A DNA stretch of 64,000 bases from Malurus cyaneus samueli (Eukaryota; Chordata; Aves; Passeriformes; Maluridae). The translations under genes and the position numbers were made by a program. Under the pieces are notes generated by a model. The model did not search any database and was not told the DNA's origin. It worked only from the letters and a program-made list of their open reading frames with translations. Location: contig CM019214.1 of the NCBI GenBank assembly GCA_009741485.1, positions 20,512,323 to 20,576,322 of the forward strand, in the 5' to 3' direction. Positions within the stretch are counted from its first letter, which is position 1; each line of letters opens with the position of its first letter. Positions 1 to 64,000 of this stretch are shown here, one piece after another.

Positions 1-6757
<6,757 letters not shown>

Positions 6758-6959
6758 TTATATAGGTTGCATAGAGCCACTTTTAAAATAAGCTGATGTA
6801 CTTTCAATACTGGTTTCAACAAAAAATTAATACAATCATTAAATGCTTAACATAATTAAGATGGTATATTAGAAATCACTATAATTTAGTAGTAATTATA
6901 CAGACACAGCTAGAATAGGAAAGAAATAAAAGAGAGGAAACCTCCTGAGAAAGCTAGAA

Positions 6960-7181
6960 AGCTTGAGGGAAATTTGGGAATATAAGGAAGAACTTCTTCA
7001 CTGTGCATGCATTGGAACAGATTGCCCAGAGAAGTTGTGGAGTCTCCCTTCACTGGAGATATTCAAGAACTGTCTGGATGCAAATCTGTGCTCTGGGATG
7101 ACCCTTCTTGCACCGGGAGATTGGATCAAATGATCCACTGTGGTCCCTTCCAACTTGTCCCATTCTGTGATTCTGTGAAAA
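6960..7181 (+). mobile_element. CR1 LINE fragment with relic of the reverse transcriptase C-terminus
   Basis: The plus strand reads as the 3' end of CR1: ataaggaagaacttctt, then a segment translating to HWNRLPREVVESP, and a tail ending cattctgtgattctgtga. It is antisense to SHROOM2 and starts about 240 bp from exon 2 on the intron 1 side. The coding relic is interrupted and not functional. Confidence 0.88.
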
Positions 7182-7879
7182 GCATCTATGGTCTTGACCT
7201 CAGTTCAATACTGAATGTGTAATCATACTTGCAAATAAAGCTTTGGACAGCTATCTTAAAATACCTAGAGAAGACGGCCAGTAATATTAACCATTTTGTC
7301 AATAACGTTAACACACAGCCAACTCCCAAAAATCTGGCGTGCAATGAAATCCCAAAACGTTGCTTAACAGGCTGGTCTAGAAAACAGAAGTATTTTCATC
7401 AGGAACATAACATTAAGGAAAATACCTGAGAATTTACCATCCATGCAGCTAATTAACAGCTCTAGCTTAAAAACACAAGGGAAATTCACTGGAAGATTAT
7501 TTTGCTGCCAAGGCATCTCTTGAATGCATTAAATTTCTATACAATTATTCAATACCTGTGTCAAAACCACATTATTAATGTAAGTGTCAGGCTTTTACAA
7601 TTACCATGCCAGTAAGTCCAAAAACCCCACGTTAAAAGTTACTCACTTTCAGAATTTGAAACAAATCTCAGAAGTTTGATCAGACAGATTAACCAGCACC
7701 AACAGTTTAAACTGATTTCAAGTCATGATTACAAGGATGTTATGAGGTTATGCAAGGGGAAAATTAGAAGGCCCAAAGCCCAGCTAGAACTTAATCTGGC
7801 TACTGCTGTAAAAGACAATAAAAATATTTTCATAAATACATGAGCAAGCAAAGAAAGTAGGGCTAAGGAAAATCTTTAT

Positions 7880-8022
7880 CCTTCACTGGATGTTTGGGAC
7901 TATCCTTTTAAAAGAGGGGCCTTTAGGGACACAGTTTAATGGTGGACTGGGTGGGGCTAGGTTAACAACTGGATTCTATGATCTTAAAGCTAATTTCCAA
8001 ATGAAACAATTCTATGATTCTA
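7880..8022 (+). mobile_element. CR1 LINE 3' end, old copy
   Basis: A diverged CR1 3' end, recognisable by gattctatgatcttaaag...aacaattctatgattcta. The terminal octamer repeat type ATTCTATGATTCTA marks the 3' terminus. It is short and 5'-truncated, on the plus strand, about 0.7 kb from the preceding fragment in the same orientation. The two could be one broken element, but both contain a 3' end, so two insertions are more likely. Confidence 0.8.
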
Positions 8023-9292
8023 AGTATAGCTGTAGGTATTGAACACTTTGCAATTCAATCCTTTAGCTTTCTAGTTTCTTCCTATCTCCTTTGCTGTCAA
8101 CACAGCCTCTGGCTTCTCAGTTGCTTGGATTCATGATCTATGCATTTAATTTTATTCCTCCCTCACTTGCTCATAATCCATATCCCACATCTTCCTGTAC
8201 ATTTGACACTCTGTCTTCAAAGCAAAGACTTTCATTTATGTCTTCATTACAGTATCACTGACCCACATTATTAAATGCCAGCAAATTTACAAAGAGTAAT
8301 TCCTTGTAATCACCCCCATGGCAGAAAGTTTCATAAAGAACTGTCATCTTCTGAGGCACCAAAGTCAATCAGCAATGAGATAAAACCAGAGGAAAGTAAC
8401 TTCATGAACTCTGAAGCTCACAGTACTGGTTTTAGAAAGTCCAGCAACAAAAATATAAATTAAATAACCTAATAAAAAAAGCAATATCTCTTGATGAAAG
8501 TAGTTTAGGATGATCTCATAGAGCACTCAATCTCATTGCAGGCACATAAAGCTCTCTTTATGCAAGTTTATGATAGATGTTCTTAAAAATCTTCAGGCCT
8601 GTAAACCTAAGCCAAATAGAATACCATGAAAAATGCTTAGTCTTCTATCCCATTCTAAAACACTCATTATTAATACTAATCAAGAAACTTAACTTCCAGA
8701 ACTTCTTATCTTAAAAAAAACCCAGGTAATTAAAGACAGAGCAAGTTTCTACATCCCCATACATCTAGTTTTCAAGTTATGATCTGTCCTCTGACCTGTT
8801 CATATTTTCTCTAAGCATCAAGAATTTACCAGAATACCAAAATATCACTGCAAATCCTCAGTAAGGTTGCAAACAAGGGGATGGCAGGGGAAATTGCTTA
8901 TAAGTAAGTAAAGATTTCAGTTCAGAGATGTCAAGTATAGGGTGACTGCCGTATAAGGGACACTGAAATCAGGCTGAGCAGAACAAGAGAACAGGCAGCC
9001 TGAGACTTGAATCTGAATCCCAAGAAGGTTAGAAAAGTGGCACAAAAACGTTAAGGAAAGTCAGAGTTAAATCAGTAGAATTGCAGGGGGAAGGTGGCGG
9101 CAGGGGAGATGGGACAGGGCACACATAGCAGGGGGCAGAGAGGGAAAGTATCTTGGAGGAGACACTTGAAATTCCAAATGTAGATGTCAACCATTTGCAG
9201 CCCTTATGCCCGAAGCAAGGCACCCAAACATAACAAGTCTGAGATGCCCCTGGGCCCCAAAACACCGCAACAGGATCCTTTTTTGTCTGTAT

Positions 9293-9337
9293 AAAACAAC
9301 AACAACAAAAAAAAAAGCTGGGGGGGGGGGGTGTGTG
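9293..9337. repeat. (AAC)n / A10 / G12 / (GT)n compound simple repeat
   Basis: Several aac units, a run of ten A, gct, then twelve G (9320-9331) and a short gtgtgt. The G12 run is long for a vertebrate genome and prone to length error. Confidence 0.85.
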
Positions 9338-10192
9338 GAATCTGTCTCCTAGGGTTTGAAGGAATGTTCATTGTTCTCAGTAAGCATGTTTGTTTTTTCT
9401 TCAGGCTGGCAATGCACTGACAGCAGGGAGTATTCAGTTACCCCCTCTGAGTTTTAATTTCATCTGGGAAACTACACATTCCACACAAAGCCAGCTTTCC
9501 AAGGAGGAGACTCTGGCTATCCAAAACAACATTAATCAAAAAACCTCAACAAGTATTTAAAAAATCAAAATCTAAGCACAAAACTGAAGCCATCCTCGTG
9601 AAAATTTCGTGTGGCCATAAGATCTTGTCTTCAGATCACCTGCAGGCAGGAAGAATAAAAACTACACATCCATTCACAGTAGAAGTCTTTTCAAGCTGAA
9701 TAAATTTAAACATAAACCTTTCATACTCAGATCCCCAAATGGTGGTACAGATATGACTCCACTTGACAATACACTTTCAAGTGGAAATGGGAAAGTCAGA
9801 CAGGAAAAATCCAATTTCTTCTTTTACATTAGAAGTCCTTCCTTTAGTCATAACAACTAAACACACTAGGCTTTGCACACATATAAAGAAACACAGCCAA
9901 AAATATCCATGAGGATAAATATAGCAAATACACTGCTATATTAACCAGCTTTCTTTGTGCAAAATTGGACAAAGCCATTCCAGCTTCTACTCCAGGTTTT
10001 CTCTTCTTCTGTTTACTAGTTTTAATATTTATTGTCCTTATTTGTTCATCCATTGATTAACTTTCCATCTCATCAGGCATTAACTAGAAGTGTAAATTCC
10101 AACCAAAATACATGAACATTTCAGAATAGCAAATACACTCAAAAATGTCATTACTTGTCACACATCAATCACGAATACATTTCACTATCTTC

Positions 10193-10234
10193 AGAGTCTA
10201 AAACTAGACTAAGAGTCTAAAACTCTTTTAGACT
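10193..10234. repeat. Short direct and inverted repeat cluster
   Basis: AGAGTCTAAAACT occurs at 10193-10205 and again at 10212-10224. The second copy overlaps a perfect 9-bp inverted repeat, AGTCTAAAA (10214-10222) and TTTTAGACT (10226-10234), with loop CTC. Function unknown; the stem is short. Confidence 0.8.
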
Positions 10235-13200
10235 AGAGTCTAAGACACAGAAAAACTAGGTCAATAGCTGAAAATAAAGCCTTGAAAATGCAGAGAGGGG
10301 TTTTAAGATGAAGTCTTTCAAGAACAGTCAGGAGGAAGAGATCTGCCTCAGTCACTGTCAGCTGGCAGATACAACTGGATGTAACTCAGCAGGAACTGAA
10401 CTCCTGTAAGCACACACATCTTAACATTTTTATAGCAATAGCAGGAAACAAAAGACACAAAAACAATCAACACCTTATTTTCTTATAAATAACAGACATA
10501 AGCCTTCAACAAACATAGACAGTGACACAGGTTATCTTGAATGAGCAAGGGTTCTAGAAATGCCCTCAAACCATGCTTTTGTTATGTACTAAAAAATCAT
10601 ACCTTCTCACTAGGCTAAATTAACACGTGTAAACATGTTGACTTCCTATCCTTAGCAGTCATGTTGGTATGCTACCAAAAAAGTGTTTTCAAAAGGAGAT
10701 GAAAAGGATGTTTGTTGACCAAAAGCATCTGCTTAGACAGTTTCCATCTCTCACCCTGCTGTCCCTGATGACCTCCCTGGAGCCAAGAGCAAAAGCAAAC
10801 TTTGGGATCTGTGCATCAGGGGGGATTGTGAGTGCAGACCTTGCCATCATAACAGGAGCTATGTTAAATGTCACATCTTCTCAAATTTATTTTTACTTAT
10901 ATCACATCCACAAAACAGGAAGAAACACTGAAATGTAGATACAAGGATTTTAGAAAAATATTGAAAAAAACAACACACACGTAAATCTAGTATGTGAAAT
11001 TCTTCCTGTAAAAAGAAGATAGAGCATGGGAAGAACTGAGCCATGGAGAAAATGTTTAACAGCTAGATACACAAACACGTTCACAGGATAATTACAAATC
11101 TGTATTCCTCCTGTTGGTAATAAATAGGATGGGGAAAATAATGGCATATCGTTCCAGCTTTGAATTGCTGCACTATTGATGGGCAGCACCAATTCTAGCA
11201 CACGACCCCTTCACTTCTGTGTTTATCAGGCCTGATGCTTTACTTAAAATACCCACATTCCTCTATAAGCACCTGTATAAACAAGCAGGAGACAGGTTGG
11301 GGAAACGCTGTGTCATATGAGAGATCTAGTTTTGTTTACAAAGCCAACAGCTTCTTGTCCGTGCTGTCTTTGGACAGGGTGGGAGACGGGATGGAAACCC
11401 AAACCCACAGACAAACACAGGAAAAAACAGCACCACTTATCAGCATTCTGCTATCAGCTGTGATAAACTATTTTATCATAATTCATTTCTTGTACAGCCA
11501 AGAAATGTTTCTGTGGTTGTTTGTAGTACAAGTATCTAATACAGTTTTCCCACAAACTTAACAATCTTTGTAGAAGATCTTCAGAACAATAAAATGTGGA
11601 AAGTGTCAATTATTTTGATTTGCAAAGACTTAAACAAAGGAGAAAAACCTCTACAGTTCTGGCATTTGTATAACTGAGGAATAAACAGAAAAGTAACGGA
11701 ACTGATCTAACTCCAGCCATACATTCTGCAAATGCAGTCTGGAGTGGGCAGGGCTGCATTCACCAGCAACACTCATGGCTCAGACTAAGGCAGGATAAAA
11801 GAGGGGTGCAAACTCCAACAGGACCTAACTGGTCCAAAGACAATAGGTGTGTATATGTAAGGCATCACACATAGGCATGCATACACTAGAAGCTGGGCAA
11901 GGCTAATGCGTTTGATTTTACATTCTTACACGTCTTTTCTCTCCACTTTACTTGGACTTTGAAAGGGACTGTTGGAAGGACACCTGGCAGGGAAGAAACT
12001 CCAGCCCCATTTTACAGATGGGCTTAGAACTATATATGGAAACAAGGCCCAAAACAATGCAACATGGCTGCAACAAAGCAAGGAATTCTACACAAACTTT
12101 CACATTAATGGAGGGTACCTTCAACTCTGAACCACCTCTTCCCACAACTGCAGGTTAAATAATCAGCATTAACTACCCAACATGAACCCTAAACACCACC
12201 ATACAAACAGAGAAAACTTAATGATGGGCTGCCAACTTGCAAACTCTGGGCCTATGCAATACTACCCAATATTATTAACTTGACAACTGCTGCACTTTGA
12301 TCAAGCAGGTGGGTGTCTACTGCATTTGGTGACACAGTAACTTAACACAGAAGCCAGAACTTCCCTTTTGCCTGGTATCATAAATTCACGCCCCACAGCC
12401 ATTGTCTGTACTTGCTCTTCCTGAGATTATCTTTAAACATTACACCAAACACTAAATTTTAGGAATGTTTAGTCCAGGACAATGTATTTTCCCTAACAGC
12501 AGTTTTTCTTCCCTAGACTGGAGGGAAACAGTTCACGGTCACTGTCACAAAACCACTGAACAGGCAGAGAAATCCCCCAATCCCCCTCGTCCAGCTGCTC
12601 TTTCAAAGCGTTCCCCATGGTGCTGCACAGATCTTGAGCTGGCAGGAGCCCTGCCTTCTGACAACAAGTGATTCTTAAAAATCAAAATGGAAACATTTTC
12701 TTAAACGGTGGAGTTCAGTAACAGGACACAGTCTATCACAGACTTTTCTAATTGCTTGTCATTTAGTGTATTTAAATATTTGCATATTTGCCCGGCAATC
12801 TTTTCCTTTCTTTGCTGTTTTTTGCTTTAAAGAAGCACTATATGTTGAAAGCTAGCTGTGGATACAGTTCTTTAAGTATTTATTCAGTTTTTATAATGGT
12901 GTCCGTGCCACTGTTTTGACAAAGGGCTGCCATCACTTGCACTAGAACAAGCCATTTCTGTGGGGGATTTATTAAAGCTATAAAAACTGACTTCAGGCTG
13001 AAACCTAACTTCAGAGTTCCTCAAGGCAGAAATGCTTAAGAAGTGTGGTAAAAAATCCACCACTTTCCTCTTTTAAAATTCATAAATAAACTGATTAATA
13101 TTTTAGCTCAACCTACATTCAAATCATACCTACCTTAAGTCTTTGAGAAAATCTTTCCTATTATAAATAATAAATTACAATTTCTAAAGAGGTTACTGTT

Positions 13201-13489
13201 ATTATATTTGTTTCTTTAAATCACAAAGTTGTTATGGACTGAAGACCAATTAAAGTACTTGAAGTTAAAAATTTAACGAAACTTTTCCCCCAGAAACAAA
13301 TGATAACAATTTCCAGACGAAAAGTATCAGGAAGAGAAACTTCATGTAGATTTGTAGGTTTAAAAAACCTGAACAACAGATGTTTATTTTTAAAGGTTTT
13401 TTTCAAAGTGATTCCACTGTTTCAGCAGCACAAGTTGAAAACTTGCCATCACTGTTGAACACTTCTCTTAGAAATAAATTACTAATAAT

Positions 13490-13533
13490 TAAAAAAAAAA
13501 CAAAAACCCAGAACCCACAAACCCCCAACCCCC
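13490..13533 (-). repeat. A-rich to C-rich low-complexity tract with a minus-strand G-quadruplex motif
   Basis: The plus strand has a run of A followed by CCC, CCC, CCCCC and CCCCC separated by 4, 5 and 2 bases (13507-13533). On the minus strand, which is the SHROOM2 sense strand, this gives four G runs with short loops and satisfies the usual quadruplex rule in the nascent transcript. Folding is inferred. Confidence 0.65.
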
Positions 13534-16500
13534 TTCATGTTAGAAAAGCACAGCAGTAATGCATTTTAAAAAAGGAGGGGGGAAAAAAAAAGTGGGGCTG
13601 CTGAGTGTCAAGAATTTTTCTTTTTTTTTTGCCATTACCACCTAAGCTTTACTAGTCACATTTTACAGCTTCTAAATAATATTTGCACATAACCCAGAGC
13701 AGCACACCTGCAGGTAATTCCCATCTCTACAAAGCAACTGAAGATAAACTGTGCTCTTTGCGAGTCTTTCTGTGCAGGAGCTCTCTAGGGCAGCACAAGA
13801 CCATCAACGAAGCTTCCTAGCTCTTACAGTCCCCACAAACCTGAACTGGTACCCAGGTCAGAGCAAAGCCAGACCAAGGTTACCTGGGTAAGCAAGAGGC
13901 CAAGACAAGAGTGGGAAGGACAAAGATTCTGGAAGCAGGGCTGATGGCAGAAGCCTGCAGGTAGTGTTGATCCTGAAACTAAACAACCCCAGTCCCAACC
14001 CTCCCTCCAAAATTACACCAAAATAACACTTGCAAAGCATAGCTTAAGTTTTGATTATTTTTTTTTCCTAGCACGTCACCAACATCTAAACACCTTCCTA
14101 CTGCTGTTGGTACAGCATTCATTCAGGCTGTACCATTCAATCTGTACACAACTTATTTAAAAAATTACTGAATAAGAACTCCCATTTACTTTTAGCCATG
14201 AGTTTGGTTTAGCCTTTTACAGAAGCTAATGGTACAGCCAGCCCAGAGGAACCCATCTGTAGTCATAGATACCTTACACTGCTCTTAAACATATCATCCT
14301 ATCTTTTTTTTTTCTTCAAAATGGCAAAATAATCTATATAAGAATGGTGTACATAATTGTGCTATGAAAGGAAATAGCCAGCTGGACAAAAGAGAACTTT
14401 TCTCTCTATATGCAGTTTACTTATTCTAACAAACCTCCTACCAGACAAGTTTGAAAGGGTTGGATTATCTGCATTTACTTGTCCAAGTTTGCTTATGGAT
14501 GATTATACATACATAGGCTGTTTACATATGCAATCTCTGCAGTTAACATTAAGCATTTTTATAGGTCTACATTTTTGTTCTTTCGGCTATTACGAACAAT
14601 GATAAGAATGGTTTATAAAGAGGTTATGCCTAGAAACAACTTGTATTTTATCTATTCAAACTGATAACAGGAACAGGCTTCCAAGAGGAAAAATATGACC
14701 TGACAAAGTAATCTTTACGATCATAAGGTTCAAGGTTTTTTACTTTGCAACTATCATACACTTTCAACAGTGCTGGTTTATCTTTCTGCCTTCCTGTCCA
14801 TCCCAGGAAAATAATGTAATCGTTTGCCAATGTGCCCTTGACAAAAACACTGAATGCAATCCAACAGCCTGCAAAACCACTGTATAATTAGGGAAAGAGT
14901 AGGAGTTACTAAAAAATCAAATTAAAAAAGAACCCTGAATATGTGTGTATGATTGTGTAGATAGGACTGTGCACTAATTAAAAAAGGAAAAGACCAGTTT
15001 CATCAACTTGAAGTTTGCTTGTGAAGAACTTCAACATGCCTAACAGACACTGAAAGATCTAGTAGATGGCAACAGTATACTTACCAAAAATAAATGTAAC
15101 CTATTTCATTCAGTCTATCAGTCTAAATGTGGCCTTTTACAAAAATTTAAGTTGCATGTATGACTACGTCTACAGACCGCTGTGGTTAAAAAAAAAAAAA
15201 ACAAAAAAAGAAAAAGCTACACTATTAGACACAGGTAGCACTGATTAATACCCAGCAACAGAAAAAAACTGCTTCACTGCCTGTTACTTTCTAAAAGCAC
15301 TGTGATAGGTCTGACAAAAGCCACAGGAATTTTACAGTGTGTTAGGTTTCCATCTGAAATACTTTCTCTTGAACAGCCCATTTTTAACAGAATGCTTATC
15401 TTGACTAACTTGTACCATTATTTGGTTATCACCACAGCTGCTGTTTGGGATTTTCCATTTTTGTCATAGCACAAATGCTCATTTTGACAGTGAGCAAGTA
15501 CAATATTTCCCAGTAATTCTTGTAAGAAGACTTTTATCAACTCCTGAAAATGTGACTTTTATCCCAAAAGGAAAAGTTATTTTTAATAGTTACTGCAAAA
15601 GTATTTAAGAACCCATTACTATGCAGTGAACAGAACATAACATTGCACATCTAAACAAAAAAATCTAGCAAACAATGAGAATGACCTGCCGTCATAATAA
15701 CTGATAGCATCTTCTTCAGCAAGATTTCCCCACTTTGCAGTATTATTCAACTTTAAAGGGAAAAAAGGCTCAGCAAGGTGCTGATTTTTAAAACATGTCT
15801 TATTTGTTGATATCCTTGCCTGTTCCACCTCAAAGAAAACAAACAAAAGACTTCAAAAGAAGGATCAGGCTCCTCCTAAAATTTGAGTATTTTAAACTTC
15901 AACAACAGAATCTTATCTTTACATTAACTTTTGATCTCTGTTCAGAATTTATATTCACATTCCCAGAATGTCCAAATAACAGACTGAAGCCATCCTTTGC
16001 CACCATCTTCCTCAAAAATTCAAACATTAAAAACCAAGCTCAAACAAGAGGGCACATTTATTCCTTCCTCCCCCGCTGCAGGGCTAAAATAGTCAAAACC
16101 TACAGTTGTCCTTATTCACCTTCATGTAATTTATACAACCCCATTTACTCTAAAACTGTAGTACTTCAGACTGAATAGATACAAGATATCTGCTTCGTGT
16201 TTCTGCTGTGCACTCTGCATGCCATTTCAATTCTTCATTCTCAGAGCAATAAAAAACTCGGAACCAAGTAGGATGACCCTCAAGAAAACAAAAAGGGATA
16301 CTGTTACAGAAACAAAAAAGGTCTGGGTAACCTTGCCCTTAGTTTGTCTTCTGCTCTTATTTATTACTGCCTCAGTAAAGGAAGAGAGTTCCCCTCACTC
16401 CACTTTGACCCAGAATTCAAACATGAAAAGATGAAAAAGCAAACACTAAAAACAGCAATGAATACATTTTTCTAGGGCAGGAACTGCAATGTAATTGCTA

Positions 16501-16999
16501 CTAAAATTACCAAACAGTTCACAAAGCAAGTTGCAAAGAACTGTACGGCAGTTTCTACTTGATGAGGCCCACCTTTGTCAGCTTGTACTATCTGAGCTGC
16601 CTGGTACCATCAGACAGGGGGCTGCTTTTTTGGATATAGACTGCTAATAAAATCATCGTAAATCTCTCATGATGTTCCAGTAGTAAAAAGAGCATGTCTG
16701 TAAAAAGAACCAACAGTGTTTTATGCAGTTTATTGACAAGAAGGAGTAGTACCCATCTGCCTTCCTAGAGCACATATGTGGCTGAACAGGGCATGAAACA
16801 TCCATGAAGTTTGAGTTAAGCACCAATATCTTAAGCCTGTTCTGAGTTGAGAACCTGAAAAAAGGAAAACTCAGTTCTGTGGAGAGGAACTAATCTGTAG
16901 TAATTCACACCCCACACATCAATCACATGAAAGCATGCCTGCCCTTTTTTCCTTACCCATCAGTACTCTGGCACCATTTATTTCAGATCTAACAAAAAA

Positions 17000-17080
17000 C
17001 AAAAATCAACCAAACAAAACCACCACCACCAACAAAAATAACCTAACAAACCCCGCTTCCCCCCAGCAAACCCAAAAATT
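17000..17080. repeat. A/C-rich low-complexity tract
   Basis: Plus strand consists almost entirely of A and C, with three consecutive cca/acc units near 17021-17030 and C4 and C6 runs. The open frame across it encodes only N, K, T, P and Q and is not a gene. Confidence 0.75.
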
Positions 17081-19092
17081 TTCTTTAAAAGAAATTTTCC
17101 TTTTTCTAAACAAGCCTAGATGTTCATAATTTTAAATTCTTCATTTTAGGTAGTTTATTTGATATCTTATTCCTTAAAACTGCATTACTTTGTATCATCA
17201 CAGAACCTTAGAAGAAATTCCTTCCTTACGAAAAATTTACCATAGGAATTAGGTATGCAACCATTTTGGGCATCTCTGTACCTTGCCTCCTTTTCTCTAT
17301 TACAGAAGCTTAATTCTTTCTAGGACTGAGAGATAATTAACTAATAAGGTAATTATACTGGGTCAATGACAAAGGTTATTTTTTTCTTAAGAAATTACAG
17401 GATTGTTCTGTGAATTATCAATGCACTAAAATCACCATGGACTGTAAATTTACACAAACAGAAGCTGTATGGATTTAACAGTAAATTGTGTTGTAGTATT
17501 GGAGAATTCTTATATTCAGAAGTTAGAGTATGCTTACTACTCGAAATGGACATTTTCCAAATTGGCTTCCATTTGCAAGTCTTTTTCAAAAGCTTTATTG
17601 TATTACATGTTACTGACCTAATTAGTTCTAGGAGCAGGAACATTACTTCAAAGACTTAAAAAAATAAAGACATATCAAAACATTACACACACAATTAGCT
17701 GCTTTTCCTGATTAAAACCATGTATTTAATTATGACAAAATGATTCAGTTTGACAAACATCTGTATTTCTGTTTGGCAAAAGCTATCTGACATCTGTGCA
17801 CATGCACTTATTAAAAGACACATCCTGCTCATGCAGTGCAATTCACAACTTCACTGTGCAGCACTCACTCAAGTATGAGTGGAATTTTGGGAAAAAATGT
17901 TTGTACAATTATTCTTGCAACACAGGAGAACATTTATAATTACACTTCTATTTTCTGACATCGGTGGGGTGACCACTGTATGTGCACACAAGCATCATAT
18001 ACAGAGCTCCTTGTCTCACACTGCTGCCTATGCCAGCAAACACAACCGCTTCTCAGGAGCATGTATTCCAGCAGCATGCAACCACACTCATGAAAAATTC
18101 ATGCCTGAGCATGCCAGTTTAGGATGTCAGTGTTGGCATAAAGTTGAATGTTCAAATACCACTTTGCACAGGAGATTTTAAACTTGCTCTTGATAACTGA
18201 CAGATCATTTAAAGACTGTCTGTATTGACATTCTGAAAGGAGTCAGTAACAGGGCTAAGGAATTTGAGTATTTTTGTGGGACCCACAAGATCCTGTCAAT
18301 ATGTTATTTACATATGCCCTGCAACAGCTGCTTTCCTTTCAAAGATACATCTTAAAAGCCTAACACCTAAGCATGCAAAACCTGGGAGCAAAGAAGGATT
18401 TTAACCTACTGTTTGATAGTCCTAACAATTTTCCATGGGCATATTCTTACAAACATCTTCAGGAAAAAGCAACATGGCCTATTGTAGAGTCTGCCCACTG
18501 TCAGCAGTACTTCCATTCAAAACCTGTCTTTCCTACTCCAGCTCATCACCACAACCTGCCTTTCCCCAAATGCATATCCTGAGCAGAGACTTGATTCTTT
18601 AAAGGGCAGAAGTGCAAAAAATGCTGTAACAAAAATCCTGAATTTTGTTTTGTTTAAGAGCTATGCATGTAGACTGAGACTGAATTACAAAGTAGGAGTA
18701 TTATAGAATTTACTTACATGTTAAAGTTCAAGAAAAACATCAATTACTAAAAAGAGCAAAGAAGCAATTTATTCTTCTCAATGACAAAAATTTAAATCAC
18801 ATACTATATTACATAGAATGCAACAACAGTTGCATACTGAAAAATTTCATTTACACTGTATTTAAATAAAGCAGCAACTGGAGAGCCTTCTGCTTTTCAA
18901 ATTAAATAGACCCTGTGTTTCTGCATCATTTGTTTTGAGGTTAGAGGCTGACCAGACTTCTATAGCATAACTCAACATTCTGTGATTTAGGAAACTGCCG
19001 TGTGTGGTGTATGGAAGTAGAAATCTCTACCTAAGACTGTCCATTCACCTCTTCACCAAAAAGCACACTAATCATAGTCTGCAAAAGAGAAA

Positions 19093-19138
19093 GGGGGGGG
19101 GAGGGGGGGGCGGTATGGAGTGTGTGCATATGTGTGTT
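19093..19138 (+). repeat. G9-A-G8 tract followed by TG-rich sequence
   Basis: Nine G, one A and eight G (19093-19110), then cggtatggag and tgtgtgcatatgtgtgtt. The two G runs alone can supply four GGG blocks with one- and two-base loops, so it is a possible G-quadruplex on the plus strand (antisense to SHROOM2). Confidence 0.75.
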
Positions 19139-20792
19139 AAAAAATACAAACACCACATTCCCTCTGTACTCTCACTCTAGCCCTACTGGTCTGGGATTGC
19201 TTCCTCACAGCAGTTCAAGCGCACCAACACAAAACATGGTGTTTAGAGCAGTCTCCTAGCCATAGATGGGAGGTCAAATCACCTCCAAGTAGAGCAAAAA
19301 ACATCTCCCGTTTTCTGGATACACATTTCAATATTTGTATCGAACATAGAAGATGAACAAGCACCACTTCTGAACAAGCTGCCTAGTTGGGCTTTGTTTT
19401 GAAAGGACAGTAATTTGCAATCTCTAAGAAAAAGGAAGAAAAAAAACAAAGGGATGAGGAGGGAAGCAGTAGGAATTTACCCTAAGTTCATGGTGTGTAA
19501 ATTTGCTTTGCTACTGCAGTCCTGACTCTTCCCACTTTGAATTAATCTGGGAGAATGTGGACTGTTTCTCTGCACAGATGTTCGTGTTAGGATTTTTCTT
19601 TAAATAGCTCCTTGCTTAACAGGGAGGTTTCTGGATTACCTATCTCAAGTACTTAATTACTATAAACTACACATCCATTCTAGGAGCTGAACATCAGACA
19701 CGGTAATGACCAATTTACAAACCTCTATTTTTTTGTTTGGCTAGCTATGGACCTGGAGACTAGTTAATGAATTATTTTTAAGTATGTGTCCAATCTCAGC
19801 TCCTGAAGATGAACTTTGCTATCTTTACTAACAACTTTAATTCTCCTTTTAACATAAAAAGAAATGGCATTCCTAAAAGTAGACTTGGAGCTTTTGCTTT
19901 TGTTTGCTTGCTTTTAATATTACAAAAGTCTATTATTACTAAATATCATCATAAAGGACTGTTGAAATTAAAAATGTATTGCAAACCTTTTACTAAGCAG
20001 GTCAGTCAGTACAAATCGCCCATGGTTTTATTAGACAACTGCTCCTATACTTCCTGTGTTGCTCTTTGTTTCTTTACCTCAAGAACAGTTAAGCACTATG
20101 AGAAGCCTGAATTCCCATGTCTCAGTTCCTCCTGTTTATGCTCATCTTGTTTTTCAGAAACAAGGTTCTGTACTTTCACAAGCACTTGAAAAGCACTGCA
20201 CAGATACACCAGAAAGACATGCAGCTGATACGAATTTGGAGGAAAGTTGCACTGGTGATCTTGGATTTTCCTTGTCCAACAGAGATACAGAGGTACCTTT
20301 GGGAGGTACCAAAAACACTCAGCTTTCTCCCATTAAGTTAAACAACATTCTTAATTTCTAGCGAACTGTGGAGAGCAACACATTTGTTCTTGCCAGGATA
20401 CAGGAAGGCAGAGATGGGCTAGCAATAGTCTATTTAAGCTAGTCTGGGTCCACACCACACAGCAAGATGTTAGCAGTTGTGATATTGTGCTGATGTGGGC
20501 TGGGGTTGATACCTCTTGAGCTGCTCAAGAGAGGGAAGAACTGCAGCTTTTTACATTAGGGAGTTTCCGGAGCATGAGTAAGACTGAAGTGCAGGAAGTT
20601 AGATAACTCTGCAGTAAAAGACCTAAAATTCCCATTTCATTATTTGAGGAAGACTGCGGAGACTCCTGCTGTGCTCACATATTTTCTGAGCTGCATGAAG
20701 TAACTCTAAGTAAAAACATTTCATTAAGATCTCTCAAGTGCATGGATGCTATACCAGTTAAAGCAAGCATGGGGTATCTGCTAGACAGTACC

Positions 20793-20817
20793 TCTCCCTT
20801 CCTTCCTTCCTTCTCTA
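20793..20817. repeat. (CTTC)n microsatellite
   Basis: A short pyrimidine tract with about four CCTT/CTTC units. No other signal nearby. Confidence 0.65.
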
Positions 20818-21875
20818 AGCTACTGGCTTATTTTCCTGTACAGAATATGCAGGAATTTTCTCACTTTGAAATATCAGCAAGTTACTTGGACAGACTGGTC
20901 GGCTATGTACAGGATTTTAGAGCTACAACAGATCCATAACTGTTATCAGTCATAGGTTTTTCCTTGTCTGGGCATCATCCAATTTTAGTTCACAGATAAA
21001 ATTTCACTTCATTTTCCATATGGTTAGCCAAACCACAAGTTTCTGTCTTGTATTCATAGTTCTCATTTCAAATGCAAATCCCTTTATCCTTCCTCCTTTA
21101 TCAGTTATCTACTATAATTATTATTTGTATTTCAAGATTATTTCAAAATTTGAATTAATTTTCTGAAAATACTATCTTTTTAGTACATAACCTTTGAATT
21201 CTTCCATTTTACTATACCTATTTTAGAACTTTTTTCATATGATGGTTCTCCTATGAAGTTTAAAGGCTGTAATCCAGAGAAATATCCAGTGAGTAATTCT
21301 GGAATACTGTTGTACTACTATTGTGATATTTCCCATCTATCAACAAGGCCCAAAGTGCAATAAAAAGACCTTTTGGTTGGGAGAACTTAGTTATTGACAA
21401 AAGTGAATGAAGTCTTAAAGCTGTAAAAATTTAATTTTAGAAGTGTTCCACAAACAGGAAACTAAGACGCAAACCTCAATGAAAACATTGCCTATTTCAC
21501 TCTAAACCTAATGTGCATTTTCAGGATTCTTACAGCATCTGTCAAGTGCAAGCAAGGAAAAACTGGCTGAGTTTCACAAACTGTGCTACTTTAAAAAATG
21601 GTCTTGTGATAAGGAACACAATACTACTTCTCCTGATAGTGTTATTAATTGGTAATGCCTTCCCCCATGCTGGTATTATGTTGCACCTCTGCCTTTCACC
21701 ATTCCTTTTGCAAAAAGAACACATTATTTTCTTCGGGATGATAATCTAGATTAGGAAGCAATATAATCAGCCACTTAATTATACATATGCAGAAGGAGCA
21801 CAACAGTTGCTCTGCTTGTCAAGAGGATTTAAAATGTAAGCAGCACAGGGCCAGTAAAAAAACACATTCATCTAG

Positions 21876-21910
21876 AAAATTAGTCTTCTAATTAAAAAAA
21901 TTAGTCTTCT
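21876..21910. repeat. 14-bp direct repeat
   Basis: The sequence aaaattagtcttct is present at 21876-21889 and 21897-21910 with seven bases between. Probably slippage or a local duplication in AT-rich intron. Confidence 0.8.
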
Positions 21911-22119
21911 TAAAACCCTAACAGACAACTTCCTTTCACAGAGTAGCATCACCCGTAACCTTCAACACTGTATGAACTGTTCCAAGAGTTAGTTTTCAAT
22001 TTAACAAGGGGGAAAAAATGGAACAAATAACGCTGAATAAAAATATTCCCTTACCTGTTGTTTTTCATTTGTTTTTATGCCCTGTTACCAAAGGCAGAAA
22101 AACAAAGCGCAATTCCATC

Positions 22120-22440
22120 AGTCGATGTACAACTCAAAAGCAGCCTCCTGGCACTGGACCAGAAAGCAAAGCTGAACTTTGGTGAGAGGCCATGATGAGG
22201 TCTGCTGGCTCACCACACAGCCACCTCTCTCCCAGAGCTCCTGCCCTCCAGCCCCAGGGAGCCAGCAGGAGACACTGCTCCGAGCCACCCTGAGGTCCCA
22301 CAGGAATGTGGGTGCCTTCATGAGCTGTGCTGATTGTACAGACGCGGTGCTGAGCAGGTGGTCCCAAACATGGCCATGTGCCTCCCTGAAGGTGCTCAGA
22401 CAATCCCACCCCAGCCACTCCCGTTGTGAAGCACTCAGCT
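22120..22440. other. Local GC-rich patch in intron 1, unassigned
   Basis: About 320 bp distinctly richer in G and C than its surroundings, with overlapping open frames of 67-103 codons on both strands. No family is recognised, and few CG dinucleotides remain, so it is not a clear CpG island. It could be an old repeat or a degraded retro-insertion. Confidence 0.3.
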
Positions 22441-25400
22441 CTAATATCAGGAAATCACAGTGCAGAAAAACTAAAGAACATGTAAGTTAACAGTTGCTCT
22501 CTTCCACCCTAAAATAAAGACCCTTTGCTTTCAAGCATGAAGTTTTTACACTGGACTGTTACTCTACACCGTACTGAATATTACCTTTATCTAAGTATCT
22601 CAAGTATAAATTGCACTGAAATATTTACAGCATTGCAATACTAATAGTGTTGAAATATTTTTTGCCTAAGCTTACCAAATACGCAGCTTGTCTTGGGGGA
22701 AGAAGTTACAATGTATAAAATTTGAGTTAGGTATTCTATGTTGGTTTGCAGTTGACAAATTTATAATACTTTGTACAGGCTGTGCATTGTTTGCCAATGA
22801 TCACATCCCAGGGGCTAAACAAGGTAGATGGAGGAGGCAAAATACAGCATCCAGCCTTCAAAATCTGCCTGCCTGCTTGGTCAGTGGCAGGGAAGTGCAA
22901 AAAGAATTTTAAGGAGCTCTGCAGAAAAAAAAAACTAACTTTTTTTGGCATGAAAAAGAACGTAGCAAAGTACGAACGTGACTGTACACCACCTAGACTT
23001 GAATACTTCGCAAAAAAAATAAAATAAAAGATCCAAACCAATTAATCAACTGGGGAAACTGAAAGAAAGCAAAACAAACTAGTCAAGTGAGGTTTACTCG
23101 GTCAGCAGCTGTCCTGTGGCTGAACAGACAAAACACCTCTCTGTTAAGTGAACACACCAGCAACATTTGAGTGCATTAAGAAATAATTTTAGGGCAATAC
23201 CTAAACATGTCAACATTTAACAGGTTTTCTTTCAGACTCAGGGAAACTGCTGCACAACACCAATCAAATCTTTTATTTTTGGAAGTTGCACACATTGCAC
23301 AAAACAACACTGCTGCAGACAGGCATATCCAGCTATGTCCCATAACTTGGTATAACCACAAATATTAAATAATTATTGCTTTAATTGACATGAAAGCAAT
23401 ACTGTGATAAATTTAATATTTTTTTTGTTGCATTGAGCAACAACAAAGTAGGATCATTGCCAAAATATTTAATGCTAAAGCACATTTCTATAAAATTCAT
23501 AGTTTGCCAAGATGTTGGGCAGGCAGAGTTGACTCACAGCAAGACTTTACCAGTTCATTTCTCTAAGAAGAGTTTTAAGGAAATGCTTGCAGAATGACGA
23601 AGCTAGATAAGAAACTCCTCAGCTAATTTGGCTAGTTCCCAAACAGAAATATTAGCTTGAATTTGGAAGTGGTTAAAAAAAAAAAAAAGAAGAAAAGCTA
23701 TCTGGATCGTGACATTTAACATCTGACTTGTGTAAAAACTGAAGAAAAGTAACTCTGTTAAATATTTTCACTTTCAATACAGAATATATTAACTGAGGAA
23801 AGTAGAGGACAAATAAATGTGCTTGGACTCTCTAACAGCATGCCTAAAGCTCAAGGTTGAAGTACAACTGACCCCACACAGAGCCATTTGAACATGTGCC
23901 AAATGCATGAAGCTCAGAAGTTTCATGCTCTGCTAAGGCAACTTTCACATCACTCACTGACTTCATCTCAGATCAAAAGCACTAAAGGAAAAACTGCAGA
24001 GAATCTGATTACAGATGGCTTTTGCTGATGCTTTCTACTTAATCTCCTCTGGAATGCAAGGTCATAGCCCTCCCATATTTTAAAAGGGATCTATATGCTA
24101 TATGCACTCAACTATTGTCACTGTACTATATTTTGCTTTCTCATCTGAGCATAATTTAAGGAGTGTTTTGCAACCCAGATTGCTACCCACAAAACATGCA
24201 CATGGGCTACAGGGCTTCAGAGGAGACCGCACTTTATGCAGTACTCATTTGCCTTGTAAATAAAAAAATATTTTTGTTGGAGTTACCTGTATTACAGCCT
24301 GTAAAAGATTCAAGGGCTGGAGTGATAGTGCTGTAAGGAACACCTTAAACCCACTTGTCTGCTCAGAACAAACATACCTACACCCTCGAGATGACATGGT
24401 TCATTCTACTTTCCGTTTTGCTCATGGACCAAACCTATATTCACACATCCTACGGCTCCCAGGCAGGTTTCAACCAACAAAATCCAGAAAATTCAAGTCC
24501 TAGACACATTGGACAGAAGTCTCACTCTCCTTTTAAGTCTAAATCTCCAAACTTTTAAGAAGAAATACGACTTCCTTGCTTTAACTGCATTCTTCTCACA
24601 GAAATATTCTGCTTATTAAAAGCTTACTAAAACCCTCATGATTTGAAATCTGTTCTTACCATCTTTAAAATTCTCAACAACTGTGAAAGCATAAACTGAA
24701 GCTGTTCAAAATATTCTACTTGAAAAACATATCTAAAAGCAAACATTCGCAGATAATAAAAAGTATTTGAGAACTTGAAAATATTTCCTTGCTATTCATT
24801 GAAGCCTTGACACCCTCTTTCTCTTCCAGCAGTCAAATGAAAAAGTGGTGAAGAGATAAAGGTCTTTTTTTTCTGTTTTCAACCTACACCTAAGTTTAAC
24901 TTCCAGTTTTGAGTGTCTTGTGTCTTCCAATTGGCACTTTTAAAAATCACAACCAAGTAAACTGTGCCACAGAAAATTTTCTTAATGCAAGGTACATTTG
25001 CTGGAACACAAGATGCAGTGCTGATGTTCTGAATAAAGTTTAATATGTAGTCAATGTACAGTCTTTCAAATTCTCAAAAATTACATTGGATGAAAGTAGA
25101 TCAACAATCCTAGAAAAGTCAGCTACACAGCTCTTTTCCTCCTTAGTTTTTGTAGTGGTCAGGCTCCTGGACTTTGAGATTACGTGTTTTTTTTTATTCT
25201 TTGTTTATTTGGCCAGAATTCCCTCCTCTAAGTAATTGTTTGTTTCACAATTAGAAATAGAAAGCGGTGATGGAGATTACCTTTATGCGAATATTTTCAC
25301 CTGAGGGGCCCTTCTCCCCTGTTTCAAACTATATGCATGGGCTTGTAGACACCCCAAGTATAGCAAATGGCAGAAGTATTTTAAGGTCCAAAAGTCAGTC

Positions 25401-28400
25401 CCACCAAACATAAGAAACACAGACCCACAGTTAACTATACAAACAATGAAAGGATTGCACCTGGGTCTTTTAGACACTCAGTCAAGCACCAAAATCTACT
25501 ATGCACTACAACAACATAGCTCAAGGTGACTGTTCCTCCACACAGAGAAATTAGAAGTGAAGGACACAGGAAAATGCAGTGGGATTCATCTGAAGACTAG
25601 ACAATGGTTCACTCCTTCATAGGGAGCATCTACTACAAACTAAGCACAACACAAGCAAACGTTTTTGACAAACATTAGAATAAGCATGAAGCTGAAATTA
25701 AAACTGCATGTGAAGTACAAATAACTCAGGAACAGGTTAGAAAAGACATGCTCCCTACCTTTCACATAAGAGCAATGTACAAAGAGAAGTGTCAAGAGGG
25801 AATCTTACAATGGTGGTTTCAGCTGCTTTACACTCGTCTTGACTTACTCTGCAGTTGTGCCCCTAATGAATCAAGAGATTCAACTATTTCCTGTACACTC
25901 AACTCCAAAGCTTCCTCTGCTACCCCCATCAGCTGTGAAAGGTCTCCCAAGCATGGATGCACACAGACTGTGTGCTCATGACCTGGCTACATTTTCAGGC
26001 ATCTCTCTAGTTTTTTTGGGTCTTCAAGGGATGCCCCACAAGCTCACTTCACAGGAGGTGCCAAAGGAGCTTGTGACCAGCTTCAATACAACTGAGCAAT
26101 AGTTGCTAGCATGAATCATTTCCACCAGTCTTATCCCAACCTAATTCTGGCTTATGTTTCTATCTTACAGTCTCCTTCAAACAAATGTGGATAAAGAGGA
26201 AAGAGGTAGAACAATCAGAAGACTTTCCTGAAGGGGATTTATTTCCAACACTCCAGCTTCCACTGACTTGCTTACCTATTTCATGGTAGGTAAAACTATC
26301 AACATTGTTTATATATATTACATCACCCCTAAAATGTCTCCAAAATCAGAGCAATGCAGACAAATACTTTTGTAAAATTATAAAAGAGCATGTCTACCAC
26401 TACAATAGTGCCATCCTCAAGCCAGAGAGACTAAGCACCATTCCCACTAAATGGCAAACACAAACAAAACAATCTAAATGCATTCCCATCAGGGGAAGGG
26501 ACTCATGCTCTCATAATCAATTCATATCTAACAACAACAAAGTTTGAGGGGGCTTGTAAACTCAACTATTTAACTTCGCAGTAAATACAAATAACAATGC
26601 ACAAGTAATGCATACTAGCATGTGATTTTAAGAAATTAATTCCAAACAATCGAAGCTTTTAAAAATACATAGTCTCTTCTTATCTTGATGCTTACATGTA
26701 CAGGTGGACAATAGGAAATTAAAACTCCTTGATTCTTAACTGCTTTGAGTCAATTAGTCCTACAGTAATCAGATTAACATTAGAAGGAAGATGTTCTTGC
26801 TTATCACTAGTAAGTGCTTCCTTTGCAAGAAATGTTATTTGCAACATTGTTTCAACCACCTGAGAACAGAAGCCCAGAATTCAACATGTCTGAAAGCCAA
26901 AGTCCAGCAATCCCTCACACTTGGGAACGGGGCTCTCAAGGCCAGGTTCAAGACATGCTTAGCAGCATTGCATGAGGAAATTTGACAGCTATCTCATCAT
27001 GGTATTTTTCTTTTACAGACAGTGAACTGCTCACTAAGGCTGTCAAAACAGCAAATTTTTCATTAATCCCGATTACAAACATGAATAGATGTAAATGGGA
27101 AATGGAAGATGTAAAGGTAAGCTCAGCAGCTCCTAAAGCTTCTTTCTTCCGCAAGCAGGCCAGAGGGCCCATTATAGGTTAGGGGGCCTGGGGGGCAGGG
27201 GGAGTGTCCAACCCAAGGCTGCAGCGCAGCTGTTAAGACACAGCAGGAGGGATCTGGATATTGTACTTAGTGAATCAGCTAAAGAGGTCTAAGCAAACTG
27301 ATGTTCATAATGAGAACTGTAGAATTCCATTCATACAATAGGTGGCAATGGGCCAAGGATAACTTGCTAAAAATAAGAGACCTAGAAAGATTAAAAAGCA
27401 AAAACATTTCTTACAATATAGAACTAGAAAAGAGTCAGATAATCCCGCACATGTAACTATTAAAAGTACTCCCTCTTCCTGAAGGACCTTCCAAGAACAC
27501 ATTATTTCCAGTGATTAAAAAAGGGGAATAAATGGGGTAATCCTTAATAGCTGGATGAAAAAGATAAAAATTGACCATTTTGAAGTATCAGGAATATGGT
27601 AGAAGACTTACTTCAAATTAACACTTGACCATTATCAATAGTGAACCTGGTAAAACTCAATATAAGAATGAAAAGGCCCATTTGAATGAGTCTTTGTTCA
27701 TTTCATCTAGAAGTAAATAAAAATACCATTTCTGTACATTTGTTTCCCCTTGATTTTTATTTTTTTTTACATTTTAAAGATCAAAGTGAACAACAGAATT
27801 GTGGTTTTTATTTACAACTGCACGGGTAAAAGTCTGCAGCACTTTTTTTCAACATCCTTCATCCACATAGGTAAGCTGCTGTTGAAGATGCTAGATGAAA
27901 CAACAGGTAATTGAAAACACAGGTTCTCATAAGGGCAAGATGATTTGCTGGCCTATGAAAAAGTAGTTCCTTGCTATTCTCTGAAATAAGAGACTGGCTA
28001 AAGAAAGCATTCTCTTCTTATTCCCCTCCCCACAGAAAGCTAAAATCCCATTGATATAGAGTCTCTGGGTGGAGCAACCAAACTCTTACAAAGCAGCTTG
28101 CCTTTTTCCCAGACAAATGACTTGGCTGAACTTAAGAAACTCTTTTCGCTATTACAAAATTCCACAGTAACTGCAATTCTAAGAAAAATCCCAGAATCTA
28201 GTGTGGAAAACCCCTACTGAATTAGGCTTCCAAGAGTCAGCAAGACTTAAGAGTTTATTTAAACAGAATTGTCACTCAAATACTAGCAAACTGCATGGAC
28301 CACACTGAAATGGAACTAAACAACATAAATCAGGTGACTATTGCAGCTTCCCCAACAAAATTCAAACTCCAGCTCTTTGTAAAATGTCAAGACAGCTGAA

Positions 28401-31400
28401 TCTTAGCTGAGTTTTTAAAGACGGCTGCATGCATTTAATTAAGGCAAAATCGAAGCCAGATGGCACATGATGCTTTTCCAATAGACTGGATGCTGTCACA
28501 AGAGGCACTACTTAAGCATTCCTTGATGATTCCTGGCACCAGTGGCTACAAAAATCTCTTTTTACAATCTACCATACACCACTCCTTTTTTTTTCCAGTC
28601 ACCAAGCCTTTAAAGAGGGTGGGAAGGAGGAAAAAGAGAGCCCCTGAGATAAATTGACTCAGTGTGTGGAATGCAAGGCAAACATTCCTGTACAAATTCA
28701 GATTTGATTTATTTCCTTTAGAAAACCTTCAGTGCAGGAGAAACCCCCAACTGTTGGTCTTTGCCTTACACTCACTAAGGTCACCACCAATCTTAAAGGG
28801 AGAAAATGAAAATAGATAACTATGTTTCCAAAGTACTTCACAGCAGAGGATGATGTTAATACTTTAGCCAGTAATAAATGCAAGTGAGCTGACTAAAAAG
28901 TCCTAAAGAATTTGGAAGTGTATGGTTGAAACATTAACATTTCATCTCTGGACTGCATAATCTCTCAGTGAAAAATGACAGTGGAGGCTTCTGTGGTCAG
29001 CACACATGCAGTGAACTCCTACTCACTGGGAAGGCTAGCAAGTTATTGCCTGCTGTAGTCTGCCAAAGCCATACAGGGTTGAGAACAGACTGGTGATCCT
29101 GTATTTTACTTCCAGTACTGTACACTATACATGGAATTATAGAGAGACGGTGTGAGCCACTCTGCTGGTCATGCTTCTCAAGCCAGACAGAATGCCCACC
29201 AAGGTGTGTCTCCAAGGCAATGGGGAATAAAAAGCATCAGAAGTTAACACATATGAAAAATATGCTGCTGACAAAACACCTCTGCTTGATTTTCACTTTG
29301 AGATTTTTCTGTTCTAGAATTACTTAAGCAGCTGCCATATTGCTCCCAAAAGGATTCCTTAGTATGTTTAGAACAAAAAGTGGGAATGATTATGTCTTTT
29401 TAATAGACAACAAGGTAGGCCCTTGCATTCTCTCTCAGTGTTCCCATCAAATCATACTGACTGTGGAACCACCTTTTCAAATATCTCACTGTTAGAGCAA
29501 ACTGACATAAAGTATACACATGGACAAATGCATAGGAATATAATTTTAGATTATTTCTAACTGGATGATTTCCTACTGAGCACTACTACGGACTAGGGTT
29601 TACTTGAGTTTTATTTGTGATTGGATATGTGTAAACATGGCAATCTCATTTTTAATTTAAAAATGGAATTATACACTTGCACTGAATATCTTACTGCTGG
29701 TGCAATCTGTTAAAAACTTATTTCCAACATTGTTGAGGACAAAAACCTCTCTGGTGAAAAGGGTGGACGTGTTTAACAATTGCAGCAGAACAATTCTTCT
29801 CTCCTAGTTAGTTTAAAGCTCCATTAATCTTAATGCAAAACAAAACAGTTTCCTTTAACAGCCAAATTCTTGACCTTGAGCCGTTCCAGTGCTGGAGTTG
29901 GGGGCTGGGATAGACAGGACATGGATTGACTATAACTTAAGAGCTGAAGAATAAAAACACATAGAAAAAATAGGGGGGAAAAAAACAAAACACAAAACTA
30001 AACCAAAATTATCTCTGTGAAAGATTAACAGCTCCATTCCTGTCAGGAAAATCTGGGCATCATCTCAAATTTTGTTTACCATTTTCAGAGAGATTTTTAA
30101 ATATAAGCAGTGAAAAGACAACCAGGAATGCACAAGCTAGTGGCTTCTAAATCGCCCATCCTAGCACTGACCCACATCATTAGCCACTAGTGTATTTTCT
30201 GACTAATCTTGCAAAATAAATCCAATCTAATGAGGCAGCATTATTTTCAGTTTGAAAAAATATGAGCTACAGTTGCTTTCTTTGTGGAAACTGAAGATGT
30301 CTCCTATTTAGATCCATTAATTTTTTTGATTCAAGATGCATTTACTCAAACTATCATTCCTATATGAACCTAGCTCAGAATTGGGCAGAATAAGGTGTTT
30401 AAATCTAAAACTATTCTTAACAGTCAACATTCACAGATCTTCTCACATACAAGTTTTATGCTCCCTCTACCAACTGCTGTTGCATTACCGAGTAAGTGCT
30501 CAGCATCAGTGCTTTTGTTATCAGGACGTTACAAAGCAAGTGACAGACCCAGGTAGCAGAACGCATTTGAGTTGCCTCTAAAACGGCATTAAATTGCCTG
30601 TGATTTATCTTAATACTTTAAGTTGTATTAAAGCATGATTTCCTCACTACATCTTGTAAGGGGCAAATGTCATCAACTGACAGTATTTGTCCAGCATTAA
30701 CTGTGGCTCAGAGGGCACGTAGCAGTTTCTGTAGGATGATTTCTGGGTCTCCCACAGCGGCACCACCTTACTCTGAAGAACGGCTCCTTAAGCAGCTTTT
30801 GTTCGAGGTCTGCTAGAACTAAGCTTTTTTAATGGCTCAAACATCAATGACTCATCCGGTATCAGCACTTACCAGAGAAGGACTGGACAAAGGGGAAAAC
30901 CTAATTTTGCTTAAGAACTCTGGAGGTTCTCATTTGACTATGGTTTTGGTTTACTCAGCACTCACAGACACACTGAAGTACAGAGACAATAAAATCATTT
31001 GGATTATGTACATAAATCTGATTTTCTTCCACAGGTACACAAAGCTGTTTGTAAATTTAGAGGTATGCTGGCCACTACTGTCCTCTCAAAACAAGCAAAG
31101 TCCTTTGAAACAAAGTTTCTCATTCAAAGGAATTTTTTTCTAATCATCTGTGCTGATTCAGATGCTTTTTGGCCAACATATAGTTCTGCAGGGTTTACCT
31201 AAAGCCCCATAACAGTGTCCATTATTTCTGCAGGAACATTTACATAAATATGCTTACCAAGTTTGAAAAATTTATTATTCTTAACAGTTTTCATTAACCA
31301 ACTACGACTAGAGTGACAGAGCTAGCTTCATATGCAGCCTCAACATCTACTTCAGTATTAAAACCTGAGACCAAATATGCACAAAATCCCAGCTGGATGG

Positions 31401-34400
31401 GGCACAAAAAGAAGGACCCATCATTCTGCAGATCCCAAAGACTTAGAAGTCATCTGCATGAAACTTTTTGTACCCAAATGAGGAAAATGGTGACCTGCAT
31501 AAAAACTTAATGCCAAGTAATACTTCATCCAAGTGGCCTCCTCCATCTTCAACTTGCAACAGAAGAAATTGCATAACAGAGCAATTGAAAAAGCCGAGCT
31601 AACACAGCAGGTGGTCCTGTCTCACAAGACTTCTACCAATGGATTTTGAAATTTTACACTTAGCCTGGTATGCACCTACATACATTAAAGAGCCTAAAAT
31701 GTTTAAACATCAGAGGCAAACCAAACATTTACAAAATACAAACCCTATTATTTTGGACAAACTTTGCTGCAATCATAGAGGAATGTTTCTTTTGGCTGCT
31801 ATTATGCTCACTTCCATTTACTTGTATAGAACAAAAAGCAAACAATATTTTCTTACCCTTTTTTAAAAATTGGCTACATATGGTACAAAATAGAATGATA
31901 AGGCTGGAGAGCAAACGTCTGTCTTTTAATGAACAGACTAATACACAGATTTTGCTAGTATGAGATTTTTTAGTGATTGTCCCAGTTACAGCAGAAAGGT
32001 CCAGCAACTACAAAATTCTTGCAAAGTTTTTTTCTGTCTTTTAAATAGGAAAAAAAAAAAAATCAAAAGATAGTGGGTTAGTAATGACACCCTTAATACA
32101 GCCCAGTTTATCTCAATCATAATAATAACAGATTGCTGCTCTATTCTTTCTTCAAAAATACTAGAATATTCAGCTTGCTGTCCCTTTGCATAAAAGGCTT
32201 AAAAAGGACAGATCTTCCATCAATACATCTTTATTAAGGCTCTCCAGAACAAATCACAAACCTCCTCTCTGTTATTTAATAACAAAACACAAAAATCTGA
32301 GCTAGTATATTTGAAAAAAATCCAGAAATGCTGAGCACAAACTGAGCAGTTCACACAATAGTTGTCTTACCTATTTCTCTGCATTTTATTTCAAGCATTG
32401 CTTCACAACTATTATCTCCTTATATCAAACTACAACAAATCAATGGACAGAAACAGCAAACTGTAAGCAACTCAGGCTTATCCCTATGTAGGTCCCGTGC
32501 ATGCAAACACAGCAGTATGGCACCTCATGGTTAATTAGCCCATTAACAGCATATCAAGCCCACAGCTCAGCTAAGATGCCAGCCCGCTGCATTCTCCAAT
32601 CAGCCAGTCCACACAGTATGCTGAGAGCAATGATATTTTCTCCTAAGCACAGCTGAGTTCATGTAAGTGAACAAGGGTGTGACAAAATAACAGAAAAAAG
32701 AGATTATAAAGAATGACTGAATCTTGCACTGAAGTTTCTTTTGTCCAAATGAGATTCGAAGAAAGAAGCGGTTTTTTTAACAAATCCTGAAACAGGATCC
32801 AGGCCCTTGGGTAAAATCTAGCTCACAACATAACCTTACAGCCCCTTATTTTCCAATAATCTCAATTTTGGCACAAGTTACCTTGAAAAAAACTCCAATT
32901 ATGCAAAGACTTGTAATTTCAAAAAGCTCACTCAGCTCTGAACTCTTCTCGGAATAAGGGAAGCAACATTGTAACTCTGGCTTTAACACAGAACAAAAGA
33001 CATGCTGCGTCCATGCGCATGAGAAAAACAAGTGATGTTCACAGCCAGTCAATGCCAGGTAAGTGAATTATGTTGTCCAAGCACTTAGAGAAATGAAAGA
33101 AAACAAAAAGAGCCAGGCAATTCTACATCACAGACAGAAAATGAACATACTGAAGAAACACAGAAAGCATTATCAATACATGCAAGTGGATTTGGGACCA
33201 GTGATTATCAAATGCTAAGGCTAAGAGTCAGAATTTGATCTGAAAAAAGCCTTTAGGACAGGACTGTCCAAGAAATCCAAGACTGGCTGGACAGGAGACC
33301 AGCAAATAGGGCTGTCCTACTGAGAGGCAGCTTTCTCCTAGGAAGACTTGGTCAATTATCCAATTAAGCAATAAAGAATACTTAATAATTTATAAAAGTA
33401 ACAGGCTATGAGCTGTTATTATGTAAGACATCACACTCACAAAAAACATCAAACCCTGAAGTAAAGCATACTCAAATTTTGACGGTAAATATCCCTGATC
33501 ATAAAATTCATTAGGTTTATGTCCTATAAACAAGGTATAGGAGCACTTACTGAATGAAAATACAGCTACTTGTAAATCTGCTTTCGACCAGGTGTCTCTG
33601 AGAACACACCCATCGCTCACACTGCAAGACAGGTTTTATTTCAGGTCATTCTCTAAAAACAACATGACCATGCAACTTCATTTCGTATACAATCTTTCCT
33701 GCTCATATTGTCACAATGCTGCTATTCTAGCACATGTCAAGAACTGAACTAGAGACTTTTGGAGATCAAGAAAGGAGCCTCAGTATTTGACCTGAGAAGT
33801 CAAAATAAATAATTTAGATCTGCATTCAAAATCTCCGCACATCTTGAGTAACAATCTAGGTACAGTAAACACATTCAGCAAAATGTTGCACTACCACTAA
33901 CAATTAAGTGAAGAATTCTGTAAAATTGTAAAGAAAAAGACGTTTCAGAGACAAACCTAGAAATTCCCATATACCAGAGTAATTTCTTATGAAATGAAGA
34001 ATCAGTAGAATAGTCACAAACTGATTCAACAGCAAGGAGAAAAAAAAACAAACCACAACCTTCAACAAATCCAGACCCAGGCTATGTTTTAAAGCAATTC
34101 CTACTGCGGAGTATGATCCCACACTTAAAACAACCTTGCTACCTCACAGAATGAAAATAATACATTAATGTCTACAGTAACCCCATAAAACTCCTGAGAA
34201 AAAGAAGGCAAGTACATGATTATTATTTTCTACAAACTTATAGACTACAAAAGATGTGGCATTAGTAAAACACAGCAGGCAGCAACAAAGTGTGATTGCT
34301 GCAGGCTTCTGTCTTGTAGCTGAGTTAAATTCTTTGCAACTCTACAGAAAGAATTATCTGAACAATACACTATACTTTTTTTCCCCCAGAAATAGTTTCT

Positions 34401-34784
34401 TACTTTTTTGATGGTATTTCCTACCAAAATTTTACAAGAAAATATGCTGTCATGGGATTAAAAATAATTGCTCTCTAAAAACCCAGTCAGGAGAAAACAA
34501 GGTACAGAAATGAAAAGGCCATTTCACAATACTAAAAGGATACCAAAAGCATCTCACTGGCATCTACACTACGGACTGCGATGTTCAGTTTTTCTGGTCT
34601 TGGGAGTTTTGGTTGTGGTTTTTGTTCATGTTGGTTTTAGTAATTTTTTTAAAGTGATCTGCAAGTGGATGAGCAAAGCTTGTCCACGATGTAAAAGTAC
34701 CCAGATTAGTCAAAACTGCACCGGCTGCAGTTTGACTGCCATACAATGAAGACTGAATTGCTTAAAGTCACTTTAGATAAGGGA

Positions 34785-34823
34785 ACACACACACAAAACT
34801 CCCCCCCCCACACCCACACATAA
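34785..34823. repeat. (AC)n / C9 / (CACA)n simple repeat
   Basis: A short AC microsatellite, a run of nine C (34801-34809) and a further CA-rich stretch. It is an old or short simple repeat with no coding context. Confidence 0.75.
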
Positions 34824-34873
34824 CAAACACGACCCACGGGGAAGTTCTGGGAATGCCAGAAATCAACACTTGC

Positions 34874-34883
34874 GTCATGTGCT
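34874..34883 (+). promoter_or_regulatory. M-box-like site GTCATGTGCT
   Basis: Matches ten of the eleven positions of the melanocyte M-box (AGTCATGTGCT), differing only at the first base. It is deep in intron 1. A chance match is possible. Confidence 0.25.
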
Positions 34884-35623
34884 CTGCCGTGCTCTGAAAA
34901 CAGCAGCTCAATGGTCACCACCAGACAACTAAATACAACATCTGGAATTACTAGAAAGGGAATAGCAGGTCCTGTGTCATTCAATTCCCTATGTTATTGT
35001 AAACTGAAAATTTCCTGTAATCCCATCCAAACTAGAATCCAGCAGAATTTAGAACATAAGAGCAAAGAACAGACTGCCAGAGATACTGACCCCAAATCTT
35101 CATGAAGAGAATTTAATCAGGACAGACTTACCTCAGAAAAGATGTAGCAAGAAGAAAGATTCTATATTAGACTATAACACACAATCATGAATCCACAAAA
35201 TGGAGAGGGCCAGTTACTTCTCAGAAATATAACAAAGCAAATTAGACAGCCTGTGTAAAACAGCACTGTTTTCTTAAAAACAGGTATGAAACATTGCTAG
35301 TAGATACTGGGGAAGTCAAAAGCTCAAAAATACAGTGAACCTAAAAAAAATTATTTGTCCTGCCGTGAATTTCCTATTTAACTTAAACACAAATAATTCA
35401 AACATCCCCTTCTGTCTACTAAAAAACTGTATCAAAAGGAAAAGAAAGAAGGGAAATAATAGTAATTTTTTAATTACATTACACTTCTCTTGCTTCTTAG
35501 AACGATTCCTCAGTTATTATTATCACTACTATTTCTCAGCTACTTCCACAAACAGGAAACAAGGTCCAGTAGACTTTGTCCCAACTTGGTACAGTTGTCA
35601 TCATGTTCCTAGATACGGCGGAC

Positions 35624-35657
35624 ATGCCCACTCAGACAATATGCCCACTCAGACAAT
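35624..35657. repeat. Perfect 17-bp tandem duplication
   Basis: The unit atgcccactcagacaat occurs twice in a row without mismatch (35624-35640 and 35641-35657). The identity of the copies suggests a recent duplication; replication slippage or an assembly artefact are both possible. Confidence 0.9.
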
Positions 35658-37371
35658 ATCTCACGATGCTAAGGAGGAAGACGGAAGAAATCAGTCCATA
35701 ACACAGAGTACATGAAGCTGGCTATACAGGAGCTACTACAAAATGCATGGTAGCAAGTCAAGAAGAACAAAAAATAATTTATTTTTTTATTTGAAAGTAC
35801 AGGATATTGTCAAAAATTACAGGTAAGGCATTTTCAGAAAGAGGTATAAGGTCATGATGTCTCTAAGGAACATTGTGATAGTCAGGAGCAACAGATGTTT
35901 TCAAGAGTAAACAGGTTTGGAAAAACAATACTGGAAGACTGCACCCATAGAACAGATATAGATAGGATAGCAATCTCAAATGAAGGGAGCTACAAAAACA
36001 ACAGAGGTCTAACTCGGAAGACAAGAACAAATATTGAATGATAAAGGAAATGAAATAAAGGCAATATATAAAAATCCTTAAACTGTGTAGTACCAATTAG
36101 CCTGCAATATTCATGCAACACTGCATGTTGAACACTGACTATTTTGAATGTACTTACTGAATGCCAAAGTCAAACAGAAGCTTTTAAAAAATGCAATGAA
36201 TTAATACAAATCTGTATTGCTATTTACTATATTTATTATAAATTAAAAGGAAATATTACTGACTGGAAAGCAGTGCTAACTTATCAGGCTCTCTGGTTTG
36301 GACTGGACAGTAGATGAATCCCTGTCAGCGGATGCAGAGGCTCATCACCAACAGACTCTACCAGCGCCAACAGTTACCACTGATGAAATAAAAGAATTTC
36401 AGCTGAGAAGTTTAAAGCTTCATGAGCAAATTGCAAGTCCAATCCCTAAATAAAGCTGACAAATACTCAGTTTTTGCAAAAACTCTGCATACCAAGGCCC
36501 AGTTGTGGCAAAACAAAATCATATGAACTTATGACTAAATAAAAATAATTCACAAGTTTTCTCCTTACTTGTAGTGAATCCATAAATGCACACTTAAATA
36601 AAATGAAATCTTCTTAGGCAATATACCTTCAACTGAAATTACTGGTCTCCTAACTTTTCCACAAGTACCCTGTAACTACTTTTTCCCTCTGTGAACCATC
36701 AGAGTACGTTCTTCTAGGCCTGAGAATACAGGTTGTCTCTAAATATATGAAATTCTAAATGCGAAACAAATTAGAAGCTGCTCTCTGAGAATTCACAGAG
36801 ATGTTCCTGAAACAATCATTACACAGAGACTGCAACAAATCAGGCAAAAAATATGTGTAGCCCTTAATGGAAATCTCCGATTGGCAAGACCAAGATGTTT
36901 TCCTCATCAGTGGGGATGGCCAATACATCATTATTGTTCATGACGTGCATGTTAAGAGCTCATCCCATCTGCAAATGTATTACCCACATTAATTTCCTGC
37001 ACATCCTTCCCTCTGAAACTACCAAGCAACCAGAAACTGCGCCCTAACACAAATCCCACACTCAAGGAGTCACAAGCTGACTCCAGCCAGGTTACAACAG
37101 AACGACCATACATCAGTGTGACGCAGCCTCCCGGAGGAAGTTTTCCTTGTGAGAATTATGAGCACAAAACTGATACAGCCACAGAGATAACCACAAATTG
37201 CTGCTATTGTCATGCTGTATAATTATCTCTAGTGCTACTGCACATCCTCAGGTCTCCACCCAAAAGCAATCCCAAGCAAGAGGACTATCTTGGAAGAAAT
37301 AGTCACTCAGGCTTGTTATACCCTCAGCACCAAAGAACTTTCAAGCATTTTCCCACTTTGCGCACAGCGCT

Positions 37372-37456
37372 TCACAGACTCACAGAATGGTTTGGGTTGG
37401 AAGGGCTGCCCCCTGCCACGGGCCCAGACACTTCCCACCAGAACAGGTTGTTCAAT
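37372..37456 (-). mobile_element. CR1 LINE 3' end, short copy with internal deletion
   Basis: Starts with cacagaatggtttgggttgg, the reverse complement of the CR1 3' end, and continues to cacttcccaccagaacagg. Compared with other copies here, about 25 bp between the ggaaggg block and the cctgccacgggc block is missing. Confidence 0.85.
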
Positions 37457-40400
37457 CTTTTGCTTTTTGTTTTCATTAAAAACAGGTTATGATTCTGCTA
37501 CATTTACACACCACCAGCCACACTGCATCAAACTCTATGAGAAGGAGTTAAAACCACTGTACAGTAATGAGAAAAGTAGGGAATCCAAATTAAAAAGTAA
37601 ATACAATTTTGGTTTCAATCCTAAAGATTTTAAGGAGTTCGTTTTACTGCTAAGGTGTTTTTTGTGAAGAGAATGGACAGATTTAAGAAATTTTCTACAC
37701 CACACAGAAGGCCAGACAAAGAAAGCTTTACCTCCAAACCCTACTATGACACTGAACATGAGGCTAAGAACCACTAAGCAGAGCAGGAAATAATACAATA
37801 TTCAAAAACAACAGAGATACGATGTAAAGTATAATCATTTAATTATAACTTGTATCTAAGTAATCTCAGTATTTTTCCCAGAGCTACTAAAGAAGCTATT
37901 GTCCTTTAAAAAAGAAAATAGGGATGAAATATAAAGAACGACTTTAGAAATTCCAATGCTATCCACTATAATCTCAAAAATCATCTGGAATTTAACAGCT
38001 AAATGACAATACCATACTATTTCAGAGTAGGACCTGATTTCATATCTTATATAAGCAATCTCACGATCATGGAAAAACAGAGATTCAAAGCTGTGTTTAA
38101 CTACCAACAAAGATACATATTTTCATTTGAGTATCCTGCAAACACAATGCAATACAAAACAAAACCCATCTTTTCTTGTATTTAACTTGAACAGTATCAG
38201 TCAAAAGTTTCCTTGTTCAGCTGCCCTATGACTAATTAACAACTTAATAGATTACAGATCCTATGATTTGCTAGAATTTACTGTCACCATACAACTCAAA
38301 AGCTTTCGGCTTGGGATCCCATGGTACCTTTCTGTTTCTTCAGAAACTGTAAATGGACAAAATATTAAAAGGTTCCATCAATTCACAATCCAACTTTATT
38401 TCTGACTTGCTTTCTTCCAGCTACACTGACACTGAGCCAGTAACTTGTTTCGCATCCAGCAAGTATCTTGGAAAAAAAAACCCCACAAAAAAAGCAACAA
38501 GCCACCAAGCAAGAGTAAACATATGAACAAACTTCCAAGACATACTGCTTACAGGTTAGAAACTATTACTATAATTTCAAACATGGCCAAGTCTTCAAGT
38601 TTGTTGAGATTAAAAATCCATTGAATTTTGGTCTGTGTTTCAATTTCATAAGTAAAATCTATGTCAGCTTTTAAGTAAATTAGGCTGTTCTCCAGCACCA
38701 TACTAAATTTTCAACATACTTTTAATAAACTGGAACCTTGTGTCAATTGTCATGCACCACATTAAAAAACCTGCCAATTTATGGTGACTGCAACCTTACC
38801 TGTAATACTCAACACCCCACACTATCCCTTTTTTTGATACCATTGCATCTTAAACGTCATATTAGAAACCTTGGTCTCTTCTTGCCTTCTAAGTGAAGTC
38901 CCTATCTTGTGCACAACCTGCACTGCATTACAAGAAGTGCAGTAACTGAGGTACAGCTTACAGGTTTAGATTTCTTCCCATTGCTCTGAGATTGAGGTAC
39001 AGCATTCAGTAAGTAAAGGTTATGAACTTCAAGATTTAATTTCAATATGTAACTTTGAAACCCTTGAAGAAACTGGCATCCATCATGAGATTTTCGGTCA
39101 GTTCAGGAAATGGCTCTGTGAACATAAATCAGATAAGAACAAAATGCCTTTGAACTGTCACTTTTTTTAAAAAGAAAAAAAAACGCAAAACCAAAACTCT
39201 GACTATGCTGGAGGTCATAAGGTGTTCCTGCTTTCCTTCCAAAATGGCAAGTTTTGAATAATATGTACCCAAGAATGGAAAATTCCTTTTCAATTACTGT
39301 TCATTAAAGATAGCTCTGCTGTTTAAAGTGCCTAACTACTACATCATGATCCTTCTGCCTCAACTCACAGCCTAATTGGAAAGGAAAATAATTCTCTGAA
39401 TATCTCAGAAAGAAGATACATTTTTCTAGTCCTTTACTAAAATTTAATCAGCAGCTGGACAACTATCATCAAACACTACAAAACATCCCCTAACCTTGCT
39501 AAACGCTTTTGTCTTCAAAATTAAGCTGGATGAGATGCTTTAGCTGCGTGAGTCACAGAGACAGAGAAAAAACAATGTGCTCTCTTGTGTACCAAAATTC
39601 ACAGGATACTTTTTCAGGTCACAGTTTGTTATGTGTACTCTGGCTTTGAATTTAAAAAAAACAGACTGATTAACTTCAAATACAATTACAAAAACACAAA
39701 AATCACTGCTCTTCCGGCAAGCTCTTGAGTTCCTGTTAATTTGTATTTAAATTTATGGTACAGAAAGTACAGACATCTTTTTTTTTGCTCTTATTTACAT
39801 ATTACACTTTCCTAATAAAGTAGTATCTGAGCCATGGTTTTATAAAAATCATCTTGTGTCCTCATCGTACTCCAAGATCCATTTCACTAATTAATCACAG
39901 GTGGTATTAACCACTTCACTAATCAAAGCTGTTCAATGCTTTCATTATGAAATCATATCTTCTTTCAGTGGTTAATGAATTTGCCATACTTCAGTTAGTA
40001 AGGCAGAAACTCCCCACTGTGCATGTAAGGCTCAAACATTGATTTTTCTTACGTTCAAACTGAAATGCTTCACCCAGTTCCAAGAAACAAACAAATAAAG
40101 AAAATAAAGAAAATAAACCCTTGTTATGAAGTAAAATTTTTGAAACATTCCAGTGACCCCTGCTTCGGTAAAAGAAGTAGTCAGACAGAATGCATGATGT
40201 CATGCCTTATGTCACCTGACCTTTAAAAGTGCCCAGCTATAAGAAGTCTCAATCAACTGCAAGTCCTCAGAGAAGATCCTTCAAGCTAAACATTTTGTAG
40301 ACTCGGGACTTTAAAGGCAAAACAAGCTTCGGAGCTAGGGAAAGAAATAACACAGTGAAAGAAACTGGTAATGAAAGAAGATTTTGTCTTTTGAATTGAA

Positions 40401-40857
40401 TCCAGAATCACTCATGCAGAGAATGATAAGTGATAAAGACAGTGGTTAAAAGAAATTCAAAAAAGTCTGGGCTCAAGCACCAGAAAGAAAAGGAAATTAC
40501 AACACACTCCCTCCAGAACCTGGAGACCAAGTTCTTGAATCCAAACATTCCTTTGCCAAAGGATAAACTTAAACCCAGCACAAAAGGAACCCCAGTCACC
40601 ACCTAATGCTGACTCCAACGGGAACATTTGTTAGGAAAATGCAGCTTAGCTGTTAAAATTACATGGACACCATAGGATGCCACTTTCCTTTTGCCTTCTC
40701 TTAAAGAAAAAAGTGAAAGCAAAAATACCCCCAAAACTATTTCAAGAACATAAAACGTAAGACCAAATAATTCTGTAGAATGATTTCAGATTTCTGTAAT
40801 CGTTACACATACAAACCCTAGCTCACGTTGCTTACAACATGCTAAATTTCATGGACA

Positions 40858-41003
40858 AACAGAATCGTAGAATGGTTTGGTTTGGAAGGGACCTTAAAGA
40901 TCATCTTGTTCCAACTCCCCGGCCATGGGCAGGGACATCTTTCACCAGACCAGGCTGCTCAAAGACCCACCCAATCTGGCCTTGAACACTCCTAGGCATC
41001 CAG
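40858..41003 (-). mobile_element. CR1 LINE 3' end
   Basis: One of the best preserved copies in the window: gaatcgtagaatggtttgg, then ggaagggaccttaaagatc, ggccatgggcagggacatc and ccagaccaggctgctcaaag. It lies on the minus strand, 5'-truncated to about 145 bp, in SHROOM2 intron 1 in sense orientation. Confidence 0.9.
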
Positions 41004-44000
41004 AGTTAAGAGTTAAACAAATCAGAAAAATAAAAAAATTCAGTGCAAAGTTCAAAAACATTTTTAAAAAGCAGTAATTACTAGCAGTATGGTACTGAAA
41101 GGTATACAACCAATTTGATTTAGTATCAAAACAACATCCACAAAAAAAGTCTTCATAGAAATCTCCCCAGAACTCAGAAGAAAACTTGGCCATAAAAAAC
41201 TGCAGTCAGCATCAATCAAATGTACCAGAAAATTCCAAAGTTTTAGGAAAAGAGGTACCTATCAGAGATGAAAACCTAGCTAAAATATGTCATGACTTAA
41301 TTTAGTACTGTTTAAGCAAACATGCTCTCTCCTAAATAGTCAAAGGTCAAATATTTTTGGTAGCAAAAAATTAAAAAAATACCAACAATTTTCTTTTTAC
41401 TCTGATATCGATAACAGCTATGTACAATTTGTCCTCAGAAGAGCACTGAAAGCATTTTAAATTCAGATTGCTCATCAATGCAAACGTAAAAGTTAGAAAC
41501 CAGGAGATAAGCATTTTCAAAGTTATTTCCACACTTCAATTTAATTTTCACTGGAAGTCATCTGGACTAAAGCCTGTGTCACTACAGAGCATGTGACTGT
41601 ACACCACAATGTTGCCACTCCCTGCTGCTCATCTCCACTCCCTCTAATCGGATAATTAAATTGCTCATGCAACATTTCCCCAGTCAGCTTACAGCAAAAT
41701 AAGCCAGGTTGTTAAAGACTTGATGTTTGCAGCACTGGATTTAAGGTGGAGCTTACACTAGCCCAACACTTTTAGGCTGAAATGCAGGGTGATGGTACCA
41801 ATTGAGACGATACAGACAGGAGCCTTCAATTAGTGCTAGTAATGTGCAGATAAAGAAACTAATTTTTTTTCGTCCACAGTTAGAAGAAAACATGCACATG
41901 CTCCCCCCATTCTGCTGCAACTTGTATGCTGTGTTGTCATCTTAGTCAATGATGAACCATAAACCATCATCAATCTTCAAGTCACTGAAAGTATCTCTTT
42001 CTATTATAGAGCTATGTAAGTGGTTCATAATCATCAGAAACTGAAGGAAATTCAAGTGGTCAGCAAGGATGTGTTTGGCTACAAAACAAGTTTTATTAGC
42101 AACAAATGTTTGAAATGGCTGGTTGACCTACTGTGTAAGTAGCCCACATTCTGGATGTTTTTGCCTCCCACTCAGTGCTGACTCACCTCACTCGGTTCAT
42201 CTCTTCTACTTTTCTGAGACACCAAAAGCATGTGTGCATTTTGGGTAGGTAGTGTTTAATTTCGTAAACAGAGATCTAATTGTACACTTCAGTACATTAT
42301 TTATGATGAATATTGTAGATAAAACAATACTTTGTGCTTGTGTCTGCCATGAAGAAAAATTTACAGAATCACATAGCTATAGCCTTTTGACATAACTCAG
42401 TGAACCCCTAGGGTTTTCAATACTTGTGTTCTGGGTCTTAATAGAAAGAATACAAAGTCTTTGTCACTGTAATATTTCAGCCTTCTGCATCAGGTCTGTT
42501 TCATGAGGAACATACTTATGTGAAATTGTGTTAGCTCTATTCCTCACCAGAAGTTTAGCGGCCATACAATTCCACAGAGGTATATAAAACAACCCATTGC
42601 AAAAGAGCTAATGAATTTACTTGATCTCCCAATTTCCAATGCACTAAAATTTCCAGTTCCTTGCTTCTGATAGGGCTCTGCACTGAAGCTTTGCAAACTC
42701 ATACCCATTACTGGCTTCATGGAAGCAAACCACCACCGAAGAGTCACATGAATCTTCACTTGCACATTCTCACAACAGACAGCTTTGACATAACAGGTCA
42801 CGGCTACAATATTTGTTAAGATGACTATTTCCTGAATCAGACAGAAGAAATTCAGTTGAGCAACACAAAGACTTGTCTTACACCCCTCCCTAACAAGAGG
42901 TTGAGTAATCACAGAAACTCCTCAGGTCTCCAAGGTGTCAGAAAAGGCACAGCCCTACTCCCTGCTTGTGATAGCAATCTTCCCCAGCAGTAAGAAAAAA
43001 ACATCAAGTTCCCAGAAGGTAAAGACTAGGAAAAAGATTATTTTACCAATGTATCACTGTAGTTTCCATTTTATAAGCAAGGGAGCAAATTGTTGGGTTT
43101 TACCTTTTACAAAATAGGATAAAGCAAAAAGAATAAGTACAGAAGGTTCTTATACATACAATGAATACATAATTTAAATATGGAAAAAAATTACCTCTGA
43201 GCTTAAAGTAGTGTTCTACCCATTTTCTGAAATTCAGAAAAAGCATTATGACATGAGAGTTGCATTGAAGAGAATCCGGTATTTTTACCATATCTTCCCG
43301 CCTCAGAAAAAGACACTGTTTTTTTTAATATTACAGGAGTTTTTCTATTTAGAAATAAAGACACTTGACCAAAAAAGTAATGTAAGAAGCAGATTATAAA
43401 CTGTTTATAAAAGTTGGTTTTTAATGTATACCGTTCTCTTAAATCTCGAATTAACTATTCTAAACATTAATTATGCTTAACGGACACACGAAGCTTTGAG
43501 TTTTCCCTGTTATCCTGAAATTCTTTCTACATATAAACACCCAATAAAACACTACTTTATGTCAACACAGTGTGTTTGCATTTTTCTTTTATTTGAAAGA
43601 ATGACTGTGAAATGGATGTTTTGCTATTCCATTAAAGAAAAAAAGACAACTGCAAATGCTTCTGCTGAAAATCTAATATTCTTCTTTCTTCCGGGATAAC
43701 AAAATATGTATTTGTAGAGAAAAGAAAGCAATTTACAATACTGTAATTATTGCATTATCCAGAATTCAAACACTCCTCAGGAGTCAGATAATGCATTACA
43801 TCAGATATGAGCCAGCTAGACACCCACAAACTCATTTTTGCATGTAATTTGTTTAATAAAATTAACACACTGATGACTAACTGACACTGTGTAGGAAGCA
43901 TTTCACTTCCTGTATCATTAAATCATGTTTCTGTGATGCTATCCCAAAATATTAAGAGTATTTTACTGAAAAATACACAGCTTCCAAATAAAGTATTGCT

Positions 44001-47000
44001 ATCCCCAAACAGTAACTTTTTACAGTATTCACTGAAGCAAATCAAGAAGCTTATTTCCTAAAGAATGCTGACTAGTTTGTATGCATTTGGGAAACTGGGA
44101 GGCACTGCTCTATTTAATAACTTATGTTGGAAGCTTTCAAAGAAACTGTGTAATGAAGTATGTTTTATCTCAAGAGAGAGAAAAAAATCCAAAATAATCT
44201 GTTTGTATAGCTTTGTGAAGGTTTTTTGAGAACAATCACATATTTCACTGAGGAGGAAAAGTACTGAAACTGCCATTTAAAATACAGCAGTGGGTACCTG
44301 TGCATCACTTCTATAGAAATTTACTATCCTTTCATGCTCCCCATTGACAGATTCCTACCTCCTTTAGCTATCTATACTTGATTGCAAGTCCATTACAGAG
44401 AATTTGTTACTCTAAAATTAAAAAGTCTGGCCATTTTAAAAGGTTCTGGTATTTTTTCAAGTAAGTTTCACTAATACATGAATCTTTTTCCATTTAAAAA
44501 AAAAAAAAGAAACAATCAAAACTCAACTTACAATGAAGTTCATGGATTTTCATTATTTTAAAAAGCTGGTTTCGTTTCAGTAGGTTCACACATCACCAAA
44601 AGCATTCTTAGACTCTCTGCCAAATTTCTCAGAGATAACTCTCAGTGATACCTCTCTGCTATTACCAGAACATTAAGCACCCTGTTGTTGCAGATGACAC
44701 AAATGACATAGCAAAAGACTATACCAGAGTATCTTCTGTACTGTGAGTATAGAAATGGTCTAGATCATAGAAACATGATGGACAGAACAGCAAATAGCCT
44801 GGAGCAAAGAAAAGATCCAATAAGGCCACCTACAAGAACACCCTCAATCCTGATCCATTTTCCTTCTGAAAGGTCATTCAGCTAGAGGAATTACTCCAAG
44901 AATGGATGAACCTGCACTGTTTCTAGCTATTCAAAGGGATGCAGACTCTCATGAACTGCAGTAGATTTCCTTACTATTACCTATTTCTAGCTTTCAGACA
45001 CTGAGATTTGTTCCACCCTTTCTTGTACCACCTTGAAAAACAGGCCACTCTACATCTTTAAAAAACCCCTCATGCCTAGGGAGGGTTCTTCAGCAAATCT
45101 GTATCCAAGAAACATGACAATATATTTCCTAGCTCATATATCAGATGATAGATGCAGCTAAGTAAGAGCAATTTAAACATTTCAAAACATCTAACAATTC
45201 AGAAATGGACAGAATTAAATGGGGAGAAAGGGCTGGTGGCAGAGGGGAAGCCTTCCTTTCTGTAGGGGGCAAGGCAGAAGAAATACAGGGACAGGATGTG
45301 AGGCGCTCCCCTCAGCGCCAATGCTACTGAGCTTTTGACTAAACAGCTCAAAGCTTTCAATAGATTTTGGCATTTCATCAGGGTTCAGAGGAACTTTGAA
45401 ATAACCACCTCTCTTCCATCCTCACTCAACTCCCTCTGTGTCTACTCTTAGAGTCAACCCAAGAATTGTGTACATGACAAAAGCTATTCAGTTTCTCAAA
45501 GCTGCAATTTGCCGCATTTCCAGCACTTACCAGTTGGCTCTTTGCGCCTGGAGGGGTTCAGCACACCACAATGACCTTCAGATACACACAAAGGCCACTA
45601 AAAAGGCCACATAAAAATTTGTTATGTAGCAGAAGCCATTCTCTTATCTGCAATAAGAGATCTGTGCTTACCAAGAATGCCTTGAGTTAATCAGAGACTG
45701 AACACTAATACTGTATTAATTTATGAGAAGGGAAGGAAGTTCTCTCGTAAGTTCATAAATGTTGTTCTCCTTGGTAGGTTACAACTCTCTCCTGATCAGC
45801 TTGATAAATCAAACTGAAAAGCTATGCTCAGAAACAACCAGATAAATAAAACTTTAAAAAATATATTTTAGGTGTAGACACACACACTGCAAATAAAGAG
45901 ACAATAATCTTGCTCAATAATATTTCATCTTTCTACAGGTACCCACATAAGCATCTAGGTATGTGTGAGTAATCAGGAGTTTCCTCAGCTTCTCACACAG
46001 GTGACACCAAATGGGAGCACTGAAGTCCTGTCTAATTTAAGTATGACAAAACACTTTCCAAAACAATCTACTTCTATTAAACATTCATCTGAAGCCCGGA
46101 TGAACATCAGTGGAAGTCTGCTGCTTGGCAAGATATACATGGAGGATACAAACACATTCACTAGCCCATCATGTTGATTTTTGAAAACTGATTCCAGTTC
46201 AAAACTTAGCAGACTACTCCAGTCACTGAATTAACAGATTTAAACACAAAACATTCAGTTAGTGATTCCATAAATCTTGCATTCAATCTTGCTTGTATAT
46301 GATCGTATTTGTAAACTTAGAAGTAGTACAAAAATTATAACTCCCAATAATCCCCCACGGAGTAGCAAAGATATTTTGGGGGGCTTATGAGGGGATGAGG
46401 AAGGCACAGCACACTTCCCACATAACCTTTAGGAAACTGAAAATATTATGCTATGTGGAATTAGAAAGCTTCCAAGATTATTCCTTATCTTAAAGATAAG
46501 CAAACACACATCACCCCCCAAAAATAAGCCCAAACCCAAAAATCTGGAATTCTTTTCAGCTTTATAGACAGGCATCAATATCAAATAGGTTCAAAATAAA
46601 GAGCAGAAAGCAAATTCTCATAGATTAAATGTCGTCTCAGTATAACTGTATCAATTTTTACTTTATCTGTTAAAATTTTCTGCACTGTATCTCTTAAATG
46701 CACAGCAAGTAAAAAATCTCCTTAATGTCTAGTACCTATCTCAAACTTCTACAACAAACTGACCCACAGAACTAGATGAATATATGTATCAGGTTTTCTA
46801 TGTATAGGTTACAAATGCATAGGAAGACTAAATACAAATGGCTTTTCTTGAGAAGAAGCTGAAATGTAGTAAAATATTGGCTTTATTACTACTAAACAGT
46901 TGTTTCCTCTAATCTATTCATGACCATGCTTCACTTCCCACTTACCTTATTCTTTCCACATTCCCATTTAAATACTCATTAAGCAGGAGAACATACAATG

Positions 47001-47903
47001 AATCAAGGTGTGCAGATAAAAATAAGCACAGTCTGTTGAGGTAACTGAGTAAAGCATATGTAGCATATGCATAAACACCACACATACCCACCCTGGTTTT
47101 CCTCTCAAAAAAGAAACAAACAAAACCATAAACACGATGGATATCTAGATAATAAATTGCATTACTGGCAAACCTCTGATAACAGTGAGCAATAACTAGG
47201 GGTGTTTTGCAGATCTTTTATTTTCAGGTTAATGCCTATGATAGCACCCAAAATTCACACTGAAAAGTACGAACTAACACATATAAACTAACAACCAGAG
47301 AAGCTTAAACTGTCCTTTAAACAGACCAAATAATAAATATTCAAACAGTCAATCCAGCTGCCTCACTCCTGTGGCAGTAACACAACCCACAAAACACACC
47401 AATTCCTCTGGCAGACTCCACAGACATGAATTACTTCGTTTGTGTTTTCTTTTAAACTAAAAAATCATGATCAATTTGACAGGTTTTGGCCCAAGTATCT
47501 GAAAGAGGGAAATGCAGAGGAGCTAAAAACAAACAATTTGGAAGCAATAACAATTTCAAATGTTAGAAGTTCACTTGTTGCAAGGAAGTCTCTTAGTTCT
47601 GATTTTAAAGAAGAGCACTCTTGAGTCCTCTGAAAGATTTTTCTCCTGAAACGTCGTGTGAAATGCATAAAGGAAGACTGCAGTTTCAGTACTGCAAGCA
47701 AACACACCATTAAAGCCCACTCTCACACTGCTGACTGCTAAGCATGTAACTCAACTGACTTGAGTCTTCTTGAGTCACAAGCCTTTAACCCTTCCTTTCA
47801 TTTCAACTCCCTACAGTGTTTAGATCATGTGGCAATAGCCAAGATAATTTTTAAATGCAATTTCCTAAATTAGTGCCATTTCGACTGTTAAAGCTCTTGC
47901 AAA

Positions 47904-48035
47904 GAACAAACAAACAAACAAAAAAAAAAAAAAAAAAAAAAAAACAAAAAAAACCCACAACAAGAAAAAAGAAAAATCTCACAACCAAAAATCCCCCAAA
48001 CCCACACCAAAACAACTACAACAAAAAATCCTGCA
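47904..48035. repeat. (CAAA)n, A25 run and A/C-rich tract
   Basis: Three to four CAAA units lead into about 25 A (47920-47944), a C and eight more A, followed by about 80 bases of A/C-rich sequence with almost no G or T. It is the longest low-complexity tract in intron 1. No recognisable retroelement body lies directly upstream of the A run, so it is not called a poly(A) tail. Confidence 0.85.
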
Positions 48036-49108
48036 AACCCAGCCTCTCAAACTTCAGACTTTCACAACCAGGTAATTTACGCCACACATTGGCTCCATTC
48101 TGCCAGTAAACTAACAGTCATAATAAAGAGGTCATTCAACAGCCATTAAAGCACTAAAACTGAGAGCACTCCGTTCATCAATTGGCTTACCAAATAAAAC
48201 GCAGGAAGATCTTCCTGCACCAATGCAAGCCAATTCCTCTCTTCCAGAGAGGAACAGAACCTGGGATCTAATAACCAGACTCCAAAGACCACTCAGAACA
48301 GTTCCTATAGCATTGAAAAGGCCCAATTTTCAACATATTTGGAAGGGGAAAAAAAACAGAAATAGATACATGATACTATTTCAAGCCTAAAACATTCATT
48401 TTAATGTATACACATTTCCTAATATTTCTCAGCTATCAAATTTAACAACACAAAGAGGTCCAACTCAGACCATAAGCCCCTCTTACAAGATAAGATGTTG
48501 AATAAAGTTTTCAAAAAACCACAGAACATGACTTGATACATTCTTTTAAAATTGCTCATTAACATCCTTGCTTAAATTCTGAGCTGTACAGGTCAATAAT
48601 TGTGCCTGGGATTGATGACCAAGAGAAAACCAAATAGAATGCATAGTCCTCCACGTATTATCTTTCTAGAACTGAAGGAAGTGAATGGAATTTGTTGGCA
48701 TATGGAGACCTAGATTAGAATTCTTTCTTGGCCACAGTACAGTGTCTCCCAAGAACTTACAAATCAACTATTTACACAAATGGCTGCATTTATGTTGAAG
48801 CAGTCAGGAATTTCACAGGATTACTGCTGGTTTTCTGGACATCAACCTTCACAGTCAAGTTTAAGAATTGTTAATGTCTATGAACAATGCAGCTCACCTC
48901 GAACACCTAACTTGAGAGAAGAAACTGGTATTTGTGCTTGATCGTGTCTTTTTAAAAATTTGTTTGTATACAGCACCATTAAAGCTCTTTTTCCACCTCA
49001 AATATTGTTGCAATATGGTGATGCAAGTAATTGCTTTTAGTTACATATTTAAGACCAAAGAATAAAGAATTACCTAACTAAAACAGTAATCACTTACTAC
49101 TAAAATAT

Positions 49109-49126
49109 CAAGTCACATGTGACTTG
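49109..49126. promoter_or_regulatory. Perfect 18-bp palindrome with MITF/TFE-type E-box
   Basis: CAAGTCACATGTGACTTG is its own reverse complement over all 18 bases. Its centre, TCACATGTGA, is the optimal half-site arrangement described for MITF/TFE bHLH-zip dimers. It lies in SHROOM2 intron 1, about 4.3 kb from the start codon. That it is used is inference, based on the reported role of SHROOM2 in pigment epithelium. Confidence 0.45.
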
Positions 49127-50431
49127 CAGCCAACTAATAGAGAAGTAGTCAATTTAAATGATTGTTAAGTTACACAAATTACAATTCATACCGAACCATA
49201 GATAGAAGAACATCAGGAAAGAAGTGGAATCAAGAGGAAAAAAAAAACCTCTTAATCTGTCTGATACTCCTTTTTCAAAGACAGCACCTCCAGATGGGGC
49301 ATGAATTCAGCACTGATTCAGGAGACAAGAACTCTACTAAATCAACAACAAAACTCCTTGCAACAGTCCAGGTTTCACTTGGAAATCTTGCTGAAATACC
49401 AGCCAAGCCCAGCCTTGATTAGACTGCAATGAGATCATAGCTTGAGGAGGTATAGCTTTAGGCTCTTGTAAAGCTGATACTAAAGAGAAATTTATTTCAA
49501 TGATACATCAATCTTTCTTGCAATGCATAAACTAGAATGTTCACATATTTATTAAAATAATATGGATATAGCTGACTGCAGAACAAGTTCAGAGTTCCTA
49601 AGGATATTGTTATACAGGAAGTGAAATTATGTTCTATCCACCACCCACAATCAATAGTATGAACGACACCACAAGTTGAGGATCTCAGATAAGAGCACTT
49701 TTAAAGTAAAAGTAATCAAGATAATGCAGCTATGGGAGATTTTCACGAGATTCACACTTGAGCACTCGGACTTTTCATTTTCATTATTTCCAGTAAGATC
49801 GCCCTCTTCATATGTTGTGTCTTTAAAAAAGAGAAAAATAGAAACTGAGGCTTTTGAGACTTCTAATTAATGTCCTCAAAGTTTTCATTTCACCTTCTCT
49901 TGAAATATATATGTTGCTAGTCCTTTCTTTCAAGATGTCAAATTAGGCAAGAACAAGCTGCCTCTGGGCAATTTTTTGGAATGTTATCACACACACATGC
50001 AGAGATCAGAAAGAATGTCAAGAATTTTTTAAAGGGACATTAAAAAATAATGGTGCTCAAGTCAGTGACAATGCTAAATGACTTTTTTCTTAAATACTAG
50101 CAACACCATTTGCACGTGGGTGGGGCAAGTTTTAGAAGACCAGCTATGTTCAAAGACCAAGCAAGCTGTATCATGCACCCCTTTTCTTTGTGCCTATTGC
50201 AGCAATAACAAAAAGGGCAAAGGAAAACAAAATTAAAAAGTTTGCGCCTGGCAGGTGAGCTTGACACTCTGCCTGCCTGGTTCTATTTCTGGACTATTTC
50301 TCTCCAAGTCCTGTTTCAGTTACAGAAAGAAACGCTACTGTGAAATGGGGAAGTCTGCTCAGCCCACTGCTGGGCACCAGCAGCATGACTGTGCACTGAT
50401 CTCTCCCAGGGCAAAGCGCTTCCCTCACAGC

Positions 50432-50530
50432 ATCAATCATGACATGGTTTGGGCTGGAAGGGACCTTTAAAGGTCATCCAGTGCAACCTCGCTGCAATGA
50501 GCAGGGACAAAACTACAGCAGCTGAGCACA
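50432..50530 (-). mobile_element. CR1 LINE 3' end, short copy
   Basis: Contains gacatggtttgggctggaag, ggacctttaaaggtcatcca and gcaatgagcagggaca, the reverse complement of a CR1 3' end. The similarity fades at about 50530. It lies about 2.2 kb inside intron 1 from the CpG island. Confidence 0.88.
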
Positions 50531-52745
50531 CGCTTATACCCTTGGTAAGGCTGGACATATTTTCTGCTTTTTAGCATGCCTTTCCTTCTCTCTGATTATT
50601 GGCAATTTGGTGGATCAAAGGATATTCTTGTTTTAATTGACTTGATTTCCAGCTAAAAAATTCCCAAATAGTATTTGTCCTAGACTGTCCCTACATTACC
50701 CATAATAAAAAATTTCCCCTCCTGTCAGCAAGTGAAATAGTGACACAAGTGAAAAACTGAGAGGTATATTACACAGAAAGTGCTGCAAAGTTAACAACAC
50801 ACAGCTGCTTGTGAATTTTTCAATTATGGTATTTTTTGGTGCTACTTCTCTGGCAGCTGTGCCAGATATGCTAAGGAAAGCAGGAAATATTTACAAACAC
50901 AGACTTTCTAGCATTTACATAAAGATGCAACTTTCTTCAAAGGCTGATCTTTTTGAGACTATGGAAACAGAGACAGGCAGAATTTTAGAAATCCCCCTTA
51001 AGCAGCTGCTATCTGAGACTCCATTCACACCTTGTCACATTCCTCTCAGAGTTGGCAGTTGTCGTCATCCACCCTCAGAGATGCTCCCACTTCCCCAGAG
51101 ATGCTCTGGGCTACAGTGAGATGGAGCTTCATAGCTAGCTAATGCTTAAGCACAGTTTGAATCCACAAACCCCGGAGTTTTTCCACAGATCCTGAAGGAT
51201 TTAGCCCACTGTGTTTTCTTGGGTTGCCCACTGACGAGCCACCAGTCTACCTGCGAAGGAAGGACACACACCACGAGGAGAGAAGTGCAAGTGAAATGGC
51301 ATCTCTTCATCCATGGCAGCCCAGTGATCCCCACTCAGGAACAGGGTCACTCAAGTTCACGGCTCTCTTCAGCTGAGAAGAGACAAACTTTAAATCTCCT
51401 CTAAAGAGGGACTCTTGTAACCACTTGGTATTAAATTATTCTTCCCAGTAGCTTTCCACCACTAGAAGCAGTACAGTAAAAAACCAAAGCACCATGCTGG
51501 GTGGACCAAATCAACATAGAAAATTTTTCAGCTAAAGAATTGTTGTCCTGGGCACACAAGTTCCAATCACTTGTTTCAAAACTAGCACTATATCATTGTA
51601 TCAAACAGTGGCTACTGAAAATACACTCCAAAATTTAAATCCAAGGATTCACGTTCTCTCTTATTCCTAGGACTGCACAGATGGACCCAGATTTCTCTTC
51701 CACACAGCAGGGCAGCTGTGGTTCTATTTAATTATTCCCTTGCAGCAGACCCAGTTTAAAAGGTTCCCAGGCACAGCCACTTCTCTCCACATACCACAGC
51801 CACATCCTCATGCCACAAATACTTAGGCCTGTTACTTAATACCTAGGTAACATTATGAATAAGTATCACTGATCAGTCTTTAGATGTAGCACTTACTAAC
51901 CATTACCAGAAAAGTGGAATTATTTGAATTGGCACTTAATAGCTAGAACATACACAGTAAAATATCTCTTTTCTCCTTTCCTCAAATGCTCCCGGGTTTG
52001 CTATTCTGTAATTCAGGACACCGGTAAGCGGCCAACAGACTTGCAGTCATTTTTCAGCATATACATTTGACACTGACTGTTGTTTCTTGAAAAACAGCAC
52101 TAAGGAAGTGATCTAGAAACAGATGGTTTGAAACTCCTAACTTGGAAAGTTCATAACACAGTTGTTTCAAGGGTAGAAGAGAACCAACTAGAAAACTCAC
52201 AACAAAACCAGCTGAAAAATAAGATTAGAACAATTTCTGCTGTGGATGAAACAGGATTTCTTGACCTCTGACACTCTGGCACTTTCAAAATGGGAACAGG
52301 CAGAGTCCAGAAGACTTGCAGACAAAAACATATATATAACTTTCTGACAGATCTTGAGCAAAAAGTGCTTTGCTAATGTGATTTTTTTTTTCACTACAAC
52401 ATATGGATTTATTTTAATGTGTTTTCACTGTGTAACATGAAAGCTGTCTTGACTGCAAAACCCAACAATTACAGAGAATGGGGGCTCTTAAGTCAAAACA
52501 CATCCAGATGAAAAACATTTTTGAGAAAACGTGATGCATTTCTTTAACTCATGTCCAATACACTGAGATTAAAGCTATGAGTACACAAGGACTAAAAAAA
52601 AAAAAAAAAAAAACCGAAAGAGAAAAAAAAAGGCAACCAGAATGTGCATATATACCCAAGCACGCCCCCCTCCCCCCGTCTTCAGTGCATGAATTTGGTC
52701 ACTATCCACAAGACCTTTTTGTTTAAGGAAGAAGGGACAAACAAA
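50531..52745. other. SHROOM2: Intron 1, promoter-proximal segment
   Basis: AT-rich intron between the last CR1 fragment and the CpG island. There is a 7-bp inverted repeat CCCAGAG/CTCTGGG with a three-base loop near 51094-51110, and an A-rich tract near the island. No exon seen. Confidence 0.6.
52593..52632. repeat. A20 homopolymer and adjoining A-rich tract
   Basis: About twenty A, then ccgaaagag and a further nine A, immediately before the AT-to-GC transition into the CpG island. Confidence 0.8.
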
Positions 52746-53234
52746 AGGCTACCCTAATTACTCAGAATTTGCAAGTGCAACGGCAGCGGAGAAAACTCAG
52801 CCCCGGAGCCGGGAGTTTCAGTCTCCATAGCCTCCTGCGCCAGGAGCCGGGAGCGAAAAGAGGGAGGGAACAGCCCAGCACAGGGTTTCGTGTCCCCAGC
52901 CACTTACCAGCGCCCACAACGACAACGCCGGCTTTTTACTGGGGCGCACTAGCGGCCAGAAGCGACACCTCAGAGCCGCCAGGCTGCCTGCACCCAGCAA
53001 CCTGTTGCCCCCAGAGCTGCTGGGATGAGCCCCGCACCCTCCGGTACCGCTCTCCGGGCGGCCCTGGAGCACCGCCGGAGAGAGCCGGCCCGGCGACACC
53101 TGCGCGGGGCGCGCTGCCCCGCGGTACCTGCGCCCCGGGCTGCGGGCAGGCGGTGCGGCCAGGCTGTCACCGCCGCGGGCACGGCAAAATGGAGCCGACC
53201 GGACCCACCTCCCCCCAGCTCCAGCGCCTCTCAC

Positions 53235-53446
53235 CTTGGTGATGATGAGGGCTCCCCGTGCTCCCGTCCGCCCTCAGGTGAAGCCCCAGGAGCCGCCGGT
53301 CAGCTGCACCTCCACCAGCTTGTAGCCCTCAGCTGCCCGCTGCTCCCACCATCACCATCACGGGCCCCGGTTCCACCAGCCCGGCGCCGAGCCGCGAGTC
53401 GCCGACGGCCAGCCGCTCCGCACGCCCCCAGCCCCAGGTCCTCCAT
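53235..53446 (-). CDS. SHROOM2: SHROOM2 exon 1: start codon, N-terminus and first PDZ strands, with several frame breaks
   Basis: On the minus strand an ATG in good context (CTCCATGG, 53444-53446) begins MEDLGLG. After that the family sequence is spread over different frames: ERLAVGDSRLGAGLVEPG, then EQRAAEGYKLVEVQLTGG, then WGFT, then a basic/acidic stretch matching GGREHGEP, then IITK. The exon ends in AAG followed by a consensus donor, gtgaga (53229-53234). Human SHROOM2 has the same order here (ERLA, RAA, LVEVQL, GG-PWGFTLKGG, EPL-ITK), and WGF is the carboxylate-binding loop of the PDZ domain. The frame jumps sit at about 53425-53429 and 53345-53347 (one surplus base in a G run on the coding strand), 53289-53291 (one codon short), 53274-53278 (two bases short) and 53249-53251 (one base short). 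The length, 212 nt, is not a multiple of three although the exon should start and end in phase 0; the listed breaks account for this exactly. It is most likely a functional exon with sequence errors. A truly decayed exon replaced by another first exon is the alternative. Confidence 0.8.
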
Positions 53447-54110
53447 GGAGCGCCCGCCGCCGCCGGGGCTGGCTCGCCTCTGCCGGCCGCTCCCGGTGCC
53501 GCCAGCCGGCGGCCGCCCGCGAGCCACCTACCCGCCCCGCGCGCCGGCCGGCCCGGCCCCATCGGCGCCGAGAGAGGGCTGTTCCGCCCGCCCCTCCTCC
53601 TCCTCCCCGCAGCCCGCGGTATTGTCTCACGCCGAGGCCGGAGCCCGGCGTGGGGGGGCGGCTCCAACTTGTGGCAACTTGGCGGCGGGGCAAACACCTC
53701 CGAGCAACGGAGCGCTGGGAGGAGCGCAGCCGGGAGAGGCGCCTCCGCCTCCTCTTCGCCTCGAAAAGAGGGCGAAAACCGTGTTCCACCAGCGGGGCAG
53801 CCGCTCGCCCCTCCCAGAAAGCGGCAGCCCCGCAGCGCGATCCCGCGGCCGAGGAGGAGGGGAGGGGAGGGGACCAGCCCTGGGCCGGCCGCCAGACAAA
53901 GGCTGCGGCGAGAACGTCCGGGAGCCCCGAGTCACCCCGGGGCCGTGCCCCTGTCGCCCCCGCCCCACCACACGCAGGGGTGGCCGCGCCTCCCCTCCAC
54001 CCCCGTTCCCGAACAAAAGCGGCGAGCAGGTGGAGGGCGGGGTGAAAGGGCAGCCGGCGGCTGTGGCGGTCCCTGGCCAGGGACGCCCCGCCTTCGCCGC
54101 GCCAGGCGGC

Positions 54111-54140
54111 GGGGGGCCGGGGTGGGGAGCGCAGGGAGGG
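54111..54140 (+). promoter_or_regulatory. G-quadruplex motif in the CpG island
   Basis: Five G runs (6, 4, 4, 3 and 3) are separated by loops of 2, 1, 6 and 1 bases on the plus strand. This satisfies the usual rule of four runs of at least three G with loops of up to seven. It lies about 0.7 kb upstream of the exon 1 ATG, on the strand opposite to SHROOM2. Folding and any effect on transcription are inferred. Confidence 0.6.
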
Positions 54141-54372
54141 CTGGCTCTTCCCGTCTGGCCGCGGTGTTCGGGGAGGGGGAAGCCGGGCAATGCGGAGGGC
54201 AGGTCAGGGGGCAGCCGCGGTGGGAGCCGGGGGAAGGAGGGAAAGGAGACGCTTTCCGCCGGGCTATCCCTGGGCACCATCCGGCCCGCCCTGCCTCCAG
54301 CACCTGTGGGGCGGGAGGGGCTCACGGGCTCCGGGCCGCGCTCTCCCGCCCGGCGCCCCTCACGGCAGCACA

Positions 54373-54400
54373 GCCCGGCCCGGCCCGGCCTGGCCTGGCC
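54373..54400. repeat. 5-bp tandem repeat (CCCGG/CCTGG)n
   Basis: About five consecutive copies of a pentamer, three of the CCCGG type followed by two with C to T changes (CCTGG). The changes are those expected from deamination of methylated CpG. It lies at the upstream edge of the CpG island. Confidence 0.75.
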
Positions 54401-55020
54401 CTCAGAGCCGGAACGCACCGGACGGGCTGGGTACCAAACCGGTGCGAAACCCTCAGCGAAAAAACGCATTAGGGAAGAGATTTGGAGTCCCAGATTGTCA
54501 AAGAAGTTTGATGGCAGAGTGCGAGGCGGGACTAGAAGTGCTAATCTGAAGGCAAATCTCAGGGTTGGGAAATAAATGCAGGGTTTGGGTTTCCCTGATA
54601 CCTTCAATGAGTGTAGTGGTGAAGCTGGGAGTAACATACTTATTTTTTACAATTCTCTCAGTTTAATTGAATCACTTCACAGGAGGTTTTAGTTTCGTAA
54701 ATCAGGACCAGGCTTGGCCTGGAGTACTAGTATGCCAGTACACAGCCCTCGGTGGCACTACTCAGCAGGCAAAATACTGCTTGATCTAAGACATAGGGAA
54801 ATTTCTATTTCAGTTTCTGAAAAACTAGTGAACCTCAAGTACTTTTTCATGTGACAAGCTCATGTCTCGTGGAGGTGCCTGCTATCTGCAATGGGATTTT
54901 AAGGTTTTGTATATTGCTTTCTGAAAGTGACTATTAGGCCATTCTGATAATGTAATCTGATCCTCCAACTCCTGCTTCGGTTGTTTTATTTCTCATAAAG
55001 TTCTCCTACCTTGAGCTGCA

Positions 55021-55022
<2 letters not shown>

Positions 55023-55057
<35 letters not shown>
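55023..55057. repeat. T35 homopolymer
   Basis: Thirty-five consecutive T on the plus strand with no interruption, the longest homopolymer in the window. Flanks (gagctgcacc to the left, ctcaagtattcc to the right) show no target-site duplication or polyadenylation signal that I can see. Confidence 0.9.
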
Positions 55058-57242
55058 CTCAAGTATTCCAGAGTTAGCTACAGGATGTTTCATCAATACC
55101 TAAAGAAAACTTTGGGTTCAGGATTGAGAACATCTGAGTTATCAATCCCAGCAGCTGATTGGAGGTCATCTAGAAACAAGAAAAATATGTGATTAGGATG
55201 ATTGTTGTTCCGCTGTAATTAAGGGACAGAAGGAACAGTGGAGTCGGTACTCAAACTTACATATCCGTCTGTGAGAATCCTGCAAAATACAAACCTAGGT
55301 ATTGCATCAAGTTATTTAAGACTCTAATGACCTGCAGATCCTCATTTTGATTTATTCTGTAATGATTTTCTATCATATAGGCAAGCAGATTTTTGTCTTT
55401 TTATAGTTTTCTCCATGTCCTGTTTCCAGTTCATGAAATCTGAGACAAAGTCTTGAGTTATGTTAGTGTAAAATGTATCTCAGGTTGTCTTCAGAGCAAT
55501 GTATACTCAGTAACATATAGCTGAAAATTTTAAGAAGCTGCCTTATGGATTTGCTTTCTTTAAGTATGATAATGAAAGGAAGAGCCAGAATAATGATTTA
55601 AACTTTAGCGTATCCGCAAGTATGCCCTTTAAAATGAAAAGAAAATAGCTTACATCACTAATGAGAAGAGTAAATTCTTCTTCCAAAAATGCCTTCTCTG
55701 TTTATATTCCTCCTTTTTCAACTGCCAAGCATTTATTTTTTATCTTGAACACTTTGTTGTCAATAAGAAATTCAAGATTTACATTACTGTTCTGGCTTTT
55801 AGGATTTGTCTTAAAAATTCAGTATTTAAGCATGATGAATAAACCTGAGCTCAGATTTTAAAACTTGAAAATCTAGAGCCAGAAACTGGCAGCCATTGAA
55901 AACATTGAACTTTGCTACAGTAATTACATCGGTGGAAGATGTGGATGGGTAGCTCTTGAGAAAGCAATTGTCTAAAGAAGGAATATCTGAAAGCTTTCAC
56001 ACTCACTCTTAACTGGGCTTAAGAGAGACTCAGTAAAGAAGTTTCTAGCTAATGCTTGCTTAGAGCCTGGTAGTCTGACACAGTCGTCAAGCAGATCCTC
56101 AGCTTGTGGTTAATAGTTCAGCAGACTACCTTTTTTATGCCTTTTATTCTTTGCTGTTATCAATAAGGGACCACAAAGTAAAGTTCTTCATACATATGTT
56201 TGACAAGTCAAAGCAATAAAGGAATTATTTTTTTTGTCATATTGGTCAAATTTCTCTCATTTTTTTTATATCCCCTCTCTCTGTGGAATCTGAAGCTTGT
56301 TCAGAACTCAGCTGGAGACTTGTACTTGTGCTCTTCTTAAAATATTGTGATAATTTTATTATTTGAATTTCTGCAGCTTCTGACAGCCTTCATAAGGTTT
56401 CAAATAATGATAAAGAACAAAGGATTTGATGAATGGGTTTTAAAATATTACTTTTCATTTGTTTGATAAGAGAGCCAATGGTAATTGTATTTGTCTAACA
56501 AAAGCCTTGGTGACCAAATCCTCAGCTTTCTCCCTTGTCAAATGTCAGAAGTTACCAATAGAAGGTAGAAATGTAAGATACATCAGGGTGCCATAAATAT
56601 ATCAAAGAAGTAACAGACTTTTTCACACTGTGGACAGAGAATGATGCCGCTATCACCAACGCGGTATGAAAGGGATCACTGTGTGAAAAAATATGCGCCC
56701 AAGATACATGTATCCAAGATACCTCACAGTGATACACAAAAGTTGCCCAAATAACTTCTCCTGCTGTGCAGAAGGAACTATCAGACATGTTAAAGATGGT
56801 TCCCACGTATCCACATTGTGTGTCCCCGCTCTGTGAAACAAAAGCCTTCAGCAGTAAACCAGGCTCCTCCCACAGTACTTCATCTGTCATCCTACCTTGG
56901 TACTTGAAGCTTAATTAACAATTTCAAGTGAAATTTTGTTCTACAGAATTTATTCCACCTCCATTCTTTCTGTTGCACATATTGCATATCTGTTCCCTAT
57001 TTAGTCATTGAGATTACAAAAACTGTGAATAAATTACTTTAAGGCAGGATTTTATTTGAACAGTATGATATTAAGGCACAGCCTCTTTCACCTTTGTGGC
57101 TATACACCACATATCTTTTCCTTAAGGCACCACACCTTGCAGTGAATTGCACAGGATGCCTTCGGGATGGCTCTAGAATAGACTGATTTTCTCTCAGTCC
57201 TGAGGCCATTCATTGTGTTGGACATTGCAGTGTCAGCAGGGC

Positions 57243-57263
57243 TTTTTTTTTATTTTTTTTTCC
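57243..57263. repeat. T-rich tract
   Basis: Two T runs separated by a single A, followed by CCC. A similar T15 run lies at about 59349-59363. Both are upstream of SHROOM2. Confidence 0.7.
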
Positions 57264-57540
57264 CTTAGAAACTGAGGAATCTGCGATGTGGAGGTTCCTG
57301 ACTTCTAGTTCCAGAGTAAAGAACTGAGGTGAGGTAAGCCTTTACAACCCCCCACTTTGTTACCAGCCCTTCCAGGAGCTAAGCACCAAACATCAATAGG
57401 TTGGTTAAGAGACAAAGTGCCTCTGCCTCAGCCATATGAAATTCAAGGTTGATTCCCTGGAGCATGCATAGTTCATTGACAATTTCATTTCAGACAGTAA
57501 AAAAAGAGCAGCTGATCCAAGGCACATATTCTGAGGAAAA

Positions 57541-57815
57541 TACAGGATCACAGAAGGGTTGAAAGGGACCTTAAAAGAGCATTTAATCCAAAGTCTTGTG
57601 GGCAGGGACATTTTTCACTGGATCAGGTTACTTAAAGCCCCATCTAACCAAGCCTTGAATACTTCCAAAGTTGGGGCATCCACAGCTTCTCTGGGCAACC
57701 TGTTCCAGTGTCTCACCACCCTCACTGTAAATAATTTCTTTGTAATGTCTACTACATCTTCCTTGCCCTTGTCCCTTCTGAACAGCTTACAGCCACTGAT
57801 GGCAGCCCTCCAGTC
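57541..57815 (-). mobile_element. CR1 LINE fragment with relic of the reverse transcriptase C-terminus
   Basis: On the minus strand it reads through the CR1 ORF2 C-terminal motif HWNRLPREAVDAP followed by LEVFKAWLDGALSNLI, then the 3' tail ending at 57541. The relic frame of about 68 codons is open (57615-57821) but heavily 5'-truncated, so it cannot be an active element. It is the only CR1 found on the upstream side of the SHROOM2 promoter. The next 100 bp, to about 57915 (with cttccagctccttcctg), may belong to an adjoining repeat that I cannot name. Confidence 0.9.
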
Positions 57816-60800
57816 ATGCAATTCATACCACCAAGTTTCAGTAATAGTGATTAGACTGTAGCTTTATATTTGCACAGTGGCTTCCAGCTCCTTCCTGTTT
57901 CCAGCTCTAACCTCTTTGAAAATTATCATCACAAAGACCAAAACAACTGAAATAGTGATAAGAAGTTCCTGCAAAAGAAGTGGATGGATTTTTTGATCAA
58001 GTAGTTCAAGGTTTGGCAAGGTGCTTGCAGTCTATTGTGGAGTCTGAAAGTCCTGAGAACCTGGAGAAACAGGTTGGGTAGCAGCCCAATAGACAGACAT
58101 CCTGGCATATCTAAGAACCAAGAGGCTTTCCTTTGGAAACCTGCCATGATCCTTCTGATGGATTCAGCATAATCATGCTCCTGCAAAGCACTTTGATTCT
58201 AACAAATTACCCATTTTCCCAGAATGAAAAATACCATGTTGTAAAGCTGCATCAGGGTGTCTATGATTTAGGCACCTTAAAAACCTTTCCCAAGTGTGTC
58301 TTGTTTCTCCTGTATTGCAAGTAGGGCTTCATCATCACATAACTAGTGCTGGAGAAAGCCTTAGAAGTTCTCAACATTTCAGATATACATAACTCAAATA
58401 CATGTTGAACTCTTCATTTCTTTATAATCAAATTAAAATCTGTTTTCTTTAGAACTTTTTATAAAGTTGAAATTTGTGAAAGATGACACAAATGACATTG
58501 ATATTTCTGTCTCCCATGCTGATTTTGACTCAAACTTCATTGAATTCTCACTTATTTTCACAGCACATGTGCTTTGTACCTCAGAGCAATTTTCTGAGGG
58601 TGACAGCATGCTCTGTGGAGCAAACTGAGGCTGTGAATGACCAAGAGAAAAAATTACGATGATTTGCTAAGATTAATATTCTTGACTCAGATCTTGAGGC
58701 CTATTAGACCCGTAAACAAGAAAAAGGAGATGAGTCCAACACAGACTCCTATAATCCATAGCCTGCTTTAGGATTTATAATTTTCATTATGATGCGTGAT
58801 AAAAAGATTGAAAACCAAAGCAAAGGGCAATAGCAACTCCTCATTCGGTTGCAGAGTCTGAAGACAGCACACACCTAGCAAGAGGAGGTGAATAGTAACC
58901 AGTTTTCCCTGGAGAAGTAGTTTTCAGCCTGTAGTCAAGTTCAGGCACATGTTAAGTCCTGCCTTGGGCCATAGTCCCTCTGGTAACTGTATATCTGTTC
59001 CTTTTCAGGTTCCTACATTAGGGCCCTTTATCAAATTATAGTACAACATCTCAGACTACCGCTTTACAGAGAAACCAGATAGCAGAGTGAGAGCACAGAG
59101 GTTGAAACACCAGTACATGACAGTCCATACTGTTTCATTGTCAGCAGACTGACTAGGCAGCATTTGGACACAGTTTGGGGGATAATATGGGCCAGTGACC
59201 ATAACTATAAGGCACTGTGGATGAAGCCACTTTTTTTTAGTTGTGAAAGAGACCCCAGCAGTATATGCACATATGCATACACACACCATATACACTGTAT
59301 AGCTGTATTTATCATATGTATGTGCATTGCAGCTTCATTAACTAGGGATTTTTTTTTTTTTTTGCTTCATGAAGTTTCGTTGTTTCAGTGAAGTATCATT
59401 TGTAATATTTATGTTTTGCTGCCAAGTTTTCTTATCGTGGTACACTAGGGATTCATTGTCCATTTTCTAATACAAGTTACAGGATAGCATTCTCTGTACA
59501 AACTGTGCTGTGCTGTACTCTTATGTGTGATGAAACACTGACTCATTTTAAATACATGAGGGATAGTCTCAGAGGCTAATGAGTGTATTTAATGCATTTA
59601 AACTCTGATATCATAGCATATCTGAATTATGTACTTGATGAAGATGGTCACTGGAGCCAGAATGGTTAGGGAAAATGCAAAAGGTGGGCTTCAAATGTTC
59701 TTTGTGCAGAGAATGCTGTGAAGGCTTTTAAAAGGAAAGATAAATAGCAAGAGGCCAGAGTATGCATGACAGCAAACAAAAGTCTTGTGTTGTAACCTGC
59801 TATTTTTCACTTGGACTTTGTCTTCATTTGCTAGCTAGCCCCAAACAGACCTGTTTCTGCCTATCAGCCACGTATAAATAAATCTCTCATTGCTTTCTAT
59901 AAACAGACACAGTTTCTGCATTACAACTGACCTTTCTGCTCTGATCTGGGTTACACAGAACATGAACCATGTCCAGGTGAAGGTCATAGGATGTAGAACC
60001 TTGTGAGGGACCATGCATGAGGCATGAAGTACATGTTCTTTTCTTATTGCAGTGCCATAGGAGTTTGCCCTACAGCATCGGGTGTGCTCTCGAGGCTGTG
60101 GTCCAGCAGTGGCAGATGCCGGATATTGCATGAATGTGGTAATATTAGGGCTGATATAAGGCTGGTTTGGGCATGCCCAGGAGTCCAGGGGGCAGAAGTT
60201 CTTGCTGTGCACCTTCCTACAGACTGCTATGCCCCTTTATGTATTGGTGTGGCCTCCTGTCAGTTCTGCTAACCGAACAGTTAGATAGGATATTTGAGAG
60301 AATCCTTCTGAGTCATATGCATGAGAAAAAGTGCAACATCCAGATTAGCTTTCTCTGGCTTGTACTTGACTTTATAAGGACGAGGCTGTGGAAGGTACTG
60401 CTTCCTTAGCCTGGATTTTGTGTAAAGCATACTCATGCCTGTGGAGCATCCTTAATAAAATCCTGAGGAAACAGCTTTGGCATGGGGGGTTATTGCCTAT
60501 CTTCTGTGTTAACACAGATCCTGTCACAACCCTGAACGTTAATTTCTTTTGAAGGTCTGAATTTGTGGGGTATTAAAGGTACACAGAGGATTACTTTCAG
60601 AGCACTGCTTTTGTGAAGCAGTTTGAAAACCAACCAATTTCTTGGAGTTATGCTCTCAGGAAGTAGACTGTAGTAGGAGCAGATGATGTAGCCAAGCTGT
60701 AATATAAATGTATAGTATAGCCATATTGCTCACCTGGAGGATATATCCAGTAAACTACACTGGATCCTCATAACTTTTCCACTCTGGACTGCTAAGTCCA

Positions 60801-63800
60801 CCTCTGACAATGAAGTCATGATCTTTAATACTGAAGAGCAGAAAAGTCAAAAGAGTGGATCACAGTTCCTTTCTGCACTATAATGTTTCTGCTCTTATTA
60901 CTGTGTTTCCTCTGGATTCCCTGAGCCAGCTAAGCTATGTTTTTTAGCTATCTGCTCATTTGAGAGACTACAAGACAACAATTTGTGGAATAGAAGGTTG
61001 CAACTTTCCCTCATCCATTCCCAAGGTGCTGTAGGGGTGACTGCTGGCCGTGCAACCACTGCACAGTTAAAATAAACCTTGTGATGCTCATGGGATTTCA
61101 AATGGGAACATTGACTGGTGTCTGTGGTCTGGACCTGACTACATTTTGTCAGAATTCCCTTCAATTACACTTGTTTACAGCATCCAACGAGACTAATTGG
61201 CCAGGATACACTGACATTTTTAGCAATTTAGTTAATAGAGCCTTGGAGAGTTCTTGTGATGTAAGAGCACTGAAGTTTGTGCTGAAATGTATTTTGATTA
61301 GGCTACATAGACCTGTCTGAGAACACAGGTTTTATAAGTTTAAATGCTAATGGGCTTTGAAAATACAACTACTGGGTGGTGGGAGATGTAACCTAACAAG
61401 ATCCCACCATCTAGCAGCTGTAACGAGCATATAAGAGTGTCCTACCTGATTTCTCATGATTTCTCCTGAGGGGACCAACTAATGTTGGTTAGATTTAGGA
61501 TGCAGAAGTCCAGGGCCTAGGATTCCTTTGGAAGACACTGGGGACAGGATAGACATTCAACTTCTTCAGGTCAGGGTATGTACCTACAAGCATTACTATC
61601 CAATTTTCAGTATCACAATGTGTGAGAGATAATATTCTTCTTTTACCAGTATTTTTCATCAATCAGTTCCTATTCAGGCTGTGTCTCATGTAGTCAGTGT
61701 AAGTGTGGGACAAGGTGTCTTTATTACATGTGTGCTCAAACTGAGGTATCTTGTTGTTCAGTGAAATAATATGACAATGACTAAGGGTGGAATTTTTCTG
61801 GAAATCTGGCTGTCCACAAAAATCTGTCTTAATGCAAATTCGAAGACTAATATTCTCAACATCGGTATGGAGAATAGGTGCTTTTTTTTCTTCTAATCTC
61901 TAAGCAAAAATAATTTTCTTCAGTTTTATGGATATGTTTTTCTACTCAGTTATTTTGTACTTCATCTGTATAAATTTTGTTTATTAATTTAAATGCATTA
62001 CAGGCAGTATTTCAAAAACTAGTTTGTGTATTTTTCTTCACAAAAGCCACATAAGATAACTTTTCCCTGGAGAAGGTATATAGTAAGTCAATAAAATATG
62101 AGTAACTTGATTGCATCAGTTAAATCCTCACCGATACTAAAGAGTTCAAATGCACACTCATTTCATGTATTTATGTTTTTATTCTTCAAAAAAACAATAA
62201 CTCAAATATTATTATTTTTATGCAAATGAGATACATTAATCCTCAGCCTTTTAAATTAATATTCATCATCCTTAAAAGTAAATTAACATTTTAAAATTTT
62301 ATAATGATATTTAAAACACTGAGGGAAGGGACCAATAACTCTATTTTTCTTTCAGTACTTTTTAATGCAGTCCATAGCTGTTATAAGCATGACAGACATT
62401 ACACCTTGAATATCACAATTGTTCCAATATCCTTAATTTTACAGAAAACTAGAAATAACAAAAATGGAGTGTAAATTTCTCCATTCATTTCAGTTATGCA
62501 TTAAGTTAAAGGTTTTAAATTAACTTTTAAAACTAGTACTGCTAATTATGGGATGGACATGTCTAAGGGCTTCTTCCAAATTAAATCTAATTGCAGAAGG
62601 TCTGGGTAGATAAAATAAAGAATAGTGTTAAAGCATATGGAAGATTTGTATGTCAAGGCCTCAAGAAACATATTGCAGGATCTATTGGGGAGGTCATAAC
62701 TGCATTCATTGAGCTTGAAGACAGACCTAGCTTTCTTCAGTTTGGAAAATGTTAGGTCAGGTAACGTGTGAAGGCTAAGAGGTCATGAACAGTGACAAAG
62801 TATAGCTTTCACACTTGTGAGGTAGCTAAGATCTTCATTGGGACCTGAAAATTCAGGCAGTGATGTGTTGAACTGTACACATAAACAAAACCAAACTATT
62901 TTCTGTCTCTATGTCCACAAATTTGTCCTTTGTAACCCAGTACTGTAGTCCTAGACTTAATTAAAACAGTGATTAAAGTATGTGCAGCTGCACACTCAAG
63001 CATAAGCCATACACACTCTCCTTCACAACAGAAATGCATGCCTGTCATATTTTTGTAAACCTGTTGCTTTCCCTTAGAGGCAGGCAAGCCAGTGTTTCAT
63101 CTTAATGATGGCACAGACTGGGAAGAAACATCATGTCTGGGTCCAAGAAGAGAGTGAGTAGGGATTTCTAGAAGTATAGAGTACATGCCTGGTTTCAAAG
63201 GAGCACAGCATTGTTCTCATCTTTGAGTACACTGTTGCCAGTGTCCAAAATCGTGATTGGAATTTTCAGTGTTTGCCATGTTGTACTTACTCTGTGAGTG
63301 TGATTGATTGGTATTTGCAATGCCAGGAGCTGTTTTTTAGTTCTTCTTGCATGTGTGTTAATGGTTGTCTCCAAGCTACACCATTTGCTTAGTTGAGATC
63401 CTGCGCTGGTGCAGAAATGAGACGCAGCATATTTGTGAATCTTTCTTGTACACTGACAGAAAGTGGGAATTGTGTCAATAATTTCAGAGAGAAGGGAATT
63501 AGGACCTGTAGAAAGATCTATGTTTTATAGAATGCTAAATAAATGTCCTTAACAAGACAAAACAACTATTCTCTTATTTCTTTCACTACTTTCCTGTTTC
63601 CTTTGTCTTTGTCCCCAGCTTTTATCCTCTTATTTTCATAATCACAAGAAGCCAAATTAGTCTCAAGTGTAAGACTGCCAAACCAGCTTTGAATTTCTTT
63701 GACTGTTCTAACTCTTTATACTTTGAGCCCTGCAATGAGAACCAGAGAGAGCTCATACCAGCTGAGGTGTTGGTGGCTCATTAGTTTGGTAGATGTGTCT

Positions 63801-64000
63801 CCCACTCAGCCTCAAATATTGGCACATTTCAGACACCTCTACTTCCATCATGGTAAGTATCCGTTCATTTACAGGTAAATTTTCTTTTTTTGTATTAGGT
63901 ATGCTACAGGTCCTGTGCTTTGCTTCCAATAAAAACCACGTACTCCCTCTTCAAGTAATGGTGCAATCAAATCCTGAGAGTTTACAGGAGGGAAGGAACC

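What the first reader, a model, noticed from the sequence alone, without database searches (positions are those of the whole stretch)
53235..53446. SHROOM2 exon 1 is recognisable but carries about five frame breaks in 212 bp
Family motifs ERLA, RAAEGYKLVEVQL, WGFT and IITK appear in the right order in different frames. Breaks sit in short G, C or A runs (about 53425-53429, 53345-53347, 53274-53278, 53249-53251), plus a missing codon at 53289-53291. Removing the surplus and adding the missing bases returns the length to a multiple of three, as the intact splice phase demands. This pattern, confined to GC-rich sequence, suggests base-calling or assembly error; if the sequence is real, the PDZ N-terminus is lost in this lineage. 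An automatic gene model built on this sequence would be wrong either way.
Basis: partly seen in the sequence, partly recalled or inferred. Interest (0 to 1): 0.75.

Follow-up and report, generated by a model that had tools for sequence, protein, structure and literature searches.

The report
Assembly indels in SHROOM2 exon 1
The first coding exon of a songbird's SHROOM2 gene is cut up by five small length errors that are most likely mistakes of DNA sequencing in a GC-rich stretch, not a real loss of the gene's front end.

Summary
Window 53446..53235 (minus) is SHROOM2 exon 1 of a songbird-like genome: 212 bp from ATG to an intact GT donor, needing four frame switches plus one lost codon. Seventeen bird readings (five named species, twelve unnamed records judged avian; 13 distinct sequences) each run in one frame; nine have 73 codons (219 bp). 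The window matches Gouldian finch at 63 of 69 codons; away from the breaks one residue is absent from all 17. Exon 2, with the rest of the PDZ domain, is intact at 6724..6573. So the protein is conserved while the exon's frame-shift density is like that of the noncoding flanks. Residual consensus indel error in GC-rich DNA, in print for birds (PMC9516821, PMC8081667; passages), fits best. The statistics are not decisive: P about 0.0002 with the great-tit indel ratio, 0.01-0.05 with the local ratio, up to 0.37 with the least favourable counts. No reads, cDNA or own-genome search were available. Ordinary artefact, low interest.

The parts
53235..53446 (-). SHROOM2 coding exon 1 (ATG at 53446, donor GT at 53234-53233), first part of the PDZ domain, with five length breaks
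53422..53429 (-). break 1, two bases short relative to 73-codon birds, frame 0 to frame 1
   Evidence: placed at 53428 against 5 readings, 53422 against 8, unresolved against 4
53345..53347 (-). break 2, one base over, frame 1 to frame 2
   Evidence: 53346 against 17 of 17 readings
53288..53291 (-). break 3, one codon short beside the WGFT segment, frame kept
   Evidence: 17 of 17; GGAPWGFT is present in 26 of 26 homologues fetched
53274..53278 (-). break 4, two bases short, with an in-frame TGA at 53276 right after WGFT
   Evidence: (17 of 17)
53247..53251 (-). break 5, one base short, frame 0 to frame 2
   Evidence: 17 of 17
6573..6724 (-). SHROOM2 exon 2, no frame break, second part of the PDZ domain; AG acceptor and GT donor present
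   Evidence: tblastn with P0012: 96% over 52 aligned residues, E 2.6e-28; sequence and splice sites; Pfam PDZ profile 33-80
52801..54520 (.). GC-rich island around exon 1 (span between the first and last 200-bp windows with GC of 65% or more in 52000-55500)
   Evidence: for the 1-kb profile

Best explanation
This is an ordinary, most likely functional SHROOM2 exon 1 of a songbird, misread in the assembly. In the GC-rich island (exon GC 72%) the consensus kept small length errors, mostly missing bases, that later correction did not remove, for example because short reads cover such DNA poorly. The true exon then encodes the start of the PDZ domain and joins exon 2 at 6724. Shown: the breaks, the conserved protein between them, the unbroken exon 2 and splice sites, intact copies in other birds. 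Inferred: that the breaks are errors, and the sequencing route by which they arose.
For: Intact single-frame copies in 17 of 17 bird readings (13 distinct sequences) and in 26 of 26 homologues fetched, out of 120 listed and 474 found. Window vs Gouldian finch: 63 of 69 codons identical; of the 6 differences 4 lie within three codons of a break, one (V4L) is shared with thrush, one (P18S) is in none of the 17. Away from breaks the exon differs from P0010 at 3 of 65 codons while the intron on the same P0010 record differs at 14 of 84 (one-sided Fisher P 0.018; 7 of 69, P 0.18, if the codons near breaks are kept). Frame-shift density in the exon (4 in 212 bp) is no lower than in the 5' flank (19 in 954 bp) or intron (2 or 4 in 296 bp), whereas in great tit frame-shifting indel diversity is 52-63 times lower in coding DNA than in ancestral repeats (PMC6543879, passages). 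With the great-tit ratio of 10,259,689 SNPs to 1,162,517 indels, 5 indels with at most 1 amino-acid change has P 0.00021, at most 3 P 0.0015, at most 5 P 0.0055. Exon 2 and a 63-bp intronic match at 42840-42778 carry no frame break. [quoted passage not shown] short indels causing amino-acid frameshifts named as the commonest error before polishing of long-read contigs (PMC8081667, passages).
Against: No reads, cDNA or second assembly were seen. With the local indel: amino-acid-change ratio of the same island, P rises to 0.01-0.05 for at most 1-2 changes with 5 indels, 0.03-0.10 with 4 indels, and 0.14-0.35 if all five residues absent from other birds are counted; with assumed ratios of 4 and 2 SNPs per indel and 5 indels, P is 0.005-0.08 and 0.04-0.37. 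The local ratio may itself be inflated by errors. Exon against flanks, indels against mismatches, is not significant (P 0.29-0.47 in nine of nine Fisher tests). The unbroken stretches outside the island are short (0 in 215 bp, P 0.06). Proteins in the database are predicted ORFs and so under-report broken relatives.
Confidence: 0.88

Rival explanations
1. True decay: this lineage has really lost SHROOM2 exon 1, so that any SHROOM2 made lacks the first part of its PDZ domain, perhaps by use of another promoter or first exon.
For: The breaks are in the sequence as given. With the island's own indel ratio the small number of amino-acid changes is only mildly improbable (P 0.01-0.05, or 0.14-0.35 with the least favourable counts). 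Noncoding parts of the island have a similar indel density.
Against: Residues between the breaks are conserved as in other songbirds; exon 2, which holds the other part of the same PDZ domain, is 96% identical to Gouldian finch with intact splice sites; start codon and donor site are intact; none of the 17 bird readings shares a break.
Confidence: 0.07
2. The window carries a merged sequence of two haplotypes: some breaks are real indels on one haplotype or arise from the merging, while an intact haplotype exists.
For: Haplotype merging is a described source of indels in an early long-read bird assembly (PMC5632298, passages). One of the five breaks (three bases) keeps the frame and could be a real variant; whole-codon length differences do occur among bird readings (65, 66, 71 and 73 codons).
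Against: The lost codon lies in GGAPWGFT, kept in 26 of 26 homologues fetched. Nothing in the window tests for haplotypes.
Confidence: 0.04
3. A processed or duplicated pseudogene copy rather than the gene itself.
For: Frame breaks are typical of pseudogenes (general knowledge).
Against: Exon 1 is followed by a donor site, intron sequence that also follows exon 1 in P0010 and P0011, and exon 2 46.5 kb away on the same strand; the 5' flank matches a related record (P0121); tblastn showed no second copy of exon 1 in the window. A fragment that follows exon 1 in the Turdus model matches the window's intron.
Confidence: 0.01

Closest known systems
Zebra finch PCDH17 first coding exon (Kim et al. 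2022, PMC9516821; passages seen)
   Same: False length errors in a GC-rich 5' coding exon of a bird assembly; the gene model bridged them with false introns of 1-2 bp.
   Different: There it was shown by comparison with a newer assembly of the same species, and the errors were insertions; here four of five breaks are missing bases and no second assembly or reads were available.
SHROOM2 exon 1 of Chloebia gouldiae (P0012) and Turdus rufiventris (P0001, TURU_091529)
   Same: 63 of 69 and 61 of 69 aligned codons identical, same start and same end at IITK.
   Different: Those run in one frame through 73 codons; the window has five breaks and is 7 bp shorter.
PDZ domain of Shroom family member 4 (PDB 2edp)
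   Same: Matches the end of the exon reading (E 0.00052, query 41-72).
   Different: Paralogue, and unbroken.

Membership tests
SHROOM2 exon 1 | Sequence closest to proteins named Shroom2, over the whole exon | tested here: met
   full query coverage by named Shroom2 proteins P0013 and P0019; the one PDB hit below E 0.001 is the paralogue SHROOM4
SHROOM2 exon 1 | Start codon, GT donor, and a following SHROOM2 exon 2 on the same strand in the matching phase | tested here: met
   P0018 shows the same junction ITK|IEDGSK
SHROOM2 exon 1 | One open frame from ATG to donor | tested here: not met
   Stops in all three frames; so the exon as printed is broken, and that it works in the bird is inference
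PDZ domain (PF00595) | Pfam score above gathering cut-off | tested here: met
   Exon 2 alone 28.8 bits against 23.2, profile 33-80; exon 1 pieces joined by X plus exon 2 43.4 bits, profile 4-80 (the second figure rests on my joining of frames). Inside a long frame translation exon 2 scored 20.5, below the cut-off
Consensus indel error in GC-rich DNA | Frame breaks without matching loss of protein conservation | tested here: met
   strength depends on ratio and counts (P 0.0001 to 0.37 over all tried)
Consensus indel error in GC-rich DNA | Breaks concentrated in homopolymer runs | tested here: inconclusive
   P 0.04 (4 of 5) or 0.20 (3 of 5)
Consensus indel error in GC-rich DNA | Reads contradict the consensus | not testable with these tools
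   No reads held; the own-genome search did not complete

The most novel reading that the evidence does not exclude
The breaks are real and recent: a songbird lineage has lost the PDZ start of SHROOM2, with exon 2 and the rest kept for now and made from another start, a case of PDZ-less SHROOM2 in birds.
Probability: 0.06. Interest if true: 0.45.

Novelty: not a real feature. Interest (0 to 1): 0.12.

Why it matters
It matters for annotation only: an automatic model on this sequence would drop exon 1 or bridge it with false tiny introns, and a scan for lost genes could count SHROOM2 or its PDZ domain as lost in this bird. It is one more example of a known trap in GC-rich first exons of birds. 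If the breaks were real, it would be a natural test of what the PDZ domain of SHROOM2 is needed for.

Tried and rejected
Pfam was run on ten of the twenty ORFs of at least 120 aa (the ten outside the island, nothing), on all six frames of 54600-64000 and on the three minus frames of 1-9401. The only hits were the PDZ piece of exon 2 and one sub-threshold hit (TX13_rpt, E 0.056, 14.1 bits, cut-off 40.3). The frames of 9402-54599, and the plus frames of 1-9401, were not scanned, so I cannot say that no other exon exists there. No further coding exon was found that could serve as an internal control of error rate. Rfam (gathering threshold) and tRNA scans were empty. A PDB search with a 22-residue piece found nothing.

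I tried the noncoding flanks as a control. A Fisher test of indels against amino-acid mismatches, exon against flanks, was not significant (P 0.29-0.47 in nine comparisons), because the flanks are also rich in indels; this weakens the statistical case. The flank records are translations of other species (P0010, P0011, P0121), so natural divergence and error cannot be told apart there. The 5' flank stretch compared (53437-54390) includes the first 10 bases of the exon.

I used the last protein search to look for a relative sharing the breaks, with a frame that runs from the 5' flank into the exon only past break 1. The single hit, P0121, matches the flank and ends within the first bases of the exon, so it says nothing about the breaks.

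Processed-pseudogene and second-copy readings were rejected because intron and exon 2 follow and no second copy was found in the window.

Full report
What is there. Minus strand 53446..53235 begins with ATG, ends at ITK followed by GTGAG, and is 212 bp long. Read in three frames it gives MEDLGL, then ERLAVGD to VMVMV, then EQRAAEGYKLVEVQLTGGSWGFT and a stop, then GGREHGEP, then LIITK. The exon lies in a GC-rich island (about 52801-54520; exon 1 GC 72%, exon 2 48%).

Identity. A protein query made of these pieces joined by X found 9 proteins; 7 cover the whole query, P0008 61% and P0009 49%. The best is TURU_091529 of Turdus rufiventris (E 2.2e-24, 80% identity). A profile search gave 474 proteins with E up to 0.001, of which 120 were listed; named ones include Chloebia gouldiae, Limosa lapponica (protein shroom2 isoform x1), Columba guinea, Grus japonensis (protein Shroom2) and turtles. 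I fetched 26 of the 120 (9, 17). I treated 17 of the 26 as birds: five are named bird species, and twelve are unnamed records whose sequence groups with them. The other nine (P0005-P0009, P0020-P0022, P0027; turtle, snake, mammal-like or unplaced) were left out of the bird counts. All 26 run through GGAPWGFT to IITK in one frame. The 17 bird readings hold 13 distinct exon sequences by my count of the alignment (P0001 = P0011; P0015 = P0016 = P0018; P0023 = P0024). Nine have 73 codons, four 71, one 66 and three 65, so they differ by whole codons only.

The breaks. Frame-aware alignment gives 53346 (+1), 53288/53289 (-3), 53276 (-2) and 53247/53248 (-1) against 17 of 17 readings. The first break (-2) falls at 53428 against 5, at 53422 against 8, and is spread over several events against the 4 readings with a shorter exon. 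Net -7 bases, 212 against 219. Scores are far above shuffles: P0001 278 against a best of 27 in 60; the lowest-scoring of 7 references, the mammal-like P0009, 33 against a best of -17.

Conservation between the breaks. Against P0012 63 of 69 codons are identical. Five residues of the window occur in none of the 17 birds: codons 9, 10, 53 and 60, which lie within three codons of a break, and P18S. So away from breaks one residue is private. This is what a working orthologue looks like.

Exon 2 and the PDZ domain. tblastn with P0012 finds exon 2 at 6727-6572 with 96% identity over 52 aligned residues. It has a TTTTTTTTCCAG acceptor, a GTAAGC donor and no frame break. Pfam PDZ matches exon 2 alone at profile 33-80 (28.8 bits, cut-off 23.2), and exon 1 pieces plus exon 2 at profile 4-80 (43.4 bits); within a long frame translation exon 2 scored 20.5. 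Exon 1 carries the WGFT segment, by general knowledge of PDZ domains the peptide-binding loop (recalled, not tested). Intron 1 is 46,510 bp.

Error or decay. In decay, indels and amino-acid changes accumulate together. Great tit has 10,259,689 SNPs and 1,162,517 short indels (PMC6543879, passages), ratio 8.8. Taking three quarters of substitutions as amino-acid changing (my assumption), 5 indels with at most 1 change has P 0.00021, at most 3 P 0.0015, at most 5 P 0.0055; 6 indels with at most 2 has P 0.00011. With an assumed ratio of 4 the three figures for 5 indels are 0.0046, 0.027 and 0.078; with a ratio of 2 they are 0.041, 0.17 and 0.37. The island itself is richer in indels: against P0121 the 5' flank shows 25 indel events and 50 mismatches in 290 codons; the intron shows 6 and 14 (84 codons) against P0010, and 7 and 17 (81 codons) against P0011. 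With these local ratios P is 0.01-0.05 for at most 1-2 changes with 5 indels, 0.03-0.10 with 4 indels, and 0.14-0.35 if all five private residues are counted. A Fisher test of indels against mismatches, exon against flanks, is not significant (P 0.29-0.47, nine tests). On the other hand the exon is more conserved in protein than the intron of the same P0010 record (3 of 65 against 14 of 84, P 0.018; 7 of 69, P 0.18, if codons near breaks are kept). It is also more conserved than the 5' flank against P0121 (2 of 65 against 50 of 290, P 0.0012; 6 of 69, P 0.052), though that compares different species pairs. Frame shifts in the exon against flank or intron do not differ (P 1.0, 0.24 and 0.72). 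The statistics favour error without settling it; the unbroken exon 2 and intact splice sites add independent support.

Literature. [quoted passage not shown] A bird-of-paradise long-read assembly had about 300,000 short indels corrected in one polishing round (PMC7757076, passages). A search for SHROOM2 with 'bird' found 41 papers; among the 15 listed none concerned loss of this exon by title or abstract start; no wider claim of absence is made.

Limits. The species is not known; L4 is shared with thrush and the rest with songbirds, so a passerine is likely (inference). The sequencing method is not known. The own-genome search did not complete in seven tries. Which base is wrong at each site cannot be known from one sequence.

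Noticed in passing
window 42840-42778, minus: Matches the tail EIVILTNIVAVTCYVK of the Turdus rufiventris model TURU_091529 (81% over 21 aa, E 2e-6), which follows exon 1 there; the Turdus model seems to have taken a piece of intron 1 as its second exon.
   Followed up: partly
P0020 (Platysternon megacephalum): A protein labelled dehydrogenase/reductase SDR family member 7C begins with SHROOM2 exon 1: probably a fused or mislabelled gene model.
   Followed up: no
window 52939-54390 apart from the exon: The noncoding parts of the CpG island also switch frame often against records of related birds (19 times in 954 bp of 5' flank), so indel errors, natural indels, or both run through the whole island.
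   Followed up: partly
bird SHROOM2 exon 1, codons 14-30: Bird readings differ by whole codons in the N-terminal segment before the PDZ domain (65, 66, 71 or 73 codons), a naturally length-variable stretch.
   Followed up: partly
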